Of a DNA stretch of 64,000 nt, positions 1-64,000 are shown piece by piece. Position 1 is the stretch's first letter, and each line of letters begins with the position of its first letter. Source of the DNA: Cognatundibacterium oligocarboniphilum (lineage in GTDB: Bacteria; Pseudomonadota; Gammaproteobacteria; Burkholderiales; Burkholderiaceae_D); assembly GCF_013377855.1 (NCBI RefSeq), contig NZ_JABXYJ010000001.1:454964-518963 (forward strand), in the 5' to 3' direction. Made by a program: the position numbers and the translations under genes. The notes under the pieces were generated by a model that saw only the letters and a program-made list of their open reading frames with translations, was not told the origin of the DNA and made no database searches.

Positions 1-897
1 GTTGACACTTATCGGGGAACACGCGAGGGTGTCCCGAATCTCGTCAGGCTGCTGAAAAAACATGGTGCCGGTGCAACTTTTCTGTTTTCACTCGGAAAAG
101 ATCACACTGGCTGGGCCTTGCGCAGGGCTTTTCGGCCGGGTTTTTTTCAGAAAGTGTCCCGTACTTCAGTTGTCAAGCATTACGGCATTAAAACACTGAT
201 GTATGGTGTTTTTTTGCCTGCTCCGGATATTGGCAGCTGTACCAGTGAAATGCGGGCGGTTCAGGCAGCGGGCTTTGAGTGCGGCATTCACACCTGGGAT
301 CATGTAGTCTGGCAGGACAATGTCCGCCAGCGCGGCGAAAAATGGACTCGCCATCAACTGCAACAGGCATATCAGCGTTTTCAGCAGATTTTTGGTGCTC
401 CGCCAAATACACATGGCGCTGCCGGCTGGCAAATGAATAAATATGCCTTTCAGCAATTGAATGAGTTCGGTATGCGTTATGCTTCTGATGGCCGGGCAAT
501 GCTGAATGAAGATGGCAGCCTGACGAATCCGGGGGCAGGTCCTTACCGCCTGCAGGATGGTGCATGCATACAGATGCCGACAACATTGCCAACGCTGGAC
601 GAATTGCTTGGGCGACAGATCAATGGACAGGAAATTACGACCGGTAACATCGCTGCACATATTCTGACTTTGACGCAGACACACAGAGACCATGTATTTA
701 CCCTGCACGCAGAGCTTGAAGGGCAAAAACTCGCCCCCATATTCGAGGAATTGCTGATTGGCTGGATCGGGCAGGGATACGATTGTATTTCGATGGCTGA
801 TTTTTATGCGTCCATCAAAGACCAGTCATTGCCTGTTGCACCGCTAACATGGGCAAGCCTGCCAGGACGCTCGGGAGAACTGGTTGCGCTGATGTAA
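1..897 (+). CDS. arnD: ArnD-type undecaprenyl-phosphate 4-deoxy-4-formamido-L-arabinose deformylase (5'-truncated)
   Basis: The reading frame is open from base 1, so the start lies before the window; the first residues read VDTYRGTREGVP, matching the ArnD N-terminus with its metal-binding VDT motif. The frame then shows HTWDHVVW (metal-binding His region), AAGW, PTTLPTLDELLG and TLHAELEGQKLAPIFEELL, the characteristic order of this NodB-fold (CE4-like) family. ArnD removes the formyl group from undecaprenyl-phosphate-Ara4FN at the inner membrane, giving the donor that ArnT transfers to lipid A for polymyxin resistance. Other arn genes probably lie upstream, outside the window; an ArnT-like transferase occurs separately at 29.6-31.3 kb. 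A Met at 118 is internal and not the true start. The family call is firm. Confidence 0.92.
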   Translation, partial: VDTYRGTREGVPNLVRLLKKHGAGATFLFSLGKDHTGWALRRAFRPGFFQKVSRTSVVKHYGIKTLMYGVFLPAPDIGSCTSEMRAVQAAGFECGIHTWDHVVWQDNVRQRGEKWTRHQLQQAYQRFQQIFGAPPNTHGAAGWQMNKYAFQQLNEFGMRYASDGRAMLNEDGSLTNPGAGPYRLQDGACIQMPTTLPTLDELLGRQINGQEITTGNIAAHILTLTQTHRDHVFTLHAELEGQKLAPIFEELLIGWIGQGYDCISMADFYASIKDQSLPVAPLTWASLPGRSGELVALM

Positions 898-944
898 ACC
901 TGTGGCAGCAGCATTTTCTCCCTTCACACATCAAGGAGATTGTA

Positions 945-1421
945 GTGGCTGAAACCCCTTCCGCACTTAACTGCCAGGTTCCCGAATTTTCCGCTCCCAT
1001 GACGGGCGGCAATACCTTTCAACTCAGCAATTTCGCGGGTAAAAATATCGTTCTGTATTTTTACCCAAAAGACAACACCCCTGGCTGCACCACGGAAGGA
1101 ATAGCCTTCCGTGATCTCCATCCCCGATTTTCGGCAGCGAATACTGAAATTTTTGGTATCAGTCGCGATAGTCTGCGTTCTCATGAAGGGTTTAAAACCA
1201 AGCTGGCATTGCCGTTTGATCTGATTTCCGACCCTGACGAAACCTTGTGCCAGCTGTTTAATGTGATGAAAATGAAAAATATGTATGGCAAGCAAGTCCG
1301 CGGCATAGAACGAAGCACATTTTTGATTGACGCCAAAGGTAAATTGGTGAAAGAATGGAGAGGCGTCAAAGTCGCAGGTCACGTTGATGAAGTACTTGAA
1401 TTTGTGAGCGCACAAACATAA
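945..1421 (+). CDS. bcp: Peroxiredoxin, Bcp/PrxQ family
   Basis: A thiol peroxidase of about 158 residues that reduces hydrogen peroxide and organic hydroperoxides. The peroxidatic cysteine sits in YPKDNTPGCTTE, the standard Bcp motif. The resolving cysteine found five residues later in E. coli Bcp is absent (the sequence runs GCTTEGIAF); another Cys occurs in DETLCQLF, as in PrxQ members that use a more distal Cys, so the mechanism is either that type or 1-Cys. I chose the GTG at 945 because AAGGAG lies at 933-938, six bases upstream, and the family N-terminus fits; an ATG at 849 in the same frame overlaps arnD and would add a non-homologous extension. A hairpin terminator follows. Confidence 0.92.
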   Translation: MAETPSALNCQVPEFSAPMTGGNTFQLSNFAGKNIVLYFYPKDNTPGCTTEGIAFRDLHPRFSAANTEIFGISRDSLRSHEGFKTKLALPFDLISDPDETLCQLFNVMKMKNMYGKQVRGIERSTFLIDAKGKLVKEWRGVKVAGHVDEVLEFVSAQT

Positions 1422-1448
1422 TTGGACTCAAACGATTTTTTATTTTTC

Positions 1449-1505
1449 AAAGCCGCAGATGGTCAATCCAGCATTAATGCCGGGTAAGCCACAGCGGCTT
1501 TTTAA
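1449..1505 (+). terminator. Long-loop hairpin with T-run after bcp
   Basis: AAAGCCGC (1449-1456) pairs with GCGGCTTT (1494-1501), followed by more T. The 37-base loop contains the perfect 10-bp palindrome GCATTAATGC, so it can fold further. It lies between bcp and the PhoH gene and probably terminates bcp transcription. The long loop makes this less certain than the other terminators in the window. Confidence 0.5.
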
Positions 1506-1537
1506 TTTTCCAGCTCTCACTTTTTACTGAGGTATTC

Positions 1538-3262
1538 ATGCCATTGCCTAAAATGCCGGCAAAACCAGCCGCCTTACTGTCTCCCAAAGACTATCCAAAA
1601 ACAGAAACAGTAAAGAACACCAAAACGGCTGCAAAAACAGTCAAAGCGACGCCCCCGGAGCACATGAAAACACCTTCTGCCGGCAGCGTTATTCCCGCCA
1701 GAAGAAAAATGCCAGTTGCAGCGGATAAGACACCAGTAGTGATTGCCAGAGCAAACTCTGAAAAGTCTGCCAAGGCGACTCCTGCTGCTGCGACAGAAAA
1801 AAAGGTGCCGGAACATCGCGCCAAATCCAGCACCAGCAAAGCAGCAGATGAATCCGGTACGACCAAGCTGTTTGTGCTGGACACCAATGTGCTGATGCAT
1901 GATCCGACCTCTTTGTTCCGCTTTGAAGAACACGATATTTATCTGCCGATGATCACACTCGAAGAATTGGATGATCATAAAAAAGGAATGTCAGAAGTGG
2001 CGCGCAATGCACGCCAGGTATCGCGCTCTCTGGATGCACTGGTCGGAGACATTGATCATCACGCGATTGAAAAAGGGATTCCTTTATCAAAATTAGGTAA
2101 TAAAGATGCGAAAGGCCATCTCTATTTCCAGACCAAGCTGCATGTCAATGAATTGCCACGCGGCTTACCTCAGGGCAAGGCTGACAATCAGATTCTGGGC
2201 GTAGTGCAAGCACTGGAGCAGGAATTTCCCGGCAGACCGGTTGTACTGGTGTCCAAAGACATCAATATGCGTATCAAGGCACGTGCCCTGGGGCTGCCTG
2301 CAGAGGATTATTTCAATGATCACGTCCTCGAAGACTCTGATCTGCTGTATTCCGGAATTGTCCAATTACCTGATGACTTCTGGAACCGGCACGGCAAGGG
2401 AATTGAAACCTGGCAAGAGAATAAAAATGGTCTCAGCTCCACGTTTTACCGGATTACCGGTCCGGTTATCCCTTCTTTACTGGTCAATCAGTTCGTGTAT
2501 CTGGAGCCTAAAAATGGGGAAGCCTCATTTTATGGACAAGTCAGACAAATCAACGGTAAAACAGCTGTTTTACAAACACTGAGGGATTACGGGCATGTCA
2601 AGCACAGCGTCTGGGGCATTACCTCGCGCAACCGCGAACAAAACTTTGCACTGAACTTATTGATGGATCCTGAATGTGATTTCGTCACCCTGCTGGGTCA
2701 GGCCGGTACCGGAAAAACCTTGCTGGCACTGGCAGCTGGTCTTGCCCAGGTTCTCGAAAGCAAGACCTATAACGAGATTATCGTAACGCGCGTCACCGTT
2801 CCTGTTGGTGAAGATATCGGCTTCCTCCCGGGTACGGAAGAAGAAAAAATGTCACCATGGATGGGAGCGTTTGACGACAATCTGGAAGTACTGAATAAGT
2901 CTGATAACGATGCCGGCGACTGGGGGCGAGCTGCAACACAGGATTTGATCCGGTCAAAAATCAAGATCAAATCTCTGAACTTCATGCGGGGGCGGACATT
3001 CGTCAATAAATTCCTGATTATTGATGAGGCACAAAATCTGACGCCCAAACAAATGAAAACACTAGTCACCCGTGCTGGTCCGGGAACAAAAATTGTCTGT
3101 CTTGGCAATATTGCCCAGATTGACACGCCTTACCTGACTGAGGGCTCCAGTGGTCTGACTTACGTAGTTGACCGTTTCAAAGGCTGGGCACATAGCGGTC
3201 ACGTGACGCTGGCGCGCGGCGAACGCTCTCGTCTGGCAGATCATGCGAGTGAAATTTTGTAA
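1538..3262 (+). CDS. PIN-domain plus PhoH-type ATPase (YlaK-like)
   Basis: A 574-residue two-domain protein. Residues 1 to about 105 are a basic, Ala/Pro/Thr/Lys-rich low-complexity extension. A PIN-type nuclease domain follows (FVLDTNVLMHDP, then LEELD and SKDINMRIKA, supplying the acidic residues). The C-terminal half is a PhoH P-loop ATPase with Walker A GQAGTGKT around residues 387-394 and Walker B FLIIDEAQN around 492-500, ending ARGERSRLADHASEIL. PIN-PhoH fusions are thought to be RNA-directed ATPase/nuclease enzymes, by analogy with the mycobacterial PhoH2 protein; the physiological RNA is unknown. TGAGGT ahead of the ATG acts as ribosome binding site. It is monocistronic, closed by a strong terminator. 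The long N-terminal tail is not part of either domain. Confidence 0.9.
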   Translation: MPLPKMPAKPAALLSPKDYPKTETVKNTKTAAKTVKATPPEHMKTPSAGSVIPARRKMPVAADKTPVVIARANSEKSAKATPAAATEKKVPEHRAKSSTSKAADESGTTKLFVLDTNVLMHDPTSLFRFEEHDIYLPMITLEELDDHKKGMSEVARNARQVSRSLDALVGDIDHHAIEKGIPLSKLGNKDAKGHLYFQTKLHVNELPRGLPQGKADNQILGVVQALEQEFPGRPVVLVSKDINMRIKARALGLPAEDYFNDHVLEDSDLLYSGIVQLPDDFWNRHGKGIETWQENKNGLSSTFYRITGPVIPSLLVNQFVYLEPKNGEASFYGQVRQINGKTAVLQTLRDYGHVKHSVWGITSRNREQNFALNLLMDPECDFVTLLGQAGTGKTLLALAAGLAQVLESKTYNEIIVTRVTVPVGEDIGFLPGTEEEKMSPWMGAFDDNLEVLNKSDNDAGDWGRAATQDLIRSKIKIKSLNFMRGRTFVNKFLIIDEAQNLTPKQMKTLVTRAGPGTKIVCLGNIAQIDTPYLTEGSSGLTYVVDRFKGWAHSGHVTLARGERSRLADHASEIL

Positions 3263-3283
3263 TTGATAACTTATTTCACAGAT

Positions 3284-3312
3284 AAAGGCGCTGCGTTGCA
3301 GCGCCTTTTTTA
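3284..3312 (+). terminator. Rho-independent terminator after the PhoH gene
   Basis: Perfect 11-bp stem AAAGGCGCTGC / GCAGCGCCTTT with a GTT loop, followed by a T-run. Confidence 0.92.
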
Positions 3313-3337
3313 TGGTCTGCAAAAATTTATGACTTGA

Positions 3338-3359
3338 TATAAAATATTGCCTAGTCAAT
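3338..3359 (+). promoter_or_regulatory. Putative promoter -10 and MarR-type operator upstream of the efflux operon
   Basis: A TATAAA-like -10 region (3338-3345) abuts ATTGCCTAGTCAAT at 3346-3359, which is one base away from the perfect palindrome ATTGCCTAGGCAAT. MarR/EmrR family repressors bind dyads of this type, and the gene that starts at 3368 encodes a MarR protein, so autorepression by blocking RNA polymerase is likely. No convincing -35 was found. The operator role is inferred from sequence and position only. Confidence 0.5.
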
Positions 3360-3367
3360 GATTTTTT

Positions 3368-3856
3368 ATGATCATGAATACTCAAGATTCCTCACTGAAG
3401 TTCGATGTTTCCCATCTGGAGGATAGTGTCGGCTATTTACTTGCCAGAGCGCGGACTATGCTGTCCAGATCGGTGGATGACTCCTTGCGCTCGCTGGGTC
3501 TGACGCATGCTCAGGCCAGTGTTTTCCTGCTGATTAACGTTGGAAAATGCAGCACGGCGGCAGAACTGGCAAGAGATCTGTTCATCGATTCCGCAGCAAT
3601 GAAGCGCACGGTAGACCGGCTGGAAGCGAAAAACTTTATCCGGCGCATCGCTGATCCTGCCGATAAACGCTTGTTTAAGCTGGAGCTGACAGAGACAGGG
3701 AAACATCTTGCAGAACAATTGCCTCCGCTTTACCGGGAAGTGCTGAATGTCGGATTTACCGGATTCACTCAGGAAGAAATCGGTTTTCTGAAAAGCCTGT
3801 TGCGAAAGTTATTAGCTAACCGGCCCTTGCTTGAAGAAAAAAATAATCATTGCTGA
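3368..3856 (+). CDS. MarR-family transcriptional regulator of the adjacent efflux operon
   Basis: A 162-residue winged-helix protein. The helix-turn-helix spans roughly residues 55-95 (GLTHAQASVFLLI, then AAELARDLFIDSAAMKRTVDRLEAKNFI), and the wing carries the DPADKR motif typical of MarR proteins. Homologues such as EmrR/MprA repress drug efflux genes and are released by phenolic or hydrophobic ligands. The gene is the first of four co-directed genes (regulator, outer-membrane channel, EmrA, EmrB), and a near-palindromic site lies just upstream. An alternative ATG exists at 3374, two codons in. The ligand cannot be told from the sequence. Confidence 0.9.
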   Translation: MIMNTQDSSLKFDVSHLEDSVGYLLARARTMLSRSVDDSLRSLGLTHAQASVFLLINVGKCSTAAELARDLFIDSAAMKRTVDRLEAKNFIRRIADPADKRLFKLELTETGKHLAEQLPPLYREVLNVGFTGFTQEEIGFLKSLLRKLLANRPLLEEKNNHC

Positions 3857-3903
3857 GACAATTAATTTATCTTGTTTCATCCCATTTTAAAGATATCGCC
3901 CCC

Positions 3904-5433
3904 ATGAAATCCATATCTAAAAAACACAACAGCTCCCAGCGGTTGTTCAGGCGCTTAATGTCAGCCAGTTTGATAGCCAGTGCTGTCACGATGCTGTCTG
4001 CCTGTGTGAGTTACGACGGCATACAAAGCCAGGCGCAATTAAAAACCATCGCTGATCAGGCTAATTCCGGCATCTTTGCCAATCAACACGGGCAATGGCC
4101 GGCAGCCGACTGGGCGCAGCAAATCGGCGGCGGCGATTTGCAAACCTTGATTCAAACCGGCCTACGTGATAACCCTGGTCTGCAAGCGGCGGCAGCCCGT
4201 ATTCAGGCAGCGCAGGCAGCAACAGGGATTACCAAAGCGAACACCCTGCCTTCTGTGAACGGTAATTACAGTACGACCTACCAACGTTTTACCGAGCATG
4301 GTCTCATCCCTCCTCCGCTGGCCGGCACTTACGACACCGATAATCAGCTGGCACTGAGTGCCTCTTACGAACTGGATTTCTGGGGCAAACATCGTACTGA
4401 AATGCGCGCTGTTCTGTCTCAGGAAAAAATTGCAGAAGCAGAACAGCAGAGTGCACGCTTAATGCTCAGCAACGCGATTGCCCGCAGCTGGATACAACTG
4501 ATTCGTGGCTATCAGCAACTGGCCATCAGTGAACAGCAACTGGCTATCCGGGAAAAGCTGGATGTGTTGACCAGCCAGCGCGTCAAAGCCGGGTTGGATA
4601 CCAAATCCGAGATTCAGCAAAGTCTGATTCAGATTTCCAATCTCAAAAATGAAATCAGCAACTGGAAAGAAAATATTATGCTGACCCGAAATCAGCTGGC
4701 TGCTTTGATCGGTGCCGGACCTGAACGCGGTCAGCAAATTCCTGTTCCACAATATCAGCCGCCTGGCGACATCACAGCACCTGCCAGCCTCCCTCTAGAG
4801 CTGATCAGCCGTCGGCCAGATATCACTGCCGCACGCTGGCGTGTGGAAGCGGGGCAAAGTGAGATTGAATTATCCAAAACTCAATTTTATCCGAACGTGA
4901 ATATTTCCGGTTTCGTTGGTCTTTCAAGTCTCGGACTGGATCATTTACTTCGATCGGGCAGCATGATCAACGGCATTGGTCCTGCAATACATCTCCCTGT
5001 ATTCGAAGGCGGCCGCTTACGCTCGCAATTAAAAAACCGGGTTGCCGGCTATGATGTCGCAGTCGCCACCTACAATCAAAGCCTGACCGATGCCTTGCAC
5101 GAAGTAGCAGATCAGATTCAGATTATTCAGGTATGCAATGAACAATCAAAGCAGCAGCAGCAAGCCGAACAGGCAGCCTGGACTGCCCTGAAGCTCGCTC
5201 AACAACGTCAGCTGGCAGGTACAGCCAACGTATTACCTGTGCTGATGGCCGAAAGCGCCCTGCTCTCCCAGCAAAAATTATCGCTGGACATCCATTTGCG
5301 GCACATAGACAGTCAGATCAATCTGATCAAGGCTCTCGGTGGCGGCTATGACAGCCATGCTGTGCCAGACAGCAGCACATCCAGACTCACAACAAAAAAT
5401 CATTCAGTATCCAACATTCCGGAGGTAGCGTAA
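3904..5433 (+). CDS. Outer-membrane efflux channel lipoprotein, NodT/OprM family
   Basis: A TolC-fold factor of about 509 residues, the outer-membrane exit duct of the tripartite pump encoded with the next two genes. The N-terminus after the chosen ATG (3904) is basic, then hydrophobic, and ends in the lipobox LSAC, so the mature protein is probably acylated at that Cys. Two OEP repeats follow, with Ala/Gln-rich coiled-coil helices (for example ELDFWGKHRTEMRAV and SRRPDITAARWRVEAGQSE) that are hallmarks of the NodT family. An upstream in-frame ATG at 3850 overlaps the MarR gene and would put a non-signal segment before the signal peptide. The stop codon overlaps the emrA start (TAATG), implying coupled translation. 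Confidence 0.93.
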   Translation: MKSISKKHNSSQRLFRRLMSASLIASAVTMLSACVSYDGIQSQAQLKTIADQANSGIFANQHGQWPAADWAQQIGGGDLQTLIQTGLRDNPGLQAAAARIQAAQAATGITKANTLPSVNGNYSTTYQRFTEHGLIPPPLAGTYDTDNQLALSASYELDFWGKHRTEMRAVLSQEKIAEAEQQSARLMLSNAIARSWIQLIRGYQQLAISEQQLAIREKLDVLTSQRVKAGLDTKSEIQQSLIQISNLKNEISNWKENIMLTRNQLAALIGAGPERGQQIPVPQYQPPGDITAPASLPLELISRRPDITAARWRVEAGQSEIELSKTQFYPNVNISGFVGLSSLGLDHLLRSGSMINGIGPAIHLPVFEGGRLRSQLKNRVAGYDVAVATYNQSLTDALHEVADQIQIIQVCNEQSKQQQQAEQAAWTALKLAQQRQLAGTANVLPVLMAESALLSQQKLSLDIHLRHIDSQINLIKALGGGYDSHAVPDSSTSRLTTKNHSVSNIPEVA

Positions 5434-6677
5434 TGAACGCTCCAGTACAAAATTCCACGCCATCTACTCCTAATGAACCTGCTTCCGACAACAGCAAACG
5501 TCGGGGACTGTTGCTGATTGTCTCCGGCATCATTCTGCTGGCGGGCATCGCCTATGGCGCATGGTGGGCGCTGGTCGCCCGTAACTATGAACATACCGAT
5601 GATGCCTACGCCGCCGGCAATGTGATTCAGGTCACGCCACAGATTGCAGGTACAGTCGTCGCCATTCATGCGGACGATACAGATCTGGTGCAGTCTGGCA
5701 AGCCGTTGATTGATCTGGATAAAACTGACGCCAAAGTCGCTCTGGAGCAGGCCGAGGCGCAACTGGCGCAGACGGTACGCGAAGTCCGTGTTCTGTTCGC
5801 TAACAATGCCAGTTTGCAGGCTAATATCGATGTCCGTAACAGTGACGTTGAGCGTGCCAAGTCCGATCTGGCACGACGTCAGCAATTGCTGAGTACCGGC
5901 GCCATTTCTGCTGAAGAACTGGAACATGCTAAGAATGCACTCAAAACAGCAGAGGCTGCCCAGCTTGCGGCACGTGAACAACTCGGCGCCAACCGGGCGC
6001 TGACAGACAATACCAGCGTCAGCCAGCACCCGAATGTATTACGCGCAGCCGCAAAATTACGCGAAGCGATGCTGGCATACAGCCGTGCCTCCTTACCTGC
6101 ACCAGCAACCGGCTATGTGGCCAAGCGCGCCGTTCAGGTCGGTCAGCGAGTCGCTCCAGGTGCGCCTTTGCTATCGATCGTACCGCTCAATTCGCTGTGG
6201 GTGGATGCCAATTTCAAGGAAGTACAACTGGCGCACATGCGCATCGGTCAGGACGTAACACTGCACGCCGATCTGTATGGCAGCGACGTCGAATACCACG
6301 GAAAAATTGTCGGTTTGTCTGCCGGTACAGGTGCCGCATTCGCGCTGCTGCCGGCACAGAATGCCAGCGGTAACTGGATCAAGGTTGTACAACGTGTTCC
6401 AGTGCGTATTTCCCTTGATCCGAAAGAACTCGAAAGCCATCCTTTGCGTATCGGCGTATCGATGCAGGTACAGGTGAATATCTCTCAGCAACAGGGTGCA
6501 CCTGTCACGGCCAGTCAGCCAGCAAGAGTAACGCCGGCATATCAAACGCAGGTATTTGAACAGGCTGCCAAGGATGCCGACCAGCGTATTGCCCAGATTA
6601 TTCAGATCAACTTATCCAATGCTCAGAACAGTACTCCAGCAACCGTAAAAAATACCGCGGATACGAAAGCAAAATAA
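5433..6677 (+). CDS. emrA: EmrA-type membrane fusion protein of multidrug efflux pump
   Basis: A 414-residue HlyD-family periplasmic adaptor. One membrane helix lies near residues 25-47 (LLLIVSGIILLAGIAYGAWW), followed by the family signature EHTDDAYAAGNVIQVTPQIAGTV, a coiled-coil hairpin (residues about 100-190) and the second lipoyl half (APATGYVAKRAVQVGQRV). It links the inner-membrane transporter EmrB to the outer-membrane channel encoded just upstream. The start overlaps the preceding stop (TAATG), with GGAGG at 5421-5425, and its own stop overlaps the emrB start in the same way. The C-terminal 60 residues after the beta domain are Gln/Ala/Thr-rich and probably flexible. Confidence 0.94.
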   Translation: MNAPVQNSTPSTPNEPASDNSKRRGLLLIVSGIILLAGIAYGAWWALVARNYEHTDDAYAAGNVIQVTPQIAGTVVAIHADDTDLVQSGKPLIDLDKTDAKVALEQAEAQLAQTVREVRVLFANNASLQANIDVRNSDVERAKSDLARRQQLLSTGAISAEELEHAKNALKTAEAAQLAAREQLGANRALTDNTSVSQHPNVLRAAAKLREAMLAYSRASLPAPATGYVAKRAVQVGQRVAPGAPLLSIVPLNSLWVDANFKEVQLAHMRIGQDVTLHADLYGSDVEYHGKIVGLSAGTGAAFALLPAQNASGNWIKVVQRVPVRISLDPKELESHPLRIGVSMQVQVNISQQQGAPVTASQPARVTPAYQTQVFEQAAKDADQRIAQIIQINLSNAQNSTPATVKNTADTKAK

Positions 6678-8230
6678 TGAGCACAGCTTCCCGCGCTCCG
6701 TATGCGCCATTAAAGGGATCGCAACTGGCTATGGGCACGCTGGCCTTATCGCTGGCGGTATTTATGAATGTCCTGGATTCCTCGATTGCCAACGTTTCGA
6801 TTCCGGCGATTTCGGGAAATCTGGGTGTTTCTCCGCAACAGGGTACCTGGGTCATTACATCGTTTGCAGTAGCCAATGCGATTTCTGTGCCTCTGACTGG
6901 CTGGCTTACCACGCAGTTTGGCCAGGTCCGTTTATTTATGGCATCCATTCTGCTGTTCGTCATTTCATCATGGCTGTGCGGGATGGCGCCGAATATCGAA
7001 ATGTTGATCGCTGCCCGCATTTTGCAGGGAGCTGTTGCCGGCCCGATGATTCCGCTTTCGCAAGCCCTGCTGCTCGGGAGTTATCCACCCGCAAAAAGCT
7101 CGATGGCGCTGGCTTTATGGGGGATGACGACGCTGGTTGCTCCCATCATGGGCCCACTGCTTGGTGGCTGGATTTCGGATAATTATTCCTGGCCCTGGAT
7201 TTTTTACATCAACATTCCGGTCGGATTATTTACGGCATGGGCGACCTGGTCGATTTACCGGAAGCGTGAATCTGCGATCAAGGCACTGCCTATTGATAAA
7301 GTCGGCTTATTTTTGCTGGTAGTCTGGGTTGGTGCGTTGCAGTTAATGCTAGACAAAGGTAAAGAACTTGACTGGTTCAGTTCCGGGGAGATCATCCTGC
7401 TGACCGTCGTTGCAGTGATCGGATTTATTTATTTCGTGATCTGGGAAACAGGACAAGACCATCCGGTCGTTGATCTGTCCTTGTTTAAAGGCCGTAATTT
7501 TTCTGCTGGCGTCGTTGCCATTTCGATTGGTTACGGGCTGTTTTTTGGCAGTCTGGTCATCATGCCTTTATGGCTGCAGACTCAGCTGTCTTATACTGCG
7601 ACAGAGGCCGGAAAAGTCATGGCGCCAGTAGGTATTTTTGCGATTTTACTGTCGCCCGTGATCGGTAAGATTTTACCGAAAGTCGACGCCCGCAAGGTTG
7701 CCTCTGTGGCTTTTCTTGGTTTTGCGCTGGTGTTCTTTTTACGTGCGGGATTTACCACCGAAGTCGATACGATCACCCTGCTGATACCGACCCTGCTGCA
7801 AGGCGCTGCGATGTCGATGTTCTTTATTCCATTGACATCCATCATCTTATCTGGTCAACCACCCGATAAGATTCCCGCGGCATCCGGTTTGTCGAATTTC
7901 GTCAGGATCATGTGTGGCGGTATGGGGGCATCTATCATGACCACCATGTGGGATAGCCGTAGCACTATGCATCACGCACACATTACGGAGCACACAGGCA
8001 GTAGTTCCCAGTTATTCGTGCAGACCGTTCAGGGACTGAACCAGCAAGGTATTCCTGATGCAGGAGCTTACGCGCTCATCGACAGAATCATCAGCGTACA
8101 GGCCAGCACGATGGCTGCAACCGATCTGTTTTATATGGCAGCCTTTATGTTCCTCGGACTGATTGGCCTGGTCTGGCTGACTAAACCGAAAAAATCATCC
8201 ATCCCGGTTGATGCCGGCGGTGCGCACTGA
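6677..8230 (+). CDS. emrB: EmrB-type MFS multidrug transporter (DHA2 family)
   Basis: A 517-residue inner-membrane proton-drug antiporter with about 14 predicted membrane helices. Family marks include FMNVLDSSIANVSIPAI in helix 1, WVITSFAVANAISVPLTGWL, and motif C in GPLLGGWISDNYSWPWIFY. It works with the EmrA adaptor and the NodT channel to move hydrophobic drugs across both membranes. The ATG overlaps the emrA stop (TAATG). It is the last gene of the operon and is followed by a terminator. The substrates cannot be predicted. Confidence 0.95.
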   Translation: MSTASRAPYAPLKGSQLAMGTLALSLAVFMNVLDSSIANVSIPAISGNLGVSPQQGTWVITSFAVANAISVPLTGWLTTQFGQVRLFMASILLFVISSWLCGMAPNIEMLIAARILQGAVAGPMIPLSQALLLGSYPPAKSSMALALWGMTTLVAPIMGPLLGGWISDNYSWPWIFYINIPVGLFTAWATWSIYRKRESAIKALPIDKVGLFLLVVWVGALQLMLDKGKELDWFSSGEIILLTVVAVIGFIYFVIWETGQDHPVVDLSLFKGRNFSAGVVAISIGYGLFFGSLVIMPLWLQTQLSYTATEAGKVMAPVGIFAILLSPVIGKILPKVDARKVASVAFLGFALVFFLRAGFTTEVDTITLLIPTLLQGAAMSMFFIPLTSIILSGQPPDKIPAASGLSNFVRIMCGGMGASIMTTMWDSRSTMHHAHITEHTGSSSQLFVQTVQGLNQQGIPDAGAYALIDRIISVQASTMAATDLFYMAAFMFLGLIGLVWLTKPKKSSIPVDAGGAH

Positions 8231-8255
8231 CCCCATCTCCCTTTTGAATCCAATC

Positions 8256-8288
8256 AGGCCAGTCTTGCGTTACATAAGAGCTGGCCTT
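8256..8288 (+). terminator. Rho-independent terminator of the emr operon
   Basis: AGGCCAGTCTT pairs with AAGAGCTGGCCT with a single bulged G, followed by seven T. It lies between the convergent emrB and acyltransferase genes and fits only the plus strand, because no T-run exists on the other side. Confidence 0.85.
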
Positions 8289-8291
8289 TTT

Positions 8292-10178
8292 TTAACGCCA
8301 GTTACCGCGTAACTGCGTTACTTTTTCCTGCAATACGATTGGGGATACCTGCGATGGCTGCATAACTTCTCCAACGACTAGTTCCAGTCTGGAAAAAGGT
8401 CCGCGCCGGAATGCCCGTTCAAACGGATTTCCCTGATCGCGGGTAAAAAAACTGCCCCATAACCCCCGCAATGCCATCGGATAAACCGGAACCGGCGAGC
8501 GCTCCAGTATTTTCATCACACCGCCGCGAAACTGATTGATATCGCCGGTGCTGGTCAGTTTGCCTTCAGGGAAGATACAAACCAGCTCGCCTTCATGCAG
8601 AGCCTGCGCAATATCGACATACGATTTTTCTGTCAGCCACGGATCCTCTTTGGCAGGCGCAATCGGAATCGCTTTGGCTGTGCGGAAAATCCAGGACAAA
8701 AACGGAATTTTAAAAATCTGGTGATCCATCACAAAGCGGATAGGACGTGGACTGCAGGCCATGATGACGATAGCATCCATGTAGCTGACATGATTGCAGA
8801 CCAATATACCTGCTCCCTCCGCTGGAATACGTTCAGCATTGACAGTCCTGACCTGATGCACGGTATGAATCAGCAGCCAGGCGATGAAGCGCATTAAGAA
8901 TTCAGGAACCAGGCTGAAAATATAAAGCGCCACGACTGCATTCAACATCGCGGTGGCCATAAATATCTGCGGAATGGTAAAACCCTGTTTCAGCATCAGC
9001 ATGGCAGCGAGTGATGCCACCACCATGAATAAAGCATTGAGAATATTCATGCCGGCGATAGTGCGGGATAAATGGGCAGGATCGCAGCGCGTCTGAATCA
9101 GGGCGAATAAAGGCACGATGTACAAGCCACCAAAAACACCGATCATCACGATATCAGCCAGGATATGCACAGCGCCAGCCTGTTGCAGGAAACCCCACAG
9201 ATCGACTATCTGCGTGTTCATATAAGTATTGCTGGACAAATACAGATCAAAACCAAAGACCGATAAACCGATCGCACCGAATGGCACCAGACCGATTTCA
9301 ATTTTATGCCCCGATAATTTTTCACACGCCAGTGAACCAGTACCAATGCCAAAAGAAAAAAACGTCAGCAGCAATACAAAAACACTGTGGTCACCGTGCA
9401 GATAATTTTTTGCGTACTGAGGGAACTGAGCCAGAATGATGGCGCCATAAAACCAGAACCAGGAATTTCCCATAAGTGATAAAAACACCGGACGGTTTTT
9501 TTTGCTGAAACGGATATTTCGCACCGTCTCACTCAAGGGATTCCAGCTAACCGGCAATGCTGGTTCTGGTGCCGGTGAATAAGGAATACGCAAGCTGGCA
9601 ATGTAACCCAGAACCGCGACGATGATGGTTCCGGTAGCGACAAGCTGCAATCCCCATGGCTGGTGTACCACCAGCATCGCTCCGAGAATTTCGCCCGCCA
9701 GAATGCCGACAAAAGTCCCCATTTCAATCAGGCCATTGCCACCGATCAATTCATCTTTTTGCAGATGTTGAGGTAAATATGCGTATTTCACCGGTCCGAA
9801 TAATGTCGAATGAATCCCCATGCCAGCCACTGCGGCGATCAAGAGCCAGAGCTGATGATTCCACCAGCCATATGCGGCAATCAGCATGATGAAAATTTCC
9901 AGCAATTTGACCCTGCGTGCCATCACCCCTTTTTCAAACTTATCGGCCAACTGACCTGCTGTGGCAGAAAACAGGACAAAAGGCAGAATGAATAATCCGG
10001 GAATCAGATTATTCAGCAAACCGATATCCAACTTGGTCCACTCCAGCGTGTTGTAAGTCAGAATCGTCAGCAATGCAGTTTTAAAGACGTTGTCATTGAA
10101 TGCCCCTAAAAACTGCGTCCAGAAAAACGGTGCGAAGCGATGTTGTTTCAACAGTCCGAACTGGCTGTGCTGGCCCAT
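8292..10178 (-). CDS. MFS transporter fused to a PlsC-type acyltransferase (LplT-Aas-like)
   Basis: A 628-residue fusion. Residues about 10-400 form a major facilitator domain (FFWTQFLGAFNDNVFK at the start, as in the lysophospholipid flippase LplT). Residues about 420-628 form a PlsC acyltransferase with the NHVSYMD (HX4D) catalytic motif and FPEGKLTSTG glycerophosphate-binding block. In E. coli, LplT and Aas are separate proteins that import and re-acylate lysophospholipids; this fusion has the flippase and acyltransferase parts but no acyl-ACP synthetase domain, so the acyl donor must come from elsewhere. I placed the start at ATG 10178 (MGQHSQFGLL); the open frame continues upstream to 10265 without homology. 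A role in phospholipid repair is inferred. Confidence 0.88.
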   Translation of the reverse strand: MGQHSQFGLLKQHRFAPFFWTQFLGAFNDNVFKTALLTILTYNTLEWTKLDIGLLNNLIPGLFILPFVLFSATAGQLADKFEKGVMARRVKLLEIFIMLIAAYGWWNHQLWLLIAAVAGMGIHSTLFGPVKYAYLPQHLQKDELIGGNGLIEMGTFVGILAGEILGAMLVVHQPWGLQLVATGTIIVAVLGYIASLRIPYSPAPEPALPVSWNPLSETVRNIRFSKKNRPVFLSLMGNSWFWFYGAIILAQFPQYAKNYLHGDHSVFVLLLTFFSFGIGTGSLACEKLSGHKIEIGLVPFGAIGLSVFGFDLYLSSNTYMNTQIVDLWGFLQQAGAVHILADIVMIGVFGGLYIVPLFALIQTRCDPAHLSRTIAGMNILNALFMVVASLAAMLMLKQGFTIPQIFMATAMLNAVVALYIFSLVPEFLMRFIAWLLIHTVHQVRTVNAERIPAEGAGILVCNHVSYMDAIVIMACSPRPIRFVMDHQIFKIPFLSWIFRTAKAIPIAPAKEDPWLTEKSYVDIAQALHEGELVCIFPEGKLTSTGDINQFRGGVMKILERSPVPVYPMALRGLWGSFFTRDQGNPFERAFRRGPFSRLELVVGEVMQPSQVSPIVLQEKVTQLRGNWR

Positions 10179-10268
10179 AAATCGTATCCGATCTCGAAAA
10201 TCAAAAAGTATGGCGAAAATTATAACTGAAGTCACCCGGCAAAAATCTGCTGTGAAATCTGGCAAGTA

Positions 10269-11015
10269 TCAGTCGCCCTCGTCTCCATGCTGAAAATAAT
10301 GAATCGCCTTCTGTACCGTAAGCAAACGACAGCGGGACTCCGAAGCCAGACGCAATGCGGTCTCCAACTGTTGCGGACTGGTTCCCCATGGTCCGGGCTG
10401 CGCACTGACTTCATGAGAATAGAAAATCAGCCAGCCACGCTGCTGATCTGCCCGCCGGATCAACGCGGCAATCTGTTCCGTAGTCATGGTGTTGGCATAC
10501 AAGGCCTGTGCCCGCAATGCAGCCAGATCGGCACGTCCGGTTTGTAATCCGCCGCCAGTGATGCGACTGTATGCAAACCGGCGCGATGCAGCAATTTTGC
10601 TGAGTAAGCCGTAAGCGCCAAAAGGGAATGCAAAGCCAGTGCTCGGCAACTGATGCGTCTTAAAAAATGCCTGATTACGCTCCCAGTCTGTCTGCAGGAC
10701 AGGGATTGCTGTATCAGCGCAGTTTCGGTGCGCATACGTATGGCAGGCGATTTCATGTCCGTTGCACGCCAGTCTTTGCAAATCCTGTACGCTGTGACAT
10801 GGCTGAGATTGCTCAATACCATCCGTTAAACCACCGCAGACATAGAATGTACCGCGAGCCTGATATTGCTCAAGCAAGGCAGCTCCTTGATGGCAGGCAC
10901 TGGCAGGTACATCATCGAATGAAAAACTGATGACGCCGCGCTCCTGCTGTAATGGAATCCAGTGACAGGCCAGATGGCGGGCGGACAAGCGGCTGATTTT
11001 CCGGATTAAAGACAT
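10269..11015 (-). CDS. Polysaccharide deacetylase (CE4/NodB family)
   Basis: A 248-residue protein with the CE4 motifs in order: SFSFDDVP (catalytic base and metal Asp), HTYAHRN (the two metal-binding His), FAFPFGAYG, and a late SHEVS His. Such enzymes remove N-acetyl groups from chitin-like, peptidoglycan or exopolysaccharide chains. No convincing signal peptide is seen (MSLIRKISRLSARHLACHW), so its compartment is uncertain. I chose ATG 11015 rather than the longer frame to 11108, which would overlap the preceding gene by 86 bases; the chosen start lies 7 bases after that gene's stop. It is the last of four minus-strand genes after lolC, lolD and a beta-barrel gene. The substrate is unknown. 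Confidence 0.85.
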   Translation of the reverse strand: MSLIRKISRLSARHLACHWIPLQQERGVISFSFDDVPASACHQGAALLEQYQARGTFYVCGGLTDGIEQSQPCHSVQDLQRLACNGHEIACHTYAHRNCADTAIPVLQTDWERNQAFFKTHQLPSTGFAFPFGAYGLLSKIAASRRFAYSRITGGGLQTGRADLAALRAQALYANTMTTEQIAALIRRADQQRGWLIFYSHEVSAQPGPWGTSPQQLETALRLASESRCRLLTVQKAIHYFQHGDEGD

Positions 11016-11022
11016 GGGCTCA

Positions 11023-12339
11023 TTATTCCCGTATAGGATCGGAAGCACTAAGCGATTGCTGATAACGCAGCAATCCGACTTTCGTTGCGCTTCCCGGCAG
11101 ATTTTCAAAAGTGTATTCCAGCCCTAACTTCATGACCGCCTGCTTTAACTGCTGGTCATCCGCTTTCCGGGTGGTCTTTTCGTAAAAGCTGTCGAAAAAA
11201 ACTCTGAAGCCCCGCTCCAGCTGATAACTCGCACCGACACCGATCCGTTGCAGGTTTTCCTTCCGTGATGTATTCCCGGGCAGCGTCAGGCGCGGAATCA
11301 ATTGCTGATCACTGGTCTGCCAGAGTGTCGAGAAATTAAATCTGGTTTTATCTGACCAATGCCAGAGCGCATCAAAACGCACACCCTTGCTCGTCACATA
11401 CAGCACGGCCGGATCGACAATTGAAAATGGCCGGTTATATAACTGCATATCCAGTCTGAGTTTAGGAGAATAACGATACACACCACGCCAGATTGCATTG
11501 AATAAATTACTGTTACGTTCATCCAAAACGGTATAACGGCGACGAATCATGCCCAGATGCGCGCTGGTGGCGGTTTTGACACTGTATTGCCATTCTGCGT
11601 CCAGAAAAAATTCATTCTCCTGATAATGCCGGTCCAGATCGGCGATCTGTTGCGGTGTACGGTCCGGATAATACACATCGGAATGGCGTACTCCCGCACC
11701 GATACTGGAACCCGTTGGCGACAGGTATAGCGCGCCCGCCTGCTGTCCGCGTTCTGTAAAGTTATACAGCTGATTGACCGGCAGATCATACGCCAATTCA
11801 GAGCGGAACCAGCGGCTCCGTAGCTGCCATTCATCACTGATTTTGAGATTGATATCGGCGCTTCCGGTCGTCTGGTGTGCCAGATCACGCTCGGTCAGCG
11901 TACCGTTAATGTATTGAAATAAGCGTTTGTCTTTACCTGCCGTCACCCTGCCGTCGAGCACTTTGCCAGCATGCCACTCCAGCACCGCATCGCCAGCGGC
12001 CTGCTGATGATCGAGCTGGCGATAGTCTTTATAATGCCGGTTTCCCAATGACCCGGCCAGGATCAGTCTGGTCTGTTCTGAAAACAGCGGGATGATCGCA
12101 CCGCCCCGCACATCGGCGGCATTGATCACCTCTGTCAGGCGCTGGATTTCAAGGCGCCGTGCATCTGTCTGATGGTCATAAAACCGAAAGGGATTGCTGT
12201 CAGTCAGCAAAGATGTTTCGAGCTGCAAAGCCAGATCATTGCTGGCGCTGGCAGTAGCAGCACAACAGGCCACCCCTCCCAGCAACATCATCTGCCGGAA
12301 TGCAGGTATCAAAAACGGAGGAAAATGCCGGTCAGTCAT
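11023..12339 (-). CDS. Outer-membrane beta-barrel protein, EpsL/BBP2-like
   Basis: A 438-residue protein with an N-terminal signal peptide (hydrophobic stretch ending CCAATASAS). The rest alternates polar and hydrophobic/aromatic residues in repeated strands typical of outer-membrane barrels, and the mature N-terminus has SLLTDSNPFRF, resembling the EpsL barrel linked to exosortase/PEP-CTERM polysaccharide loci. The start at 12339 has AGGCGG upstream and lies 7 bases after the lolD stop; a longer frame reaches 12417 inside lolD. A deacetylase gene follows immediately, so a role in export or modification of a surface polysaccharide is plausible but inferred. The exact family needs a profile search. 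Confidence 0.65.
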   Translation of the reverse strand: MTDRHFPPFLIPAFRQMMLLGGVACCAATASASNDLALQLETSLLTDSNPFRFYDHQTDARRLEIQRLTEVINAADVRGGAIIPLFSEQTRLILAGSLGNRHYKDYRQLDHQQAAGDAVLEWHAGKVLDGRVTAGKDKRLFQYINGTLTERDLAHQTTGSADINLKISDEWQLRSRWFRSELAYDLPVNQLYNFTERGQQAGALYLSPTGSSIGAGVRHSDVYYPDRTPQQIADLDRHYQENEFFLDAEWQYSVKTATSAHLGMIRRRYTVLDERNSNLFNAIWRGVYRYSPKLRLDMQLYNRPFSIVDPAVLYVTSKGVRFDALWHWSDKTRFNFSTLWQTSDQQLIPRLTLPGNTSRKENLQRIGVGASYQLERGFRVFFDSFYEKTTRKADDQQLKQAVMKLGLEYTFENLPGSATKVGLLRYQQSLSASDPIRE

Positions 12340-12346
12340 GCGCCGC

Positions 12347-13057
12347 CTATTGCTGCAACAGACCCTGATCAGAGAGTCTGAATATCCGATCGCAACGGCT
12401 GGCCAGCTCCGCATCATGCGTCACGATTACAAAGGCGGTGCCAAGCGTTCTGGATAATTCCAGCATTAGCGCAAATACCTGCTGGGCGGTGCCACCATCC
12501 AGATTTCCAGTCGGCTCATCCGCCAGAACGCAAGCCGGCTGGGTCACCAACGCACGCGCCAGGGCGACACGCTGACGCTCGCCACCAGACAATTCTCCTG
12601 GAACGTGTCTGACTCTGTGTCCCAGCCCGACCCTTTGCAGTATTTGCTGTGCCGCTTGCTGCGCCTCTGAACGGGGCACACGACGGATCAGCAATGGCAT
12701 GGCCACATTATCCAGCGCAGAAAATTCAGGCAGCAAATGATGAAACTGATAAACGAAACCCAAGGAGCGATTGCGCATCGCTCCTCTGGCAGATTCGCTC
12801 ATGTTGCTGATATCCTCGCCCTGCAAACAGACTGTGCCCGTGGTCGGCGTATCCAGCCCTCCGAGTAAGTGCAGCAAGGTGGATTTACCGGAACCGGAAG
12901 CGCCGATAATGGCAAGCCGCTCTCCTTTATTGACATTCAGCGTAATACCTTTCAGAACTGAAACGGCTTCCGCACCTTCGTTAAAGGTCTTTCCAAGATT
13001 CTGACAGCTCAGGATCACTTCCCGTTCGTTTGTCTGTACATTCATCTCATCACTCAT
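12347..13057 (-). CDS. lolD: Lipoprotein-releasing system ATP-binding protein LolD
   Basis: A 236-residue ABC ATPase. Walker [10 protein letters not shown] is at residues 52-60, the signature is [15 protein letters not shown] and the Walker B with following loop is [10 protein letters not shown]. It powers release of outer-membrane lipoproteins from the inner membrane to the LolA chaperone, together with the permease encoded directly upstream. Its start overlaps the lolC stop by 8 bases. No second permease (lolE) is adjacent, in line with lineages where one LolC/E-type protein acts as a homodimer (LolF type). Confidence 0.94.
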
Positions 13058-14306
13058 AGCGCAATGCCTCCGCTGGTTTCACGCGGGCGGCATGCCAGCT
13101 GGGGTAAATCGTTGCTGCGAACGCCAGAACCAGCGCCATGACACTGATCTGCCACACATCGGGCCACCGCAGATCAGACGGTAATGCACTGATGAAATAC
13201 AGATCCTTCGGTAAAAAATCGACTCCCAGCAAGCGCTCAATGAAAGGAACGATCACGTCAATATTCAAAGCGACCACGACGCCACCTGCCACACCCAGCC
13301 CGGTTCCGATCAGACCGACGATACCGCCCTGAATCATAAAAATTTTCATGATTGAAGCGGGCGATGCTCCGAGTGTGCGGAGAATCGCAATATCCGCCTG
13401 TTTATCCGTGACAGTCATAACCAGAGTCGAGACCAGATTAAACGCAGCCACGGCAACAATCAGCGCCAGGATGATGAACATCATGGTTTTTTCTGTCTTG
13501 ACGGCTGAAAAATAATTCCGGTTTTGCTGCGACCAGTCACGAATCAGCAGATCGCCAGATAAGGTGCGCGATAATTCAAGCGCAACCTGCGGCGCTTTCA
13601 GCATCTCCTTAATCCGCAGCCGCAATCCTGAGGGTCCGCTCAAGCGGAAAAATTTCTGGGCATCGGCAATGTGCATGAATGCCATGCCAGAGTCAAATTC
13701 ATAATGCCCGGCATCAAAAATGCCCGCCACTGTAAATGCCTTGAGCCGGGGAACGACACCTGCCGGTGTCATCTGCCCTTCCGGCGCCGCCAGTGTGACT
13801 TTGTCGCCGACATGCACATGGAGATTGGCCGCCAGTGCAGACCCGAGAATAATATTAAACTCACCCGGACGCAGATCAACCCATCTGCCTGCTTTAATTT
13901 TTTCGGATACCTCCGACACATAACGCTCCTGATCCGGCAATACGCCGCGCACAATGACACCGTGCATCACATCGTCCCGGATAATCATCGCCTGGCCATC
14001 CACATACGGAGCGGTACCTGTCACGGCGGGATTTTTCTTTGCCTCCAGGGCTGTTTTCTGCCACTCGACCAGTGTGCCGCTGGGATCAAACACTTCTATA
14101 TGTGCCAGCACGGAAAGCATGCGATCCCGGACTTCTTTCTGAAAACCGTTCATGACTGACAGAACAATAATCAATGCAGCGACCCCGAGTGCGATACCTG
14201 CCATAGAAATCATGGAGATAAAAGAAATAAAACTGTTTCTGCCGCTGCGACGCCCGGCCCGCGTATAGCGCAGACCGACCAACCATTCAAAAGAGAGATT
14301 TTTCAC
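13050..14306 (-). CDS. lolC: Lipoprotein-releasing system permease LolC/LolE
   Basis: A 418-residue inner-membrane permease. The N-terminus [15 protein letters not shown] and first membrane helix (residues about 25-50) are followed by a large periplasmic domain (about 50-265) and three C-terminal helices (around 270-300, 320-345 and 375-400), the FtsX-like layout of LolC/E. It forms the LolCDE-type complex with LolD for lipoprotein sorting. It is first in a minus-strand run that continues with lolD, a beta-barrel gene and a deacetylase, and is divergent from the rpfE-like gene. Confidence 0.93.
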
Positions 14307-14373
14307 CGCAAATTCATTTCAAGTAAATAAGGCAGCCAGAAGTTTGCCACACATTTGCCATACAATGACATCT

Positions 14374-15366
14374 ATGAAGAATTTAGAACTCCTGCTGCCA
14401 TTCAGCCTCCCCCCCGCAGAACTCAGAAACGACCTGATCAAGGCCATACAGGCTCCGGCATTAGCAAACCTGCTGGCGGCCAGCACCACGGTACAATCAA
14501 AAGCTGCGGATGGATTTTCCAGCGCGCTTCCGCATGAATACTGGCTGGCAGGATATCCGGCTCCAGCTAATCCAGCGAACAGTCCGGCAATCAGCCTGCA
14601 CAAAATGAGGACGTACAATTTGTCAGCTGATGACGGATATTGGTTTTTGCTGCAACCGGTACATATCCATATCGCCCGCGACCATCTGGTGCTGACTGAT
14701 CAGCGCAGACTGGATCTCAGCGACCAGGAATCCAGGGAATTGTTTGATATCGCCAGAACCGTCGCGACAGAATCTGGTTTTTCGTTGGTATATGGCGACG
14801 CACAGCACTGGTTTTTACGGGCCGACAGCTGGTCAGGGTTGCGGACAGCGACACCTGATGCGGCCTGCGGTCACAATATTGATATCTGGATGCCGAAAGG
14901 ACAGGAAGCCCGTGCCTGGAGAAAATTCCAGAATGAAATCCAGATGCTGTGGTTCACCCACGATATCAATCAACAACGGGAGAGCATCGGAAAAAAAAGC
15001 GTGAATTCGGTCTGGCTGTCCGGTGGCAGCGACAGTAAAGCAAACAGTTTCAAAGTAGTGCAAAAAAAAGAGCGATTCAGCCAGCTTTCCGCCACCAGCG
15101 ATCAGACAGCCTGCGTCCTGGCAGATATACTGATTGAGTCTGCGCTGAATAATGACTGGGGTACCTGGCTGCAGGAAATCATCCGTCTGGAAGAAAACTG
15201 GTTTGCGCCTCTTTACAGCGCACTCCGGCAGCGTCAGTTGAAACAAGTCACCCTGATCTGTTCCGATCACAGGCAACTGCTCGGCTATCGCCTCAGCCCG
15301 TGGTCGCTCTATCAGTTCTGGCGCCGCCCACATCTGCAAAAATTATTTCCATCTGTTCAGCCATGA
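14374..15366 (+). CDS. RpfE-like conserved betaproteobacterial protein of unknown function
   Basis: A protein of about 330 residues with no signal peptide or membrane helix. It resembles the conserved proteins labelled regulatory protein RpfE or cofactor-independent phosphoglycerate mutase-like that sit next to recJ in many Burkholderiales; I recognise it from this context and from segments such as DGYWFLLQPVHIHIARDHLVL and EIQMLWFTHDINQQRE. The biochemical role is not known. Candidate starts are ATG 14344, 14365 and 14374, none with a good ribosome binding site; 14374 gives the most natural N-terminus (MKNLELLLPF). The stop overlaps the recJ start (ATGA), so the two are translationally coupled. 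Confidence 0.7.
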   Translation: MKNLELLLPFSLPPAELRNDLIKAIQAPALANLLAASTTVQSKAADGFSSALPHEYWLAGYPAPANPANSPAISLHKMRTYNLSADDGYWFLLQPVHIHIARDHLVLTDQRRLDLSDQESRELFDIARTVATESGFSLVYGDAQHWFLRADSWSGLRTATPDAACGHNIDIWMPKGQEARAWRKFQNEIQMLWFTHDINQQRESIGKKSVNSVWLSGGSDSKANSFKVVQKKERFSQLSATSDQTACVLADILIESALNNDWGTWLQEIIRLEENWFAPLYSALRQRQLKQVTLICSDHRQLLGYRLSPWSLYQFWRRPHLQKLFPSVQP

Positions 15367-17057
15367 CGCGCATCAGTACCCGCCCCTACTCACTGAGAGA
15401 ATCAGAAATGCTGCGGCAAAGCGGTATGCACCCGGTGCTCGCACGCCTGTATGCAGCGCGCGGCATCAAACATGACGGCGAACTGCAAACCGGGCTGCAT
15501 GCCCTGCTACCGCCTTCCGGGATGCATCAGATGCGCGAAGCCGCGCAGTTTCTGGCGGAGGCCATCGCCGCACACAAAAAAATCGTGATCGTAGCCGATT
15601 ATGATTGCGATGGCGCCACAGCTTGCGCTGTTGGCTTACGTGGGCTGCGTATGCTTGGTGCGGATGTGGATTATATTGTGCCCAACCGTTTTGAGTATGG
15701 ATACGGTCTGACCCCGGAAATTGTCGCACTGACTGTGCGTGAAAAAGCACCGGATATCATTGTCACGGTTGACAATGGCATCGCCAGTGTTGATGGTGTG
15801 GCAGCTGCCGCAGCACAAGGTATTGAGGTCCTGATTACAGACCATCATTTACCGGGCGAACAACTGCCTGCTGCCGTCGCCATTGTGAACCCGAATCAGC
15901 CTGGCTGTGGATTTCCCAGCAAACATCTGGCCGGAGTCGGCGTGATGTTTTATGTCCTGCTGGCATTGCGGGCCGAACTCCGGCAACGGAATGTTTTCAG
16001 TCTGGAAACGCAACCGAAACTGGACAATCTGCTTGATCTGGTTGCACTGGGGACGGTTGCCGACGTTGTCCGGCTCGATGTCAATAACCGTATCCTGGTG
16101 GCACAGGGACTTAAACGAATGCGGGCTGGCCGGGCCTGCGCCGGAATTACTGCCCTGTTTCAGGTAGCCGGGCGGGAATTGCGGCTTGCCAGCCCTTTCG
16201 ATCTTGGCTTTGCTGTCGGTCCACGTCTGAATGCTGCCGGCCGGCTGGCGGATATGCGCTTGGGCATCGAATGTCTGACAACGGATGATGCAGGGAGAGC
16301 CTGGCAGATTGCTCAGGAGCTGCACAGTATTAACGCCGACCGCAAAGACATCGAACGTGACATGCAGGATGTCGCCTTACTGCATCTGGATCAGTTTCAG
16401 CCGGAGTCCAGCCACACGATTACCGTTTCCGACGAAAGCTGGCATCAAGGCGTCATTGGCATCGTCGCATCGCGCCTGAAGGATCAATTCTACCGACCTA
16501 CCATCACATTTGCGCCAGCCGGAGATGGCACACTCAAAGGCTCAGGTCGCTCCATTCCAGGATTTCATTTACGGGATGCGCTGGATCTGGTGTCAAAACA
16601 CGCACCGCAGCTGATCGAAAAGTTTGGCGGACATGCCATGGCAGCCGGACTGACGATCCGTGAAGAAAATTTTCCTGCGTTTCAGCAGGCATTTGAAACT
16701 GTCGGACAGGCATGGCTACAAAAGAAGCAGCTCGAGCGGGTGATTGAAACCGATGGTGAACTGGAAAACAGTTATTTCACCACTGACTTCATTCAACTAA
16801 TCGATAGCCAGGTCTGGGGTCAGGGTTTTCCTCCCCCCGTATTTTGTGATGAATTTATGGTTATTTCCCAGCGTATTCTCAAGGAGCGCCATCTCAAGCT
16901 GGTGCTGGAAAAACAAGGCGTCCGATACGACGCGATCTGGTTTGGGCATACCGATCAGCTATCAGCCCGCTGCCGGGTTGCCTTCAGGCTCGACGCCAAC
17001 GAATACAACGGCGTGACCCGTGTGCAGATGCTGATTGAACATATCGAGAACCAGTAA
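15363..17057 (+). CDS. recJ: Single-stranded-DNA-specific exonuclease RecJ
   Basis: A 564-residue 5'-3' ssDNA exonuclease of the DHH phosphoesterase family, used in RecF-pathway recombination, base excision and mismatch repair. Manganese-binding motifs are visible: VADYDCDG (residues 78-84), VTVDNGI (about 134-140) and TDHHLPG (DHH at 160-162). The DHHA1 domain has GGHAMAAGLT near residue 435, and a C-terminal OB-fold region follows. The start at 15363 overlaps the preceding stop as ATGA; an upstream in-frame start at 15300 lies inside that gene and is not preferred. Confidence 0.95.
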   Translation: MTRISTRPYSLRESEMLRQSGMHPVLARLYAARGIKHDGELQTGLHALLPPSGMHQMREAAQFLAEAIAAHKKIVIVADYDCDGATACAVGLRGLRMLGADVDYIVPNRFEYGYGLTPEIVALTVREKAPDIIVTVDNGIASVDGVAAAAAQGIEVLITDHHLPGEQLPAAVAIVNPNQPGCGFPSKHLAGVGVMFYVLLALRAELRQRNVFSLETQPKLDNLLDLVALGTVADVVRLDVNNRILVAQGLKRMRAGRACAGITALFQVAGRELRLASPFDLGFAVGPRLNAAGRLADMRLGIECLTTDDAGRAWQIAQELHSINADRKDIERDMQDVALLHLDQFQPESSHTITVSDESWHQGVIGIVASRLKDQFYRPTITFAPAGDGTLKGSGRSIPGFHLRDALDLVSKHAPQLIEKFGGHAMAAGLTIREENFPAFQQAFETVGQAWLQKKQLERVIETDGELENSYFTTDFIQLIDSQVWGQGFPPPVFCDEFMVISQRILKERHLKLVLEKQGVRYDAIWFGHTDQLSARCRVAFRLDANEYNGVTRVQMLIEHIENQ

Positions 17058-17161
17058 GCGTAGTTGGCAGACTTTCATCCGGATTGGTGCAACTTAATGC
17101 CAGTCAGATTGTCTATCATCCTAAATAAGCAATTTTCGATGATATAACGAGATAATCACGG

Positions 17162-17338
17162 ATGAAATCAAGCTTTGCACGACTCTTTTTCGGCACCACC
17201 CTGCTGAGCCTTCTCCTGTTATCCCTGCCCGCATACAGCATAGGCAATCCCACCTGTCCTATCAGCACCAGCGATACGTTCACTATCCACGCCTGCAGCG
17301 CATTGAAGGCATGCCGGACCGCTTGCAGGGAATCCTGA
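17162..17338 (+). CDS. Small secreted cysteine-containing peptide, unknown
   Basis: A 58-residue frame that appears to be a real gene. It begins MKSSFARLFFGTT, runs into a strongly hydrophobic segment (LLSLLLLSLP) and has an AYS signal-peptidase I site near residue 26. The mature part of about 32 residues has four Cys (residues 32, 45, 51, 55; spacing C-x12-C-x5-C-x3-C) and a basic tail, consistent with a periplasmic or secreted disulfide-bonded peptide. The upstream region has a GATATAA-like -10 (about 17140-17146); the ribosome binding site is weak. I do not recognise a family. It lies alone between recJ and the M13 peptidase gene. Overlapping minus-strand frames lack such features. Confidence 0.5.
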   Translation: MKSSFARLFFGTTLLSLLLLSLPAYSIGNPTCPISTSDTFTIHACSALKACRTACRES

Positions 17339-17571
17339 CGCCATTGAAATGAAAGTGCGGCACACAATGATCTTGTCAAAAAAACCTGCATCGCCTCCAT
17401 TCACTAACAGGACAATGCTTGATAAAATGAAAAAATTATTTAATTTATTATGAGCGATTTGCCGCTTCTATTTTCAGAATGGCGAATCCCGTCCATTCCG
17501 TTTGTCCCGTCGTGCCACCTCAATCAGACGGCATGTTAACCAAGTATTTCACACTCAGGAGACCCCAACAA

Positions 17572-19632
17572 GTGAAAGCCACCGTTTTAAGCGCCATTGC
17601 GCTGATGATCGCCGGAACCACCGGCGCCGCCCAGGTTTATGCTGCGGAACCAGCCAAAGCTGCCGCCAGCGGCGTTTTGTTATCCGGAATTGACACGCAG
17701 TACGCCGATAAATCCGTCAAACCTCAGGAAGATTTCTATCGTCACGTTAACGGCACCTGGATGAAAACCGCACAGATTCCATCCGATCGCTCCTCTGCTG
17801 GCGCATTTATGGATCTGCGTGAAGCGGTGGTTCCGCGCCTGCATGCGATTATCGAGGGTCTGGCAAAAAATAAAAATGCTGCTGACAGTGATGCTCAAAA
17901 AATCAGCGACCTGTATTCCAGTTTTATGGATACTAAAAACATTGAGACACAGGGCTTAAAACCGCTGCAGGCGGACTTTGCTAAAGTAGACAGCCTCACG
18001 GATAAAAAACAGCTGCCAGCGTTCATGGCCTGGGTCAACCGCATCAGCGTGACGGCACCGTATGATATTCAGGTGCATCAGGACAATAAAGACTCCACCA
18101 AATACGTGCTCGATATCGGTCAGTCCGGCCTGGGATTGCCAGACCGCGATTATTACCTGAAAGATGACGATGCCAAGCTGAAAAACATCCGCGTCGCTTA
18201 TCTGAAACATATCGAAACCATGCTAAGTATGGCGGGCGACAAAGAGGCTGTCAAAAATGCAGCGGCCATTCTGGCATTTGAAACGGAACTGGCGAAAGTC
18301 CAGTGGACCAAAGTCGAGTTGCGTGATCCGGTCAAAGCCTACAACAAAATTGAACTAAGCAAACTGGCCGATCTCATGCCCGGCTATGACTGGGACGCCT
18401 ATCTGAATTCATTGGGCGTGACCGGTAAAATCAGCTACCTGATTGTTGCACAGCCCAGTTACCTGACCAGCATGAACAGCATCCTGCAGGCAACGCCGCT
18501 TGATACGATCAAAGCCTATTTCAGATGGCATGTGCTGAGCTCTGCTGCTGGTCAACTTCCAAAGCAATTCAGCGAGGAAAGCTTTGCATTTTTTGGTAAA
18601 ACGCTGCGTGGTGTGCCGGAACAGGAAATCCGCTGGAAACGCGGCGTACGTCTGGTCGATGCCGGTATGGGCGAAAGTCTGGGGAAACTGTATGTTGCAA
18701 AATATTTTCCGGCTGACAGCAAAGCACGGATGGAAAAACTGGTAGCAAATCTGCTGCTCGCCTATCAGAAAAGCATCGATACACTAGACTGGATGAGTCC
18801 GGAAACGAAAAAGGAAGCGCAGGCAAAACTTTCCACATTCATGCCAAAGATCGGTTATCCGAACAAGTGGAAAGACTACTCCGCATTACAGATCACCAAG
18901 GGGGATGCCGTTGCCAATCTACGGGCAATACGCAGTTTTGCAGCGCAAACCGAACTGAACAAACTGGGCAAGCCAATCGACCGTGAAGAATGGGGGATGA
19001 CGCCGCAGACGGTTAACGCCTACTACAATCCTGAAATGAATGAGATTGTGTTCCCTGCAGCGATTTTGCAGCCGCCCTTCTTTAATCCAAAAGCTGACGA
19101 TGCCGTGAACTATGGCGGTATCGGCGCTGTGATCGGCCACGAAATCAGTCACGGCTTTGATGACCAAGGCTCGCAATATGACGGTGCCGGCAATCTGCGC
19201 GACTGGTGGACCAAGGCAGATCATGAGAAATTCGCCGCCAAGACGGCAGCGCTGGTCAAACAATATAATGCCTTCAGCCCGGTTCCGGGCTATAACGTGA
19301 ACGGTGAGCTGACACTGGGTGAAAACATTGCAGACAACTCAGGTCTGGCAATTGCCTACAAAGCTTATCGTCTGTCGCTGGGTGGCAAACCCGCGCCGGT
19401 CATTGGCGGACTGACTGGTGAGCAGCGCTTCTTCACCGGCTTTGGCCAGGTGTGGCGCGGAAAAATGCGTGAACAGGAAGCGATTGTCCGCATCAAAACA
19501 GACCCGCATTCTCCTGGCGAGTTCCGGGCCAATGGGTCTTTGCGCAACATGACGCCGTTCTACGAGTCTTTCGGTGTGAAAGCCGGCGACAAAATGTATC
19601 TGCCAACATCGGAACGGGTTTCCATCTGGTAA
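17572..19632 (+). CDS. M13 family zinc metallopeptidase (PepO/neprilysin-like)
   Basis: A secreted oligopeptidase of 686 residues. The chosen GTG at 17572 has AGGAG at 17557-17561 and gives a clean signal peptide (hydrophobic ALMIAGTTGAAQVYAA), whereas the ATG at 17479 would add about 31 residues before it. The M13 zinc site is intact: HEISH at residues 523-527 with the third ligand Glu in GENIADNSG (584). NAYYNPEMNEIVFPAAILQPPF and the C-terminal W-containing end match the family. It probably degrades peptides in the periplasm. It is monocistronic with a strong terminator. Confidence 0.92.
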   Translation: MKATVLSAIALMIAGTTGAAQVYAAEPAKAAASGVLLSGIDTQYADKSVKPQEDFYRHVNGTWMKTAQIPSDRSSAGAFMDLREAVVPRLHAIIEGLAKNKNAADSDAQKISDLYSSFMDTKNIETQGLKPLQADFAKVDSLTDKKQLPAFMAWVNRISVTAPYDIQVHQDNKDSTKYVLDIGQSGLGLPDRDYYLKDDDAKLKNIRVAYLKHIETMLSMAGDKEAVKNAAAILAFETELAKVQWTKVELRDPVKAYNKIELSKLADLMPGYDWDAYLNSLGVTGKISYLIVAQPSYLTSMNSILQATPLDTIKAYFRWHVLSSAAGQLPKQFSEESFAFFGKTLRGVPEQEIRWKRGVRLVDAGMGESLGKLYVAKYFPADSKARMEKLVANLLLAYQKSIDTLDWMSPETKKEAQAKLSTFMPKIGYPNKWKDYSALQITKGDAVANLRAIRSFAAQTELNKLGKPIDREEWGMTPQTVNAYYNPEMNEIVFPAAILQPPFFNPKADDAVNYGGIGAVIGHEISHGFDDQGSQYDGAGNLRDWWTKADHEKFAAKTAALVKQYNAFSPVPGYNVNGELTLGENIADNSGLAIAYKAYRLSLGGKPAPVIGGLTGEQRFFTGFGQVWRGKMREQEAIVRIKTDPHSPGEFRANGSLRNMTPFYESFGVKAGDKMYLPTSERVSIW

Positions 19633-19667
19633 TCAACGCATCCGGAATCATTTCCGGTACGTAACCA

Positions 19668-19702
19668 AAAGCTGAATATCGCAGGATATTCAGCTTTTTT
19701 TC
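19668..19702 (+). terminator. Rho-independent terminator of the M13 peptidase gene
   Basis: Perfect 13-bp stem starting AAAGCTGAATATC with a GCAG loop, followed by a long T-run. Confidence 0.93.
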
Positions 19703-19885
19703 ATTTCGCCGGCGTTTCCGGACCGTCGCCACCGAGCTCAAAGACGCAGAGAAGCCTTTCCATGATTATTCATCTTTTTTATACTGAGGGGAGTATATTT
19801 TAACGTCCTTTATATTTAAGGGGGGATAAGGCGAAAATGCCAGATACTCCCCCAAAAAAATCAGCTGGGAGTGGATACAAAATCC

Positions 19886-21901
19886 TCATTCCGCAGACGC
19901 AGCATTATTTTGTTTCAGTTGCCCGAAAAATGCCACCACGTCTGCTTCCACACGCGTTCTGGCGAAACCAGGCAGGCTTTGCCAGATACGCTTGCCATAT
20001 GGCTTAGAAATAAGACGCGGATCACAAATCATCAGCACTCCGCGATCCGTTTCATCACGAATCAGACGCCCCGCCCCCTGTTTCAGATTGATGATAGCCT
20101 CGGGAAGCTGGTGATGTACAAAACCATTCAATCCCTTTTTTTCCATGGCGCTGATACGCGCAGCCAGCACCGGGTCATCCGGCGGCGAAAAAGGCAGTTT
20201 ATCGATAATGACCAATGACAATGCCTCGCCACGGACATCGACCCCCTCCCAAAAACTCTGACTACCGATCAGCACACCATTTCCTGCGGCACGGAAACGA
20301 TCCAGCAATTCTGTCCGTCCGGCGGTACCCTGCACAAACAAGGGAAAATCCAGACCACGCTGCTCAAACTCCGACTTCAGACGTTCAGCACAATGCCTGA
20401 CGGCCTTTAAGGTTGTGCACAGTAAAAATGTCCTACCACCGGCAGCAGTAATCACCGGCAAGGCGGCGTCAATCACTGCATCTGTGTAATCGCGCGAATT
20501 TGGGTCGGGCATCCGGTCCGGCACATACAGATATCCCTGCTCCTGATAATTAAAGGGGCTGGGCCAGGTGTGTGCCGGTTCATTCCATAAGCCCATCTGA
20601 GAGACGTAATGGGTGAAATCATTTTTCACCGCCATCGTTGCTGAAGTGAAAATCCAGGCTCTTGGCGTTCCTTCGCGCTGTTTATTGAAAATAGGCGCAA
20701 TCGACAAGGGCGTGCGGTGCAATTGCAAAGATACGGAAAATGCTTCCACCCAGAGTACATATTCGCCATCATTGGCTTTAAGATCGAGGGCCGCATTCCA
20801 TTTCTCAATCTGGTCCAGCAACAGGATGGCCCGAGCGCGGCATTGCTCCAGTGTCTCCGCACGCTCCGCCTGTTTTTCCAGTACGGCTATCATGTCATCC
20901 AGACCGCGCTTCAGCGCTTCCAGCGCCTCAAAAAATGGGCTCGATGGCGCGATCTGATCCAGCGACAAACGCACAATATCCTGCGGAAAGGCCAGTCGCA
21001 AATCACGCGCTGCCCGTTCGACCGGGGCAACCAGTTTGGCCCACTCCGCGCCATCTCGTGCATGCGACAGACCTTCTGCCAGCACATCACGACATAATTC
21101 CAGCACCTGGGATGTGGAAACCGTCTCACCAAAAAACAAAGTCGCCGTTTCCGGTAATTGATGCGCCTCATCAAAAATGACCGTATTGGCCGAAGGCAGC
21201 AACTCGGCAATGCCCGTATCTTTCAGCGCAACATCGGCAAAAAACAAATGATGATTCACCACCACCACATCGGCTTGCTGCGCCTCTTTGCGCGCTTTCA
21301 TCACGAAACAATCCTGATAATACTGGCATTCAGAACCAACGCAGTTTTCCTTGGTCGATGTCACCAGACTCCAGACCGATGCACCTTCTGGCACACGCGA
21401 TAATTCCGCCTTATCACCGCTAGCAGTCGTTTTGATGAAGCGGGAAATATCCCGCAGATAGCCGACATCCTCACGCGAAGTGAGACGGCCATTTTGCAGA
21501 GTACGTTCCAGATGGTAATGGCACAGATAATTCGCACGCCCTTTCAGCAAAGCGACGGATACAGGGGCTTTCAGCACTTTCCGGATCGTTGGAATGTCAC
21601 GTAAAAACAACTGATCTTGTAAATTTTTTGTACCAGTTGAAACAATCGTTTTCCCGCCCCACAGCAATGCAGGGATCAGGTAAGCGTAAGTTTTCCCGGT
21701 TCCGGTGCCCGCTTCCGCCAGCAAAGTGCCGTGTCCGGCAATTGCACTGGCGATGGTTTTTGCCATTTCAATCTGCGGCGACCGCGGACGATACCCGGGG
21801 ATAGCCTGACTTAAAGGACCGTCAGAGCCAAACAGATGTGCGATTTCAGTATCGTGTTGATCAGGGGCAATCGTCGTATTCGGGGGAGATATATCAGTCA
21901 A
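19886..21901 (-). CDS. DinG/YoaA-type ATP-dependent 5'-3' DNA helicase with Fe-S cluster
   Basis: A 671-residue XPD-like superfamily 2 helicase. Walker A AGTGTGKT is at residues 64-71 and the DEAH box at 244-247. Four Cys (127, 187, 192, 198) sit in the position of the Fe-S cluster domain, and late helicase motifs include GSQSFWEGVDVRGEAL and QGAGRLIRDETDRGVL. The length is closer to E. coli YoaA than DinG. These enzymes unwind R-loops, D-loops and blocked forks. The region just upstream holds no LexA-type box that I can see. Confidence 0.92.
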   Translation of the reverse strand: MTDISPPNTTIAPDQHDTEIAHLFGSDGPLSQAIPGYRPRSPQIEMAKTIASAIAGHGTLLAEAGTGTGKTYAYLIPALLWGGKTIVSTGTKNLQDQLFLRDIPTIRKVLKAPVSVALLKGRANYLCHYHLERTLQNGRLTSREDVGYLRDISRFIKTTASGDKAELSRVPEGASVWSLVTSTKENCVGSECQYYQDCFVMKARKEAQQADVVVVNHHLFFADVALKDTGIAELLPSANTVIFDEAHQLPETATLFFGETVSTSQVLELCRDVLAEGLSHARDGAEWAKLVAPVERAARDLRLAFPQDIVRLSLDQIAPSSPFFEALEALKRGLDDMIAVLEKQAERAETLEQCRARAILLLDQIEKWNAALDLKANDGEYVLWVEAFSVSLQLHRTPLSIAPIFNKQREGTPRAWIFTSATMAVKNDFTHYVSQMGLWNEPAHTWPSPFNYQEQGYLYVPDRMPDPNSRDYTDAVIDAALPVITAAGGRTFLLCTTLKAVRHCAERLKSEFEQRGLDFPLFVQGTAGRTELLDRFRAAGNGVLIGSQSFWEGVDVRGEALSLVIIDKLPFSPPDDPVLAARISAMEKKGLNGFVHHQLPEAIINLKQGAGRLIRDETDRGVLMICDPRLISKPYGKRIWQSLPGFARTRVEADVVAFFGQLKQNNAASAE

Positions 21902-21948
21902 AATTGGTCATTCAAAGGCAAAAAGCAGTCTTTCTCTGCAGGATGATC

Positions 21949-22149
21949 TCAGGCTGGTACATCGGGAGTCAGCTGCATTTTGAGTAAAGTGATATGATCT
22001 TTGAGCTGTAATTTACGCTTTTTCAATCTACGCAATTGCAGCTCATCATGAGCAGGGTCCTTGAGTAGTGTGTTAATCACGACATCAAGATCCCGGTGTT
22101 CCACTTCCAACTCAATTATTCGTTGTCGTACTTGTTCAGGATGGCTCAT
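21949..22149 (-). CDS. DUF465/YdcH-family small protein
   Basis: A 66-residue, highly charged helical protein (MSHPEQVRQRIIELEVEHRDL, then DELQLRRLKKRKLQLKDHI), matching the short DUF465 (YdcH/SlyX-like) family, for which no function is established. The start ATG 22149 is preceded by AAGGCT; a longer frame to 22212 lacks homology. It is divergent from the PP2C gene and upstream of the helicase gene on the same strand, with a 47-base gap, so the two may be co-transcribed. Confidence 0.82.
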   Translation of the reverse strand: MSHPEQVRQRIIELEVEHRDLDVVINTLLKDPAHDELQLRRLKKRKLQLKDHITLLKMQLTPDVPA

Positions 22150-22233
22150 AGCCTTCAGCTTACAGTAGAATAGTATTAATTTCGGGAAAGTCTTACGAGG
22201 CTGACTTTTCATTAGTGTAATCTACCGAGACGT

Positions 22234-23034
22234 ATGAGCCAATATAAGATCGAAGCCGGCACCGGACAACATATCGGCGACAGGCAAGAACAACAGGATA
22301 GGGTCGGACTTTTTGCCGCCCCCAATGCACCTGGCTATATGATGGCTGTGGTGGCTGACGGCATGGGCGGAAAAAGCGGTGGCGCACTGGCTGCAGAACA
22401 GGTAGTACGTACGGCAAAACAATTGTTTGATGACTTTTATCCTGGCAATGATGTTCGTCACCTGCTCGAATCCATCCTGCAGGAAGCGCACACTGTGATC
22501 AAGCTGACCGCAGTCTCGGCAGAAAAAGAGCCACACAGTACATTAGTCGCTATGGTGATCACCCCTCAGCAGCAGGCAATCTGGGCACATGCAGGCGACT
22601 CTCGCCTTTATCGCTTCAGCGGACCTAATTTTGCCGAAAGAACCCGGGATCACTCTTATGTTGAGAAACTGGTTGATGAAGGAAAAATCCAGTCGGAAGA
22701 AGCCAAAACCCACAAATTAGCCAATATTCTCGTGAACGTGCTTGGTTCAACGACTTCCCCGCCCTATATTGAATTCGGACAACGCGATAATCTTCAGGTC
22801 AACGACTGTTTCTTATTGTGCTCCGATGGACTCTGGCATTACTTTGATGATGCTGAATTATCTGCCGCGGTCGCCGCGAATTCACCACGACAGGCATCTG
22901 AATTGCTGATCCGGAAAGCACGGGACCGGGGTGCTCCGCGCGGCGACAACTGTACATTCGCCATCGTGAAACTGGTTGAGCCGCCGAAAGAAATCAAAAA
23001 TTATACCGTACAGAAAATGCGCCGGGCAGTATGA
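22234..23034 (+). CDS. PP2C-type serine/threonine protein phosphatase
   Basis: A 266-residue PPM-family phosphatase in the Stp1/PrpC group. Metal-binding motifs are GDRQEQQDR, VADGMGGKSGG (the DGMGG motif), AHAGDSRLYRF, CSDGLWHYFDD and APRGDNCTF. It removes phosphate from Ser/Thr residues in the cytoplasm. No kinase or type VI secretion gene is adjacent, so the partner is unknown. A terminator follows directly and faces a convergent GST gene. Confidence 0.92.
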   Translation: MSQYKIEAGTGQHIGDRQEQQDRVGLFAAPNAPGYMMAVVADGMGGKSGGALAAEQVVRTAKQLFDDFYPGNDVRHLLESILQEAHTVIKLTAVSAEKEPHSTLVAMVITPQQQAIWAHAGDSRLYRFSGPNFAERTRDHSYVEKLVDEGKIQSEEAKTHKLANILVNVLGSTTSPPYIEFGQRDNLQVNDCFLLCSDGLWHYFDDAELSAAVAANSPRQASELLIRKARDRGAPRGDNCTFAIVKLVEPPKEIKNYTVQKMRRAV

Positions 23035-23063
23035 AAAATGGGAAGCACAGCTCCCCATTTTTA
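23034..23063. terminator. Bidirectional terminator between the PP2C and GST genes
   Basis: AAAAATGGGAAGC pairs with GCTCCCCATTTTT (one A-C mismatch) around an ACA loop. A T-run is present after the stem on either strand, suiting both convergent genes. Confidence 0.8.
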
Positions 23064-23087
23064 TGAATATCGTACGCTGTCCTGATC

Positions 23088-23735
23088 TTATTTTTTACGA
23101 CTCATCATCAGCACCTGATTTTCTTTCCGGTCGGCATTCACTTTCTGGACATGGGGTCTCGTAGCTAGACGTTCCAGATATTCCTTCACTGGCAACTCTG
23201 CCAGAAAATCGCGGCCATAAATAATCTTTGTCGCAAGTGTGATCAAAGGCAAATGCACAACTGCTGCGCAATCCGCCATGCTGAATTCAGCGCCTGCGAT
23301 AAATACATCAAACTTCGCCAGCTTCGCAAAAGCTGCAATATTGCGGGTCAGTTGCTTTTCCGTACGGTTTTTGATCTCATCCGAAATACTGCCACCAAAA
23401 AATGCCTGCCCATACAATTCGCGTGCAACCAGTTCCAGATGCAATTCCAGAAACACAATCAATTCACGAACCTTGGCTGCCGCAAAAGCATCCTCAGGAA
23501 GTAAGGGGCGATCAGGATAAACCTGCTCCAGATATTCCAGAATCACTTGCGACTCGCATAAAGCACCATGCGGAGTTTCAATATACGGTATCTTACCAAG
23601 CGGCGATCTCGCGATCAGCTCCGGCGAACGGTCAGTCCATATCAGAATCTCTTCAAACGGAATCTGCTTTTCCAGCAAAGCCAGTTTGACCTTGTTGTAA
23701 TAATTGCTTACGGCAAAACCACAAAGCTTAATCAT
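23088..23735 (-). CDS. Glutathione S-transferase family protein
   Basis: A 215-residue GST fold: thioredoxin-like N-terminal domain (LCGFAVSNYYNKVKLALLEK, cis-Pro region PLGKIPYIETP, then CESQVILEYLEQVYP) and an all-helical C-terminal domain with FSMADCAAVVHL. Such proteins conjugate or reduce electrophiles with glutathione in the cytoplasm. The sequence is not close to the RNA-polymerase-associated GST-like SspA. It lies downstream of the fimV-like gene on the same strand with an 80-base gap. The substrate is unknown. Confidence 0.88.
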   Translation of the reverse strand: MIKLCGFAVSNYYNKVKLALLEKQIPFEEILIWTDRSPELIARSPLGKIPYIETPHGALCESQVILEYLEQVYPDRPLLPEDAFAAAKVRELIVFLELHLELVARELYGQAFFGGSISDEIKNRTEKQLTRNIAAFAKLAKFDVFIAGAEFSMADCAAVVHLPLITLATKIIYGRDFLAELPVKEYLERLATRPHVQKVNADRKENQVLMMSRKK

Positions 23736-23815
23736 CAGTGACTACCTTCCGCTAAATTGAGATACAGGCGTAAAAATGATGGCATTTGATTTGATCGGAG
23801 TATCGGGGCCATCTT

Positions 23816-25672
23816 TCAGGGTTTGGTGTGAAAGTCGATAGCTTCAAAATTAATAACGTGAGACTGATCTGCTGAATCCTCCCCTGACTCTGCCACAGGA
23901 ATATCCGTTGCCGCTTTCCAGCCACTGATCTGTTCACCCATTGACTTTAATCTGTCGAGCTCATTGGCAATCGAAATCAGCAACAGGATATCCCGATAGA
24001 CCGGTAAATCAAAGCCTATACGCTTACCATCACGATCATCAATCAGCAAACTTTCCAGGAAAGGCAAAATATCATTGGTCTGCCAGAGGCCGCATATTTT
24101 TTGGATCAGATGTTCGAAATCGTCCAGATGACGCACCGTCAGACTAGCAGGATCAACCTCAAACTCAGGCACATTCGCATTGAAATACACGACAAAACGA
24201 TCTCTGAGTGCATCGTATTTTCCCTTGTTGCCAGTCATACGATACAGATCAAGTAAATACAGCCAGGGCACGGGAGATTCCGGCTGCGTCTGATCGGCCT
24301 GCGGCTCAAGAATTTCAATTGCCCGCTCAGGATCATTCACCGACATCCAGAATTCAGCTTCCTGAGTCACATCTGAAATCTCTTCGACCTTGAGGGAATG
24401 TCCTCGTGAAGAGAAAAAGTTAAAAGTGCTGCTGTTGGTATCTTCCAGTGATGGCGTGTAGCTGCGACTAAACACGGAATTGGCTTCCAGGTTTCCCAGT
24501 GAAGCCGATTCCCCTCGATTATTTTTCGGCACAATTGATACATGCGCCAGGTCACTGGTAACAAACGTTTTTTCCATCAACTGAGAATGCTCACCTGCAG
24601 TCGTGGCTGGTCCATAAGAAGCCTGAACATGATCAACCAGTTCTTCGACACTGCGTCTGGTTTCCGCCGTCTTCGATTCTTTTTGCTCCCACCAGGTGGA
24701 TGCAGTTTTTTTATGTAGCCGCCGGACGTAAGCGAGCAGTGTCAGCAATACCGCTACACTACCCAACATCAGAACCAGCAGAAGGTATAACCAGTTTTTA
24801 GCGACTGAAGTGTCTTTCAGCTCTTCGACAGCAGCTTTATCGAGTTGAATCTGGCGTTTCAGCTGGATAGCTTCATGTTGCAGGCTCTGTATTTTTTGTT
24901 GTTCTGCATTGTTTTTTTCTGTATTCGCTATTGGTAATTTTTCATCACGCAGCATTGCCGCGAACTGCGTCTGGGCCAGCCGGATTGCTTCGATATCTAC
25001 GTCGGCAGAAGTACCTCCTTGATCAGGGAGTGACAATGTGTCGGACGACCTTAAGCCAAAAACTAGATTTTCCCCATCCCTGGACAATTTAAGCGTATCT
25101 TTTCCGGTATTGGCAGGTCTCGGCAAAAACAGTTCAGGCGACATTTTTTGCTGTGGCGTATTTTTTCTCTTATGTGCGACAGGCTCCTCTGACACTTGAC
25201 GCGTCAATGTGACCGAACTGATTACTTGCCGCCCCTGATCTTTCTTTGCCAGTCTTTCAGAAGTAGAAATATTTGCTTTGAATGTTTCACTTTCAGGTTG
25301 AGTACGAGGTTGCTCTATTGGAGAAGCAGTCGATAATTCGGGCGGATCCAATAACACCAGATACTCGCGATGAAACTGAATTTCACAGTTCACCTTCAGC
25401 ACGACTTTAACAGCCGGCTCCAGCAGACTTTTTCGTGTTCCCAGCTTCAGGAAGCGCCTGTCACCCTGTGAGATAAAATTTAATGCAACAGGCGCCAGCA
25501 AGGTGCCATCTGCAGCCTCCACTGAAGCTTTGAAACAATTCAGATCGATATCAAAAGCCTCCGCGCCGGTGACTTCCAACTGTGCCTTCAGAGGCTGACC
25601 AAGTGATGACTGCATACGCAGCCCGCCAACGCCCAATGCGGCAACGGGACCCGCCAGGCAGATGGCAAACAA
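23816..25672 (-). CDS. FimV-like inner-membrane protein
   Basis: About 618 residues from the TTG at 25672. The mature N-terminus (LGVGGLRMQSSLGQPLKAQLEV) is the FimV signature region, followed by an Ig-like domain (to residue about 115), a Gln/Glu-rich coiled coil (about 240-290), one membrane helix (WLYLLLVLMLGSVAVLLTLLAYV, about 295-317) and a cytoplasmic C-terminal TPR-like domain. FimV proteins support type IV pilus assembly and polar localisation. The start is uncertain: the frame is open up to a stop at 25733-25735, and ATT codons at 25720 and 25723 follow GAAGGTG and would restore the basic n-region (RRS...R) of a full signal peptide. Confidence 0.82.
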   Translation of the reverse strand: MFAICLAGPVAALGVGGLRMQSSLGQPLKAQLEVTGAEAFDIDLNCFKASVEAADGTLLAPVALNFISQGDRRFLKLGTRKSLLEPAVKVVLKVNCEIQFHREYLVLLDPPELSTASPIEQPRTQPESETFKANISTSERLAKKDQGRQVISSVTLTRQVSEEPVAHKRKNTPQQKMSPELFLPRPANTGKDTLKLSRDGENLVFGLRSSDTLSLPDQGGTSADVDIEAIRLAQTQFAAMLRDEKLPIANTEKNNAEQQKIQSLQHEAIQLKRQIQLDKAAVEELKDTSVAKNWLYLLLVLMLGSVAVLLTLLAYVRRLHKKTASTWWEQKESKTAETRRSVEELVDHVQASYGPATTAGEHSQLMEKTFVTSDLAHVSIVPKNNRGESASLGNLEANSVFSRSYTPSLEDTNSSTFNFFSSRGHSLKVEEISDVTQEAEFWMSVNDPERAIEILEPQADQTQPESPVPWLYLLDLYRMTGNKGKYDALRDRFVVYFNANVPEFEVDPASLTVRHLDDFEHLIQKICGLWQTNDILPFLESLLIDDRDGKRIGFDLPVYRDILLLISIANELDRLKSMGEQISGWKAATDIPVAESGEDSADQSHVINFEAIDFHTKP

Positions 25673-25920
25673 GCCTGCACAGAAACGGGAAATAACAGAT
25701 CGTCTGAATAAAGCAGAAATAATGACACCTTCTTAATTGTCAGAATTATTTTGAATAAGCAATGTGTCCACATTGCAATCTTACTGAGGTTACAACAAAT
25801 AGGATGTCACTGAAAATGCCAAAAGAGAAATAAATTAATTGCAATACAATCGATTTCATCATATTTATCAATTTAAACAACAATTCCGAAGGATTTATTA
25901 TCGACAAACCCGTTTTGATA

Positions 25921-26688
25921 TTACTTGCTCGGCATGTCCATGATTTTTTTTGCGATTCCACGCAATATATTGACCTCCTCAGTTTCCAGCTGAGTGCGGG
26001 AAAATAAACGTTTTAATCGAGGCATCAACTTCTTCGGCTGATCCGGGTGCAAAAAATCAATTTTGATCAAGGCCTGCTCCAGATGCGCATACATGCCATC
26101 GAGCATATCACTGGTTGCCAACTGTCCGCGGAATCCAATCTGAACATTTTTTTCAGCATCAGATATTGGATTCTGCCCTGCAGCCATACGTCCTTCGTAA
26201 GCCAGCAACTGAACTGCCTGCGCCAGATTTAACGATGAATACTCAGGATTGGCTGGTATATGAATCAACCATTGACAATTCATCACTACTTCGTTAGGTA
26301 AGCCATAACGCTCACTACCGAATACCAGTGCCGCATTGACCAGATTCCCTGCTGCCTGATTCGCCAGCTCCCGCGGAGTGATCAATGGCGGAGAGAATTC
26401 ACGCAGCCTGGCGCTGACCGCAGCCACCAGATCACAACCTATCAGAGCCTCCTCCACGGTATCAACAATACGGGCGTTATCCAGAATATCCTGAGCTCCG
26501 CTGGCAAAGGCGATTGCCTCAGGATGCTTGAGTACATCTGCAAACCGCGGCCGCACCAGATAAAGCTGGGAAAATCCCATGGTTTTTAACGCCCGTGCAG
26601 CCGCACCGACATTTCCCGGGTGGCTGGTTTCCACCAGAACAAACCGCAAGCGATTAAAAAGAGATGTGTCAGTTTGTGTCAAGTTCAT
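25921..26688 (-). CDS. trmJ: tRNA (cytidine/uridine-2'-O-)-methyltransferase TrmJ
   Basis: A 255-residue SPOUT-fold RNA methyltransferase. Motifs include FVLVETSHPGNVGAAARALKTMG near the N-terminus, LVFGSERYGLPNEVV (motif 2) and ANPEYSSLNLAQAVQLLAYE (motif 3, forming the knot and S-adenosylmethionine site). TrmJ methylates position 32 of several tRNAs. It is divergent from suhB across a 150-base spacer, an arrangement often seen with these two genes. Confidence 0.93.
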   Translation of the reverse strand: MNLTQTDTSLFNRLRFVLVETSHPGNVGAAARALKTMGFSQLYLVRPRFADVLKHPEAIAFASGAQDILDNARIVDTVEEALIGCDLVAAVSARLREFSPPLITPRELANQAAGNLVNAALVFGSERYGLPNEVVMNCQWLIHIPANPEYSSLNLAQAVQLLAYEGRMAAGQNPISDAEKNVQIGFRGQLATSDMLDGMYAHLEQALIKIDFLHPDQPKKLMPRLKRLFSRTQLETEEVNILRGIAKKIMDMPSK

Positions 26689-26839
26689 TTAAAATAGCCA
26701 TAAATTTGCGTTGTTTTTTTCTGCTAAGTGCGATTCCTGAAAAACAGCAGCGCACGCTCTTTATCATTTTTGTCCAGCAATATGATCCTTCATCCCAGAG
26801 GCATGATGATCTGTTTGCCGTCATTTTATCGGAAACCTT

Positions 26840-27643
26840 ATGCACCCAATGCTGAATACTGCGGTAAAAGCCGCTCGTCGTGGCGCGACACTGATTAATC
26901 GTGCTTCTTTTGATCTCGATCGCGTGAGCATCACAGAAAAACATTTCAATGACTTTGTGACTGAGGTCGATCAGGCCGCAGAAGCTGCCATTATTGAGGT
27001 GCTAAAAACCGCTTACCCAGATCATGCGATTCTGGCTGAAGAATCTGGTGCATCCGCTAATCTGCATGACCAAAATGATTATGTCTGGATTATTGATCCG
27101 CTCGATGGTACCACTAACTTCATTCACGGTTTCCCGCAATATTGCGTCTCCATTGCTTTGCAGCACCGCGGTGTCATTACCCAAGCCGTAGTTTATGATC
27201 CTACTCGTAATGAAATGTTTACTGCCACCAAAGGAGCCGGTGCATTTCTGAACGAAAAACGGATTCGTGTCACTCGCTGCGATAAACTGGCCGACTCTTT
27301 GATCGGAACCGGCTTTCCGTCCAGAGACCTGTCGGCACTCGATCAATACCTGGAAATGTTTAAAGTCATGACCGGTAAGTGCCAGGGACTCAGAAGACCA
27401 GGCTCTGCAGCACTGGATCTGGCTTACGTGGCGACAGGACGCCTCGATGGCTTTTTTGAAAAAGGCCTGGCACCATGGGATATCGCAGCAGGCTCTTTAT
27501 TAATTACAGAAGCAGGTGGGATCGTGGGCAACTTCTCTGGCGATGCCGATTACCTGTATAAGGGTGATATCTTGGCTGGGACGCCTAAAGTATTTGCGCA
27601 AATGGTGAATGTACTCCAACCCTTTGCAGCAGCACCAAAATAA
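26840..27643 (+). CDS. suhB: Inositol-1-monophosphatase SuhB
   Basis: A 267-residue magnesium-dependent phosphatase of the IMPase family. Metal ligands are seen in AEESG (residues 66-70) and [10 protein letters not shown] (D86, D89), and the late motif is [17 protein letters not shown]. In E. coli, SuhB also joins the rRNA antitermination complex, which may explain its conservation. It is followed by rhlE on the same strand after a 90-base gap with a weak hairpin at 27653-27675. Confidence 0.93.
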
Positions 27644-27732
27644 ACATAATGGCCTGCCATGCTCTGGCATGCAGGCTCCTTTCCGGATTCACGAAAAATG
27701 AATCCGTGTTTTCAGTAATCCAGTAGAAATCC

Positions 27733-29088
27733 ATGTCATCATTTAGCGAACTCGGTTTGTCCGAGGATATTGTTCGCGCAGTCAGCGAACAGGGTTATAT
27801 CTCCCCCACCCCAATCCAGCAACAGGCAATTCCTGCCGTCATTCGTGGCGGAGATTTATTGGCTGGAGCACAAACCGGAACCGGCAAAACAGCGGGTTTT
27901 ACACTGCCTATCCTGCAGCGTTTAGCCAGCACTACCACATCCAAGGACAAAGTTACCCGACGCGTCATTCGCGTTCTGGTGTTGACGCCTACCAGGGAGC
28001 TGGCGGCACAGGTACAGGAAAATATTGCTTTGTACAGTAAATATCTGCCGCTGAATTCCGGTGTCATATTTGGCGGTGTCGGAATTAATCCGCAGATCAA
28101 ATTATTAAAACATGGCGTGGATATTCTGGTCGCCACTCCAGGACGTTTGCTGGATCATCATCAGCAAGGTACCATTGATTTGCGTCATATTGAAATACTG
28201 GTGCTGGATGAAGCTGACCGTATGCTCGATATGGGTTTCATTCACGACATCAAGAAAATTCTCGCCATTCTGCCGACCAAACGCCAGAATCTGTTATTTT
28301 CCGCAACGTTCTCCGATGACATCAAAGCACTGGCAGATCGCTTATTAAACAATCCTGCGATGATCGAGGTTGCCCGACGCAATTCAACGGTGGAAGTGAT
28401 CGGACAGAAAATTCATCCAGTGGACAGGGACAAAAAACATCCGCTGCTGGCCTACCTGATCAAAACACACCAATGGTCCCAGGTATTGGTATTTACCCGG
28501 ACCAAGCACGGTGCCAATAAGCTGGTAGAGCAATTGGGTAAAGATGGCATTGGCGCCATGGCAATCCATGGGAATAAAAGTCAGTCAGCCCGCACCAAGG
28601 CACTCACTGAATTCAAGGACGGCAGCCTGCCTGTATTGGTCGCCACAGACATTGCGGCACGCGGCATTGACATTGATCAGTTACCGCACGTTGTGAATTA
28701 TGACCTGCCGAATGTACCGGAAGACTATGTCCATCGCATAGGTCGCACTGGCCGTGCGGGCTCCACCGGAGAAGCGGTATCCTTGGTATGTGTTGATGAA
28801 TTTAAATTGCTTGCCGATATTGAAAAATTCATCAAACGCCAGATTCCGAAAGAAATTGTCGATGGATTTATTCCGGATCCAAACGCCAAAGCTCAACCAA
28901 TACAACTCCGCAGTTTTGAAGGACGCCCACCTTCTTCAGGTAAACGTCCGCCACGAGCACAATCCGGAAACAAACCCGCACAACTGGCAGCCAACAAGAC
29001 GCATACTGGAAATCCTCGTCAAGGCACTAATCGGCAGTCCATGAAACCAGCCCTGACTCATCGCTCAGGAAGTCGGGGGCAAGGCTGA
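27733..29088 (+). CDS. rhlE: DEAD-box RNA helicase, RhlE family
   Basis: A 451-residue ATP-dependent RNA helicase. It has the Q motif ([14 protein letters not shown]), Walker A AQTGTGKT (residues 46-53), PTRELAAQV, the DEAD box (159-162), [19 protein letters not shown] and [10 protein letters not shown]. The C-terminal tail after about residue 385 is basic and rich in Gly, Gln, Arg and Pro, typical of RhlE RNA-binding extensions. It remodels structured RNA during ribosome assembly or RNA decay. A terminator follows. Confidence 0.93.
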
Positions 29089-29140
29089 AGGTGATCGAAC
29101 AAATATTGCGCGACTAGCGATACCCATTGTTTTAATTTAG

Positions 29141-29169
29141 AAAAGCCCTTAAGTCATCAAGGGTTTTTC
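29141..29169 (+). terminator. Rho-independent terminator after rhlE
   Basis: AAAAGCCCTT pairs with AAGGGTTTTT (one G-U pair) around an 8-base loop, ending in a T-run. Confidence 0.75.
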
Positions 29170-29227
29170 TCATTCAAGAAAATTACCGATCAGCCGCTAT
29201 TCCCAGAATTAGAATAGGCTCAATTGA

Positions 29228-29455
29228 TTACCAACTTGCCTTGGACAAAATAATCAGCCATTTTTTCAATACCAACATTTCCAGGTGACCAGCCTGAACA
29301 CCTGTAGAGCAATCCAGAATAGGATTAACTCGATACGCTCGCTGGCGAAAATCTCGGCAGACAAACATTTCTCGACGGCCAAGGCGCACTAAAAAAGACC
29401 TGGGGGAAAACTGAAGACTAAAGCGGGTATCGAAAGATTGTTCAAGGTATGCCAT
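29228..29455 (-). CDS. Small protein of unknown function under a LexA-type operator
   Basis: A 75-residue frame beginning MAYLEQSFDTRFSLQF and ending LKKWLIILSKASW. AGGAGA at 29463-29468 lies seven bases before the ATG, an excellent ribosome binding site, and a strong LexA-like palindrome with an overlapping promoter lies about 65-100 bases upstream, so the frame is probably real. It is basic (many Arg), with two Cys and a short hydrophobic C-terminal segment (MLVLKKWLIIL); there is no signal peptide. I do not recognise the family. By position it could be an SOS-induced checkpoint or DNA-damage accessory protein, but that is inference from the promoter only. Confidence 0.6.
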   Translation of the reverse strand: MAYLEQSFDTRFSLQFSPRSFLVRLGRREMFVCRDFRQRAYRVNPILDCSTGVQAGHLEMLVLKKWLIILSKASW

Positions 29456-29513
29456 TTTAAAATCTCCTAGTCAGGTATCAAGGTACTTCATTTAATATGC
29501 ATTTGATGAGAGT

Positions 29514-29553
29514 ACTTTAACACAAAATACTGTACATACAATCAGTATTTTGT
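29514..29553 (-). promoter_or_regulatory. LexA-type operator overlapping a promoter
   Basis: Two perfect 11-bp arms, ACAAAATACTG (29522-29532) and CAGTATTTTGT (29543-29553), surround the spacer TACATACAAT. The core is CTG-N10-CAG within TACTGT-N8-TCAGTA, one base from the ideal E. coli SOS box. On the minus strand a -35 TTGTAT (29541-29536) and -10 TAAAGT (29519-29514) are 16 bases apart, so a bound repressor would cover the -35. The next gene on that strand is the 75-residue frame starting at 29455. Confidence 0.7.
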
Positions 29554-29591
29554 ACTGTGGCGAATTTCTGACAATTTGAAACGCGTGCACG

Positions 29592-31262
29592 TCAATTATT
29601 GAAAATCGAAACCTCTCCAGATTGCTTTATCAATTGAAAAGCGGAGGCATACTTTTTTTGGTAAAAGTCAGATAAATCATCTGATAAAACAAGTAAAGAT
29701 ATTTTGGAAGTCCTAGTCAATTCAATAAATTCGGCATCATCTATAACAATCTGATTTTGATGTAATTTATTTCCCCAGAATAAATCACTGCTGCGACTAT
29801 CAATAATTTGAACGGTTTTTTTTAAATAAAATGGAAGCGAAGATTGTTGCTCAAAAAAACGATATGTAAATACGTTTCTTTCAGGAAAATCTCTCACCAG
29901 AATTTGAGAAAGCACTTTTGTTGAAATCGAATTGCCTCGAGCAATTACAGTTTCCAATAACAGTGGCAAACATACAGCCGGGATTAATAAGTAGCTGACA
30001 AATCTCGCCCCAGAAGCACGGATTGACATCAGAGATACGATTAATGTCGTTATCAAGAGAATCAATGTCGCATAAAGCGCAAATTTTTTAAGCGGCAATC
30101 CAAGTATTATCCACTCAGGAAGAGTGGTATTCCCCACCAGCCACCATAAAGCAAAGACAGAGACACATGCAATTAAAACTCCAGGTATTGCCAACACCCA
30201 ACGCCGCACAAATTGCATCTCGTCCAATATAAAAGCCATTTGGAGAACTGCAAATGGCATGATAGTCACCAGATAATAATTTGCCTTCGCACTCGACACA
30301 GAAAAAAACAATAACGGCATGAGCCATGCAACAAAGAGAAATAACTGGAATTTCTCATTCAACATTATCTTAAGTCGCCGCACAAGCAACAGAGGTAAGA
30401 AGAAAGACCATGGAAATAAAAACAGAAGTGCCCGTGGCAAGTAATACCACCAAGTCCCGGCATAATAATCGTGCGGTTCCCGCTTACCCAGAAAACGTAA
30501 AATATGTTCGTTGATGAAATAAAACCAGGTAAAAATAGGCTCTGCGATCATGGCTGCAATATGCCATGGGGCAGCAATCAGCAGGAAGAGCAATACAGCT
30601 TTCCAATAAAACCAGGCACGAATCTTTGTAAAAAAATCTCTTACCGAAACTGATCGCAATGCGATATAGGAAAACATAACAATCGCAAACAATATCAACG
30701 CAACAAAGCCTTTCGCCAATAACGCGAATGCCAACATAACCATAGACTGATGATGCGCCCGTCTGTCGTTGTATTCAACAAAAAGGTAACCATTCATCAG
30801 GGCAGCAGCGAGAAAAAAAGTCAGCAACATATCGAACATTAAAGTTCTCGACATGAGCGTCACCCCCAAAGAACTGACGAACATAAGCGCTGCCAGGCGG
30901 CCAGCTTCAAATCGCTGCAAACGTGTGGAAAACCATAAAATCAGACCGACACAGCCAAGTGCAGATAGCGCCGGCACCAGTCTGACAACCCACTCCTGTT
31001 CTCCGAAAATGACGAAGAAAAGTGCTGTCAGCCAATACAGCAAGGGGGGCTTCTCCATGTAGGCAAGACCATTCAGATGGGGGATGGCCCAACCTTTCCA
31101 GTTGGTTGCCAGCAACATTTCTCTCGGAATTTCTGAATAAAGACCTTCATTATTATTCAGAACAGGATACGCACCCAATCGATATCCGACAAAATAGATG
31201 GCGGCGATCCAAACCAGCCACAAAGGAATAGCTGGAAGTTGTGCGATATGTCGTTGTTGCAT
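29592..31262 (-). CDS. ArnT-like (PMT/GT83 family) membrane glycosyltransferase
   Basis: A membrane protein of about 556 residues with 11-13 predicted helices. The first periplasmic loop carries NNEGLYSEIPREMLLATNWK and MEKPPLLYWLTALFF, the conserved catalytic-loop motifs of ArnT and related transferases that use polyprenyl-phosphate sugars; the length also matches ArnT (about 550). ArnT adds Ara4N to lipid A at the periplasmic face. The arnD fragment at the window start suggests the pathway exists, but this gene is about 29 kb away and alone, so another lipid-linked sugar is possible. I chose ATG 31262 over the open frame to 31334; it has no clear ribosome binding site. Confidence 0.8.
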   Translation of the reverse strand: MQQRHIAQLPAIPLWLVWIAAIYFVGYRLGAYPVLNNNEGLYSEIPREMLLATNWKGWAIPHLNGLAYMEKPPLLYWLTALFFVIFGEQEWVVRLVPALSALGCVGLILWFSTRLQRFEAGRLAALMFVSSLGVTLMSRTLMFDMLLTFFLAAALMNGYLFVEYNDRRAHHQSMVMLAFALLAKGFVALILFAIVMFSYIALRSVSVRDFFTKIRAWFYWKAVLLFLLIAAPWHIAAMIAEPIFTWFYFINEHILRFLGKREPHDYYAGTWWYYLPRALLFLFPWSFFLPLLLVRRLKIMLNEKFQLFLFVAWLMPLLFFSVSSAKANYYLVTIMPFAVLQMAFILDEMQFVRRWVLAIPGVLIACVSVFALWWLVGNTTLPEWIILGLPLKKFALYATLILLITTLIVSLMSIRASGARFVSYLLIPAVCLPLLLETVIARGNSISTKVLSQILVRDFPERNVFTYRFFEQQSSLPFYLKKTVQIIDSRSSDLFWGNKLHQNQIVIDDAEFIELTRTSKISLLVLSDDLSDFYQKKYASAFQLIKQSGEVSIFNN

Positions 31263-31290
31263 TTGAGTATTTTTTTGATAAAAACATATA

Positions 31291-31326
31291 AAAAAACGGC
31301 AAGCAATCACTGCTTGCCGTTTTTTT
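31291..31326. terminator. Strong terminator closing the motility operon
   Basis: AAAACGGCAAGCA pairs with TGCTTGCCGTTTT around ATCAC. There are A-runs before and T-runs after, so it works on both strands; the minus strand is relevant, ending the che operon before the ArnT-like gene. Confidence 0.9.
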
Positions 31327-31337
31327 CGGAGCATTAT

Positions 31338-32552
31338 TTAGGCTGCATCAGCAACATTTTTTGCCCAAACCAGCGCTGCCAGATGTGCTGCATTAACATC
31401 TTCAGCTGCAATTTTCAGGGACTCGGCGAGAGAACCGACCAACATACTATTCAACTCACACGCTTCGGACAAGGCAAGATAGGGACCATAAATACCGCCT
31501 CTTGTCAGCAAAGCTTCTGTAACTACATCCGGAAGCTGTATCGTCTCCAGAACCTCTTCCATTGGCAATCCCAACAGACGATCCAGCAGCGAAAACATAC
31601 CAGCGACAAAGAGGTTCTCTGCTTCTGCTTTAGGCATTTGCATTTGCCCCAGCAACTCAGCAAAACGCCCTCTGACAATTGCGGTTTCAAGTAATACCGG
31701 CGAATATCCGCCCGTATTTGCCGACGCCAGTAACACAGTCAGCCAACGGTAAAGCGGACTATATCCCAACATCTGAACCGCATGTTTTAAAGACTGTATT
31801 TCAGTGCGCAAACCGAATCCGGCAGAATTGATATACCGCAGCAACTTATAAGCAAGGGTAGCGTCGCGCTTCACAACCAGCTCAAGCTGCTGGATATCTG
31901 CATTTTTCCTGACCATCTCCATTAATTGCAAGATCGTTGTTTGAGATGGATTCAGACTTTTCTGTGCAGAACCTGGTCGGGGGGTCAAATGCAGTTTTCC
32001 AACAAAGCTTTCCAGCCCCAAAGCAGAGCAGGCATCAAAGTCCTGCCACGTTGCAACATCACGCGCGACCATCCGAATTGACGACTGTTTTAGTGCGCCA
32101 TAGATTTTTGCCTGAGAAGCAAAATTAGATGCATTCAGTTTGACTTCTATATGAGAAACAAAGGTGAAAAAAGAACGCTCTAACGTGCTTACCTCTGCTC
32201 CTCTCAGACAAATACCAAAGCCATCGGCCCGCAATTGCTTGACTGCGTTTAAAACGGACTCATCGGCGAAATATTTCTTATGCAGGATAAGAACAGTATT
32301 TTTTGCTGGAAATAACTTCAGGCTTTCGGAATGCAATAACTCTGGTAATGCCTCCAAAAAAACGAGACTGTTTCCGATTAAAAAACCATCTTCATCATTG
32401 AGATGACCCGCAACAAATTCTAATAAATAGTCTAGATTTTCAGCATCCAGCTTAGATTCAGAATTGGTTTGTTGCCAGGAGAATTGAAAGCCGATTACTT
32501 TTTGCTTAGGATCAAGCAAAGGCTCTCTTAAGATAAAATTATTTTCAATCAT
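31338..32552 (-). CDS. HDOD-domain protein with degenerate EAL domain (YuxH-like)
   Basis: A 404-residue signalling protein. The N-terminal 200 residues have the outline of an EAL phosphodiesterase domain but no EAL motif (the region reads VIGFQFSWQ), so c-di-GMP hydrolysis is unlikely. The C-terminal half is an HDOD domain (LQLMEMVRKNADIQQLELVVKRDATLAYKLLRYINS, split here as LQLMEMVRKNADIQQLELVV and KRDATLAYKLLRYINS). Proteins of this design act as scaffolds in c-di-GMP, motility or type IV pilus signalling. It is the last gene of the che block, 39 bases after cheZ. Confidence 0.85.
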   Translation of the reverse strand: MIENNFILREPLLDPKQKVIGFQFSWQQTNSESKLDAENLDYLLEFVAGHLNDEDGFLIGNSLVFLEALPELLHSESLKLFPAKNTVLILHKKYFADESVLNAVKQLRADGFGICLRGAEVSTLERSFFTFVSHIEVKLNASNFASQAKIYGALKQSSIRMVARDVATWQDFDACSALGLESFVGKLHLTPRPGSAQKSLNPSQTTILQLMEMVRKNADIQQLELVVKRDATLAYKLLRYINSAGFGLRTEIQSLKHAVQMLGYSPLYRWLTVLLASANTGGYSPVLLETAIVRGRFAELLGQMQMPKAEAENLFVAGMFSLLDRLLGLPMEEVLETIQLPDVVTEALLTRGGIYGPYLALSEACELNSMLVGSLAESLKIAAEDVNAAHLAALVWAKNVADAA

Positions 32553-32591
32553 ACGACTTTTTTGTTTATTTGATTGCCGAGATCGAAATAC

Positions 32592-33227
32592 TCAGAAGCC
32601 GAGGCTATCCAACAAATCGTCTACTTGACTTTGATTGGCAACAACATCAGTCTTGCCTTCGGGATTAATCTGAGGCCCATTGAGAAGACCGTCAACAACT
32701 TCCTTTTTGAGATCATTCGGAGAATAATCGATCAGTAACTGAACCAGTTGTTGCTCCAGATTCTGAGCCAGCGATGTCACCTTTTTAATAACCTGTCCGG
32801 TCAAATCCTGAAAATCCTGAGCCATCATTATGTCCATCAGGTGCGACTTGGTTTCCATACTATGATTGCTCACCATCGTCAGATAATTTGAGATGTCATT
32901 CATGACCTGCTTATATTGTTCAATACTGACAGCACCTTGGCTAATCAAGGCAACAGACTCACGAATTTTTTTAGCTTCCGAATCCAGCTTCTCCTGCAAT
33001 GGAATTGCAATATCTGTCGCGTTTAATACTCTTTGCGCAGCTTGCTCAGACATTTTAGCGACATAATCCAAGCGATCTCTGGCATCAGGTATATCTTCCG
33101 CGGCTCGCTCTAACAGCTTATCGAGGCCCAGCCCACGTAGACTATCATGCAACAGACGCGTCATATGTCCAACTCTCGAGATGAGTTCGTCTTGTTGCAT
33201 ATGTTGGTGAATAGATTGATCTGTCAT
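32592..33227 (-). CDS. cheZ: Chemotaxis protein phosphatase CheZ
   Basis: A 211-residue helical protein that dephosphorylates CheY-P. The catalytic motif FQDLTGQVIKKV has Asp141 and Gln145, equivalent to E. coli CheZ D143/Q147. The C-terminal DDLLDSLGF is the CheY-binding peptide. It follows cheY with a 34-base gap. A second CheZ-like protein is encoded near cheA in this same cluster. Confidence 0.94.
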   Translation of the reverse strand: MTDQSIHQHMQQDELISRVGHMTRLLHDSLRGLGLDKLLERAAEDIPDARDRLDYVAKMSEQAAQRVLNATDIAIPLQEKLDSEAKKIRESVALISQGAVSIEQYKQVMNDISNYLTMVSNHSMETKSHLMDIMMAQDFQDLTGQVIKKVTSLAQNLEQQLVQLLIDYSPNDLKKEVVDGLLNGPQINPEGKTDVVANQSQVDDLLDSLGF

Positions 33228-33261
33228 GTGTTCAGTCGGTTATATAATCGACATACAGTTG

Positions 33262-33657
33262 TTATGCGCTTTTACCCAACTTTTCAAAAATTTTGGACAG
33301 TTTTTCGTCCAAAGTTGCTGCTGTAAAAGGCTTGACCACGTATCCGTTTGCACCAGCCTGGGCAGCAGCAATAATATTCTCTTTTTTGGCCTCCGCGGTC
33401 ACCATCAGCACTGGCATTTTTGACAGCTCTGGATCAGCCCTGATGTGTTGCAACATGGTTAAACCATCCATGTTCGGCATATTCCAGTCAGAAATCACAA
33501 AATCAAAATCACCATTTTTTAATTTTGCCAGTCCCATTGCACCATCTTCTGCCTCATCAACATTGGAGTAGCCTAATTCTTTCAACAGATTTCTGACAAT
33601 ACGACGCATCGTGGAAAAATCATCAACAACTAAAAATTTAAGATTCTGATCGGCCAT
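33262..33657 (-). CDS. cheY: Chemotaxis response regulator CheY
   Basis: A 131-residue single receiver domain. The acidic pocket [10 protein letters not shown], phospho-acceptor Asp57 in [11 protein letters not shown], Thr87 and Lys109 (VKPFTAATL) are all present, and the sequence is close to enterobacterial CheY. Phosphorylated by CheA, it binds the flagellar switch to change rotation. It pairs with cheZ directly downstream. A 96-base gap separates it from cheB. Confidence 0.95.
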
Positions 33658-33753
33658 AAATCACTCCATTATTTCTTCAAATACAGTTGTTAATATTATC
33701 GGTCAAATTAAGAACAAAGGGGACTAAAATTGCAATAAAGCACGATTTGGTAA

Positions 33754-34830
33754 TCAAACCCTCAATGCCCTGCTGCCATGTGTTGTCAAATAATGCAACA
33801 CTTTTGCCGGCAGTTCATTGAGTGGTGCAACTTCATGGGTCGCACCAATGGCAATAGCTTCCCTAGGCATTCCAAATACTACACAACTTGCTTCATCTTG
33901 CGCAAAATTATAAGCACCGGCATTCTTCATTTCCAGCATTCCCGCAGCGCCATCCTTCCCCATTCCAGTCAATATAACGCCAACTGCATTTTTACCTGCA
34001 TTATTTGCGGCTGAACGGAATAACACGTCAACCGAAGGTCTGTGGCGATTAACAGGTTCACCCGCATCAAGCTGGGTTACATAATTAGCACCACTTCGGG
34101 CCAGCAATAAATGAGAATGCCCCGGAGCAATGTAAGCATGGCCGGGTAATACCCGCTCACCACCCACTGCTTCGGAAACAGAGATTTTGCACAATCCGTC
34201 CAGACGTTTTGCAAATGACCGGGTAAATCCTTCCGGCATGTGTTGAGTAATCAAAATACCTGGACAGTCCGATGGCATCTGAGCCAGGAAATTTTTAATT
34301 GCCTCTGTTCCACCGGTAGATGCACCGATAATAATCAGTTTCTCACTACTGGTTAAAGGATTCCGCACAAGAGGCAATATTTCTGCTGATATTTTATTAT
34401 GTTCCGCAGATGCGATATGGCGCGGCCGAATTTTGGCTTTCGATGCAATTCTGATTTTGTCTGCAATCAAATCAGAATACTCCAGCATTCCACTCTGAAT
34501 AGACAATTTCGGTTTAGCTACAAAATCAACCGCACCAAGTTCGAGTGCACGCATCGTGATTTCAGAACCACGTTCCGTTAACGAGGAAACCATGATGACC
34601 GGCATAGGCCGCAACCGCATTAAGCGCTCCAGAAAGTCCAGACCATCCATTTTCGGCATCTCTACATCCAGTGTTAACACATCAGGATTGAGTTGCTTAA
34701 TCATTTCTCTGGCAACAAGCGGGTCAGGTGCGACGCCAACCACCTCCATATCAGGTTGGCTACCGATAATTTCACTCATCACACTGCGTATCAACGCAGA
34801 ATCATCTACCACTAAAACTTTAATTTTCAT
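33754..34830 (-). CDS. cheB: Chemotaxis protein-glutamate methylesterase CheB
   Basis: A 358-residue protein. The receiver domain (residues 1-120) has Asp55 in [12 protein letters not shown]. The methylesterase domain (about 160-350) has the catalytic triad Ser171 (GASTGG), His197 (TQHMPEG) and Asp293 (GMGKDG). It demethylates and deamidates chemoreceptors, opposing CheR, when phosphorylated by CheA. Its neighbours cheD and cheR complete the adaptation module. Confidence 0.95.
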
Positions 34831-34876
34831 TCAAAAACCTCATATCCATCAATCTTAGATCCATGCCTCGCACGTC

Positions 34877-35485
34877 TCAGAACAGATCGACCTCTCCACC
34901 CACTGATGTTGTTTTTAAACGACTTGCATAATCCTGCTCACGTTTTCTCAATGTATCGTTATGTTCGACTTTGAGTTTTTTCACCAACACTTTTCCTGTT
35001 TTAGGAAAAAAGTAAACTTTTCTTGGATAAATATCATTGAGGTCTTCCGCAATGACCCGCATGCGTTCTGCCTTTAAATAATCAAGAACAAATTTTGCGT
35101 TTCTTTCACCAACATTGATCGCAGTAAATCCTCTGAGCACATTCCCACCACCAAAAACCTTTGCCTCCAGATTTTCCCTTTTCGCACCGGCCTTGAGCAA
35201 CTCATTAATCAGTACTTCCATGGCGTACGTGCCATATCGCATGGATGCTGACACAGGATTATCCGCATCTCCCCCTGTATCAGGCAGCATGAAATGATTC
35301 ATTCCTCCAACACCGGAAACCCTGTCCCGAATGCATGCGGACACACAAGAACCAAGTACCGTGACAATCAGCATGTCTTTATTAGTGAAATAAAACTCGC
35401 CGGGCAAAATTTTTGCGGCATCACAATCAAACATTCGGTCAAAATAGACGTTGGTTGCAAAATGCTCTTCACTTAATTGACTCAT
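34877..35485 (-). CDS. cheD: Chemoreceptor glutamine deamidase CheD
   Basis: A 202-residue protein with catalytic Cys47 in [11 protein letters not shown] and His64 in GGMNHFMLP, followed by FGGGNVLRG. CheD deamidates receptor Gln residues. Its start overlaps the cheR stop (ATGA), indicating coupled translation. Confidence 0.94.
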
Positions 35486-36384
35486 AAGCCACCTTTGTGC
35501 AGATGATTCGTCATGCCTTTGTGCCTGGCAGCATTATTTTGCGACAATTCATAAACTGTCTTTCCCTTTAGCTTAAAATCGTCTGTTACATACAAGAAAT
35601 TTTCCGAATGCCCGGCAAACAATAAGGCATCATGTTTCATCAAAGGGACAAATTTTTTCAGTATTTTGCCTTGCGTCGGCTTATCAAAATAAATCATCAC
35701 ATTACGGCAAAATATGGCATCAAACTCACCGGATAGTGGCCAATTATTAGCCAATAAATTCAACTGTTTAAATGTGATCAGATCGCGCAATTCCTGTCTG
35801 ATCCGGACCAGCCCCTCTTGATTCCCTTTACCTTTAAGAAAAAACTTTTTAACCCGTTCCGGAGATAGTTTTTCAATTCGCTCAATGTTATAAATTCCTT
35901 TTGATGCGGTATTCAGGACATTCGTATCAATATCGGTAGCAATAATATGTACAGGTGGCCTTAGCGTCCCAAATACTTCACAAAGTGTCATCGCAATTGA
36001 GTAGGGCTCTTCACCTGTCGAACTGGCTGAACACCATACCTGAATTGGCGGCTGGCATTTTCTGGCATGCTCAGCAAGAATCGGAAAATGATGCTCTTCC
36101 CTGAAAAACGAAGTCAGGTTGGTAGTCAAAGCATTTGTAAACGCCTCCCACTCATCGCTATCCTGCTCTTTTTCCAGAGTATTCAGATAATCTGAAAATG
36201 AATTAATTCCCGTTGCACGTAAACGCCGTGCCAACCGGCTGTAAACCATTTCTTGCTTGCTGTCAGCCAGAGATATACCGGCACGTTGGTATATCATGCT
36301 TCTGACCCGATCGAAATCTTGTGAGTTAAATTCAAATTCTTTCGACGTTTCCGATTTATCGCTTGAACCAGGTTGCCTCATCAA
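35482..36384 (-). CDS. cheR: Chemotaxis protein methyltransferase CheR
   Basis: A 300-residue S-adenosylmethionine-dependent enzyme that methylates receptor glutamates. The N-terminal helical domain (about 20-95) is followed by the methyltransferase domain with [28 protein letters not shown] and [14 protein letters not shown]. The adjacent receptor ends in SWEEF, a match to the xWxxF pentapeptide that tethers CheR. Confidence 0.95.
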
Positions 36385-36429
36385 GATGTCCAGGTTAGGT
36401 TGACCGTACTTTATAAGAGCGTCAGGATT

Positions 36430-38154
36430 TTAAAATTCCTCCCAGGAGTCGTCAGTCTCAGCAGATGCAACAGATTGTTTGTTTGCAATTTTCGGAGTTT
36501 GCTTTTTATCTGAAGCAGCTGTTTTTGGAGCAATTGAAGTCACCTTTTCAATTCTGAGAACGTTTTTCGGCTTTTCGAATCTTTGCTGATCCAGACCAGT
36601 TGAAAACTGCTGACTCAGTTTGAAAACGCTAACTGCCTCCGCAAGGACAATTGATTGCTCCTCCATGCTTTCCGCTGCTGCCGCAGCTTGCTCAACTAAA
36701 GCTGCGTTTTGCTGAGTCATCTCATCCATCTGATTAATCGCCTGATTCACCTGCTCAATACCTGCACTTTGCTCTTGGCTTGCGGCTGTAATTTCACTCA
36801 TAATGTCTGCGACATGCTGAACACTGGTAACAATTTCATCCATTGTTTTGCCAGCTTCGTCGACTAGTTTGCTACCCTGATCAACTTTGTCAACTGAATC
36901 ACCAATCAATGATTTGATTTCTTTCGCTGCGCTGGCGCTACGTTGTGCCAGATTTCGCACTTCGGCAGCCACCACGGCAAAACCACGTCCCTGCTCTCCA
37001 GCACGCGCGGCCTCAACTGCCGCATTCAAAGCCAAAATATTGGTCTGAAATGCAATACCGTCAATCACGCCAATGATATCCACGATTTTCCGGGAGCTTT
37101 CCTTAATCGATCCCATAGTTTCAACAACCTGCCCCACCACAGCACCGCCCTTCACCGCAACATTGGTTGCAGAAACAACCAGTTGATTAGCCTGACGTGC
37201 ATTATCAGCATTTTGCCGGACAGTCCCAGTTAACTCTTCGATAGAACTCGCAGTTTCCTCCAGGGAACTTGCCTGTGACTCCGTCCTTCTCGACAAATCA
37301 GCATTGCCGGAAGCGATCTCCTGAGCCGCAACTGTGATAGTCTCGGTGCCTTCCCTGACTCGTCCCACCGTGGCAGCCAGATTGCTATTCATATTCTTCA
37401 AGGCGGACAAAAGCGAAGTAACCTCATCGTTACCACTAACTACAATATCACTGCGCAAATCACCGCTAGCAACTGATTCAGCCACCCCCAGTGCCTCAGA
37501 CAATGGTCTGGTAATGCTATTGGTGAGCAGCCATGCAAATAATGCTGCAATGGCAACCGCTAAAGTCAATATGCCGTACAAAATATAAGAAAGCCGCTTT
37601 CCTGCCGCCGCCGCCGCATCAAAAATATTCTTGGAAGTGAGCGTCTGCAAATCAACCAGTTTATTAATCTCAGAAATCTGCTTTTTGTTGATTGGCTCAA
37701 GGACGGTGGAGATGATTTTAACGGCGCCTTCTCCGTTAAACGCCAGCGCCTGCCCTACAGCATCTTTAAACGGCTGCTCCATGTCCTTATCAAGTTTCGC
37801 AATTTCTGCGAGAACCTTTTTTTCATCCTCGGTCAATCCTAAAGCGATCAACTTATTTTTAGAATCCTCATAAAGCTGCCGTTGCGATTTAACTTTACCT
37901 TCCTCTTTCTGCATCTCGCTCACATCGGATTGAATGCCAATATTGCGCATTGAAATGCCACCTTCATAAAGAGAGCTTTTCATTGTGTTCGCTAAGATCT
38001 GCTTTTGATTTGCCAACCCGGAATTATCAGCTAACTCTTTGCGGGCGCCGGCACTCAGGCTATTTACCAATAACAAAACAATGACTAGACCAAGCAGGAT
38101 TAAAGCAAATCCAATAGCTAAACGGGTTCCGATTTTAAAATTACGCAAATTCAT
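36430..38154 (-). CDS. Methyl-accepting chemotaxis protein
   Basis: A 574-residue chemoreceptor: first membrane helix (about residues 10-32), a periplasmic four-helix ligand domain (about 33-187), a second helix (about 188-212), HAMP, and a long cytoplasmic signalling domain with the conserved hairpin tip ([20 protein letters not shown]). The C-terminus DDSWEEF is a CheR-docking pentapeptide at the end of a flexible linker. It is the only receptor in this operon. Its ligand is unknown. Confidence 0.93.
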
Positions 38155-38217
38155 AGATATATCTCCTCACTACAGTGAATCATTACCTTTTTATTATGAT
38201 AATTTCTGGTAATTCAT

Positions 38218-38733
38218 TTAAGCTAACTCATCCACCAATCCCATTTCCGGGCTGGACATCAGTTTGTCAATATCAACCAAAATCAGCATCCTGTCCTCTA
38301 AAGTTCCTAAACCAATCAAAAAATCTGTGCTGAATGTTGTTCCCATCTCTGGAGCAGGGCGTACCTGATCAGGAGTCAATGTCGTGACATCGGAAACGCT
38401 ATCAACCACCATACCAACGATTCTTCCTTCAATGTTGAGAATAATCACAACGGTGAACTGATCGTAGGTAGGTGTTCCCAGATTAAACTTGATACGCATA
38501 TCAACGACGGGAACAATAATACCCCGCAGATTAATGACTCCTTTTAGGAAATCAGGCGCATTGGCGATTCTGGTCACCGCTTCATAACCACGAATTTCCT
38601 GTACTTTCAGGATATCAATTCCATATTCTTCATTGCCAAGCGTAAAAGCAAGAAACTCATGCCCGGCAATATCTGCGTTCCCATTTTCTATATTGGAAGT
38701 CTGATCATTCAATGATTGGAGTAGTTGTGCCAT
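38218..38733 (-). CDS. cheW: Chemotaxis coupling protein CheW
   Basis: A 171-residue protein of SH3-like folds ([45 protein letters not shown]) that couples receptors to CheA. It lies between cheA and the receptor gene. Confidence 0.95.
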
Positions 38734-38763
38734 ATATGATCCTTAATATCTATTTTTAACGAA

Positions 38764-40812
38764 TTATTTATTTGAGCGAAGTAATGCGGACACATCCAAA
38801 ATCAAGGCGACACTACCATCGCCTAAAATAGTTGCGCCTGAAATTCCAGGGACTTTTTTATAATTGGATTCAATATTTTTTACGACAACCTGCTGCTGCC
38901 CAACCAAATCATCCACAAATAAGGCTGCTTTTTTTCCATCGACCTCAACAATCACAACAATACCTTCTGAAGGATGGGTAAATTTGGGTTCCAGATCAAA
39001 ACGTTGGTAAAGCGGAATCAGAGACAGGTATTCATCCCTGACTTTAATGACAGTTCCCTTGCCATGCACCTCTTTTACATCGGATCGTGCTGGCTGCAAT
39101 GACTCCATTACAAAACCAAGCGGCAAGATATAGATTTCATCGCCAAGTTTGATGGACATACCGTCCAAGATAGCCAAAGTTAACGGCAATGAAATCGTGA
39201 TCGTCGTTCCAAATCCCATAGCAGAACGGATATCAACCACCCCACCCATGGCCGTGATGTTTCGCTTAACGACATCCATACCCACACCACGACCAGAAAC
39301 ATCCGTGACAATTTCTGCTGTAGAAAAACCAGGTGCAAAAATCAGTTGCCAGACTTCGGCATCTTGCATTGAATCTGGGGCAGTCAATCCATTTTGACGC
39401 GCCTTGGTAAGAATTTTTTCTCTGTTCAACCCACCGCCATCGTCACTGACTTCGATGACAATATTGCCGCCTTGATGAACTGCGGAGAGCGACAATTTAC
39501 CGACTTCACTTTTGCCCGCCTGCACGCGAGTGGCAGGCAACTCAATGCCGTGATCAATACTATTCCGAACCAGATGCGTCAATGGATCTACAATCCGCTC
39601 AATTAACCCTTTATCTAACTCTGTGGAGGCACCGTAAGTAATTAGCTCGACGCGTTTTCCCAATTTGGTAGCAAGATCCCGAACCATCCTTGGAAAACGG
39701 GAGAATACATAGTCCATCGGCATCATCCTGATGGACATAACCGCCTCTTGCAAGTCGCGTGTATTGCGCGTGAGATGAGCAACACTACCTAACAGACGCT
39801 CATTGAGAATGGGGTCTAAATCACGAGTCCGCTGTTCAAGCATTGCCTGTGTAATGACCAGTTCACCTATCAGGTTAATCAATTGGTCAACTTTTTCAAT
39901 ACCGACCCGGATAGTGGACGACTCCTGGGATGCGACATGTTTTTCTGTTTCTTTTTTCGTTGCTGGATTTTTTTTATCGACAGCACCTTCTTGTGTCAAT
40001 ACCGGCATCGGCGCGGGTGCTTCTGTTTTAGTGTTCGCCTCTGTAGCTGCATCCAAAGGTGGAAACATGGCATCAAGAGGCTCAAAAAAACCGTACCCAA
40101 GATCTTCCTCGGTCTGATTCTGCGTCTTTTTTGCAACTAAACGAGGAACGGATGACTCAAGCGTGATGTTCAGATTATCCGGATCCAGAATGAAGGAGCA
40201 AATTGAAATAATATCGTCTTTAGATTCATTTGTCTGGAGATGAAAAATCGCTTTTCCTGGATCGCAATTTTCCTTGAAAATCAAGCCAAGCAATCCCAGC
40301 TCCGACATTAAAGCACTGGTATCAGCATCGTTGATCGCTGCAATCTCAACTTTAAATGTCTGCTGAAAATGTGTATCACTATGATCAACCACAACCGGGT
40401 CTGCCGATCTGGCCGTGTGATCAGATTCATCCGACAGCGACTGCAAGAGCATCCGTACGTCACCTACTGCGTCCTGATCAACCACGCTTCCCAGACGATG
40501 TCCGTCAAGCTGCATTTTGAGAATATCTTTAGCGCTCAAAAATGCGTCGACATGCTCCGATGTCAGCGACATCTCGCCTTTTCTGATTTTGTCCAACAAT
40601 GACTCAAGTACATGAGTGACTTCAGTCATATCGTTCAGGCCAAACGTAGATGCACCACCTTTAATAGAATGCGCGGAACGGAAAATCGCATTTAAATCTT
40701 CCGCGTCAGGTGCAGAAACATCGACTGCAAGCAGCAATTTTTCCATCTCGGCAAGAAGTTCATCTGCCTCATCAAAAAAAACCTGGAAAAACTGACTCAT
40801 GTCAATCGTCAT
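38764..40812 (-). CDS. cheA: Chemotaxis histidine kinase CheA
   Basis: A 682-residue kinase. The HPt domain has phospho-His48 in FRSAHSIKGG. A variable P2-like region and a charged linker (about 140-300) lead to the dimerisation domain (about 300-365), the ATPase domain (LVRNSIDHGIE, EVSDDGGGL, GFSTAEIVTDVSGRGVGMDV) and a C-terminal CheW-like domain (about 545-680). It phosphorylates CheY and CheB in response to receptors. Confidence 0.95.
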   Translation of the reverse strand: MTIDMSQFFQVFFDEADELLAEMEKLLLAVDVSAPDAEDLNAIFRSAHSIKGGASTFGLNDMTEVTHVLESLLDKIRKGEMSLTSEHVDAFLSAKDILKMQLDGHRLGSVVDQDAVGDVRMLLQSLSDESDHTARSADPVVVDHSDTHFQQTFKVEIAAINDADTSALMSELGLLGLIFKENCDPGKAIFHLQTNESKDDIISICSFILDPDNLNITLESSVPRLVAKKTQNQTEEDLGYGFFEPLDAMFPPLDAATEANTKTEAPAPMPVLTQEGAVDKKNPATKKETEKHVASQESSTIRVGIEKVDQLINLIGELVITQAMLEQRTRDLDPILNERLLGSVAHLTRNTRDLQEAVMSIRMMPMDYVFSRFPRMVRDLATKLGKRVELITYGASTELDKGLIERIVDPLTHLVRNSIDHGIELPATRVQAGKSEVGKLSLSAVHQGGNIVIEVSDDGGGLNREKILTKARQNGLTAPDSMQDAEVWQLIFAPGFSTAEIVTDVSGRGVGMDVVKRNITAMGGVVDIRSAMGFGTTITISLPLTLAILDGMSIKLGDEIYILPLGFVMESLQPARSDVKEVHGKGTVIKVRDEYLSLIPLYQRFDLEPKFTHPSEGIVVIVEVDGKKAALFVDDLVGQQQVVVKNIESNYKKVPGISGATILGDGSVALILDVSALLRSNK

Positions 40813-40868
40813 TATTTAACTCCGGCATTTACATAATTAGCACAAGCAATAACTGGCAACTTCCCAAC

Positions 40869-41234
40869 TCAACCAATAACTTTTTTTACGACTTCAGTTA
40901 ATTTTTGTGGATCAAAGGGTTTCACCAACCAACCATTCGCCCCCGCAGCCCGCCCCTTGGCCTTCATATCATCACTGGACTCAGTCGTCAGCATCAAAAT
41001 AGGTACACGCTGATAAGTCGCAAGACCTCTCAACGACTTGATCAAAGTCAGCCCATCCATTCGTGGCATATTTTGGTCAGTCAGCACCAGATCAACAACC
41101 TGCATCCTGGCTTTTTCCAGACCGTCCTGCCCATCAACCGCCTCAATGACCTGATATCCAGCAGCTTTCAGACTGAACGCGACCATCTGCCTCAAAGAAC
41201 CAGAATCATCCACCGCTAAAATTGTTTTAGCCAT
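40869..41234 (-). CDS. CheY-like single-domain response regulator
   Basis: A 121-residue receiver domain with Asp53 (LTDQNMPRMDG), the TT pair at 83-84 and Lys105 (VKPFDPQKL). It is less like enteric CheY than the protein encoded at 33262-33657 and lies directly upstream of cheA. It may be a phosphate sink or a regulator with its own target, as in other two-CheY systems. The neighbouring CheZ-like gene at 41287 suggests the two form a pair. Confidence 0.9.
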   Translation of the reverse strand: MAKTILAVDDSGSLRQMVAFSLKAAGYQVIEAVDGQDGLEKARMQVVDLVLTDQNMPRMDGLTLIKSLRGLATYQRVPILMLTTESSDDMKAKGRAAGANGWLVKPFDPQKLTEVVKKVIG

Positions 41235-41286
41235 AATTACCCCGTTTTCCGAATAAAACGCAATACATTCATAACACTGTTACAGA

Positions 41287-41835
41287 CTAAAATAATTCAA
41301 TATCACCACTATCTAAATGCTTTTGATGAACCGCCTTCCTGAGCAAGTTTTGCAAGTCAATACTTTGCTTTTCAAGACGGAGAATTGTCTCTTTCAGAAG
41401 GGATTCAATATCATCGCTTGGCGCATCATGTGAAATATCGTTTCCGACGACACCGAGCGTAGTCAAAACCTCCCTCAGGCCATTGCATCTTTCTAGTGTT
41501 CTTGAAATTAACTGACTGGTTAGGTCCTGGAATTGCAGAGAAGTCACTGCTGCATTGACATGCTGAGAAATCTCGGCCTGGATCGCTCTGATTCGGCCAA
41601 TGCTCTCAGGAGGAATTAATCCCGTGTCAATAATCAGATTAATTTCATCCTGCTCCTTCAATACGGCAGAATGTAATGAGAGAAAACTGACCCCCAATTT
41701 CTCAATCGCTTCTCCCAACAAAAGAGCTGTCTGAGCCAAATCAGTTTCTACTTCAGACAAATGCGCATTTCCGTGGTCAGAGACTCCTGATAACAACTGC
41801 TTTACATGAGACCCTAGCATTTTTTTGGGGGACAT
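41287..41835 (-). CDS. CheZ-like protein, second copy in the cluster
   Basis: A 182-residue helical protein. The segment LQFQDLTSQLI contains the CheZ catalytic pattern (DLTxQ: Asp104, Gln108), and the acidic C-terminus DSGDIELF resembles the CheY-binding tail of CheZ. The rest is divergent from the cheZ product at 32592-33227. I infer a CheY-P phosphatase or a related regulator, probably acting on the neighbouring CheY-like protein; this has not been shown. It lies between motB and the CheY-like gene. Confidence 0.7.
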   Translation of the reverse strand: MSPKKMLGSHVKQLLSGVSDHGNAHLSEVETDLAQTALLLGEAIEKLGVSFLSLHSAVLKEQDEINLIIDTGLIPPESIGRIRAIQAEISQHVNAAVTSLQFQDLTSQLISRTLERCNGLREVLTTLGVVGNDISHDAPSDDIESLLKETILRLEKQSIDLQNLLRKAVHQKHLDSGDIELF

Positions 41836-41884
41836 CTCAGTATCCTATTTGTTCAGTTTTATCACTGACGCCATTCATCATGCG

Positions 41885-42817
41885 CTACTTACCTGACTGT
41901 TTAACAGAAACCTCAGTCTCAGCATTCGTCTGGCTTGTTACCTCGACAGAGCCGCCATCCTGAGATGCAGATTCCTCTGCCTTCTTATTCATAACAATAA
42001 TACTGATGCGTCGATTAATAGGATTAAGCGGATCCTGCTTGTCAAACAGAACAGACGACGACAATCCGACGACACGCAGCACTTTAGCCTCATCCATACC
42101 ACCGTAAATGAGCTCTCTTCTTGATGCGTTCGCACGGTCAGCAGATAGCTCCCAATTACTATATCCCTTTTCCCCCATGCCATAGGGAGCAGAATCAGTA
42201 TGTCCAGATAAACTGATCTTGTTAGGAACTTCGTTTAATGCTTTTCCGATTTCATGGAGAATTTCTTTCGTATATGGCTGCAAGTCTGCTTTCGCGGAAG
42301 CGAACATAGGTCGATTTTGCTCATCAACCATCTGAATTCTCAACCCCTCTGTTGTAATATCGAGCAATAATTGTTTTTTATAGAGTTTTAATGTTGGATT
42401 CGACTCAATTGCAGCTTCAATTTTACTTTTTAACCCTTTCAACCTCTCAGCATCAGCCTTAGCTAGGGCGGCCTCTGCAGCCTGCAAATTATAGGATTTC
42501 CGCTGTGCTTCAATGTCGCCTTTACGATTTTGTCCCTCACGCAAACTCAAATCTTTGCCTCCGCCTTTAATGACACTGGAACTATCTCCACTACCATCTC
42601 CGCCTGCCATAGCAACCTTGAGGGGAGTTTGAAAATACTCCGCAATCCCTTGAAGATTTCCTTTTGCAGTGGAGCCCAAGAGCCACATCAGCAAAAAAAA
42701 TGCCATCATTGCAGTGACAAAATCAGCATAAGCGATTTTCCAGGCACCGCCATGATGGCCGCCAGCTACTTTTTTTATCCGCTTAACGATGATCGGCCGT
42801 AATTCTTCATTTGCCAT
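41885..42817 (-). CDS. motB: Flagellar stator protein MotB
   Basis: About 310 residues. The single membrane helix has the proton-accepting Asp32 (AYADFVTAMMAFFLLMWLL), and the C-terminal OmpA-like peptidoglycan-binding domain carries SGHTDSAPYG and NWELSADRANASRREL. It anchors the stator to the cell wall. The start ATG 42817 is preferred over a slightly longer frame to 42832. It pairs with motA immediately upstream. Confidence 0.94.
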   Translation of the reverse strand: MANEELRPIIVKRIKKVAGGHHGGAWKIAYADFVTAMMAFFLLMWLLGSTAKGNLQGIAEYFQTPLKVAMAGGDGSGDSSSVIKGGGKDLSLREGQNRKGDIEAQRKSYNLQAAEAALAKADAERLKGLKSKIEAAIESNPTLKLYKKQLLLDITTEGLRIQMVDEQNRPMFASAKADLQPYTKEILHEIGKALNEVPNKISLSGHTDSAPYGMGEKGYSNWELSADRANASRRELIYGGMDEAKVLRVVGLSSSVLFDKQDPLNPINRRISIIVMNKKAEESASQDGGSVEVTSQTNAETEVSVKQSGK

Positions 42818-42837
42818 TTGAAAACCTAACAATTCAA

Positions 42838-43698
42838 TTATTTAGATTTTGATTGTTTAATATGTTCTTCCAGTTCAGCAAAAGCCGGGCGCTCCGTAGA
42901 GTACAAAACCTTGCGTCCAAACTCTACGGCTAACGCAGGCGCATAACCATTGAGGCTAGCCAGCAAGGTCACTTTGATGCATTGAAAAGTTTTTGAGGAC
43001 TCGTCCAGTTGCTGTTCAAGTAAACCGGCCAAGGGACCAACAAAACCGTAAGCCAGCAAAATACCAAGGAAGGTCCCCACCAGCGCATGTGCAATCAATA
43101 TCCCCAACTCCGCAGGTGGGATGCCAACTGACTCCATCGTATGAACGACTCCCATCACTGCGGCAACAATACCAAACGCAGGCAAACCATCGCCTAGCTT
43201 TGCAATAAAGTGCGAAGGAACAGCACCTTCATGGTGATGAGTGTCGAGTTCGTTATCCATCAGATTTTCGATTTGAAATGCGTCCATATTGCCAGATACC
43301 ATCAGACGCAAATAATCACAAAGAAACTCCATCAAATGGTGATCATGAACGATGGCAGGGTATTTACTGAACAAAGGGCTTTCTTCAGGCTTTTCAATAT
43401 CACCCTCAATAGACATTAAACCTTCTTTTCTGACTTTCGTCAGCACATCAAACAACATCGTCATCAATTCCATATACAGGGCTTTGTTGTACTTAGAGCC
43501 CTTAAAGACAGCAGGAATTGCTTTGAGCGTGGCCTTTAAACTTTTGGCGTTATTCCCAACCAATGAGGCACCAATGGCAGCACCACCGATCATCAGCAAT
43601 TCCAATGGCTGAATCAGAACAGCCAAGTGACCGCCCGACATGATAAAGCCACCAAATACTGAGCCAAGTACTACGATATAGCCGACGATGACTAACAC
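42838..43698 (-). CDS. motA: Flagellar stator protein MotA
   Basis: A 286-residue proton-channel subunit with four membrane helices (residues about 2-22, 30-50, 170-190, 200-225) and a large cytoplasmic loop. The N-terminus LVIVGYIVVLGSVFGGFI and the MESVGIPPAELGILIAHALVG segment are typical of MotA. The start is a GTG (43696-43698) with AGGAG about ten bases upstream. It is the first gene of the mot-che run; the upstream spacer of 145 bases probably carries its promoter, but I found no clear consensus. Confidence 0.95.
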   Translation of the reverse strand: MLVIVGYIVVLGSVFGGFIMSGGHLAVLIQPLELLMIGGAAIGASLVGNNAKSLKATLKAIPAVFKGSKYNKALYMELMTMLFDVLTKVRKEGLMSIEGDIEKPEESPLFSKYPAIVHDHHLMEFLCDYLRLMVSGNMDAFQIENLMDNELDTHHHEGAVPSHFIAKLGDGLPAFGIVAAVMGVVHTMESVGIPPAELGILIAHALVGTFLGILLAYGFVGPLAGLLEQQLDESSKTFQCIKVTLLASLNGYAPALAVEFGRKVLYSTERPAFAELEEHIKQSKSK

Positions 43699-43843
43699 GG
43701 AATTACACTCCTTGATTGGAAAATCATATTTGAATATCTTACGCCAATCATATCAGCCCATTTCATAGGATTCATTACAAATTGATGTAAATCGAGAGAC
43801 TGATATATATTTCTTTTAAAAAATATCTGAAGCCACAACATAT

Positions 43844-44653
43844 TTACAAATACCAGACATGCAAAATACGATCGTCATTTTTAAACTTTATTTTAACGTC
43901 CGGAGCAAACCCGTCTACCGCAAATTCGTAGCTCATAAATATGCTCCCCGGTTGCATCTCATCTTGCACCTTTTTCCAAATTTGGGGCATCACAATCGGA
44001 GACAAATAGGCAAAAACAACATTAAATTTTTCAAAATTTAAATTTTCATATCTCCCAAAATGAAATACAAAATTTCTATTTAGGTAAAATTTTGATTTAA
44101 TGACACTATACAGCCAAGGTAAAATGGCAATCTCAACGCCATAAAATCTCCACCCTTCTCTTAAGATACTCAGTTGAAAATTCAACCCACCAAATCCACT
44201 CCCGACATCAAGAAAACAAATATCTCTCTCATCTGAAACGATATTCACAATTTCGTATGGCAAAAATTTACTGGAAGGGAAAAATGGAACTCTTGTCATC
44301 AAAGTAGTCCCAAAAACTAAAAACAGAGCAAAGAAAATACCTAAGCTAAGAAGGGGTGGGAAATCCATATAAAGTGCAAAGATCAACGCAGCCGGAAAAG
44401 CAAAATTCAATACATGCCACCACCATTCGAGTTTAAATCGAATAGAAAGCCATAAAGCTGATAATGATGGAAGAAAAAAAATCGGGTACGTGATGAATAT
44501 CTGAGTAAATTGATGCTTTAAAAGAAAGAGCAGAAAGAACGTAAATAAAAAAGCCATGATCTGTATAATCATGGCTTTAAGAACAACGAAACAGGCAACA
44601 TCTGGAAATCGAGCTTCTTTTTCGTTACGATCATCAACAAACAACAAACTCAA
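43844..44653 (-). CDS. Membrane-anchored class I SAM-dependent methyltransferase in the flagellar locus
   Basis: A 269-residue protein. The first half has about four hydrophobic helices (residues about 20-115). The second half is a Rossmann methyltransferase domain with motif I FLDVGSGFGG near residue 150 and acidic VEIA two strands later. The start is TTG at 44653, supported by GGAGG five bases upstream, placed 18 bases after the flhC stop, so it is probably in the flhDC transcript. The substrate is unknown; the location between flhC and motA suggests a link to motility, or simply to the flhDC regulon. It is AT-richer than its neighbours. Confidence 0.72.
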   Translation of the reverse strand: MSLLFVDDRNEKEARFPDVACFVVLKAMIIQIMAFLFTFFLLFLLKHQFTQIFITYPIFFLPSLSALWLSIRFKLEWWWHVLNFAFPAALIFALYMDFPPLLSLGIFFALFLVFGTTLMTRVPFFPSSKFLPYEIVNIVSDERDICFLDVGSGFGGLNFQLSILREGWRFYGVEIAILPWLYSVIKSKFYLNRNFVFHFGRYENLNFEKFNVVFAYLSPIVMPQIWKKVQDEMQPGSIFMSYEFAVDGFAPDVKIKFKNDDRILHVWYL

Positions 44654-44671
44654 ACAAACCTCCGCTACATA

Positions 44672-45226
44672 TCAAGCCACCATTTCTAATTCAGTAGCAA
44701 TTTCTTTAATTTTTTTGGTCTTCCCCGCCCTGGACGGCATATGACAAAGACCACATTGATAATGATTATTCAAATCGAGTGAATGCGCAACAAAATGCCC
44801 ACCACACTCAGAACATTTTGCAAAAGTTAGCATTTTGCCTTCAAAAAACCGCACTAAAGTCCATGCGCGCGTCAAAGATAAGACAGCCTCATCAGGTTGC
44901 GAGCAGCCTACCTGCTCAAGATAAAGACGATAAGCTTTAATTATCGCGTCAATTCCAGATATTCCAGCGTGATCATTCAGATATTTATAAATATTCATAA
45001 ATAAAGAAGAATGAATATTGGGTTGCCAAGTGGTGAACCAGTCCGCTGAAAATGGCAACATTCCTTTTGGCGGCGAGACTCCTTTTAATTCTTTGTAGAT
45101 CTTCAGTAATCGTTCGCGAGACAGGGATGTTTCAGACTCAAGCAGTTGCAATCTGGCTCCGAGATTGACCAGCTCAATCGCCAATTGAATTTCATTTGCT
45201 TCATTAACAACACTTTTGCCAGCCAT
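44672..45226 (-). CDS. flhC: Flagellar master regulator subunit FlhC
   Basis: A 184-residue DNA-binding partner of FlhD. The zinc site is intact, with Cys138, Cys141, Cys158 and Cys161 (AKCSECGGHFVAH, YQCGLCHMPSRAG). FlhD4C2 activates class II flagellar promoters. It follows flhD after a 35-base gap. Confidence 0.95.
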   Translation of the reverse strand: MAGKSVVNEANEIQLAIELVNLGARLQLLESETSLSRERLLKIYKELKGVSPPKGMLPFSADWFTTWQPNIHSSLFMNIYKYLNDHAGISGIDAIIKAYRLYLEQVGCSQPDEAVLSLTRAWTLVRFFEGKMLTFAKCSECGGHFVAHSLDLNNHYQCGLCHMPSRAGKTKKIKEIATELEMVA

Positions 45227-45261
45227 ATTTAACTCCTGTCACTCAATCATTAAACGTTTAA

Positions 45262-45579
45262 TTAATGGATTTCTTCAACAGGCTGACCGGCCATTAAAAT
45301 GGCAGCATGAGAATGAGCGAGTGCACGTTCTTTATTGTAGTTGGTTAACATACACAGAATTGAGCTATCCTCGAAACGAAACCGGGCCAGCATCATATTT
45401 GATCCTGCCAGTTTAAGAATTTGCGAATTATTCAGCCCCTCGATCAGATCGGCAATTTCTTTACCGATCCCAAGTCGGAAAATAGCGGTTGCTTTATCCG
45501 CACGAATCATTTGTTGAGCCAGCATCAGATAGCTCAAATTAGCATCGCGGATTTCAGCCATCATGTCATTTTGTGTCAT
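45262..45579 (-). CDS. flhD: Flagellar master regulator subunit FlhD
   Basis: A 105-residue helical protein (MMAEIRDANLSYLMLAQQMI, ATAIFRLGI) matching FlhD. The start ATG 45579 is preceded by GGAGG with nine bases of spacing; the longer frame to 45648 has no support. A 520-base AT-rich, hairpin-rich leader separates it from dnaQ and should hold the promoter and regulatory sites for the whole motility cascade. Confidence 0.94.
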   Translation of the reverse strand: MTQNDMMAEIRDANLSYLMLAQQMIRADKATAIFRLGIGKEIADLIEGLNNSQILKLAGSNMMLARFRFEDSSILCMLTNYNKERALAHSHAAILMAGQPVEEIH

Positions 45580-45690
45580 GTTTGTACCCTCCAGTCTATT
45601 TCCCAAGCAACGTTTGTTGCCGATGAGACAGATTGTGAGTGAGCACAAAATTGGTCGATATAGGCGGGACGAGGGATTTTAATTCAGAAA

Positions 45691-45737
45691 AATACTAAGC
45701 GCCTCGTAAGACAAAATCTTACGAGACAATAAGTATT
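45691..45737. repeat. Nested inverted repeat in the flhDC leader
   Basis: CTCGTAAGA (45703-45711) and TCTTACGAG (45717-45725) form a perfect 9-bp stem with loop CAAAA, inside an outer AATACT/AGTATT pair. It lies 110-160 bases upstream of the flhD start. It may be a protein operator or an RNA hairpin in the flhDC leader. Confidence 0.65.
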
Positions 45738-45808
45738 GAAAATCGCAAAAGAAACAACTTGCGACTTAAATAATTTAAAGACTTGCGCTTCAAATTTAAA
45801 AACCACTT

Positions 45809-45845
45809 AAAATCAATAGGTTAGGTAAAAAATCCTATTGATTTT
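45809..45845 (-). terminator. Hairpin, probable terminator of the accA-tilS-dnaQ operon
   Basis: Perfect 12-bp arms AAAATCAATAGG and CCTATTGATTTT around a 13-base loop. On the minus strand the stem ends in TTTT, about 250 bases after the dnaQ stop. A-T-rich, so stability is moderate. Confidence 0.55.
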
Positions 45846-46098
45846 TATCTACTTCGTAACTATTAACGGCACGAAAATTCAGAACTTTAGGGTTTTCGGA
45901 AAATATTTTTAAAAATATTTTTCCTACATTTCGTAACGGCAAAGTCTCAAAAAACTTTAATTTTTTATTTTGGAATTTAAGTTTTTTAGCTTTGGTGTGG
46001 AAAAGCGACAACGCACAAGTTCATAAAAATTACCAAGAAGAAAATTGTGTAAACTTGCGTATCGCTATTTACGAAGGGGGTAAATTGACTGGATCTGA

Positions 46099-46827
46099 TT
46101 AAACCGGAGATATTTGCTTACTTCTCCAAATGCAACTTTCTTTTAATTGTTTATCAAGTCCGTTTAATGCCGTATTATGCTCAAGGATCTCTTCAGCAGT
46201 AGCTGATTGAACAATAATGTCCGACAAATCAACATCAATGATTACAGTTTCTTCAACAATTTTAGGCTCGTCTTCCGGCAACTCAATTTCAAAACTATTC
46301 TGCCCTCGCGACATCGCCAGAAATACATCTGCCAGTAATTCCGCATCCAGCAACGCTCCGTGTAATTTGCGATGAGAATTAGAAACATCGTAACGATCAC
46401 ATAAAGCATCAAGGGAATTACGCTTCCCAGGATGAAGTTCTTTCGCCTGAACCAAGGTATCCGTAACAGTGTCAATGTGATCAGAAAAACTGCCTAGCCC
46501 TAGTAAATTCAATTCTGCATTCAGAAATGAAAGATCAAAAGGGGCATTGTGGATAATGACCTCAGCACCTTTGACATATGCCAGAAATTCGATCGCAATC
46601 TCACTGAATTTAGGCTTATCACGCAGAAACTCTGTCGTCAGCCCATGAACAGCCAACGCTCCCTCCTCAGAATCACGCTCAGGATTAATGTATTGGTGGA
46701 AATTATTTCCAGTTAGCTTTCGATTGATTAGCTCAACACACCCAATTTCAATAATACGATTTCCATCTCTGGGACTCAAACCTGTTGTTTCAGTATCAAG
46801 TACGATCTGTCTTAATATTTTATCCAT
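46099..46827 (-). CDS. dnaQ: DNA polymerase III epsilon subunit (3'-5' proofreading exonuclease)
   Basis: A 242-residue DEDDh exonuclease with motif I IVLDTETTGL (Asp11, Glu13), motif II around IIHNAPFDLSFLN and motif III HGALLDAELLADVFL. It proofreads for the replicative polymerase. It overlaps the tilS stop by 8 bases, so it is coupled to tilS. The C-terminal tail (about 185-242) is acidic and variable, and may contact the alpha subunit. Confidence 0.93.
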   Translation of the reverse strand: MDKILRQIVLDTETTGLSPRDGNRIIEIGCVELINRKLTGNNFHQYINPERDSEEGALAVHGLTTEFLRDKPKFSEIAIEFLAYVKGAEVIIHNAPFDLSFLNAELNLLGLGSFSDHIDTVTDTLVQAKELHPGKRNSLDALCDRYDVSNSHRKLHGALLDAELLADVFLAMSRGQNSFEIELPEDEPKIVEETVIIDVDLSDIIVQSATAEEILEHNTALNGLDKQLKESCIWRSKQISPV

Positions 46828-48244
46828 TGCTCATTGTTCTTTCGGTCGTTTTGTATTCGACCCATTCTAATTGAATCTGGTTACCTTCAGAAAAATGACA
46901 GTAACTCGACTGCATTCCAACGTTAGCAGCAAATAACAGCCCTCCCCCAAAAGAAACGAAGGGTAACTTTTCCCTGATCCAAAATGGAATTTTCATTGAC
47001 TGGTAATGATTTTTAATGTCGCGGGTTGGACGATTTTCAGCCAGCTTCAGTTTTTCGCCACCACGTCGCAAATGCAATGTCAGCATTTGTTGGCTGAGCC
47101 AGTCAGGCTCCAGCCCATAATCTGTCTTGTTGAAAAAAAGAGTACCGCCGAATTGATCAAAATCCAGTGAAGACTCCCCTGACCATCGAAAATGAAACTG
47201 AGGGATTTCCTCTTTTTCCGCCCGGGAGATCGAGGCAACAATATAAATCCTGTCCTGATAACGGTGAAATGCGAGATTGTCGTGATATACAGTAATTTTT
47301 GCATCACAACGTGCTTCAAACAATTGCTTGCGAATTTCATTCAACCGAGATGTTGTCGGCATTTTTGAATCCAATCGCGCCAACCAGAACCGGAATACGT
47401 TATTTGCTCTCTCAACACTCAAGGATTCAAGTTTTGGAACAAGCAAAACATTTTCAGTATAGCAACATTGAAAATCTTTCTCTGCCAAATCATCAATTAA
47501 CTTTCGCGCTGAACGCATGTGCAAAGCTGTTCTTGCAATTCGTTTGGGGAAGCCAGGGGAAATTTTCTCTAAAACAGGCATCACCTGATGTCTCAGTGCG
47601 TTACGCAAAAAACGCGTATCCGAATTTGACTCATCACTTATGTAGGAAACACCGGTTGCTCGGACCCACTCTTCAAGGCTTTCCCTTATTTCGGCAAGCA
47701 GTGGTCTCATCAGCATCAAGTCCGGTGTCCCCAGCAAAGATGGGGCGAAATTAAAGCAGTCCATGCCCGACATTCCAGCCACACCGGATCCCCTGAGCAG
47801 CTGCATCAGCAAAGTTTCTGCCTGATCATCCTGATGATGCGCAGTCATTACATGGCGTATCTGGAGTGAATCGCAAACATCTCCCAACGCCCGATAGCGC
47901 GCCTCTCTTGCACTTGCTTCGAGACCAGTGGTGGCAATATTTTCCGGATTAACTTTCCTGGAATGGAAATGAATCCCATAGTCATTGCACATTGACTGAC
48001 AATGTGTCAGCCAAGCATCTGCATTGGGACTCAAACCATGATGGATATGAATTGCATGTAGGGGAATATGGCGTTGCTGGCAATAAGCCTTACTTAGAAG
48101 CAGCAATGCTGTTGAATCAAGACCACCGCTATAAGCGATCGCTATGCCCTGCTGAAGGGACTGGACTTTCAATTGATCAAAATAAAGGTCCAGTTCTTTG
48201 GTAAAACGCTGGAACAAATGACTGCGATAAGGATCCGATTTCAT
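46820..48244 (-). CDS. tilS: tRNA(Ile)-lysidine synthetase TilS
   Basis: A 474-residue N-type ATP pyrophosphatase. The PP-loop [10 protein letters not shown] (SGGLDS at 39-44) and [34 protein letters not shown] match TilS, followed by the middle and C-terminal tRNA-recognition domains. It converts cytidine 34 of tRNA-Ile2 to lysidine, which is essential for AUA decoding. It overlaps accA (ATGA) upstream and dnaQ downstream. Confidence 0.95.
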
Positions 48245-49215
48245 TCGGCAATCTTGGTTTCCTTGAATTTACCATAGCTCATGAGTTTCTCATGACGGGC
48301 ACTGAGCAGATCCCTGGTCTTAACACCTTGAAATTGGCGAAGGGTATCTGCCAATGCGCGCTTAACCAGTGCGCACATCTGTTTCGGATCACGATGTGCC
48401 CCCCCTAAAGGCTCATTGATAATTTTATCGATCAGCCCCATTGCCTTGAGGCGGTGCGCAGTCAATCCCAGAGCCTCTGCTGCATCAGCAGCGCGATCCG
48501 AAGTCTTCCAAAGAATGGATGCGCAACCTTCCGGCGAAATCACGGAATACGTTGCATATTGTAACATCAGAACAGCATCTCCGACAGCCAATGCCAGCGC
48601 TCCGCCAGAGCCGCCTTCACCGATAATTGTAGCAATCAAAGGTACCTTCAGCTCTGCCATGACATAGAGATTATGACCGATTGCTTCGGACTGTCCTCGT
48701 TCTTCAGCATCAATACCTGGCCATGCACCAGTTGTATCGATGAAGGTAAATACCGGAATATCAAATTTCTCAGCCAGCTTCATCAGACGCATCGCTTTAC
48801 GATAGCCTTCCGGTTTTGGCATACCGAAATTACGCATAGCACGTTCTTTGGTGTCGCGTCCTTTCTGATGACCAATCACCATGCAGGATTGCCCATTAAA
48901 CCGAGCCAGACCGCCCACAATAGACAAGTCATCAGCAAAACTACGATCACCATGCAACTCATGGAAATCAGTAAAAATCTGGTTAATATAATCCAGTGTA
49001 TACGGTCGCTGTGGGTGTCGCGATATTTGTGAAACCTGCCAGGGAGTCAGCTTTGTGTAAATATCTTTTGTCAGCATCTGACTCTTTTTGGAGAGTCGGT
49101 CTATTTCTTCTGAAATATCAACCGCTGAATCATCCTGGACAAAGCGTAATTCTTCAATTTTGGATTCAAGCTCGGCAATTGGTTGCTCAAAGCTCAAAAA
49201 TGTCGTTTTAGTCAT
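48241..49215 (-). CDS. accA: Acetyl-CoA carboxylase carboxyltransferase subunit alpha
   Basis: A 324-residue protein with the AccA landmarks ([39 protein letters not shown] split here as [11 protein letters not shown] and NFGMPKPEG, then [15 protein letters not shown]). With AccD it carboxylates acetyl-CoA, the first step of fatty acid synthesis. AGGAGG lies ahead of its ATG. It heads the accA-tilS-dnaQ minus-strand operon. Confidence 0.96.
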
Positions 49216-49704
49216 CGTGCCTCCTTAAGTCCACACGAGTTTAAAATATTCCTGCCTCGCCATTGCCAATGCAGAGTATTTGCTGCCGCCATGGCGGCGC
49301 GATACGTATGACAAGAATGCAAAGCAAGACATCACCAGATAAAAATTCCGACTACGTGTGCAAATTTCCGGAAAAATATCAGAACGGGGCAGATTAAATA
49401 TCAAAACCAGTCACTCTGTCCAGTTTTAGTATTATTTTTCCCAGAATCCAAAGCAGAATTTTTATTCACAGTCAAGAAAAGCACGACTGATTATTTTTAA
49501 TTACCTGTCGAAACAACACTCATCGGTATATGTCGCCAATTACGGATATTTTCTGTCTGATAAAACTACTGAAAGCAGATATGTTATCTCGGATAACGAA
49601 ACCAAAATGAACACATCTTTGATAAGATGATGCCGTACCAGTTTTAGTATACCATTGCTGCCTTCCTGTTCAGTCAACCTCAGATAATTCTAAGCTCGAA
49701 CACC
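49216..49704. other. Intergenic spacer between accA and the TPR gene with a 13-base direct repeat
   Basis: No gene is supported in these 489 bases. The spacer must hold divergent promoters for accA and the TPR gene. It contains a 14-base palindrome GCCGCCATGGCGGC (49285-49298) and the direct repeat CCAGTTTTAGTAT at 49420-49432 and 49638-49650. In several Burkholderiales, as I recall, cysS and a DNA glycosylase gene occupy this position, so the gap may be a rearrangement junction; this is unverified. Confidence 0.5.
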
Positions 49705-50730
49705 ATGCGCCAGACTTTTAAAAAAATTATTATCATTTCCAGCCTCTCTTTTGCTTTTTTATCAATGGCTGCATATGCTGACGATGCTGCGGACATTGGA
49801 AAATTACTGCGATCCGGCCAAACTTCTGAAGCTTTGCAAAAAGTAGATGCTGCGTTGGCAATTCGTCCAAAAGACGCTCAGATGCGTTTTCTGAAAGGGT
49901 TAATTCTGACTGAGCAGAACAAAACGACTGAAGCGATTAATATTTTTATGAAGCTGACAGACGATTATCCGGAGTTGCCCGAACCATATAACAACCTTGC
50001 GGTGTTGTATGCGTCTTCCGGACAATATGATAAGGCACGCGCGTCATTGGAAATGGCAATCCGCACCAATCCTACTTACGGGACAGCGCACGAAAATCTG
50101 GGTGACGTATACGCAAAATTAGCCAGCCAGGCGTACGACAAAGCATTACAGCTTGATTCAGGAAATACTAACGCCAAGCTGAAATTGACATTGGTTCGCA
50201 ATCTGGTTGGAAATACTACCGGTGGAACAAATCCAAAAAACAATCCTTCTCCTGCAACACAAGTCGCCCAGCTTTCTGCGCAGCCAAAACCTGCTGCCAC
50301 CAGCAAAATAGAGAAGATTGAACCGGAAACCGCAAAATCAATTGAAACAACCAACCCTTCTAAATCTAAGGTCCAGCAAACTCAGGATAAAGAAGATGAC
50401 GAGGTAATCAAAGCAATCGAAAACTGGGCAAAAGCCTGGAGCAACAAAGACACCAATACGTATCTCGCTCATTACGCAAAAGATTTCCAAACACCCAAAG
50501 GCGAATCCAGAAAAGCATGGGCAGAAGAACGCCGAAACCGGATTGAAGGCAAAGGCAGAATCAGCGTAAAAATAGAAACGCCGAAAGTAAACCTGGATGG
50601 AAATAGTGCCACCGTGAAATTTCGTCAGATTTATACTTCCGACCAGTTAACTGCGAATAGCCGCAAAACTATCCTCATGATTAAACAGGATGGAAAGTGG
50701 CTCATCAAACAGGAGCGCGCGGGTAGCTGA
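49705..50730 (+). CDS. Periplasmic TPR protein with NTF2-like C-terminal domain
   Basis: A 341-residue protein: signal peptide (hydrophobic core then AAYADD), three TPR-like repeats (about residues 25-155, for example PEPYNNLAVLYASSGQYDKA), a Lys/Pro/Thr-rich linker (about 165-230) and a C-terminal domain (about 235-341: VIKAIENWAKAWSNKDTNTY, YAKDFQTPKG, ending KWLIKQERAGS) of NTF2-like/SnoaL type. The same C-terminal domain type ends the next gene's product. Their genes overlap (TGATG), so they are probably partners in cell-wall remodelling. Confidence 0.82.
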   Translation: MRQTFKKIIIISSLSFAFLSMAAYADDAADIGKLLRSGQTSEALQKVDAALAIRPKDAQMRFLKGLILTEQNKTTEAINIFMKLTDDYPELPEPYNNLAVLYASSGQYDKARASLEMAIRTNPTYGTAHENLGDVYAKLASQAYDKALQLDSGNTNAKLKLTLVRNLVGNTTGGTNPKNNPSPATQVAQLSAQPKPAATSKIEKIEPETAKSIETTNPSKSKVQQTQDKEDDEVIKAIENWAKAWSNKDTNTYLAHYAKDFQTPKGESRKAWAEERRNRIEGKGRISVKIETPKVNLDGNSATVKFRQIYTSDQLTANSRKTILMIKQDGKWLIKQERAGS

Positions 50731-52007
50731 TGTTTTTCGCCGTGCTTATGATGACTTCGGGTCTCAGAAAGAACTCGAGGCAGGCAGGTGCTTTATTCCT
50801 TTTTTTGTGCCTGACTATTTTTCCTTTCATCATATCCGTTGCCAATGCTGCGACGAAGATGCGCTCATCCAGAATTATTCCTGCTGAATCTGGCGCTGTA
50901 TCTGTGAATCCCGATTCGCTGCTGATTGAGGTTTATCAAAATCTCTCTGAGAACAAATTACAATTAGCACAGACGAAAATTGATGAGCTAATCGAGGCTT
51001 ATCCAAACTTTCAGTTAGCCCAGCTCATTAAAGGAGACTTGCTATTAATGCATACGCGCCCTGTTACCAGTTTCGGTGCAGGGCTCGGCGCGACACAAGG
51101 TGAAAAATTAAAAGAGTTGCGTGACGAAGCTGCAGCCAGAATTCATGCGTTCAGAGAAAAACCAGTTCCTGGATTGATTCCGCGTCCCGTACTCCAGCTT
51201 CGCGATGATCAAAAACAAGTCATTCTGATAGATACCAAAAAATCCCGCTTATATTTGTATAAGAATGATGCGGGGCAATTGAAATTACTGAGCGATCATT
51301 ACATCAGTCACGGGAAATTCGGTATAAACAAATTAAAAGAAGGCGACCAAAAAACACCGATAGGAGTTTATTACATTACCAGTCACTTATCCGGAAGCAA
51401 ATTGCCAGATTTTTATGGCCCCGGGGCGCTTCCTCTGAACTATCCCAATGATTGGGATAAAGTGAATGACCGCGGCGGCTCTGGTATCTGGCTGCACGGC
51501 GTGCCATCTGCCAGTTTTAGCCGCCCCCCCCTGGCTTCGGATGGTTGCGTAGTGTTAACCAATCCGGATTTTTTGAAAATCGCCGCTTCCGTTGACATTG
51601 GCAAAACTCCAGTCATCATCGCGGAACAGATTGAATTCATTAGTGCAGCAAAAGTAAATACAGAAAAACAATTAGCGAATAAATTGCTGGAAGACTGGCG
51701 TCTGGATCTGGAAAGCCAGAATATGAACCGGATTCTGGCAAACTATTCACGTAACTTTAAGACCATACAAGGCGATACCCTGAACTCTTGGTTCATAAAG
51801 CAGAAAACGGGATTAGATGGCGGCACGATGCCCGTCATCAGATTGCGCGATGTCACGCATTTCCGTTACCCTGGCAACGATGAAATGATTGTCAGCACAT
51901 TTACCCAGGAAGTTTTGAGCGGAAAAATAAAATCAAGTAATAGAAAACGTCAATACTGGATCAAAGAAGCCTCTAAATGGCGCATCATTTACGAAATTAA
52001 CGTCTGA
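50730..52007 (+). CDS. L,D-transpeptidase (YkuD) with NTF2-like C-terminal domain
   Basis: A 425-residue periplasmic enzyme, membrane-anchored or secreted by a segment near residues 21-40. A helical/TPR-like region (60-150) is followed by the YkuD domain (about 160-300) with its catalytic motif: His256 in WLHGVP and Cys273 in SDGCVVLTN. The C-terminal NTF2-like domain (about 310-425, [20 protein letters not shown], ending WRIIYEINV) resembles that of the upstream TPR protein. YkuD plus NTF2 is also the layout of Helicobacter Csd6/Pgp2, an L,D-carboxypeptidase of peptidoglycan, so trimming rather than crosslinking is possible. The start overlaps the previous stop. Confidence 0.87.
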
Positions 52008-52018
52008 AAGGTTTATTT

Positions 52019-52672
52019 ATGCAAGCTTTTTTAAGCGGACTTATTCTGGCATTGACAATCACACTGCTTCCCGGACAGTCGATGGCACAGAGCTTACCGA
52101 AGGTTTCAATCAAAACGAATTTAGGGGAAATTGTTGTTGAGTTATACCCGGATGCTGCACCAAAAACAGTGGAAAATTTTTTATCCTACGTCAAAGCAGG
52201 CCAATATAAAGGAACCATTTTTCACCGGGTCATTGATAATTTTATGATTCAGGGTGGTGGTTACGATAAAAACATGAAAGAAAAGCCAACCCGCAAACCG
52301 ATTCCTCTGGAGGCAGCGCAAGCATTGGAAAAAGGCCTGAAGAACGATCTGGGTACGATTTCGATGGCAAGAACAGAAGACCCCAATTCAGCAACGGCAC
52401 AGTTTTTTATTAATGTGAGAGATAATGACTTTCTGAATCATCAGGTATTGCCAGAAGGGGATCCTGTTGAATTTAATTATCGTGGCAATATGGTCAAAGC
52501 GCCGCGAAACAAAGCATTAATTGTCACTGCGGGGTACACACCTTTCGGCAAAGTGATCAGAGGAATGGAAGTTGTAGAGCAAATCAAGTCCGTCCCAACA
52601 GGCGATGCTTATATGATGCAAAACGTCCCACAAAAGCCGATCATTATTCAATCCGCGACTGTAATAAAATAA
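52019..52672 (+). CDS. ppiA: Periplasmic peptidyl-prolyl cis-trans isomerase (cyclophilin, PpiA-like)
   Basis: A 217-residue cyclophilin with a signal peptide ([16 protein letters not shown]). Active-site segments [14 protein letters not shown] and [17 protein letters not shown] are conserved. It catalyses proline isomerisation in folding of exported proteins. It is 11 bases after the transpeptidase gene, so co-transcription is likely, and 37 bases before the cytoplasmic paralogue ppiB. Confidence 0.92.
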
Positions 52673-52709
52673 ATTATCTTTAATTATCTACTACTCAACA
52701 AGGACTATC

Positions 52710-53198
52710 ATGGCTGTTATCCTGACCACCAATTTAGGTACCATCAAAATCGAGCTGAACGCAGAAAAAGCTCCCAAAACTGTCGCCAATTTTCTGGCAT
52801 ATGTGGAAGCGGGGCATTATGCAGGCACGATTTTCCATCGCGTGATTGATGGATTTATGATTCAGGGTGGCGGCTTTGAGCCTGGCATGAATCAAAAAGA
52901 GACTCAGGCACCGATTGACAATGAAGCCAATAACGGCCTGAAAAATGAGCGCTACTCTATTGCAATGGCTCGTACAGGTGCGCCACACTCGGCAACCGCT
53001 CAGTTCTTCATCAATACTGCTAACAACAGTTTCCTAGACTATCCTGGACAAGACGGCTGGGGATATTGCGTATTTGGCCGTGTAAGCGAAGGTACCGAAA
53101 TTGTCGATAAAATTAAAAGCGTTAAAACATCCCGTTCCGGCATGTTCCAGGATGTGCCAGTCGAAGATGTCGTCATCGAAAAAGCAGAAATTGTCTGA
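52710..53198 (+). CDS. ppiB: Cytoplasmic peptidyl-prolyl cis-trans isomerase B
   Basis: A 162-residue cyclophilin without a signal peptide. [36 protein letters not shown] and [10 protein letters not shown] match PpiB. It is tandem with the exported paralogue just upstream, likely an old duplication. AAGGA precedes the start. Confidence 0.95.
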
Positions 53199-53207
53199 TT
53201 ATTTTTG

Positions 53208-53996
53208 ATGGCAACACCTCTGCATTCTTCCCTGGACATAACGCAACCGGCGCCGGTTGCGTTATTTGTTTCTGATATTCATCTCAACCCCACCCTGCCC
53301 CTAACAACTGCTGCTTTTTTGGATTTCCTCCGCCAACATGCGCCCAAGGCATCAATGCTGTTTATTCTTGGAGATCTGTTCGAATATTGGATCGGCGACG
53401 ATGATATTGGCGATCCGTATCATCAGCGCATTGTTGAAACACTGCGAGAATTAAAAAACAGCGGTACTGACATTTATTTTATAGCAGGAAACAGGGATTT
53501 TCTGATTTCAGATAAATTCGCAAAAGTAACTGGCGCAGAAATTCTCCAGGAACCATATCTGCTACAGGCAGCAGGACATAAAATCGTTTTATGTCATGGT
53601 GATGCCCAGTGTACTGATGACACTGATTATATGGTTTTCCGTCAGCAGGTTCGCCATGCTCAATGGCAGAACAATTTTTTAGCGCTGCCATTGGAGCAAA
53701 GAAAATCTATGGTACAAGGAATGCGCGCAAGCAGTCAGGCTGAGCAACAGAAAAAAAGTATGCACATCATGGATGTGAATCAGGACGCGATAGCACGGCT
53801 CGTTCGCTCTGCCGGAGCAGACTTGGTGATCCACGGTCACACACACAGACCAGCTGAACACATCGGGGACAATTACCGCAGACTGGTATTGCCGGATTGG
53901 GATTATGACTCCGCAAATCCAAGAGGTGGCTGGCTTGAGCTGTATGACGACGGTAAACTAATCCCCTGTACGCTGGACCAGTCTTCTATCCTCTAA
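53208..53996 (+). CDS. lpxH: UDP-2,3-diacylglucosamine diphosphatase LpxH
   Basis: A 262-residue metallophosphoesterase of lipid A synthesis, hydrolysing UDP-2,3-diacylglucosamine to lipid X at the inner membrane. Metal-binding motifs are FVSDIHLNP, LGDLFEYWIGDD, AGNRDFLI, CHGDAQCTDD and HGHTHRPAEH. ATG 53208 is preferred over the TTG one codon upstream. It follows ppiB by 9 bases. Confidence 0.95.
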   Translation: MATPLHSSLDITQPAPVALFVSDIHLNPTLPLTTAAFLDFLRQHAPKASMLFILGDLFEYWIGDDDIGDPYHQRIVETLRELKNSGTDIYFIAGNRDFLISDKFAKVTGAEILQEPYLLQAAGHKIVLCHGDAQCTDDTDYMVFRQQVRHAQWQNNFLALPLEQRKSMVQGMRASSQAEQQKKSMHIMDVNQDAIARLVRSAGADLVIHGHTHRPAEHIGDNYRRLVLPDWDYDSANPRGGWLELYDDGKLIPCTLDQSSIL

Positions 53997-54013
53997 TTCA
54001 GCCTGAGTATCGC

Positions 54014-54703
54014 TTATCCTCTGCTACCGGAATCACTTTCGGATAAATGACCTGCAGTAATCGTGAGTATTCTGCCACAACGCTCAGCGATAGACATATC
54101 ATGCGTGACTAAAACCAATGTGGAATTGCGTTCACGGTTCAGTGCAAACATCAGTTGAATAATAGCCTCCCCCGTTGTGGCATCAAGACTGCCGGTCGGC
54201 TCATCAGCGAACAGTAAAGGCGGCTCAGTGACAAATGCACGCGCCAATGCCACTCGTTGCTGCTCGCCGCCAGATAAAAATTTAGGGTAATGACGCAACC
54301 TGGAAGAAAGGCCGACATGTGTCAACATTTGTTCAGCCTTTTCTTTTGCGGATTTATCTCCTTTTAATTCCAAAGGAAGCATCACATTTTCCAGAGCATT
54401 CAGATGCGCCAATAATTGAAAGGACTGGAAAACGAAACCCAGTTTATCCTTGCGAAATTTTGCACGCTGATCTTCGTTCAGGGTAAAAATATCGACACCA
54501 TCCAGCAGAACAGTCCCCTTGCTGGGCGTATCCAGGCCTGCAAGTATGCCCAGTAAAGTGGATTTACCTGATCCCGATGCACCAACGATTGCAAGCGTTT
54601 CTCCCGGCTGCACTGTAAAATCGATACCATTCAAAATAGTGAGATGTCCCGATGCGTCCTCAACCTGCTTGGTCAGGCCACTCACTGTAATTGCTGCTTG
54701 CAT
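54014..54703 (-). CDS. ABC transporter ATP-binding protein, YbbA type
   Basis: About 229 residues from the ATG at 54703. Walker [10 protein letters not shown], the signature [15 protein letters not shown] and Walker [13 protein letters not shown] are all present, closest to the LolD/YbbA/MacB group. In E. coli, ybbA is divergent from tesA and followed by the permease gene ybbP; here the divergent tesA is conserved but the next gene is the convergent lpxH, so no permease is adjacent. An alternative ATG at 54715 overlaps the tesA start codon on the other strand; GGAA before 54703 favours the shorter form. The partner and substrate are unknown. Confidence 0.87.
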
Positions 54704-54713
54704 AGGATGTTCC

Positions 54714-55364
54714 ATGAATTCTTTTTTGCCTGTTCGCTGGATAACTCTGAACTTGTTCAAAGTGTCGTTTTTGCTTTTTTCATTCTTACTGGTCACTGAC
54801 GCTTATTCTGCATCAAAAACAATTCTGGTGCTGGGAGATAGTTTATCTGCCGAATACGGTCTTGCACGAGGACAAGGTTGGGTCAGCTTGCTAGAAAAAA
54901 AACTGGCCGAAGAAAAAATACCTGCCAGAGTCATTAATGCCAGCATCAGCGGTGAAACATCGATTGGTGGTAAAAATCGCTTACCGGATCTGTTAAATCA
55001 GCATCATCCCGATATTGTGATTATCGAACTGGGTGGAAATGATGCATTGAGAGGATTACCGCTGAATAATTCTGAAGACAATTTCCGCACCATAATTGTC
55101 AGCGCAAAACATCAGAACGCAAAAGTGCTGCTTGCCGGAATGCAGGTTCCGCCAAATTACGGAAAAACATATACCCAACAATTTTTCTCGATGTATCAGA
55201 AGCTTGCGCAGGAACAGAAAATCCGGCTGGTGCCATTTTTGCTCGAAGGTGTTGCAAATAATAATCAACTATTCCAATCTGACAGAATTCACCCTGTTGC
55301 AGCAGCACATCCAATTATTTTGCAAAACATATGGGATCAGCTGCACCCCTTACTCAAGAAATAA
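54714..55364 (+). CDS. tesA: Periplasmic acyl-CoA thioesterase I / lysophospholipase TesA (GDSL hydrolase)
   Basis: A 216-residue SGNH hydrolase with a signal peptide (hydrophobic LFKVSFLLFSFLLVTDAYSA). Block I VLGDSLSAEYGL holds the nucleophile Ser43, block III is GGNDAL, and the catalytic Asp and His are in DRIHPV near the C-terminus. It hydrolyses thioesters and lysophospholipids in the periplasm. AGGA lies six bases before the ATG. A longer open frame starts inside the ABC gene and is not supported. Its promoter must lie within the 5' end of the divergent ABC gene. Confidence 0.92.
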   Translation: MNSFLPVRWITLNLFKVSFLLFSFLLVTDAYSASKTILVLGDSLSAEYGLARGQGWVSLLEKKLAEEKIPARVINASISGETSIGGKNRLPDLLNQHHPDIVIIELGGNDALRGLPLNNSEDNFRTIIVSAKHQNAKVLLAGMQVPPNYGKTYTQQFFSMYQKLAQEQKIRLVPFLLEGVANNNQLFQSDRIHPVAAAHPIILQNIWDQLHPLLKK

Positions 55365-55367
55365 GTT

Positions 55368-56429
55368 ATGAAATATCCTGCAATTTCCACTATCGACCAG
55401 GTCATCTCCGAATTGGCGCATTTTGATACCATCATAGATGTCAGGAGTCCCTCTGAATACGCCGAAGATCATTTGCCCGGTGCAATCAATTGCCCAGTTT
55501 TGAACGATGAGGAACGGGTTCGGGTTGGAACGCTTTATAAACAGGTAGGCTCCTTTGAAGCGAAAAGGCTCGGTGCCGGCCTAGTTGCAATGAATATCAG
55601 TAAACATCTTGCTACGACACTAGCGCAGCAACCGCGTCAATGGCGCCCCCTGATTTATTGCTGGCGAGGTGGCAACCGCAGCGGTTCCATGGCACACATA
55701 CTGGCGAAAATTGGCTGGCCAGTAACGCAGCTTGACGGTGGTTACAAAGCATACCGGAATCTGGTCAATCAACAGTTAACAGAGTTGGTGGACGGTATTC
55801 AGTGGCGTGTTTTATGCGGCCCAACAGGTAGTGGAAAAAGCCGTTTACTGAATTGTCTGGAACAAATGGGAGAACAGGTACTTGATCTGGAAGGACTGGC
55901 TTGCCATAAAGGTTCAGTGTTGGGAGATATTCCAAGTCAAAAGCAGCCATCTCAAAAATATTTTGAAACGCTGCTATGGGAAAAGCTCAGAACCTTCGAT
56001 AAAACAAAAAAAGTTTATGTCGAAGCCGAAAGTAAAAAGGTGGGTAATCTTCGCGTTCCGGAATCCATCATGACAAATATCAGGAAAGCTGCCTGTATTT
56101 CACTTGAACCATCGATTGAATATCGTGTTCAGTTTTTGATGGAAGATTACCCACACTTTATTCAGCAACCTGAGAAACTCAATCAGCAACTCGACTATCT
56201 GACGCATTTGCATGGCAAAGAAAAAATCCAGCAATGGAAAGAATGGGCACATGCCGGCACCATCGAAAAGCTGGTCACCGATTTACTTCAACTCCACTAT
56301 GACCCTGGTTATAACAAATCTATCAGGAGGAATTTTATTCAATTTCCCCATGCTACGTGTATTAACCTGGCGCGTCTGACGGAAGAAAATTTACAACAGG
56401 CTGCAGATTTTATCCGTAAAAACACCTGA
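55368..56429 (+). CDS. selU: tRNA 2-selenouridine synthase (MnmH/SelU)
   Basis: A 353-residue protein: a rhodanese domain with catalytic Cys98 (IYCWRGGNRS) and a P-loop domain with GPTGSGKS (151-158). It replaces sulfur by selenium in the wobble 2-thiouridine of tRNAs, through a geranylated intermediate, using selenophosphate. The expected partner selD is not in this window. It starts 4 bases after the tesA stop and converges with ccoS. Confidence 0.92.
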   Translation: MKYPAISTIDQVISELAHFDTIIDVRSPSEYAEDHLPGAINCPVLNDEERVRVGTLYKQVGSFEAKRLGAGLVAMNISKHLATTLAQQPRQWRPLIYCWRGGNRSGSMAHILAKIGWPVTQLDGGYKAYRNLVNQQLTELVDGIQWRVLCGPTGSGKSRLLNCLEQMGEQVLDLEGLACHKGSVLGDIPSQKQPSQKYFETLLWEKLRTFDKTKKVYVEAESKKVGNLRVPESIMTNIRKAACISLEPSIEYRVQFLMEDYPHFIQQPEKLNQQLDYLTHLHGKEKIQQWKEWAHAGTIEKLVTDLLQLHYDPGYNKSIRRNFIQFPHATCINLARLTEENLQQAADFIRKNT

Positions 56430-56452
56430 GCTTCATCAATAAAAATCAGGCA

Positions 56453-56596
56453 TCAGCTATCAATATCGTCCACGATACGCTGTCCTTCCTGATCGAGTTC
56501 ATCGAACTGGCGGTGGCTGATGGCCCACCAGAATACTGCCCCGATAGCAAAAACAAGCAATAAACTTAAAGGTACAAGCAAATACAAGATGTCCAT
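56453..56596 (-). CDS. ccoS: Cbb3-type cytochrome oxidase assembly protein CcoS
   Basis: A 47-residue frame: MDILYLLVPLSLLLVFAIGA, a single membrane helix, then FWWAISHRQFDELDQEG and an acidic tail. This is the full CcoS pattern (short membrane protein with FxWAxxxxQFDDLxxxG). It is needed with CcoI for cofactor insertion into cbb3 oxidase. It starts two bases after the ccoI stop. Confidence 0.92.
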   Translation of the reverse strand: MDILYLLVPLSLLLVFAIGAVFWWAISHRQFDELDQEGQRIVDDIDS

Positions 56597-56598
56597 AT

Positions 56599-58872
56599 TC
56601 AGGTCTGATCAGCAGCCATTGCATATTCCGGCTGGGGTAAAAGATATAAACGCAGCGCATTGAGTACCACAATTAATGAACTGAGCGACATTCCTAAAGC
56701 TGCATGCCATGGTTCCAGCCAGCCAGCCACTGCAGCAGGAATTGCAAGCACATTATAAAGAATCGCCCATGCCAGATTTTCACGGATAAGGCGAAATGAC
56801 TGACGGCCTATGCGGAAGGCAAAAACCAGATCACTCAAACGATTGGACACTAACAGCAAATCACTGCGTGTCTGAGAAATGGGAGCACCCTGCCCCATCG
56901 CCACGGCCACGTCGGCGAGTGCCAGCGCAGGACCATCATTCATGCCATCGCCAACCATTGCGACAATGGCTCCCGCTTCCTGAAGTTGTCTGATCTGGGC
57001 AAATTTTTCGGCCGGGCTACGCTCAGCCCATACATCGTTGATACCACAACGCTCGGCTACCTCTGCAACAGCTTCCCGACGGTCGCCAGACATCAGCATC
57101 ACCTTTTTTCCCGATTGCTGAAGCTGATGAACGGCGTCGACGGCATCATTCCGTAGAACATCTTCCAGAGCAAACAATAATAAATTACTGCTGACTTCTG
57201 CCAAAACAGAAATAGTTCTATTCCTTAAATTTTCCGCAAGTGTGACGGAAAGATGGTTCATTTCTTCGGCAAATGCCAGACTTCCCAGACGATAGAGGCG
57301 TCCATTCACACAAGCTTCCACGCCACCGCCTGCGATTTCCCGTAATCCGGTGACTTCCATGTCCGATACAGCGCCAGCATGTTTTGCAAAGCCATCCGCA
57401 ATTGCCCGCGCCACTGGGTGCGAAGAACCCGATGCCAGCAGAAAAGCCAATTTCTCCGCCAGCAATTCGTCCTGTGTGCTGAGATGGATAGTGTCTGACA
57501 AACGTAACTTGCCAACAGTCAGCGTACCTGTTTTATCGAAAATAATATGCGTCGCTTTAGATAAGGTCTGAATTGCCTTGCCATGTTTAATCAGTACGCC
57601 ATTTTTTGCCATTAATCCAATAGCAGCAGACATAACACCAGGGGTTGCCAGCGACAACGCACAAGGACAAGTGACGACAATCACACTGATCGCAATCCAG
57701 AGTGCGCGTGCAGGCTCGATATATGCCCAGACTAAACCTGTAATAAGAGCGATCAGTAAAATCAAGGTCAGGAATCTGCTCGCGTGTCGGTCGGCCAGCA
57801 AGACGATCGGTGGTTTTTCAGTCGCAGCGGTTTCCATCATCTCAATCAATGATGACAAGCGGGTCTGATTTCCTGTTTTGTCTGCCCGCATGATCAACCT
57901 GCCACCGACATTCATCGCCCCGGCAATCAGTTCATCACCCGCAGTCTTTGCAACGGGCTGCGACTCTCCCGTCATGAGCGCTTCATCACAGTCGCTGCTG
58001 CCTTCCAGAACAATGCCATCTGCAGGAATATTCTGCCCGGGAGTGATGAGCAATACATCATTGGCAGCTAACTGGCCTGCATCAACCTCTTCGATCTGCA
58101 TTGAAGCGGGATAATCTGGCAATCGCTGTGCCTTTACCTGACTCAATTCGGTCAGTATGCGCAAGGCAGCCGTAGTTTTTTTTTGTACCCGGTTCTCAAT
58201 CAGTCTCGCTCCCAGCAGGAGAAAAACAAACATGATTACAGAGTCATAATAAACAGCACCACCATGGAATGTGGCCCAGACGCTGGCAAAAAACGTCAGC
58301 AAAATACCCAGAGAAACCGGAACATCCATTCCAACATGATGGTTGCGGATATCCCGCCAGGCGGACTGAAAAAAAGGAATGGCAGAAAATCCCATTACCG
58401 GGACGGCGATCACCATGCTGGCGATTTTCAACAATTTATCCAGATCGGGAGTCAGATCACCATCAATCTGCGGTACCGGTACAAGATAGGCCGGAAAGGC
58501 ATACATCATCACCTGCATCATCGCAAAACCAGCAACAAACAAACGCCATAACGCCAGCTTCTTTTCCTGCCGCTCCTGTTCGCTATCCGACTGAGCCAGG
58601 GGAAATGCTCCATAGCCAAGCTGTGTAATGGCTTCCAGAATATTTTTGAGATTGGTCTTGCCTGATTCCCAGGATACGTCAGCTTTGTGACTTGCAGCAT
58701 TGATCCTGAAACTATGTACACCAGCAAGTTGCTTTAGACGGAATTCAATCAGCTGCACACAAGCTGCACAATGCATACCGGACAAATTCAGTTTTTCATG
58801 TTCTAAAAAGTCTTTTTCGTCGTGACGATTCGGCATGTGGTGATTAATTTGATTAGTACCCTGAGCATCCAC
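56599..58872 (-). CDS. ccoI: Copper-transporting P1B-type ATPase of cbb3 oxidase assembly (CcoI/FixI), main part
   Basis: 757 residues from a GTG. It has an HMA domain with GMHCAAC (Cys35, Cys38), eight membrane helices, the TGES actuator motif, the CPC metal site (TCPCALS, residues 402-404), the DKTGTLT phosphorylation motif (Asp446) and GDGMNDGPAL. It exports copper to the periplasm for the CuB centre of cbb3 oxidase. The reading frame is continuous with the 81-residue frame upstream (58876-59121) except for one TAG codon; family members usually carry that Cys-rich domain fused at the N-terminus. Reinitiation at the GTG 3 bases after the TAG is plausible. ccoS follows directly. Confidence 0.93.
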   Translation of the reverse strand: MDAQGTNQINHHMPNRHDEKDFLEHEKLNLSGMHCAACVQLIEFRLKQLAGVHSFRINAASHKADVSWESGKTNLKNILEAITQLGYGAFPLAQSDSEQERQEKKLALWRLFVAGFAMMQVMMYAFPAYLVPVPQIDGDLTPDLDKLLKIASMVIAVPVMGFSAIPFFQSAWRDIRNHHVGMDVPVSLGILLTFFASVWATFHGGAVYYDSVIMFVFLLLGARLIENRVQKKTTAALRILTELSQVKAQRLPDYPASMQIEEVDAGQLAANDVLLITPGQNIPADGIVLEGSSDCDEALMTGESQPVAKTAGDELIAGAMNVGGRLIMRADKTGNQTRLSSLIEMMETAATEKPPIVLLADRHASRFLTLILLIALITGLVWAYIEPARALWIAISVIVVTCPCALSLATPGVMSAAIGLMAKNGVLIKHGKAIQTLSKATHIIFDKTGTLTVGKLRLSDTIHLSTQDELLAEKLAFLLASGSSHPVARAIADGFAKHAGAVSDMEVTGLREIAGGGVEACVNGRLYRLGSLAFAEEMNHLSVTLAENLRNRTISVLAEVSSNLLLFALEDVLRNDAVDAVHQLQQSGKKVMLMSGDRREAVAEVAERCGINDVWAERSPAEKFAQIRQLQEAGAIVAMVGDGMNDGPALALADVAVAMGQGAPISQTRSDLLLVSNRLSDLVFAFRIGRQSFRLIRENLAWAILYNVLAIPAAVAGWLEPWHAALGMSLSSLIVVLNALRLYLLPQPEYAMAADQT

Positions 58873-58875
58873 AAT

Positions 58876-59121
58876 CTATTCCATTTCCCGCTCTGCTCTT
58901 GTCTGGAGATATTCAGGAATTAAGTGATTTTTTTCGATGGTCTTTAAAACTGCAAGGCAACCATGGCAGCAGACAGGTTGCTCTGTCCCGTTAAAAACCA
59001 CATAAAGCGTTTTTTTGGGAAAGGATCTCTCACCGCAATGATAGCAAGTGATTTTCTCTGTCTTATTTTTGGCGGGAGTCCATAAATTGCTCAGCCATTC
59101 AGGAAGAGTCATTGCCATCAT
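58876..59121 (-). CDS. Cys-rich metal-binding domain of CcoI, separated by an in-frame amber codon
   Basis: An 81-residue frame with TCYHCG (Cys26, Cys29) and VCCHGCLAV (Cys51, 52, 55), which is the N-terminal putative metal-binding domain of CcoI-type ATPases, normally fused to the HMA domain. It ends in TAG at 58876-58878; the ATPase frame resumes in the same phase after one codon. Either the gene is naturally split in this lineage, or this is a recent nonsense mutation or sequencing error (for example CAG to TAG). An FNR-type promoter lies upstream. The first ATG has no clear ribosome binding site; ATGs at 59118 and 59112 are alternatives. Confidence 0.8.
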   Translation of the reverse strand: MMAMTLPEWLSNLWTPAKNKTEKITCYHCGERSFPKKTLYVVFNGTEQPVCCHGCLAVLKTIEKNHLIPEYLQTRAEREME

Positions 59122-59151
59122 GATGTCAAAATAAGTATGCAGTATGTCGAT

Positions 59152-59192
59152 ATATTATCGAAAATCCATCAGTGATTATTGATATGAGTCAA
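59152..59192 (-). promoter_or_regulatory. FNR/Anr-dependent promoter of the ccoI operon
   Basis: On the minus strand TTGACTCATATCAA (59192-59179) matches the FNR box TTGAT-N4-ATCAA with one difference. A -10 TAATAT (59157-59152) begins 21 bases after the box, placing the box centre at about -41, the class II activator position. The predicted transcript would start near 59145, 24 bases before the 81-residue frame. Low-oxygen induction fits cbb3 oxidase assembly. Confidence 0.65.
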
Positions 59193-61693
59193 TCTACTTC
59201 AGCTGCAGAGACCAACTCCCCCTGAGGATTGGCAGTATATGCCGACATGAATTTTTCAAGTCCAGCAGCAGGCAATGGTTTTGATAACAGGTATCCCTGA
59301 ACCTGATCACAACCGAAAGAGCGCAAAGTCTCCAAGATTTCAGTTATCTCCACTCCCTCTGCAATTGTCACCAGATTCAAGCCATGAGCCATTTGTATAA
59401 TCGCCCGCACAATGGTGGCGTCATTTTCGTTCGTATTCAACTCCCGTACAAACGATTGATCGATCTTCAGTTTATCGATATCAAAACGCTTTAAGTACGA
59501 AAGGCTCGAATACCCTGTACCAAAATCATCAATAGATAACTTGATACCCCGTGACTTCAGGCGTTTAACGCAAGCAAGTGCATGTTCTGCATTCTGTATC
59601 AGGATGGACTCAGTCAGTTCAAGCTCCAGCAAAGAAGGGTCAAGTCCGCTCTCGTCCAGTGCAGCGAATACAGATTGCTCTACGTCACCGCGTCTGAATT
59701 GGACTCCGGACAAATTCACCGCCATCTGAATTCGGGATGCAGTTCCCATGTTCCAAGCTACGGCTTGCCTGCAGGCCTCTTTCAACACCCAATCTCCAAT
59801 CGGAATAATCAGGCCACTCTCTTCAGCAATAGGAATAAATTTTGCAGGGGAAACAATTCCCATTTCCGGGTGATTCCATCTTATCAGCGCTTCTACGCCA
59901 ATGATTTCTCCGGTATACAGATTAAGCTGAGGTTGATAATGCAGCACCAGCTCCTGCCGTTCGATAGCGTGTCTTAAACCATTGCGTAATACCATATAAT
60001 TTGTTGCGTCTGCATTCATACCATCATCAAAGAAACGGTATATATTTCGCCCTGAATCTTTAGCGCGATACATCGCGATATCTGCGTTTTTCCTGAGACT
60101 TTCAAAATTCTCGGCATCATCAGGAAAAATTGAAATCCCGACAGATGCGGATGTGGTCAGCTCCCGATGATTTACGTAAAAAGGTTTCTGCAGATTTTCA
60201 ATAATCTTCTCGACTACCTGAACAACGTCTTCTGTTTTAGTCAGGTCAGGAATCAGGATTAAAAATTCATCTCCGCCAATCCTGGCGACACTGTCGATCT
60301 TGCGTACACATTCTTCGAGACGCTTGGCAACATCCTTCAACATTGCATCACCAATGTCGTGTCCGGACGAATCATTAATTTTTTTAAAGTGATCAAGATC
60401 CAGAAACAACAAGGCAAGTTTCACTTTTTTCTGGATTGCATATGATTTGAACTGCTCAAATCGGTCTTGCAGCATAATCCGGTTTGGGAGTGCTGTGAGC
60501 GAATCATGATATGCCAGAAATTCAATTTGCAGCTCAGACATTTTTCGTTTGGTGATATCACTGGTTACACCACGGTATCCCGCAAATTTTCTCTGTTCGT
60601 CATAGACAGGACTAGCGCTGGAAGAAATCCAGTAGATCTGGTTACTTTTCTCAATTTTACAAATCAGATCCTTAAAAGGTTCTCTTCGTGACGACCTCAT
60701 GCGGTAGTCACTCCACTCAAAATTTACTGGAATCAGCGCATCAATTTCCCATGGCCGGATCCTGATCAGGAATTGATAAAATGCCGGAGAAACACCCTTC
60801 GAAATCTGACTGAAACGAAGCTGCGCATCCTGCTCCCAAAACCAGTCGGCAGATAATTCTGTTAATGTCCGGAATCTTTCTTCACTTTCACGAATTTTTT
60901 GGTAAGGTTGCCTGATCGCGGAGACAAAAACGCTCTGGTATAAAACATAATAAGACAGCACTTTAAAGAGGTGCCCGAAATTATTCAGAAAGTCAGATGG
61001 CGCGATATAATTTGAAAAAACAATTTCACCTAACGCCATAATGAGGCATGAGGTTGCAAATGCACTATTTTTTACCGGATCTCGCCAGTCTGCCTTCCGG
61101 ATAAAAACACCTGCCAGCAGAACATTCAATCCAAATAAAATGTATTCGTAGACTGACTTGAACCCAGTTACGCCTGTACCTTTAATGTACAGAACCGGCA
61201 TATTACTAATTTCAAAAGTTCCAAACCAAAAAATCAAACTGGCGCAGCTGCCTGCGAACAGCAATCCAAGCCAGTTACTGATTTTGATTTTTATCTGAAA
61301 AGCCAGCAGTGCCAATGTCAGCAACACTAGTGTCCGCCCGGCAAGCCAGAAAAAAATAGCGCGCTGAGTCGAATTTTCCGTGACCAGTTTCGGCATTCCA
61401 TCATAGGTCAATGCATGCAGCAGATCCACAACCGCCACCGTGCTGAAACCAATCAGCAAAATAGCGGAATCCGGATGCGCATGCATTTCATGCTCATACC
61501 AGGAAACAATTGCAATCAGAATCGCGACAATCACCGCAAATAACTCAAGCAGTAAATGCACTTGCAGCAAAGAGGAAGATCTATCCTCAAAAAGATTAAA
61601 AGGTGGAAGGATATGGACAATCAGCAGAGAAATAAATAAAGGAATAAGTAGCCTTCTATTGTTTTTCCAATATTGTGAAAAATTATTATTCAT
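59189..61693 (-). CDS. Membrane GGDEF-EAL cyclic-di-GMP signalling protein (MASE3-PAS-GGDEF-EAL)
   Basis: An 834-residue protein: an N-terminal block of about eight membrane helices of MASE3 type (to residue about 265), a PAS domain (about 275-395, with LSADWFWEQD), GGDEF at residues 473-477 (RIGGDEFLIL, intact), and EAL at 601-603 (GVEALIRWNHP, with later DDFGTGYSSLSYLKRF). Both catalytic motifs are intact, so it may make or degrade c-di-GMP depending on its sensory input. It ends inside the FNR box upstream of the ccoI genes. The signal sensed by MASE3 is unknown. Confidence 0.93.
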   Translation of the reverse strand: MNNNFSQYWKNNRRLLIPLFISLLIVHILPPFNLFEDRSSSLLQVHLLLELFAVIVAILIAIVSWYEHEMHAHPDSAILLIGFSTVAVVDLLHALTYDGMPKLVTENSTQRAIFFWLAGRTLVLLTLALLAFQIKIKISNWLGLLFAGSCASLIFWFGTFEISNMPVLYIKGTGVTGFKSVYEYILFGLNVLLAGVFIRKADWRDPVKNSAFATSCLIMALGEIVFSNYIAPSDFLNNFGHLFKVLSYYVLYQSVFVSAIRQPYQKIRESEERFRTLTELSADWFWEQDAQLRFSQISKGVSPAFYQFLIRIRPWEIDALIPVNFEWSDYRMRSSRREPFKDLICKIEKSNQIYWISSSASPVYDEQRKFAGYRGVTSDITKRKMSELQIEFLAYHDSLTALPNRIMLQDRFEQFKSYAIQKKVKLALLFLDLDHFKKINDSSGHDIGDAMLKDVAKRLEECVRKIDSVARIGGDEFLILIPDLTKTEDVVQVVEKIIENLQKPFYVNHRELTTSASVGISIFPDDAENFESLRKNADIAMYRAKDSGRNIYRFFDDGMNADATNYMVLRNGLRHAIERQELVLHYQPQLNLYTGEIIGVEALIRWNHPEMGIVSPAKFIPIAEESGLIIPIGDWVLKEACRQAVAWNMGTASRIQMAVNLSGVQFRRGDVEQSVFAALDESGLDPSLLELELTESILIQNAEHALACVKRLKSRGIKLSIDDFGTGYSSLSYLKRFDIDKLKIDQSFVRELNTNENDATIVRAIIQMAHGLNLVTIAEGVEITEILETLRSFGCDQVQGYLLSKPLPAAGLEKFMSAYTANPQGELVSAAEVD

Positions 61694-62138
61694 CCGCTGT
61701 TCCTTTTTTTTAAACAGGAGTTATCGCAGCTTGCCCCCATCATGTTTCATGATGCAAGTCTTATTATGCAGGCATGAACATCGATTTACAGCGGAAGTTG
61801 ACTCGCTTGGTCAACTAATTTGCATCGTGTAGATGAGGCGGATACACTACTTTTATGAAGATCATCCTTGCTTCACGATAATTCATGTTCTGTGTCAAGT
61901 TTTCTCATGAATGCTATTGCCAATTCCATATTAAGCAATTCCTTGCTCATCACGTCTTTTTGTTAAATTCAGTTCTGATGAGCCCGATGAAAACTGCCCG
62001 CCAGTTTTAAAACTCTCATTCCCCAGAATTTTTTATACATACTGATACAACTCTTTCAGGGCCGGGTCATCCCGATGTCATTTTCAATTTTTATAGTGAG
62101 CGCGCACGTGAATTCCGCTAACTTTAATGAAAAGAGAT
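61694..62138. other. Spacer with dyads and two divergent promoters
   Basis: No gene is supported here. The spacer holds a hairpin CATCATG-TTT-CATGATG (61738-61754), the inverted repeat AGTTGAC-N7-GTCAACT (61796-61816), which could be an operator for the c-di-GMP gene, and a Pho-box promoter for the phosphatase gene (annotated separately). Confidence 0.5.
62064..62097 (+). promoter_or_regulatory. PhoB-box promoter upstream of the phosphatase gene
   Basis: GGGTCAT (62064-62070), four bases, ATGTCAT (62075-62081), ten bases, then -10 TATAGT (62092-62097). The PhoB box is two CTGTCAT repeats separated by four bases; the repeats here match 5/7 and 6/7. The ten-base spacing and the TATAGT -10 equal those of the E. 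coli phoA promoter as I recall it. The gene starts at 62139. Confidence 0.65.
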
Positions 62139-64000
62139 ATGAATATGCGCATTTCTCCACTATTTCTGAGCATGGCTGCCGCACTGGCAGTTTTGTCCGC
62201 ATGTGGCAGCTCAAGCAACCCTGCATCAACGCCGGCTGCAGCACCAGTCCAGCGCACCATCATTATGGTCTGGGATGGTTTACGTCCTGACTCCGTGAAT
62301 CCGACCGATACACCAAACCTGTATGCATTGCGTCAGGCTGGCGTACATTTTATCGACAACCATTCGACTTATCCGACCTTCACGATGATGAATGGTTCGT
62401 CGTTCGCCACCGGTTCATTCCCTAAGACCAGCGGGTTTTATGGCAATACATTCTGGACTCCGCCACAAGCAGGTGTTACCCAACCTATTCCAGTCGGCAA
62501 GACTGCATCAGGTAATAATCAGGATTATGTCGCCCCGGTATTTACCGAAGACTACGCAGTACTCACCACACTGAACGACTATTACGGCAGCCAATTACTG
62601 CTGGTTAAGTCGCTGTTCAAAACTGCTCAGGATGCAGGTCTGAAAACCGCGACAATTGGTAAATCCGGTGCCGCGTTCATCCAGGATCTGGGGCGTGGTG
62701 GAATTTTCCTTGACGAAAATGCGGTATTGCCCGCTTCACTGGTCACCGATCTTCAGGCTGCTAATTTCGCATTGCCAAAAAATACAACTTACGCCTATCC
62801 ATCCGGAACAGTCACCCTCACTGCGACTAATGGAGATCCGACAGCCCGTGCAGGCGCGCTGACATTCGCATTGCCAAACGGCCTGATGGCAAGAGATGCG
62901 ACCGATACCACGCAAGGTAATCCTGAAGATGCTGCCAACAAATACATGATGAAGGTCTACACCGATTTCATCCTGCCGAAAAAATTGCCTGACCTGTCGC
63001 TGATCTGGTTCCGTACTCCGGACAATACCGAGCATGCCTATGGACCGGGCTCAGCAAACTACCGTAAGGCACTGGCTTCGCAGGACGCGCGACTGGGCGA
63101 ATTACAGGCAGCGCTGAAGGCCAATAATATGGACACCATCACCAACATCATCGTGGTTTCTGATCATGCGCACAGCAATGTTTCTGGACCAACCAGCATC
63201 TATCCGCTGCGCGCCATCACAGCCAGCACCTCGGTGAGCAACGGCGTCACCAATGCTACACTGGGCAATCGTGATGCCATCAATGGTTTCTCGGTATCGG
63301 GTGACGTGCGTACTGCAGATTTGCTGACCTATGCCGGTTTCAATGCGTATGACGGTAATGGCTGCAGCACTTCCGCCATGTACGGGATTAAAGCAGATGG
63401 CAGCAACGTTCAGCCAGTCGGCATAGATGCCAGCGGCACGCTGTGCGGTTCAGCCAATGCTAAGTACCAGGCAATCAGCTCTAGCTTGCCAACGCCTGTT
63501 GCCAGTTTCAAGGTTCCTGCGACGCTGCCTGCCAAGGGTATCGTGATTGCGGCTAACGGTGGTTCAGACTATCTGTATGTACCTGATCACGATGCTGGCA
63601 CAATTGCTTCCGTTGTACGCTTCCTGCAGTCACGCGAAGAATACGGTGCGATTTTCGTAGATAGCCGTTATGGCGTGATCCCCGGCACACTGCCAATGTC
63701 AATGATCAATCTGGAAAATGCAGTCCGCTCCGGTAAGGGACAACCAGATATTGTGGTCAGTTTCAACTGGGATGCGCAACAACTGGTTAACGGTCTGCCA
63801 GGCATTGAATTTGAAAGCACTGGCGGCAACCGTGGTATGCACGGCAGCTTCAGTCCGATCGACGTACACAATACGCTGATTGCCGCCGGCCCTGCCTTCA
63901 AAACATCGACTGTGATCAACAATCCATCTGGTAACGTCGACGTGGCGCCAACTGTTGCCTACATTCTGGGCCAGTCCATGCCGCAAGCCGACGGTCGCGT
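62139..64000 (+). CDS. Lipoprotein type I phosphodiesterase/nucleotide pyrophosphatase (alkaline phosphatase superfamily), 3'-truncated
   Basis: Over 620 residues are read before the window ends in frame. The signal peptide ends in the lipobox LSACGSS, so the mature protein is lipid-anchored. Alkaline phosphatase superfamily metal sites are visible: MVWDGLRPDS (first Asp), TYPTFTMMNGSSFATGSFP with the Thr nucleophile, DNTEHAYGPGS, VVSDHAHSN and GGNRGMHGSFSP with a late His. This is the NPP pattern (phosphodiester or nucleotide pyrophosphate cleavage). AAAGAGAT precedes the ATG. A PhoB-type promoter suggests induction under phosphate starvation, supplying phosphate from nucleotides or phosphodiesters. 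The C-terminus lies beyond the window. Confidence 0.88.
   Translation, partial: MNMRISPLFLSMAAALAVLSACGSSSNPASTPAAAPVQRTIIMVWDGLRPDSVNPTDTPNLYALRQAGVHFIDNHSTYPTFTMMNGSSFATGSFPKTSGFYGNTFWTPPQAGVTQPIPVGKTASGNNQDYVAPVFTEDYAVLTTLNDYYGSQLLLVKSLFKTAQDAGLKTATIGKSGAAFIQDLGRGGIFLDENAVLPASLVTDLQAANFALPKNTTYAYPSGTVTLTATNGDPTARAGALTFALPNGLMARDATDTTQGNPEDAANKYMMKVYTDFILPKKLPDLSLIWFRTPDNTEHAYGPGSANYRKALASQDARLGELQAALKANNMDTITNIIVVSDHAHSNVSGPTSIYPLRAITASTSVSNGVTNATLGNRDAINGFSVSGDVRTADLLTYAGFNAYDGNGCSTSAMYGIKADGSNVQPVGIDASGTLCGSANAKYQAISSSLPTPVASFKVPATLPAKGIVIAANGGSDYLYVPDHDAGTIASVVRFLQSREEYGAIFVDSRYGVIPGTLPMSMINLENAVRSGKGQPDIVVSFNWDAQQLVNGLPGIEFESTGGNRGMHGSFSPIDVHNTLIAAGPAFKTSTVINNPSGNVDVAPTVAYILGQSMPQADGR

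What the first reader, a model, noticed from the sequence alone, without database searches (positions are those of the whole stretch)
29228..29553. SOS-type (LexA) operator driving an unrecognised 75-residue gene
The sequence shows a near-perfect palindrome with 11-bp arms around CTG-N10-CAG, within one base of the ideal SOS box, overlapping a -35/-10 pair with 16-bp spacing and leading to a frame with AGGAGA seven bases before its ATG. LexA boxes in the E. coli style are known to be used in beta- and gammaproteobacteria. The protein is small, basic, with a hydrophobic C-terminal segment, and I recognise no family. A small SOS-induced protein could be a division inhibitor or toxin-like regulator; that role is inference only.
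Basis: partly seen in the sequence, partly recalled or inferred. Interest (0 to 1): 0.75.

Follow-up and report, generated by a model that had tools for sequence, protein, structure and literature searches.

The report
Undescribed DNA-damage-response gene of Oxalobacteraceae
A small bacterial gene that the protein-family databases we searched do not recognise sits behind what looks like the switch of the DNA-damage (SOS) response in much of one bacterial family, which points to an overlooked member of that emergency programme, perhaps a missing brake on cell division.

Summary
A perfect 11-bp inverted repeat around CTG-N10-CAG (29522-29553) lies upstream of a 75-codon frame (29228-29455, minus strand). 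The frame is a real gene: 34 of 36 same-genus genomes encode it, in-genus dN/dS is 0.02-0.30, median 0.085, and 212 of 294 family genomes match (two of these are fragments). No convincing relative was found outside the family.

Of 82 distinct copies fetched, 81 have a LexA-type box of at least 14/20 within 240 bp upstream; downstream 0, inside 0. In 69 an extended -10 follows the box on the gene's side only. The genome's lexA and recA carry the same box. In 21 copies, all of this genus, the gene is divergent from imuA; 26 family genomes have it without an imuA match.

No Pfam, NCBIfam, PHROG, PADLOC or PDB match. Best reading: a family-specific LexA-repressed SOS gene. Its action is unproven: a soluble division checkpoint is my first guess (about 0.35), a DdrR-like mutagenesis or SOS regulator second (about 0.3).

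The parts
29228..29455 (-). 75-codon gene, ATG to TAA; conserved, basic (pI 10.2), no known family
29522..29553 (.). perfect inverted repeat, 11-bp arms, 10 bp between; LexA-type operator, core TACTGTACATACAATCAGTA at 29528-29547
   Evidence: conserved in relatives
29536..29541 (-). -35-like TTGTAT inside the operator (3 of 6 to TTGACA; weak)
   Evidence: read; not listed by the scan
29514..29522 (-). extended -10 TGTTAAAGT just downstream of the operator core
   Evidence: read; TGnTAnnnT 5-8 nt after CAG in 69 of 82 copies
29463..29468 (-). ribosome-binding site AGGAGA, 7 nt before ATG
   Evidence: read; similar sites are visible in relatives (not counted)
29146..29163 (-). terminator-like stem-loop downstream of the gene, between it and the convergent helicase-like gene
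   Evidence: 1 found, 0.5 expected in shuffles: weak

Best explanation
The gene is a single-gene SOS unit. Shown by comparison: a LexA-type operator over the -35 region, an extended -10 right behind it, and a conserved protein. Inferred from established SOS biology: LexA sits on the operator and shuts the promoter; DNA damage makes RecA filaments, LexA cleaves itself, and the small basic protein is made; when damage is repaired LexA shuts it again. Inferred with much less support: the protein is a cytosolic effector that delays cell division while DNA is repaired, in a family where no SulA distinct from ImuA was found (my probability about 0.35). The stated confidence is for the LexA-controlled-gene part.
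For: Box of >=14/20 within 240 bp upstream in 81 of 82 distinct copies; 0 of 82 downstream, 0 of 82 inside (at >=12 inside gives 6), 0.1 of 82 in Markov-shuffled upstream DNA. Leaving out the 21 loci beside imuA, whose boxes might serve imuA, it is 60 of 61. The best-scoring box lies 43 to 218 nt before the ATG. The extended -10 lies on the gene's side of a box in 69 of 82 (27 of 36 in the genus, 42 of 46 outside) and never on the other side. Own lexA has two boxes and recA one of the same kind. Gene in 34 of 36 genus genomes and 212 of 294 family genomes. In-genus dN/dS 0.017-0.299, median 0.085, over 202 usable pairs of 28 copies (176 pairs saturated); variable sites by codon position 48, 29, 74 of 75 each. 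In 21 of 82 loci it is divergent from imuA; the cassette imuA-imuB-dnaE2 was confirmed in one of them. In a 1.7-Mb genome (G520) the copy has an internal stop and no CTG-N10-CAG within 300 bp, though lexA is kept. For a division role: PF03846 (SulA) matched 23 of 294 family genomes, and all 26 of its places lie inside places of the ImuA profile A3 listed; the four rows of A3 are ImuA by NCBIfam (NF033429). SOS division inhibitors of other lineages are unrelated small proteins (PMC4211646, PMC6851548, passages).
Against: No expression or LexA-binding data. The window's box has CTGA in place of CTGT on one side, unlike lexA and recA. For the division role: most comparators in the passages read are membrane proteins, this one is not; no division gene was noticed beside it in the 16 neighbourhoods printed (read by eye, no family search); 82 of 294 family genomes show no match, and of 21 gene-less ones tested 15 have a canonical LexA, so they manage without it. 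A diverged SulA could be missed by PF03846, which rang in E. coli alone of 14 controls. The copies are related, so 81 of 82 is not 81 independent events.
Confidence: 0.88

Rival explanations
1. The gene is LexA-controlled, but its product tunes SOS mutagenesis or the SOS circuit itself (a partner of ImuA/ImuB, UmuDC, RecA or LexA), in the way Acinetobacter DdrR assists UmuDAb.
For: Divergent from imuA, with LexA-type boxes in the shared intergenic region, in 21 of 82 loci. Gene and imuA co-occur more than expected over 294 family genomes (184 both, 26 gene only, 48 imuA only, 36 neither; Fisher p 5e-8, not corrected for kinship). DdrR is 78-81 aa, genus-specific, and always divergent from umuDAb (PMC7273328, passages). 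Of 13 gene-bearing genomes tested all have a LexA over the TIGR00498 cut-off, of 21 gene-less ones 15 do (Fisher p 0.06).
Against: Not obligatory: 26 family genomes have the gene without an imuA match at E<=1e-12, the window's own among them; in the other 22 genera no imuA was found within the DNA held around the gene, often 1.5 kb. No DdrR sequence was compared; no PDB chain matches our profile A2.
Confidence: 0.3
2. A basic nucleic-acid-binding or nuclease-inhibiting repair protein under LexA.
For: pI 9.7-10.4 in the four copies computed; conserved arginines R24, R28, R39 besides E29, D35, Y41.
Against: No match to any family; no structure could be made.
Confidence: 0.15
3. An SOS-induced membrane toxin of the TisB/HokE type.
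For: Small and apparently SOS-controlled.
Against: No hydrophobic stretch long enough (best 19-residue means 0.93-1.07 in four copies); conserved sequence with one match in nearly every genome that has it. An antisense RNA partner was not looked for.
Confidence: 0.04
4. Chance palindrome in front of a chance open frame.
For: The pattern alone is no rarer in the genome than its reversed control (4 against 5).
Against: Frame and box are conserved together over 23 genera under codon constraint.
Confidence: 0.01

Closest known systems
DdrR of Acinetobacter (PMC7273328, abstract and passages)
   Same: About 80 residues, restricted to one lineage, controlled by DNA damage, divergent from a gene of the mutagenesis response.
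   Different: Acinetobacter lacks LexA and uses UmuDAb; ddrR is always beside umuDAb, ours is beside imuA only in part of one genus. No sequence comparison was made.
SulA (PF03846) of E. coli
   Same: Works-like comparison only: cytosolic, LexA-controlled division inhibitor.
   Different: Our protein has no match to it. The only PF03846 places found in 294 family genomes fall on ImuA; ImuA itself matches the SulA models weakly.
SidA (29 aa) of Caulobacter and SosA (77 aa) of Staphylococcus (PMC4211646, PMC6851548, passages)
   Same: Short, lineage-specific, SOS-induced.
   Different: Both are membrane proteins; ours has no membrane segment by hydropathy.
imuA-imuB-dnaE2 mutagenesis cassette
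   Same: Same kind of box; shared intergenic region in 21 of 82 loci.
   Different: The small gene is not part of the cassette: opposite strand, elsewhere in other genera, present in 26 genomes without an imuA match.

Membership tests
LexA (SOS) regulon, CTG-N10-CAG type | CTGT-N8-ACAG-like palindrome at the promoter | tested here: met
   one mismatch (CTGA on one side)
LexA (SOS) regulon, CTG-N10-CAG type | same kind of box at lexA and recA of the genome | tested here: met
LexA (SOS) regulon, CTG-N10-CAG type | box conserved at orthologues | tested here: met
   81 of 82 copies; 60 of 61 without the imuA-side loci
LexA (SOS) regulon, CTG-N10-CAG type | LexA binding and damage induction | not testable with these tools
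   needs experiment
SulA division inhibitor (PF03846) | sequence match to the family | tested here: not met
   no Pfam or NCBIfam match to SulA
DdrR-type corepressor | sequence relationship to DdrR | not tested
   no DdrR sequence was held; the PDB profile search was empty
DdrR-type corepressor | always divergent from its partner gene | tested here: not met
   imuA found beside 21 of 82 loci
Membrane-bound SOS division inhibitors (SidA, DidA, YneA, SosA) | one transmembrane segment | tested here: not met
   best 19-residue hydropathy 0.93-1.07 in four copies
Phage or plasmid SOS genes | relatives in phages or plasmids | tested here: not met
   none in viral contigs with A1, plasmids or phages with the window protein

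The most novel reading that the evidence does not exclude
A new protein family that is the SOS division checkpoint of Oxalobacteraceae: a soluble, non-SulA inhibitor, gained early in the family, that sits beside imuA-imuB-dnaE2 in part of one genus and couples mutagenic repair to division.
Probability: 0.25. Interest if true: 0.8.

Novelty: new variant of a known kind. Interest (0 to 1): 0.6.

Why it matters
SOS regulons are among the best-charted bacterial programmes, yet here is a gene with a nearly constant LexA-type operator in copies from 23 genera that Pfam, NCBIfam, PHROGs and PADLOC do not know. In this family no SulA distinct from ImuA was found, so how its members hold division during DNA damage is open, and this gene makes the question testable with one deletion and one expression strain.

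Tried and rejected
Chance frame or palindrome: rejected. Phage or plasmid origin: no match. Relatives outside the family: an order-wide sample of 399 genomes gave two weak short matches with A1 (E 0.0018, 0.008) and thirteen with A2 at E 0.009-0.1, short and partly through stops; taken as chance. Two family matches (G448, G495) are also short and were dropped where stated. SulA replacement by exclusion: PF03846 matches first looked anti-correlated with the gene (3 overlaps of 23 after dropping G448), but they are a subset of ImuA, and the full ImuA search shows positive co-occurrence. Conserved operon partner: none noticed in the 16 printed neighbourhoods (by eye) apart from imuA in this genus. 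Cys or PilZ-like motifs: not conserved by eye. One search was a faulty pass that ignored the strand of loci; one search replaced it. One search included one unaligned row (L100; ratio 0.62, and a pairwise maximum of 1.9 in its all-pairs line); one search replaced it. One search's listing was truncated; one search replaced it. In one search one of ten loci (L166) was printed in a wrong frame; the other nine read as ImuA-like, and all ten show a CTG-N10-CAG box near the chosen start. One search tested the -10 at one fixed offset (26 of 82; other offsets 29 of 1722) and was replaced, whose pattern was chosen after seeing the sequences. The hydrophobic-moment script hints at beta strands (windows starting at 2-12, 16-19, 47-59); too weak to use. 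Literature: ten searches of the open-licence library. Searches returned no paper; two, eleven and one, seen as listings only and none naming this gene there. Subscription papers are not covered.

Full report
Observation. The gene lies alone: upstream on the same strand is a gene with PMT domains (29592-31334), downstream a convergent gene that reads as a DEAD-box helicase (27733-29088; name recalled from its sequence), with a weak terminator-like hairpin between.

Names. The genomes of the whole-genome tool are unnamed. Named relatives are three Undibacterium species (83-93% identical) and three Noviherbaspirillum species (64-70%), both genera of Oxalobacteraceae. Contig lengths tie G029 to U. 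griseum and G001 to U. curvum in the window's genus, and G501 to N. aridicola in its family. I therefore call the genus Undibacterium and the tool's family f1 Oxalobacteraceae; its borders may differ from NCBI's.

The gene is real. A protein search found it in 34 of 36 genomes of the genus and in none of 24 from other families; the two without are drafts 89% and 70% complete. With profile A1 (29 rows), 212 of 294 family genomes and 25 of 44 genera match at E<=0.01. Two of these (G448, G495), the only matches of their genera, are short fragments, leaving 210 genomes and 23 genera; among the 210 one (G520) has an internal stop. The search looks closely only at the best candidates of a loose first look, so diverged copies may be missed. 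In the order-wide sample 12 of the 13 family genomes listed matched, and 2 of the rest, weakly; the broader profile A2 (58 of 82 copies) found nothing better. In-genus dN/dS is 0.017-0.299, median 0.085, over 202 usable pairs of 28 copies (176 saturated), and variable sites by codon position are 48, 29 and 74 of 75. In a tree of 60 of 82 copies, 8 of the 12 genera with several rows form one group; g177, g191, g27 and g169 do not (few columns, many open forks). That fits mainly vertical inheritance without proving it.

The operator is real. I fetched 82 distinct copies, 36 of the genus and 46 of 22 other genera (G520, the fragments and one spurious second frame were dropped before the count). 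Of these, 81 have CTG-N10-CAG with at least 14 of 20 consensus positions within 240 bp upstream, 76 at least 15, 62 at least 16. Downstream gives 0 at every threshold; inside gives 6 at 12, 1 at 13 and 0 from 14; Markov-shuffled upstream DNA gives 0.1 at 14. Without the 21 loci beside imuA it is 60 of 61. A stricter flank rule gave 80 of 82, and 14 of 82 have two boxes within 24 bp, as the own lexA does. The copy without a box (L125) is the second, strongly diverged copy of a g169 genome. An extended -10 (TGnTAnnnT) follows a box by 5-8 nt in 69 of 82, on the gene's side only (0 of 82 on the other), so the box overlaps this gene's promoter.

The regulon context. The own genome has a canonical LexA (98.8 bits to PF01726; 236 bits to TIGR00498) with boxes CTGTATAAAAATACAG and CTGTCTATACGTACAG, and recA with CTGTTTTTTTATACAG. 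Another box (AACTGTATATACATTCAGTA) stands just before a UmuD-like gene.

Neighbour. In 21 of 82 loci, all of the genus, an imuA gene lies divergently upstream; 61 loci did not show it, though many hold only about 1.5 kb upstream. In G014 the cassette is imuA (NF033429, 222 bits), imuB (IMS domain) and dnaE2 (error-prone polymerase); two more loci show genes of like size and order. The window's genome has no imuA match. Over 294 family genomes: both 184, gene only 26, imuA only 48, neither 36 (kinship not corrected).

What it does. Nothing in sequence space names it; stray matches have E 0.035 or worse. It is basic and without a membrane segment. Invariant in A2 are G26, R28, G52, G56; nearly so M1, R24, E29, D35, R39, Y41, P45, W66, L67. 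The candidates are a division checkpoint (all 26 PF03846 places in 294 family genomes fall on ImuA), a mutagenesis or SOS-circuit regulator like DdrR, or a nucleic-acid-binding repair protein. I rank them 0.35, 0.3 and 0.15; the rest is unknown. These are judgements, not results.

Against. 82 of 294 family genomes show no match, and of 21 gene-less genomes tested 15 have a LexA over the cut-off, so the function is dispensable or covered otherwise. No induction data exist here. The single pattern is not rare in the genome. The paper library holds open-licence papers only.

Noticed in passing
G000:C1:27564-27583 (L069): A LexA-type box (TACTGTACATAAACACAGTA) stands 67 nt before a 634-aa frame that looks like a DNA adenine methylase fusion (name recalled, not tested); an SOS-controlled modification or defence gene would be worth a look.
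   Followed up: no
G000:C29:70114-70133 (L065): Box TACTGTATAAAATATCGGTA 99 nt before a 165-aa frame that I do not recognise; another candidate SOS gene.
   Followed up: no
L122, L123, L124, L119, L125 (genus g169): Three g169 genomes (G529, G515, G477) carry a second, diverged copy with its own box 68-71 nt before the start; G498 has only the diverged kind, boxed; G441 has a second copy (L125) without a box.
   Followed up: partly
G437, G439, G446, G457, G458, G459: These gene-less genomes have only LexA-like proteins below the TIGR00498 cut-off; in G437 and G457 one lies about 200 bp from imuA, a different LexA lineage in the same family.
   Followed up: partly
L025, L026, L030-L035, L086, L091 upstream regions: These in-genus copies have two CTG-N10-CAG sites exactly 41 bp apart, unlike the 17-22 bp tandems of other genera and of lexA.
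   Followed up: no
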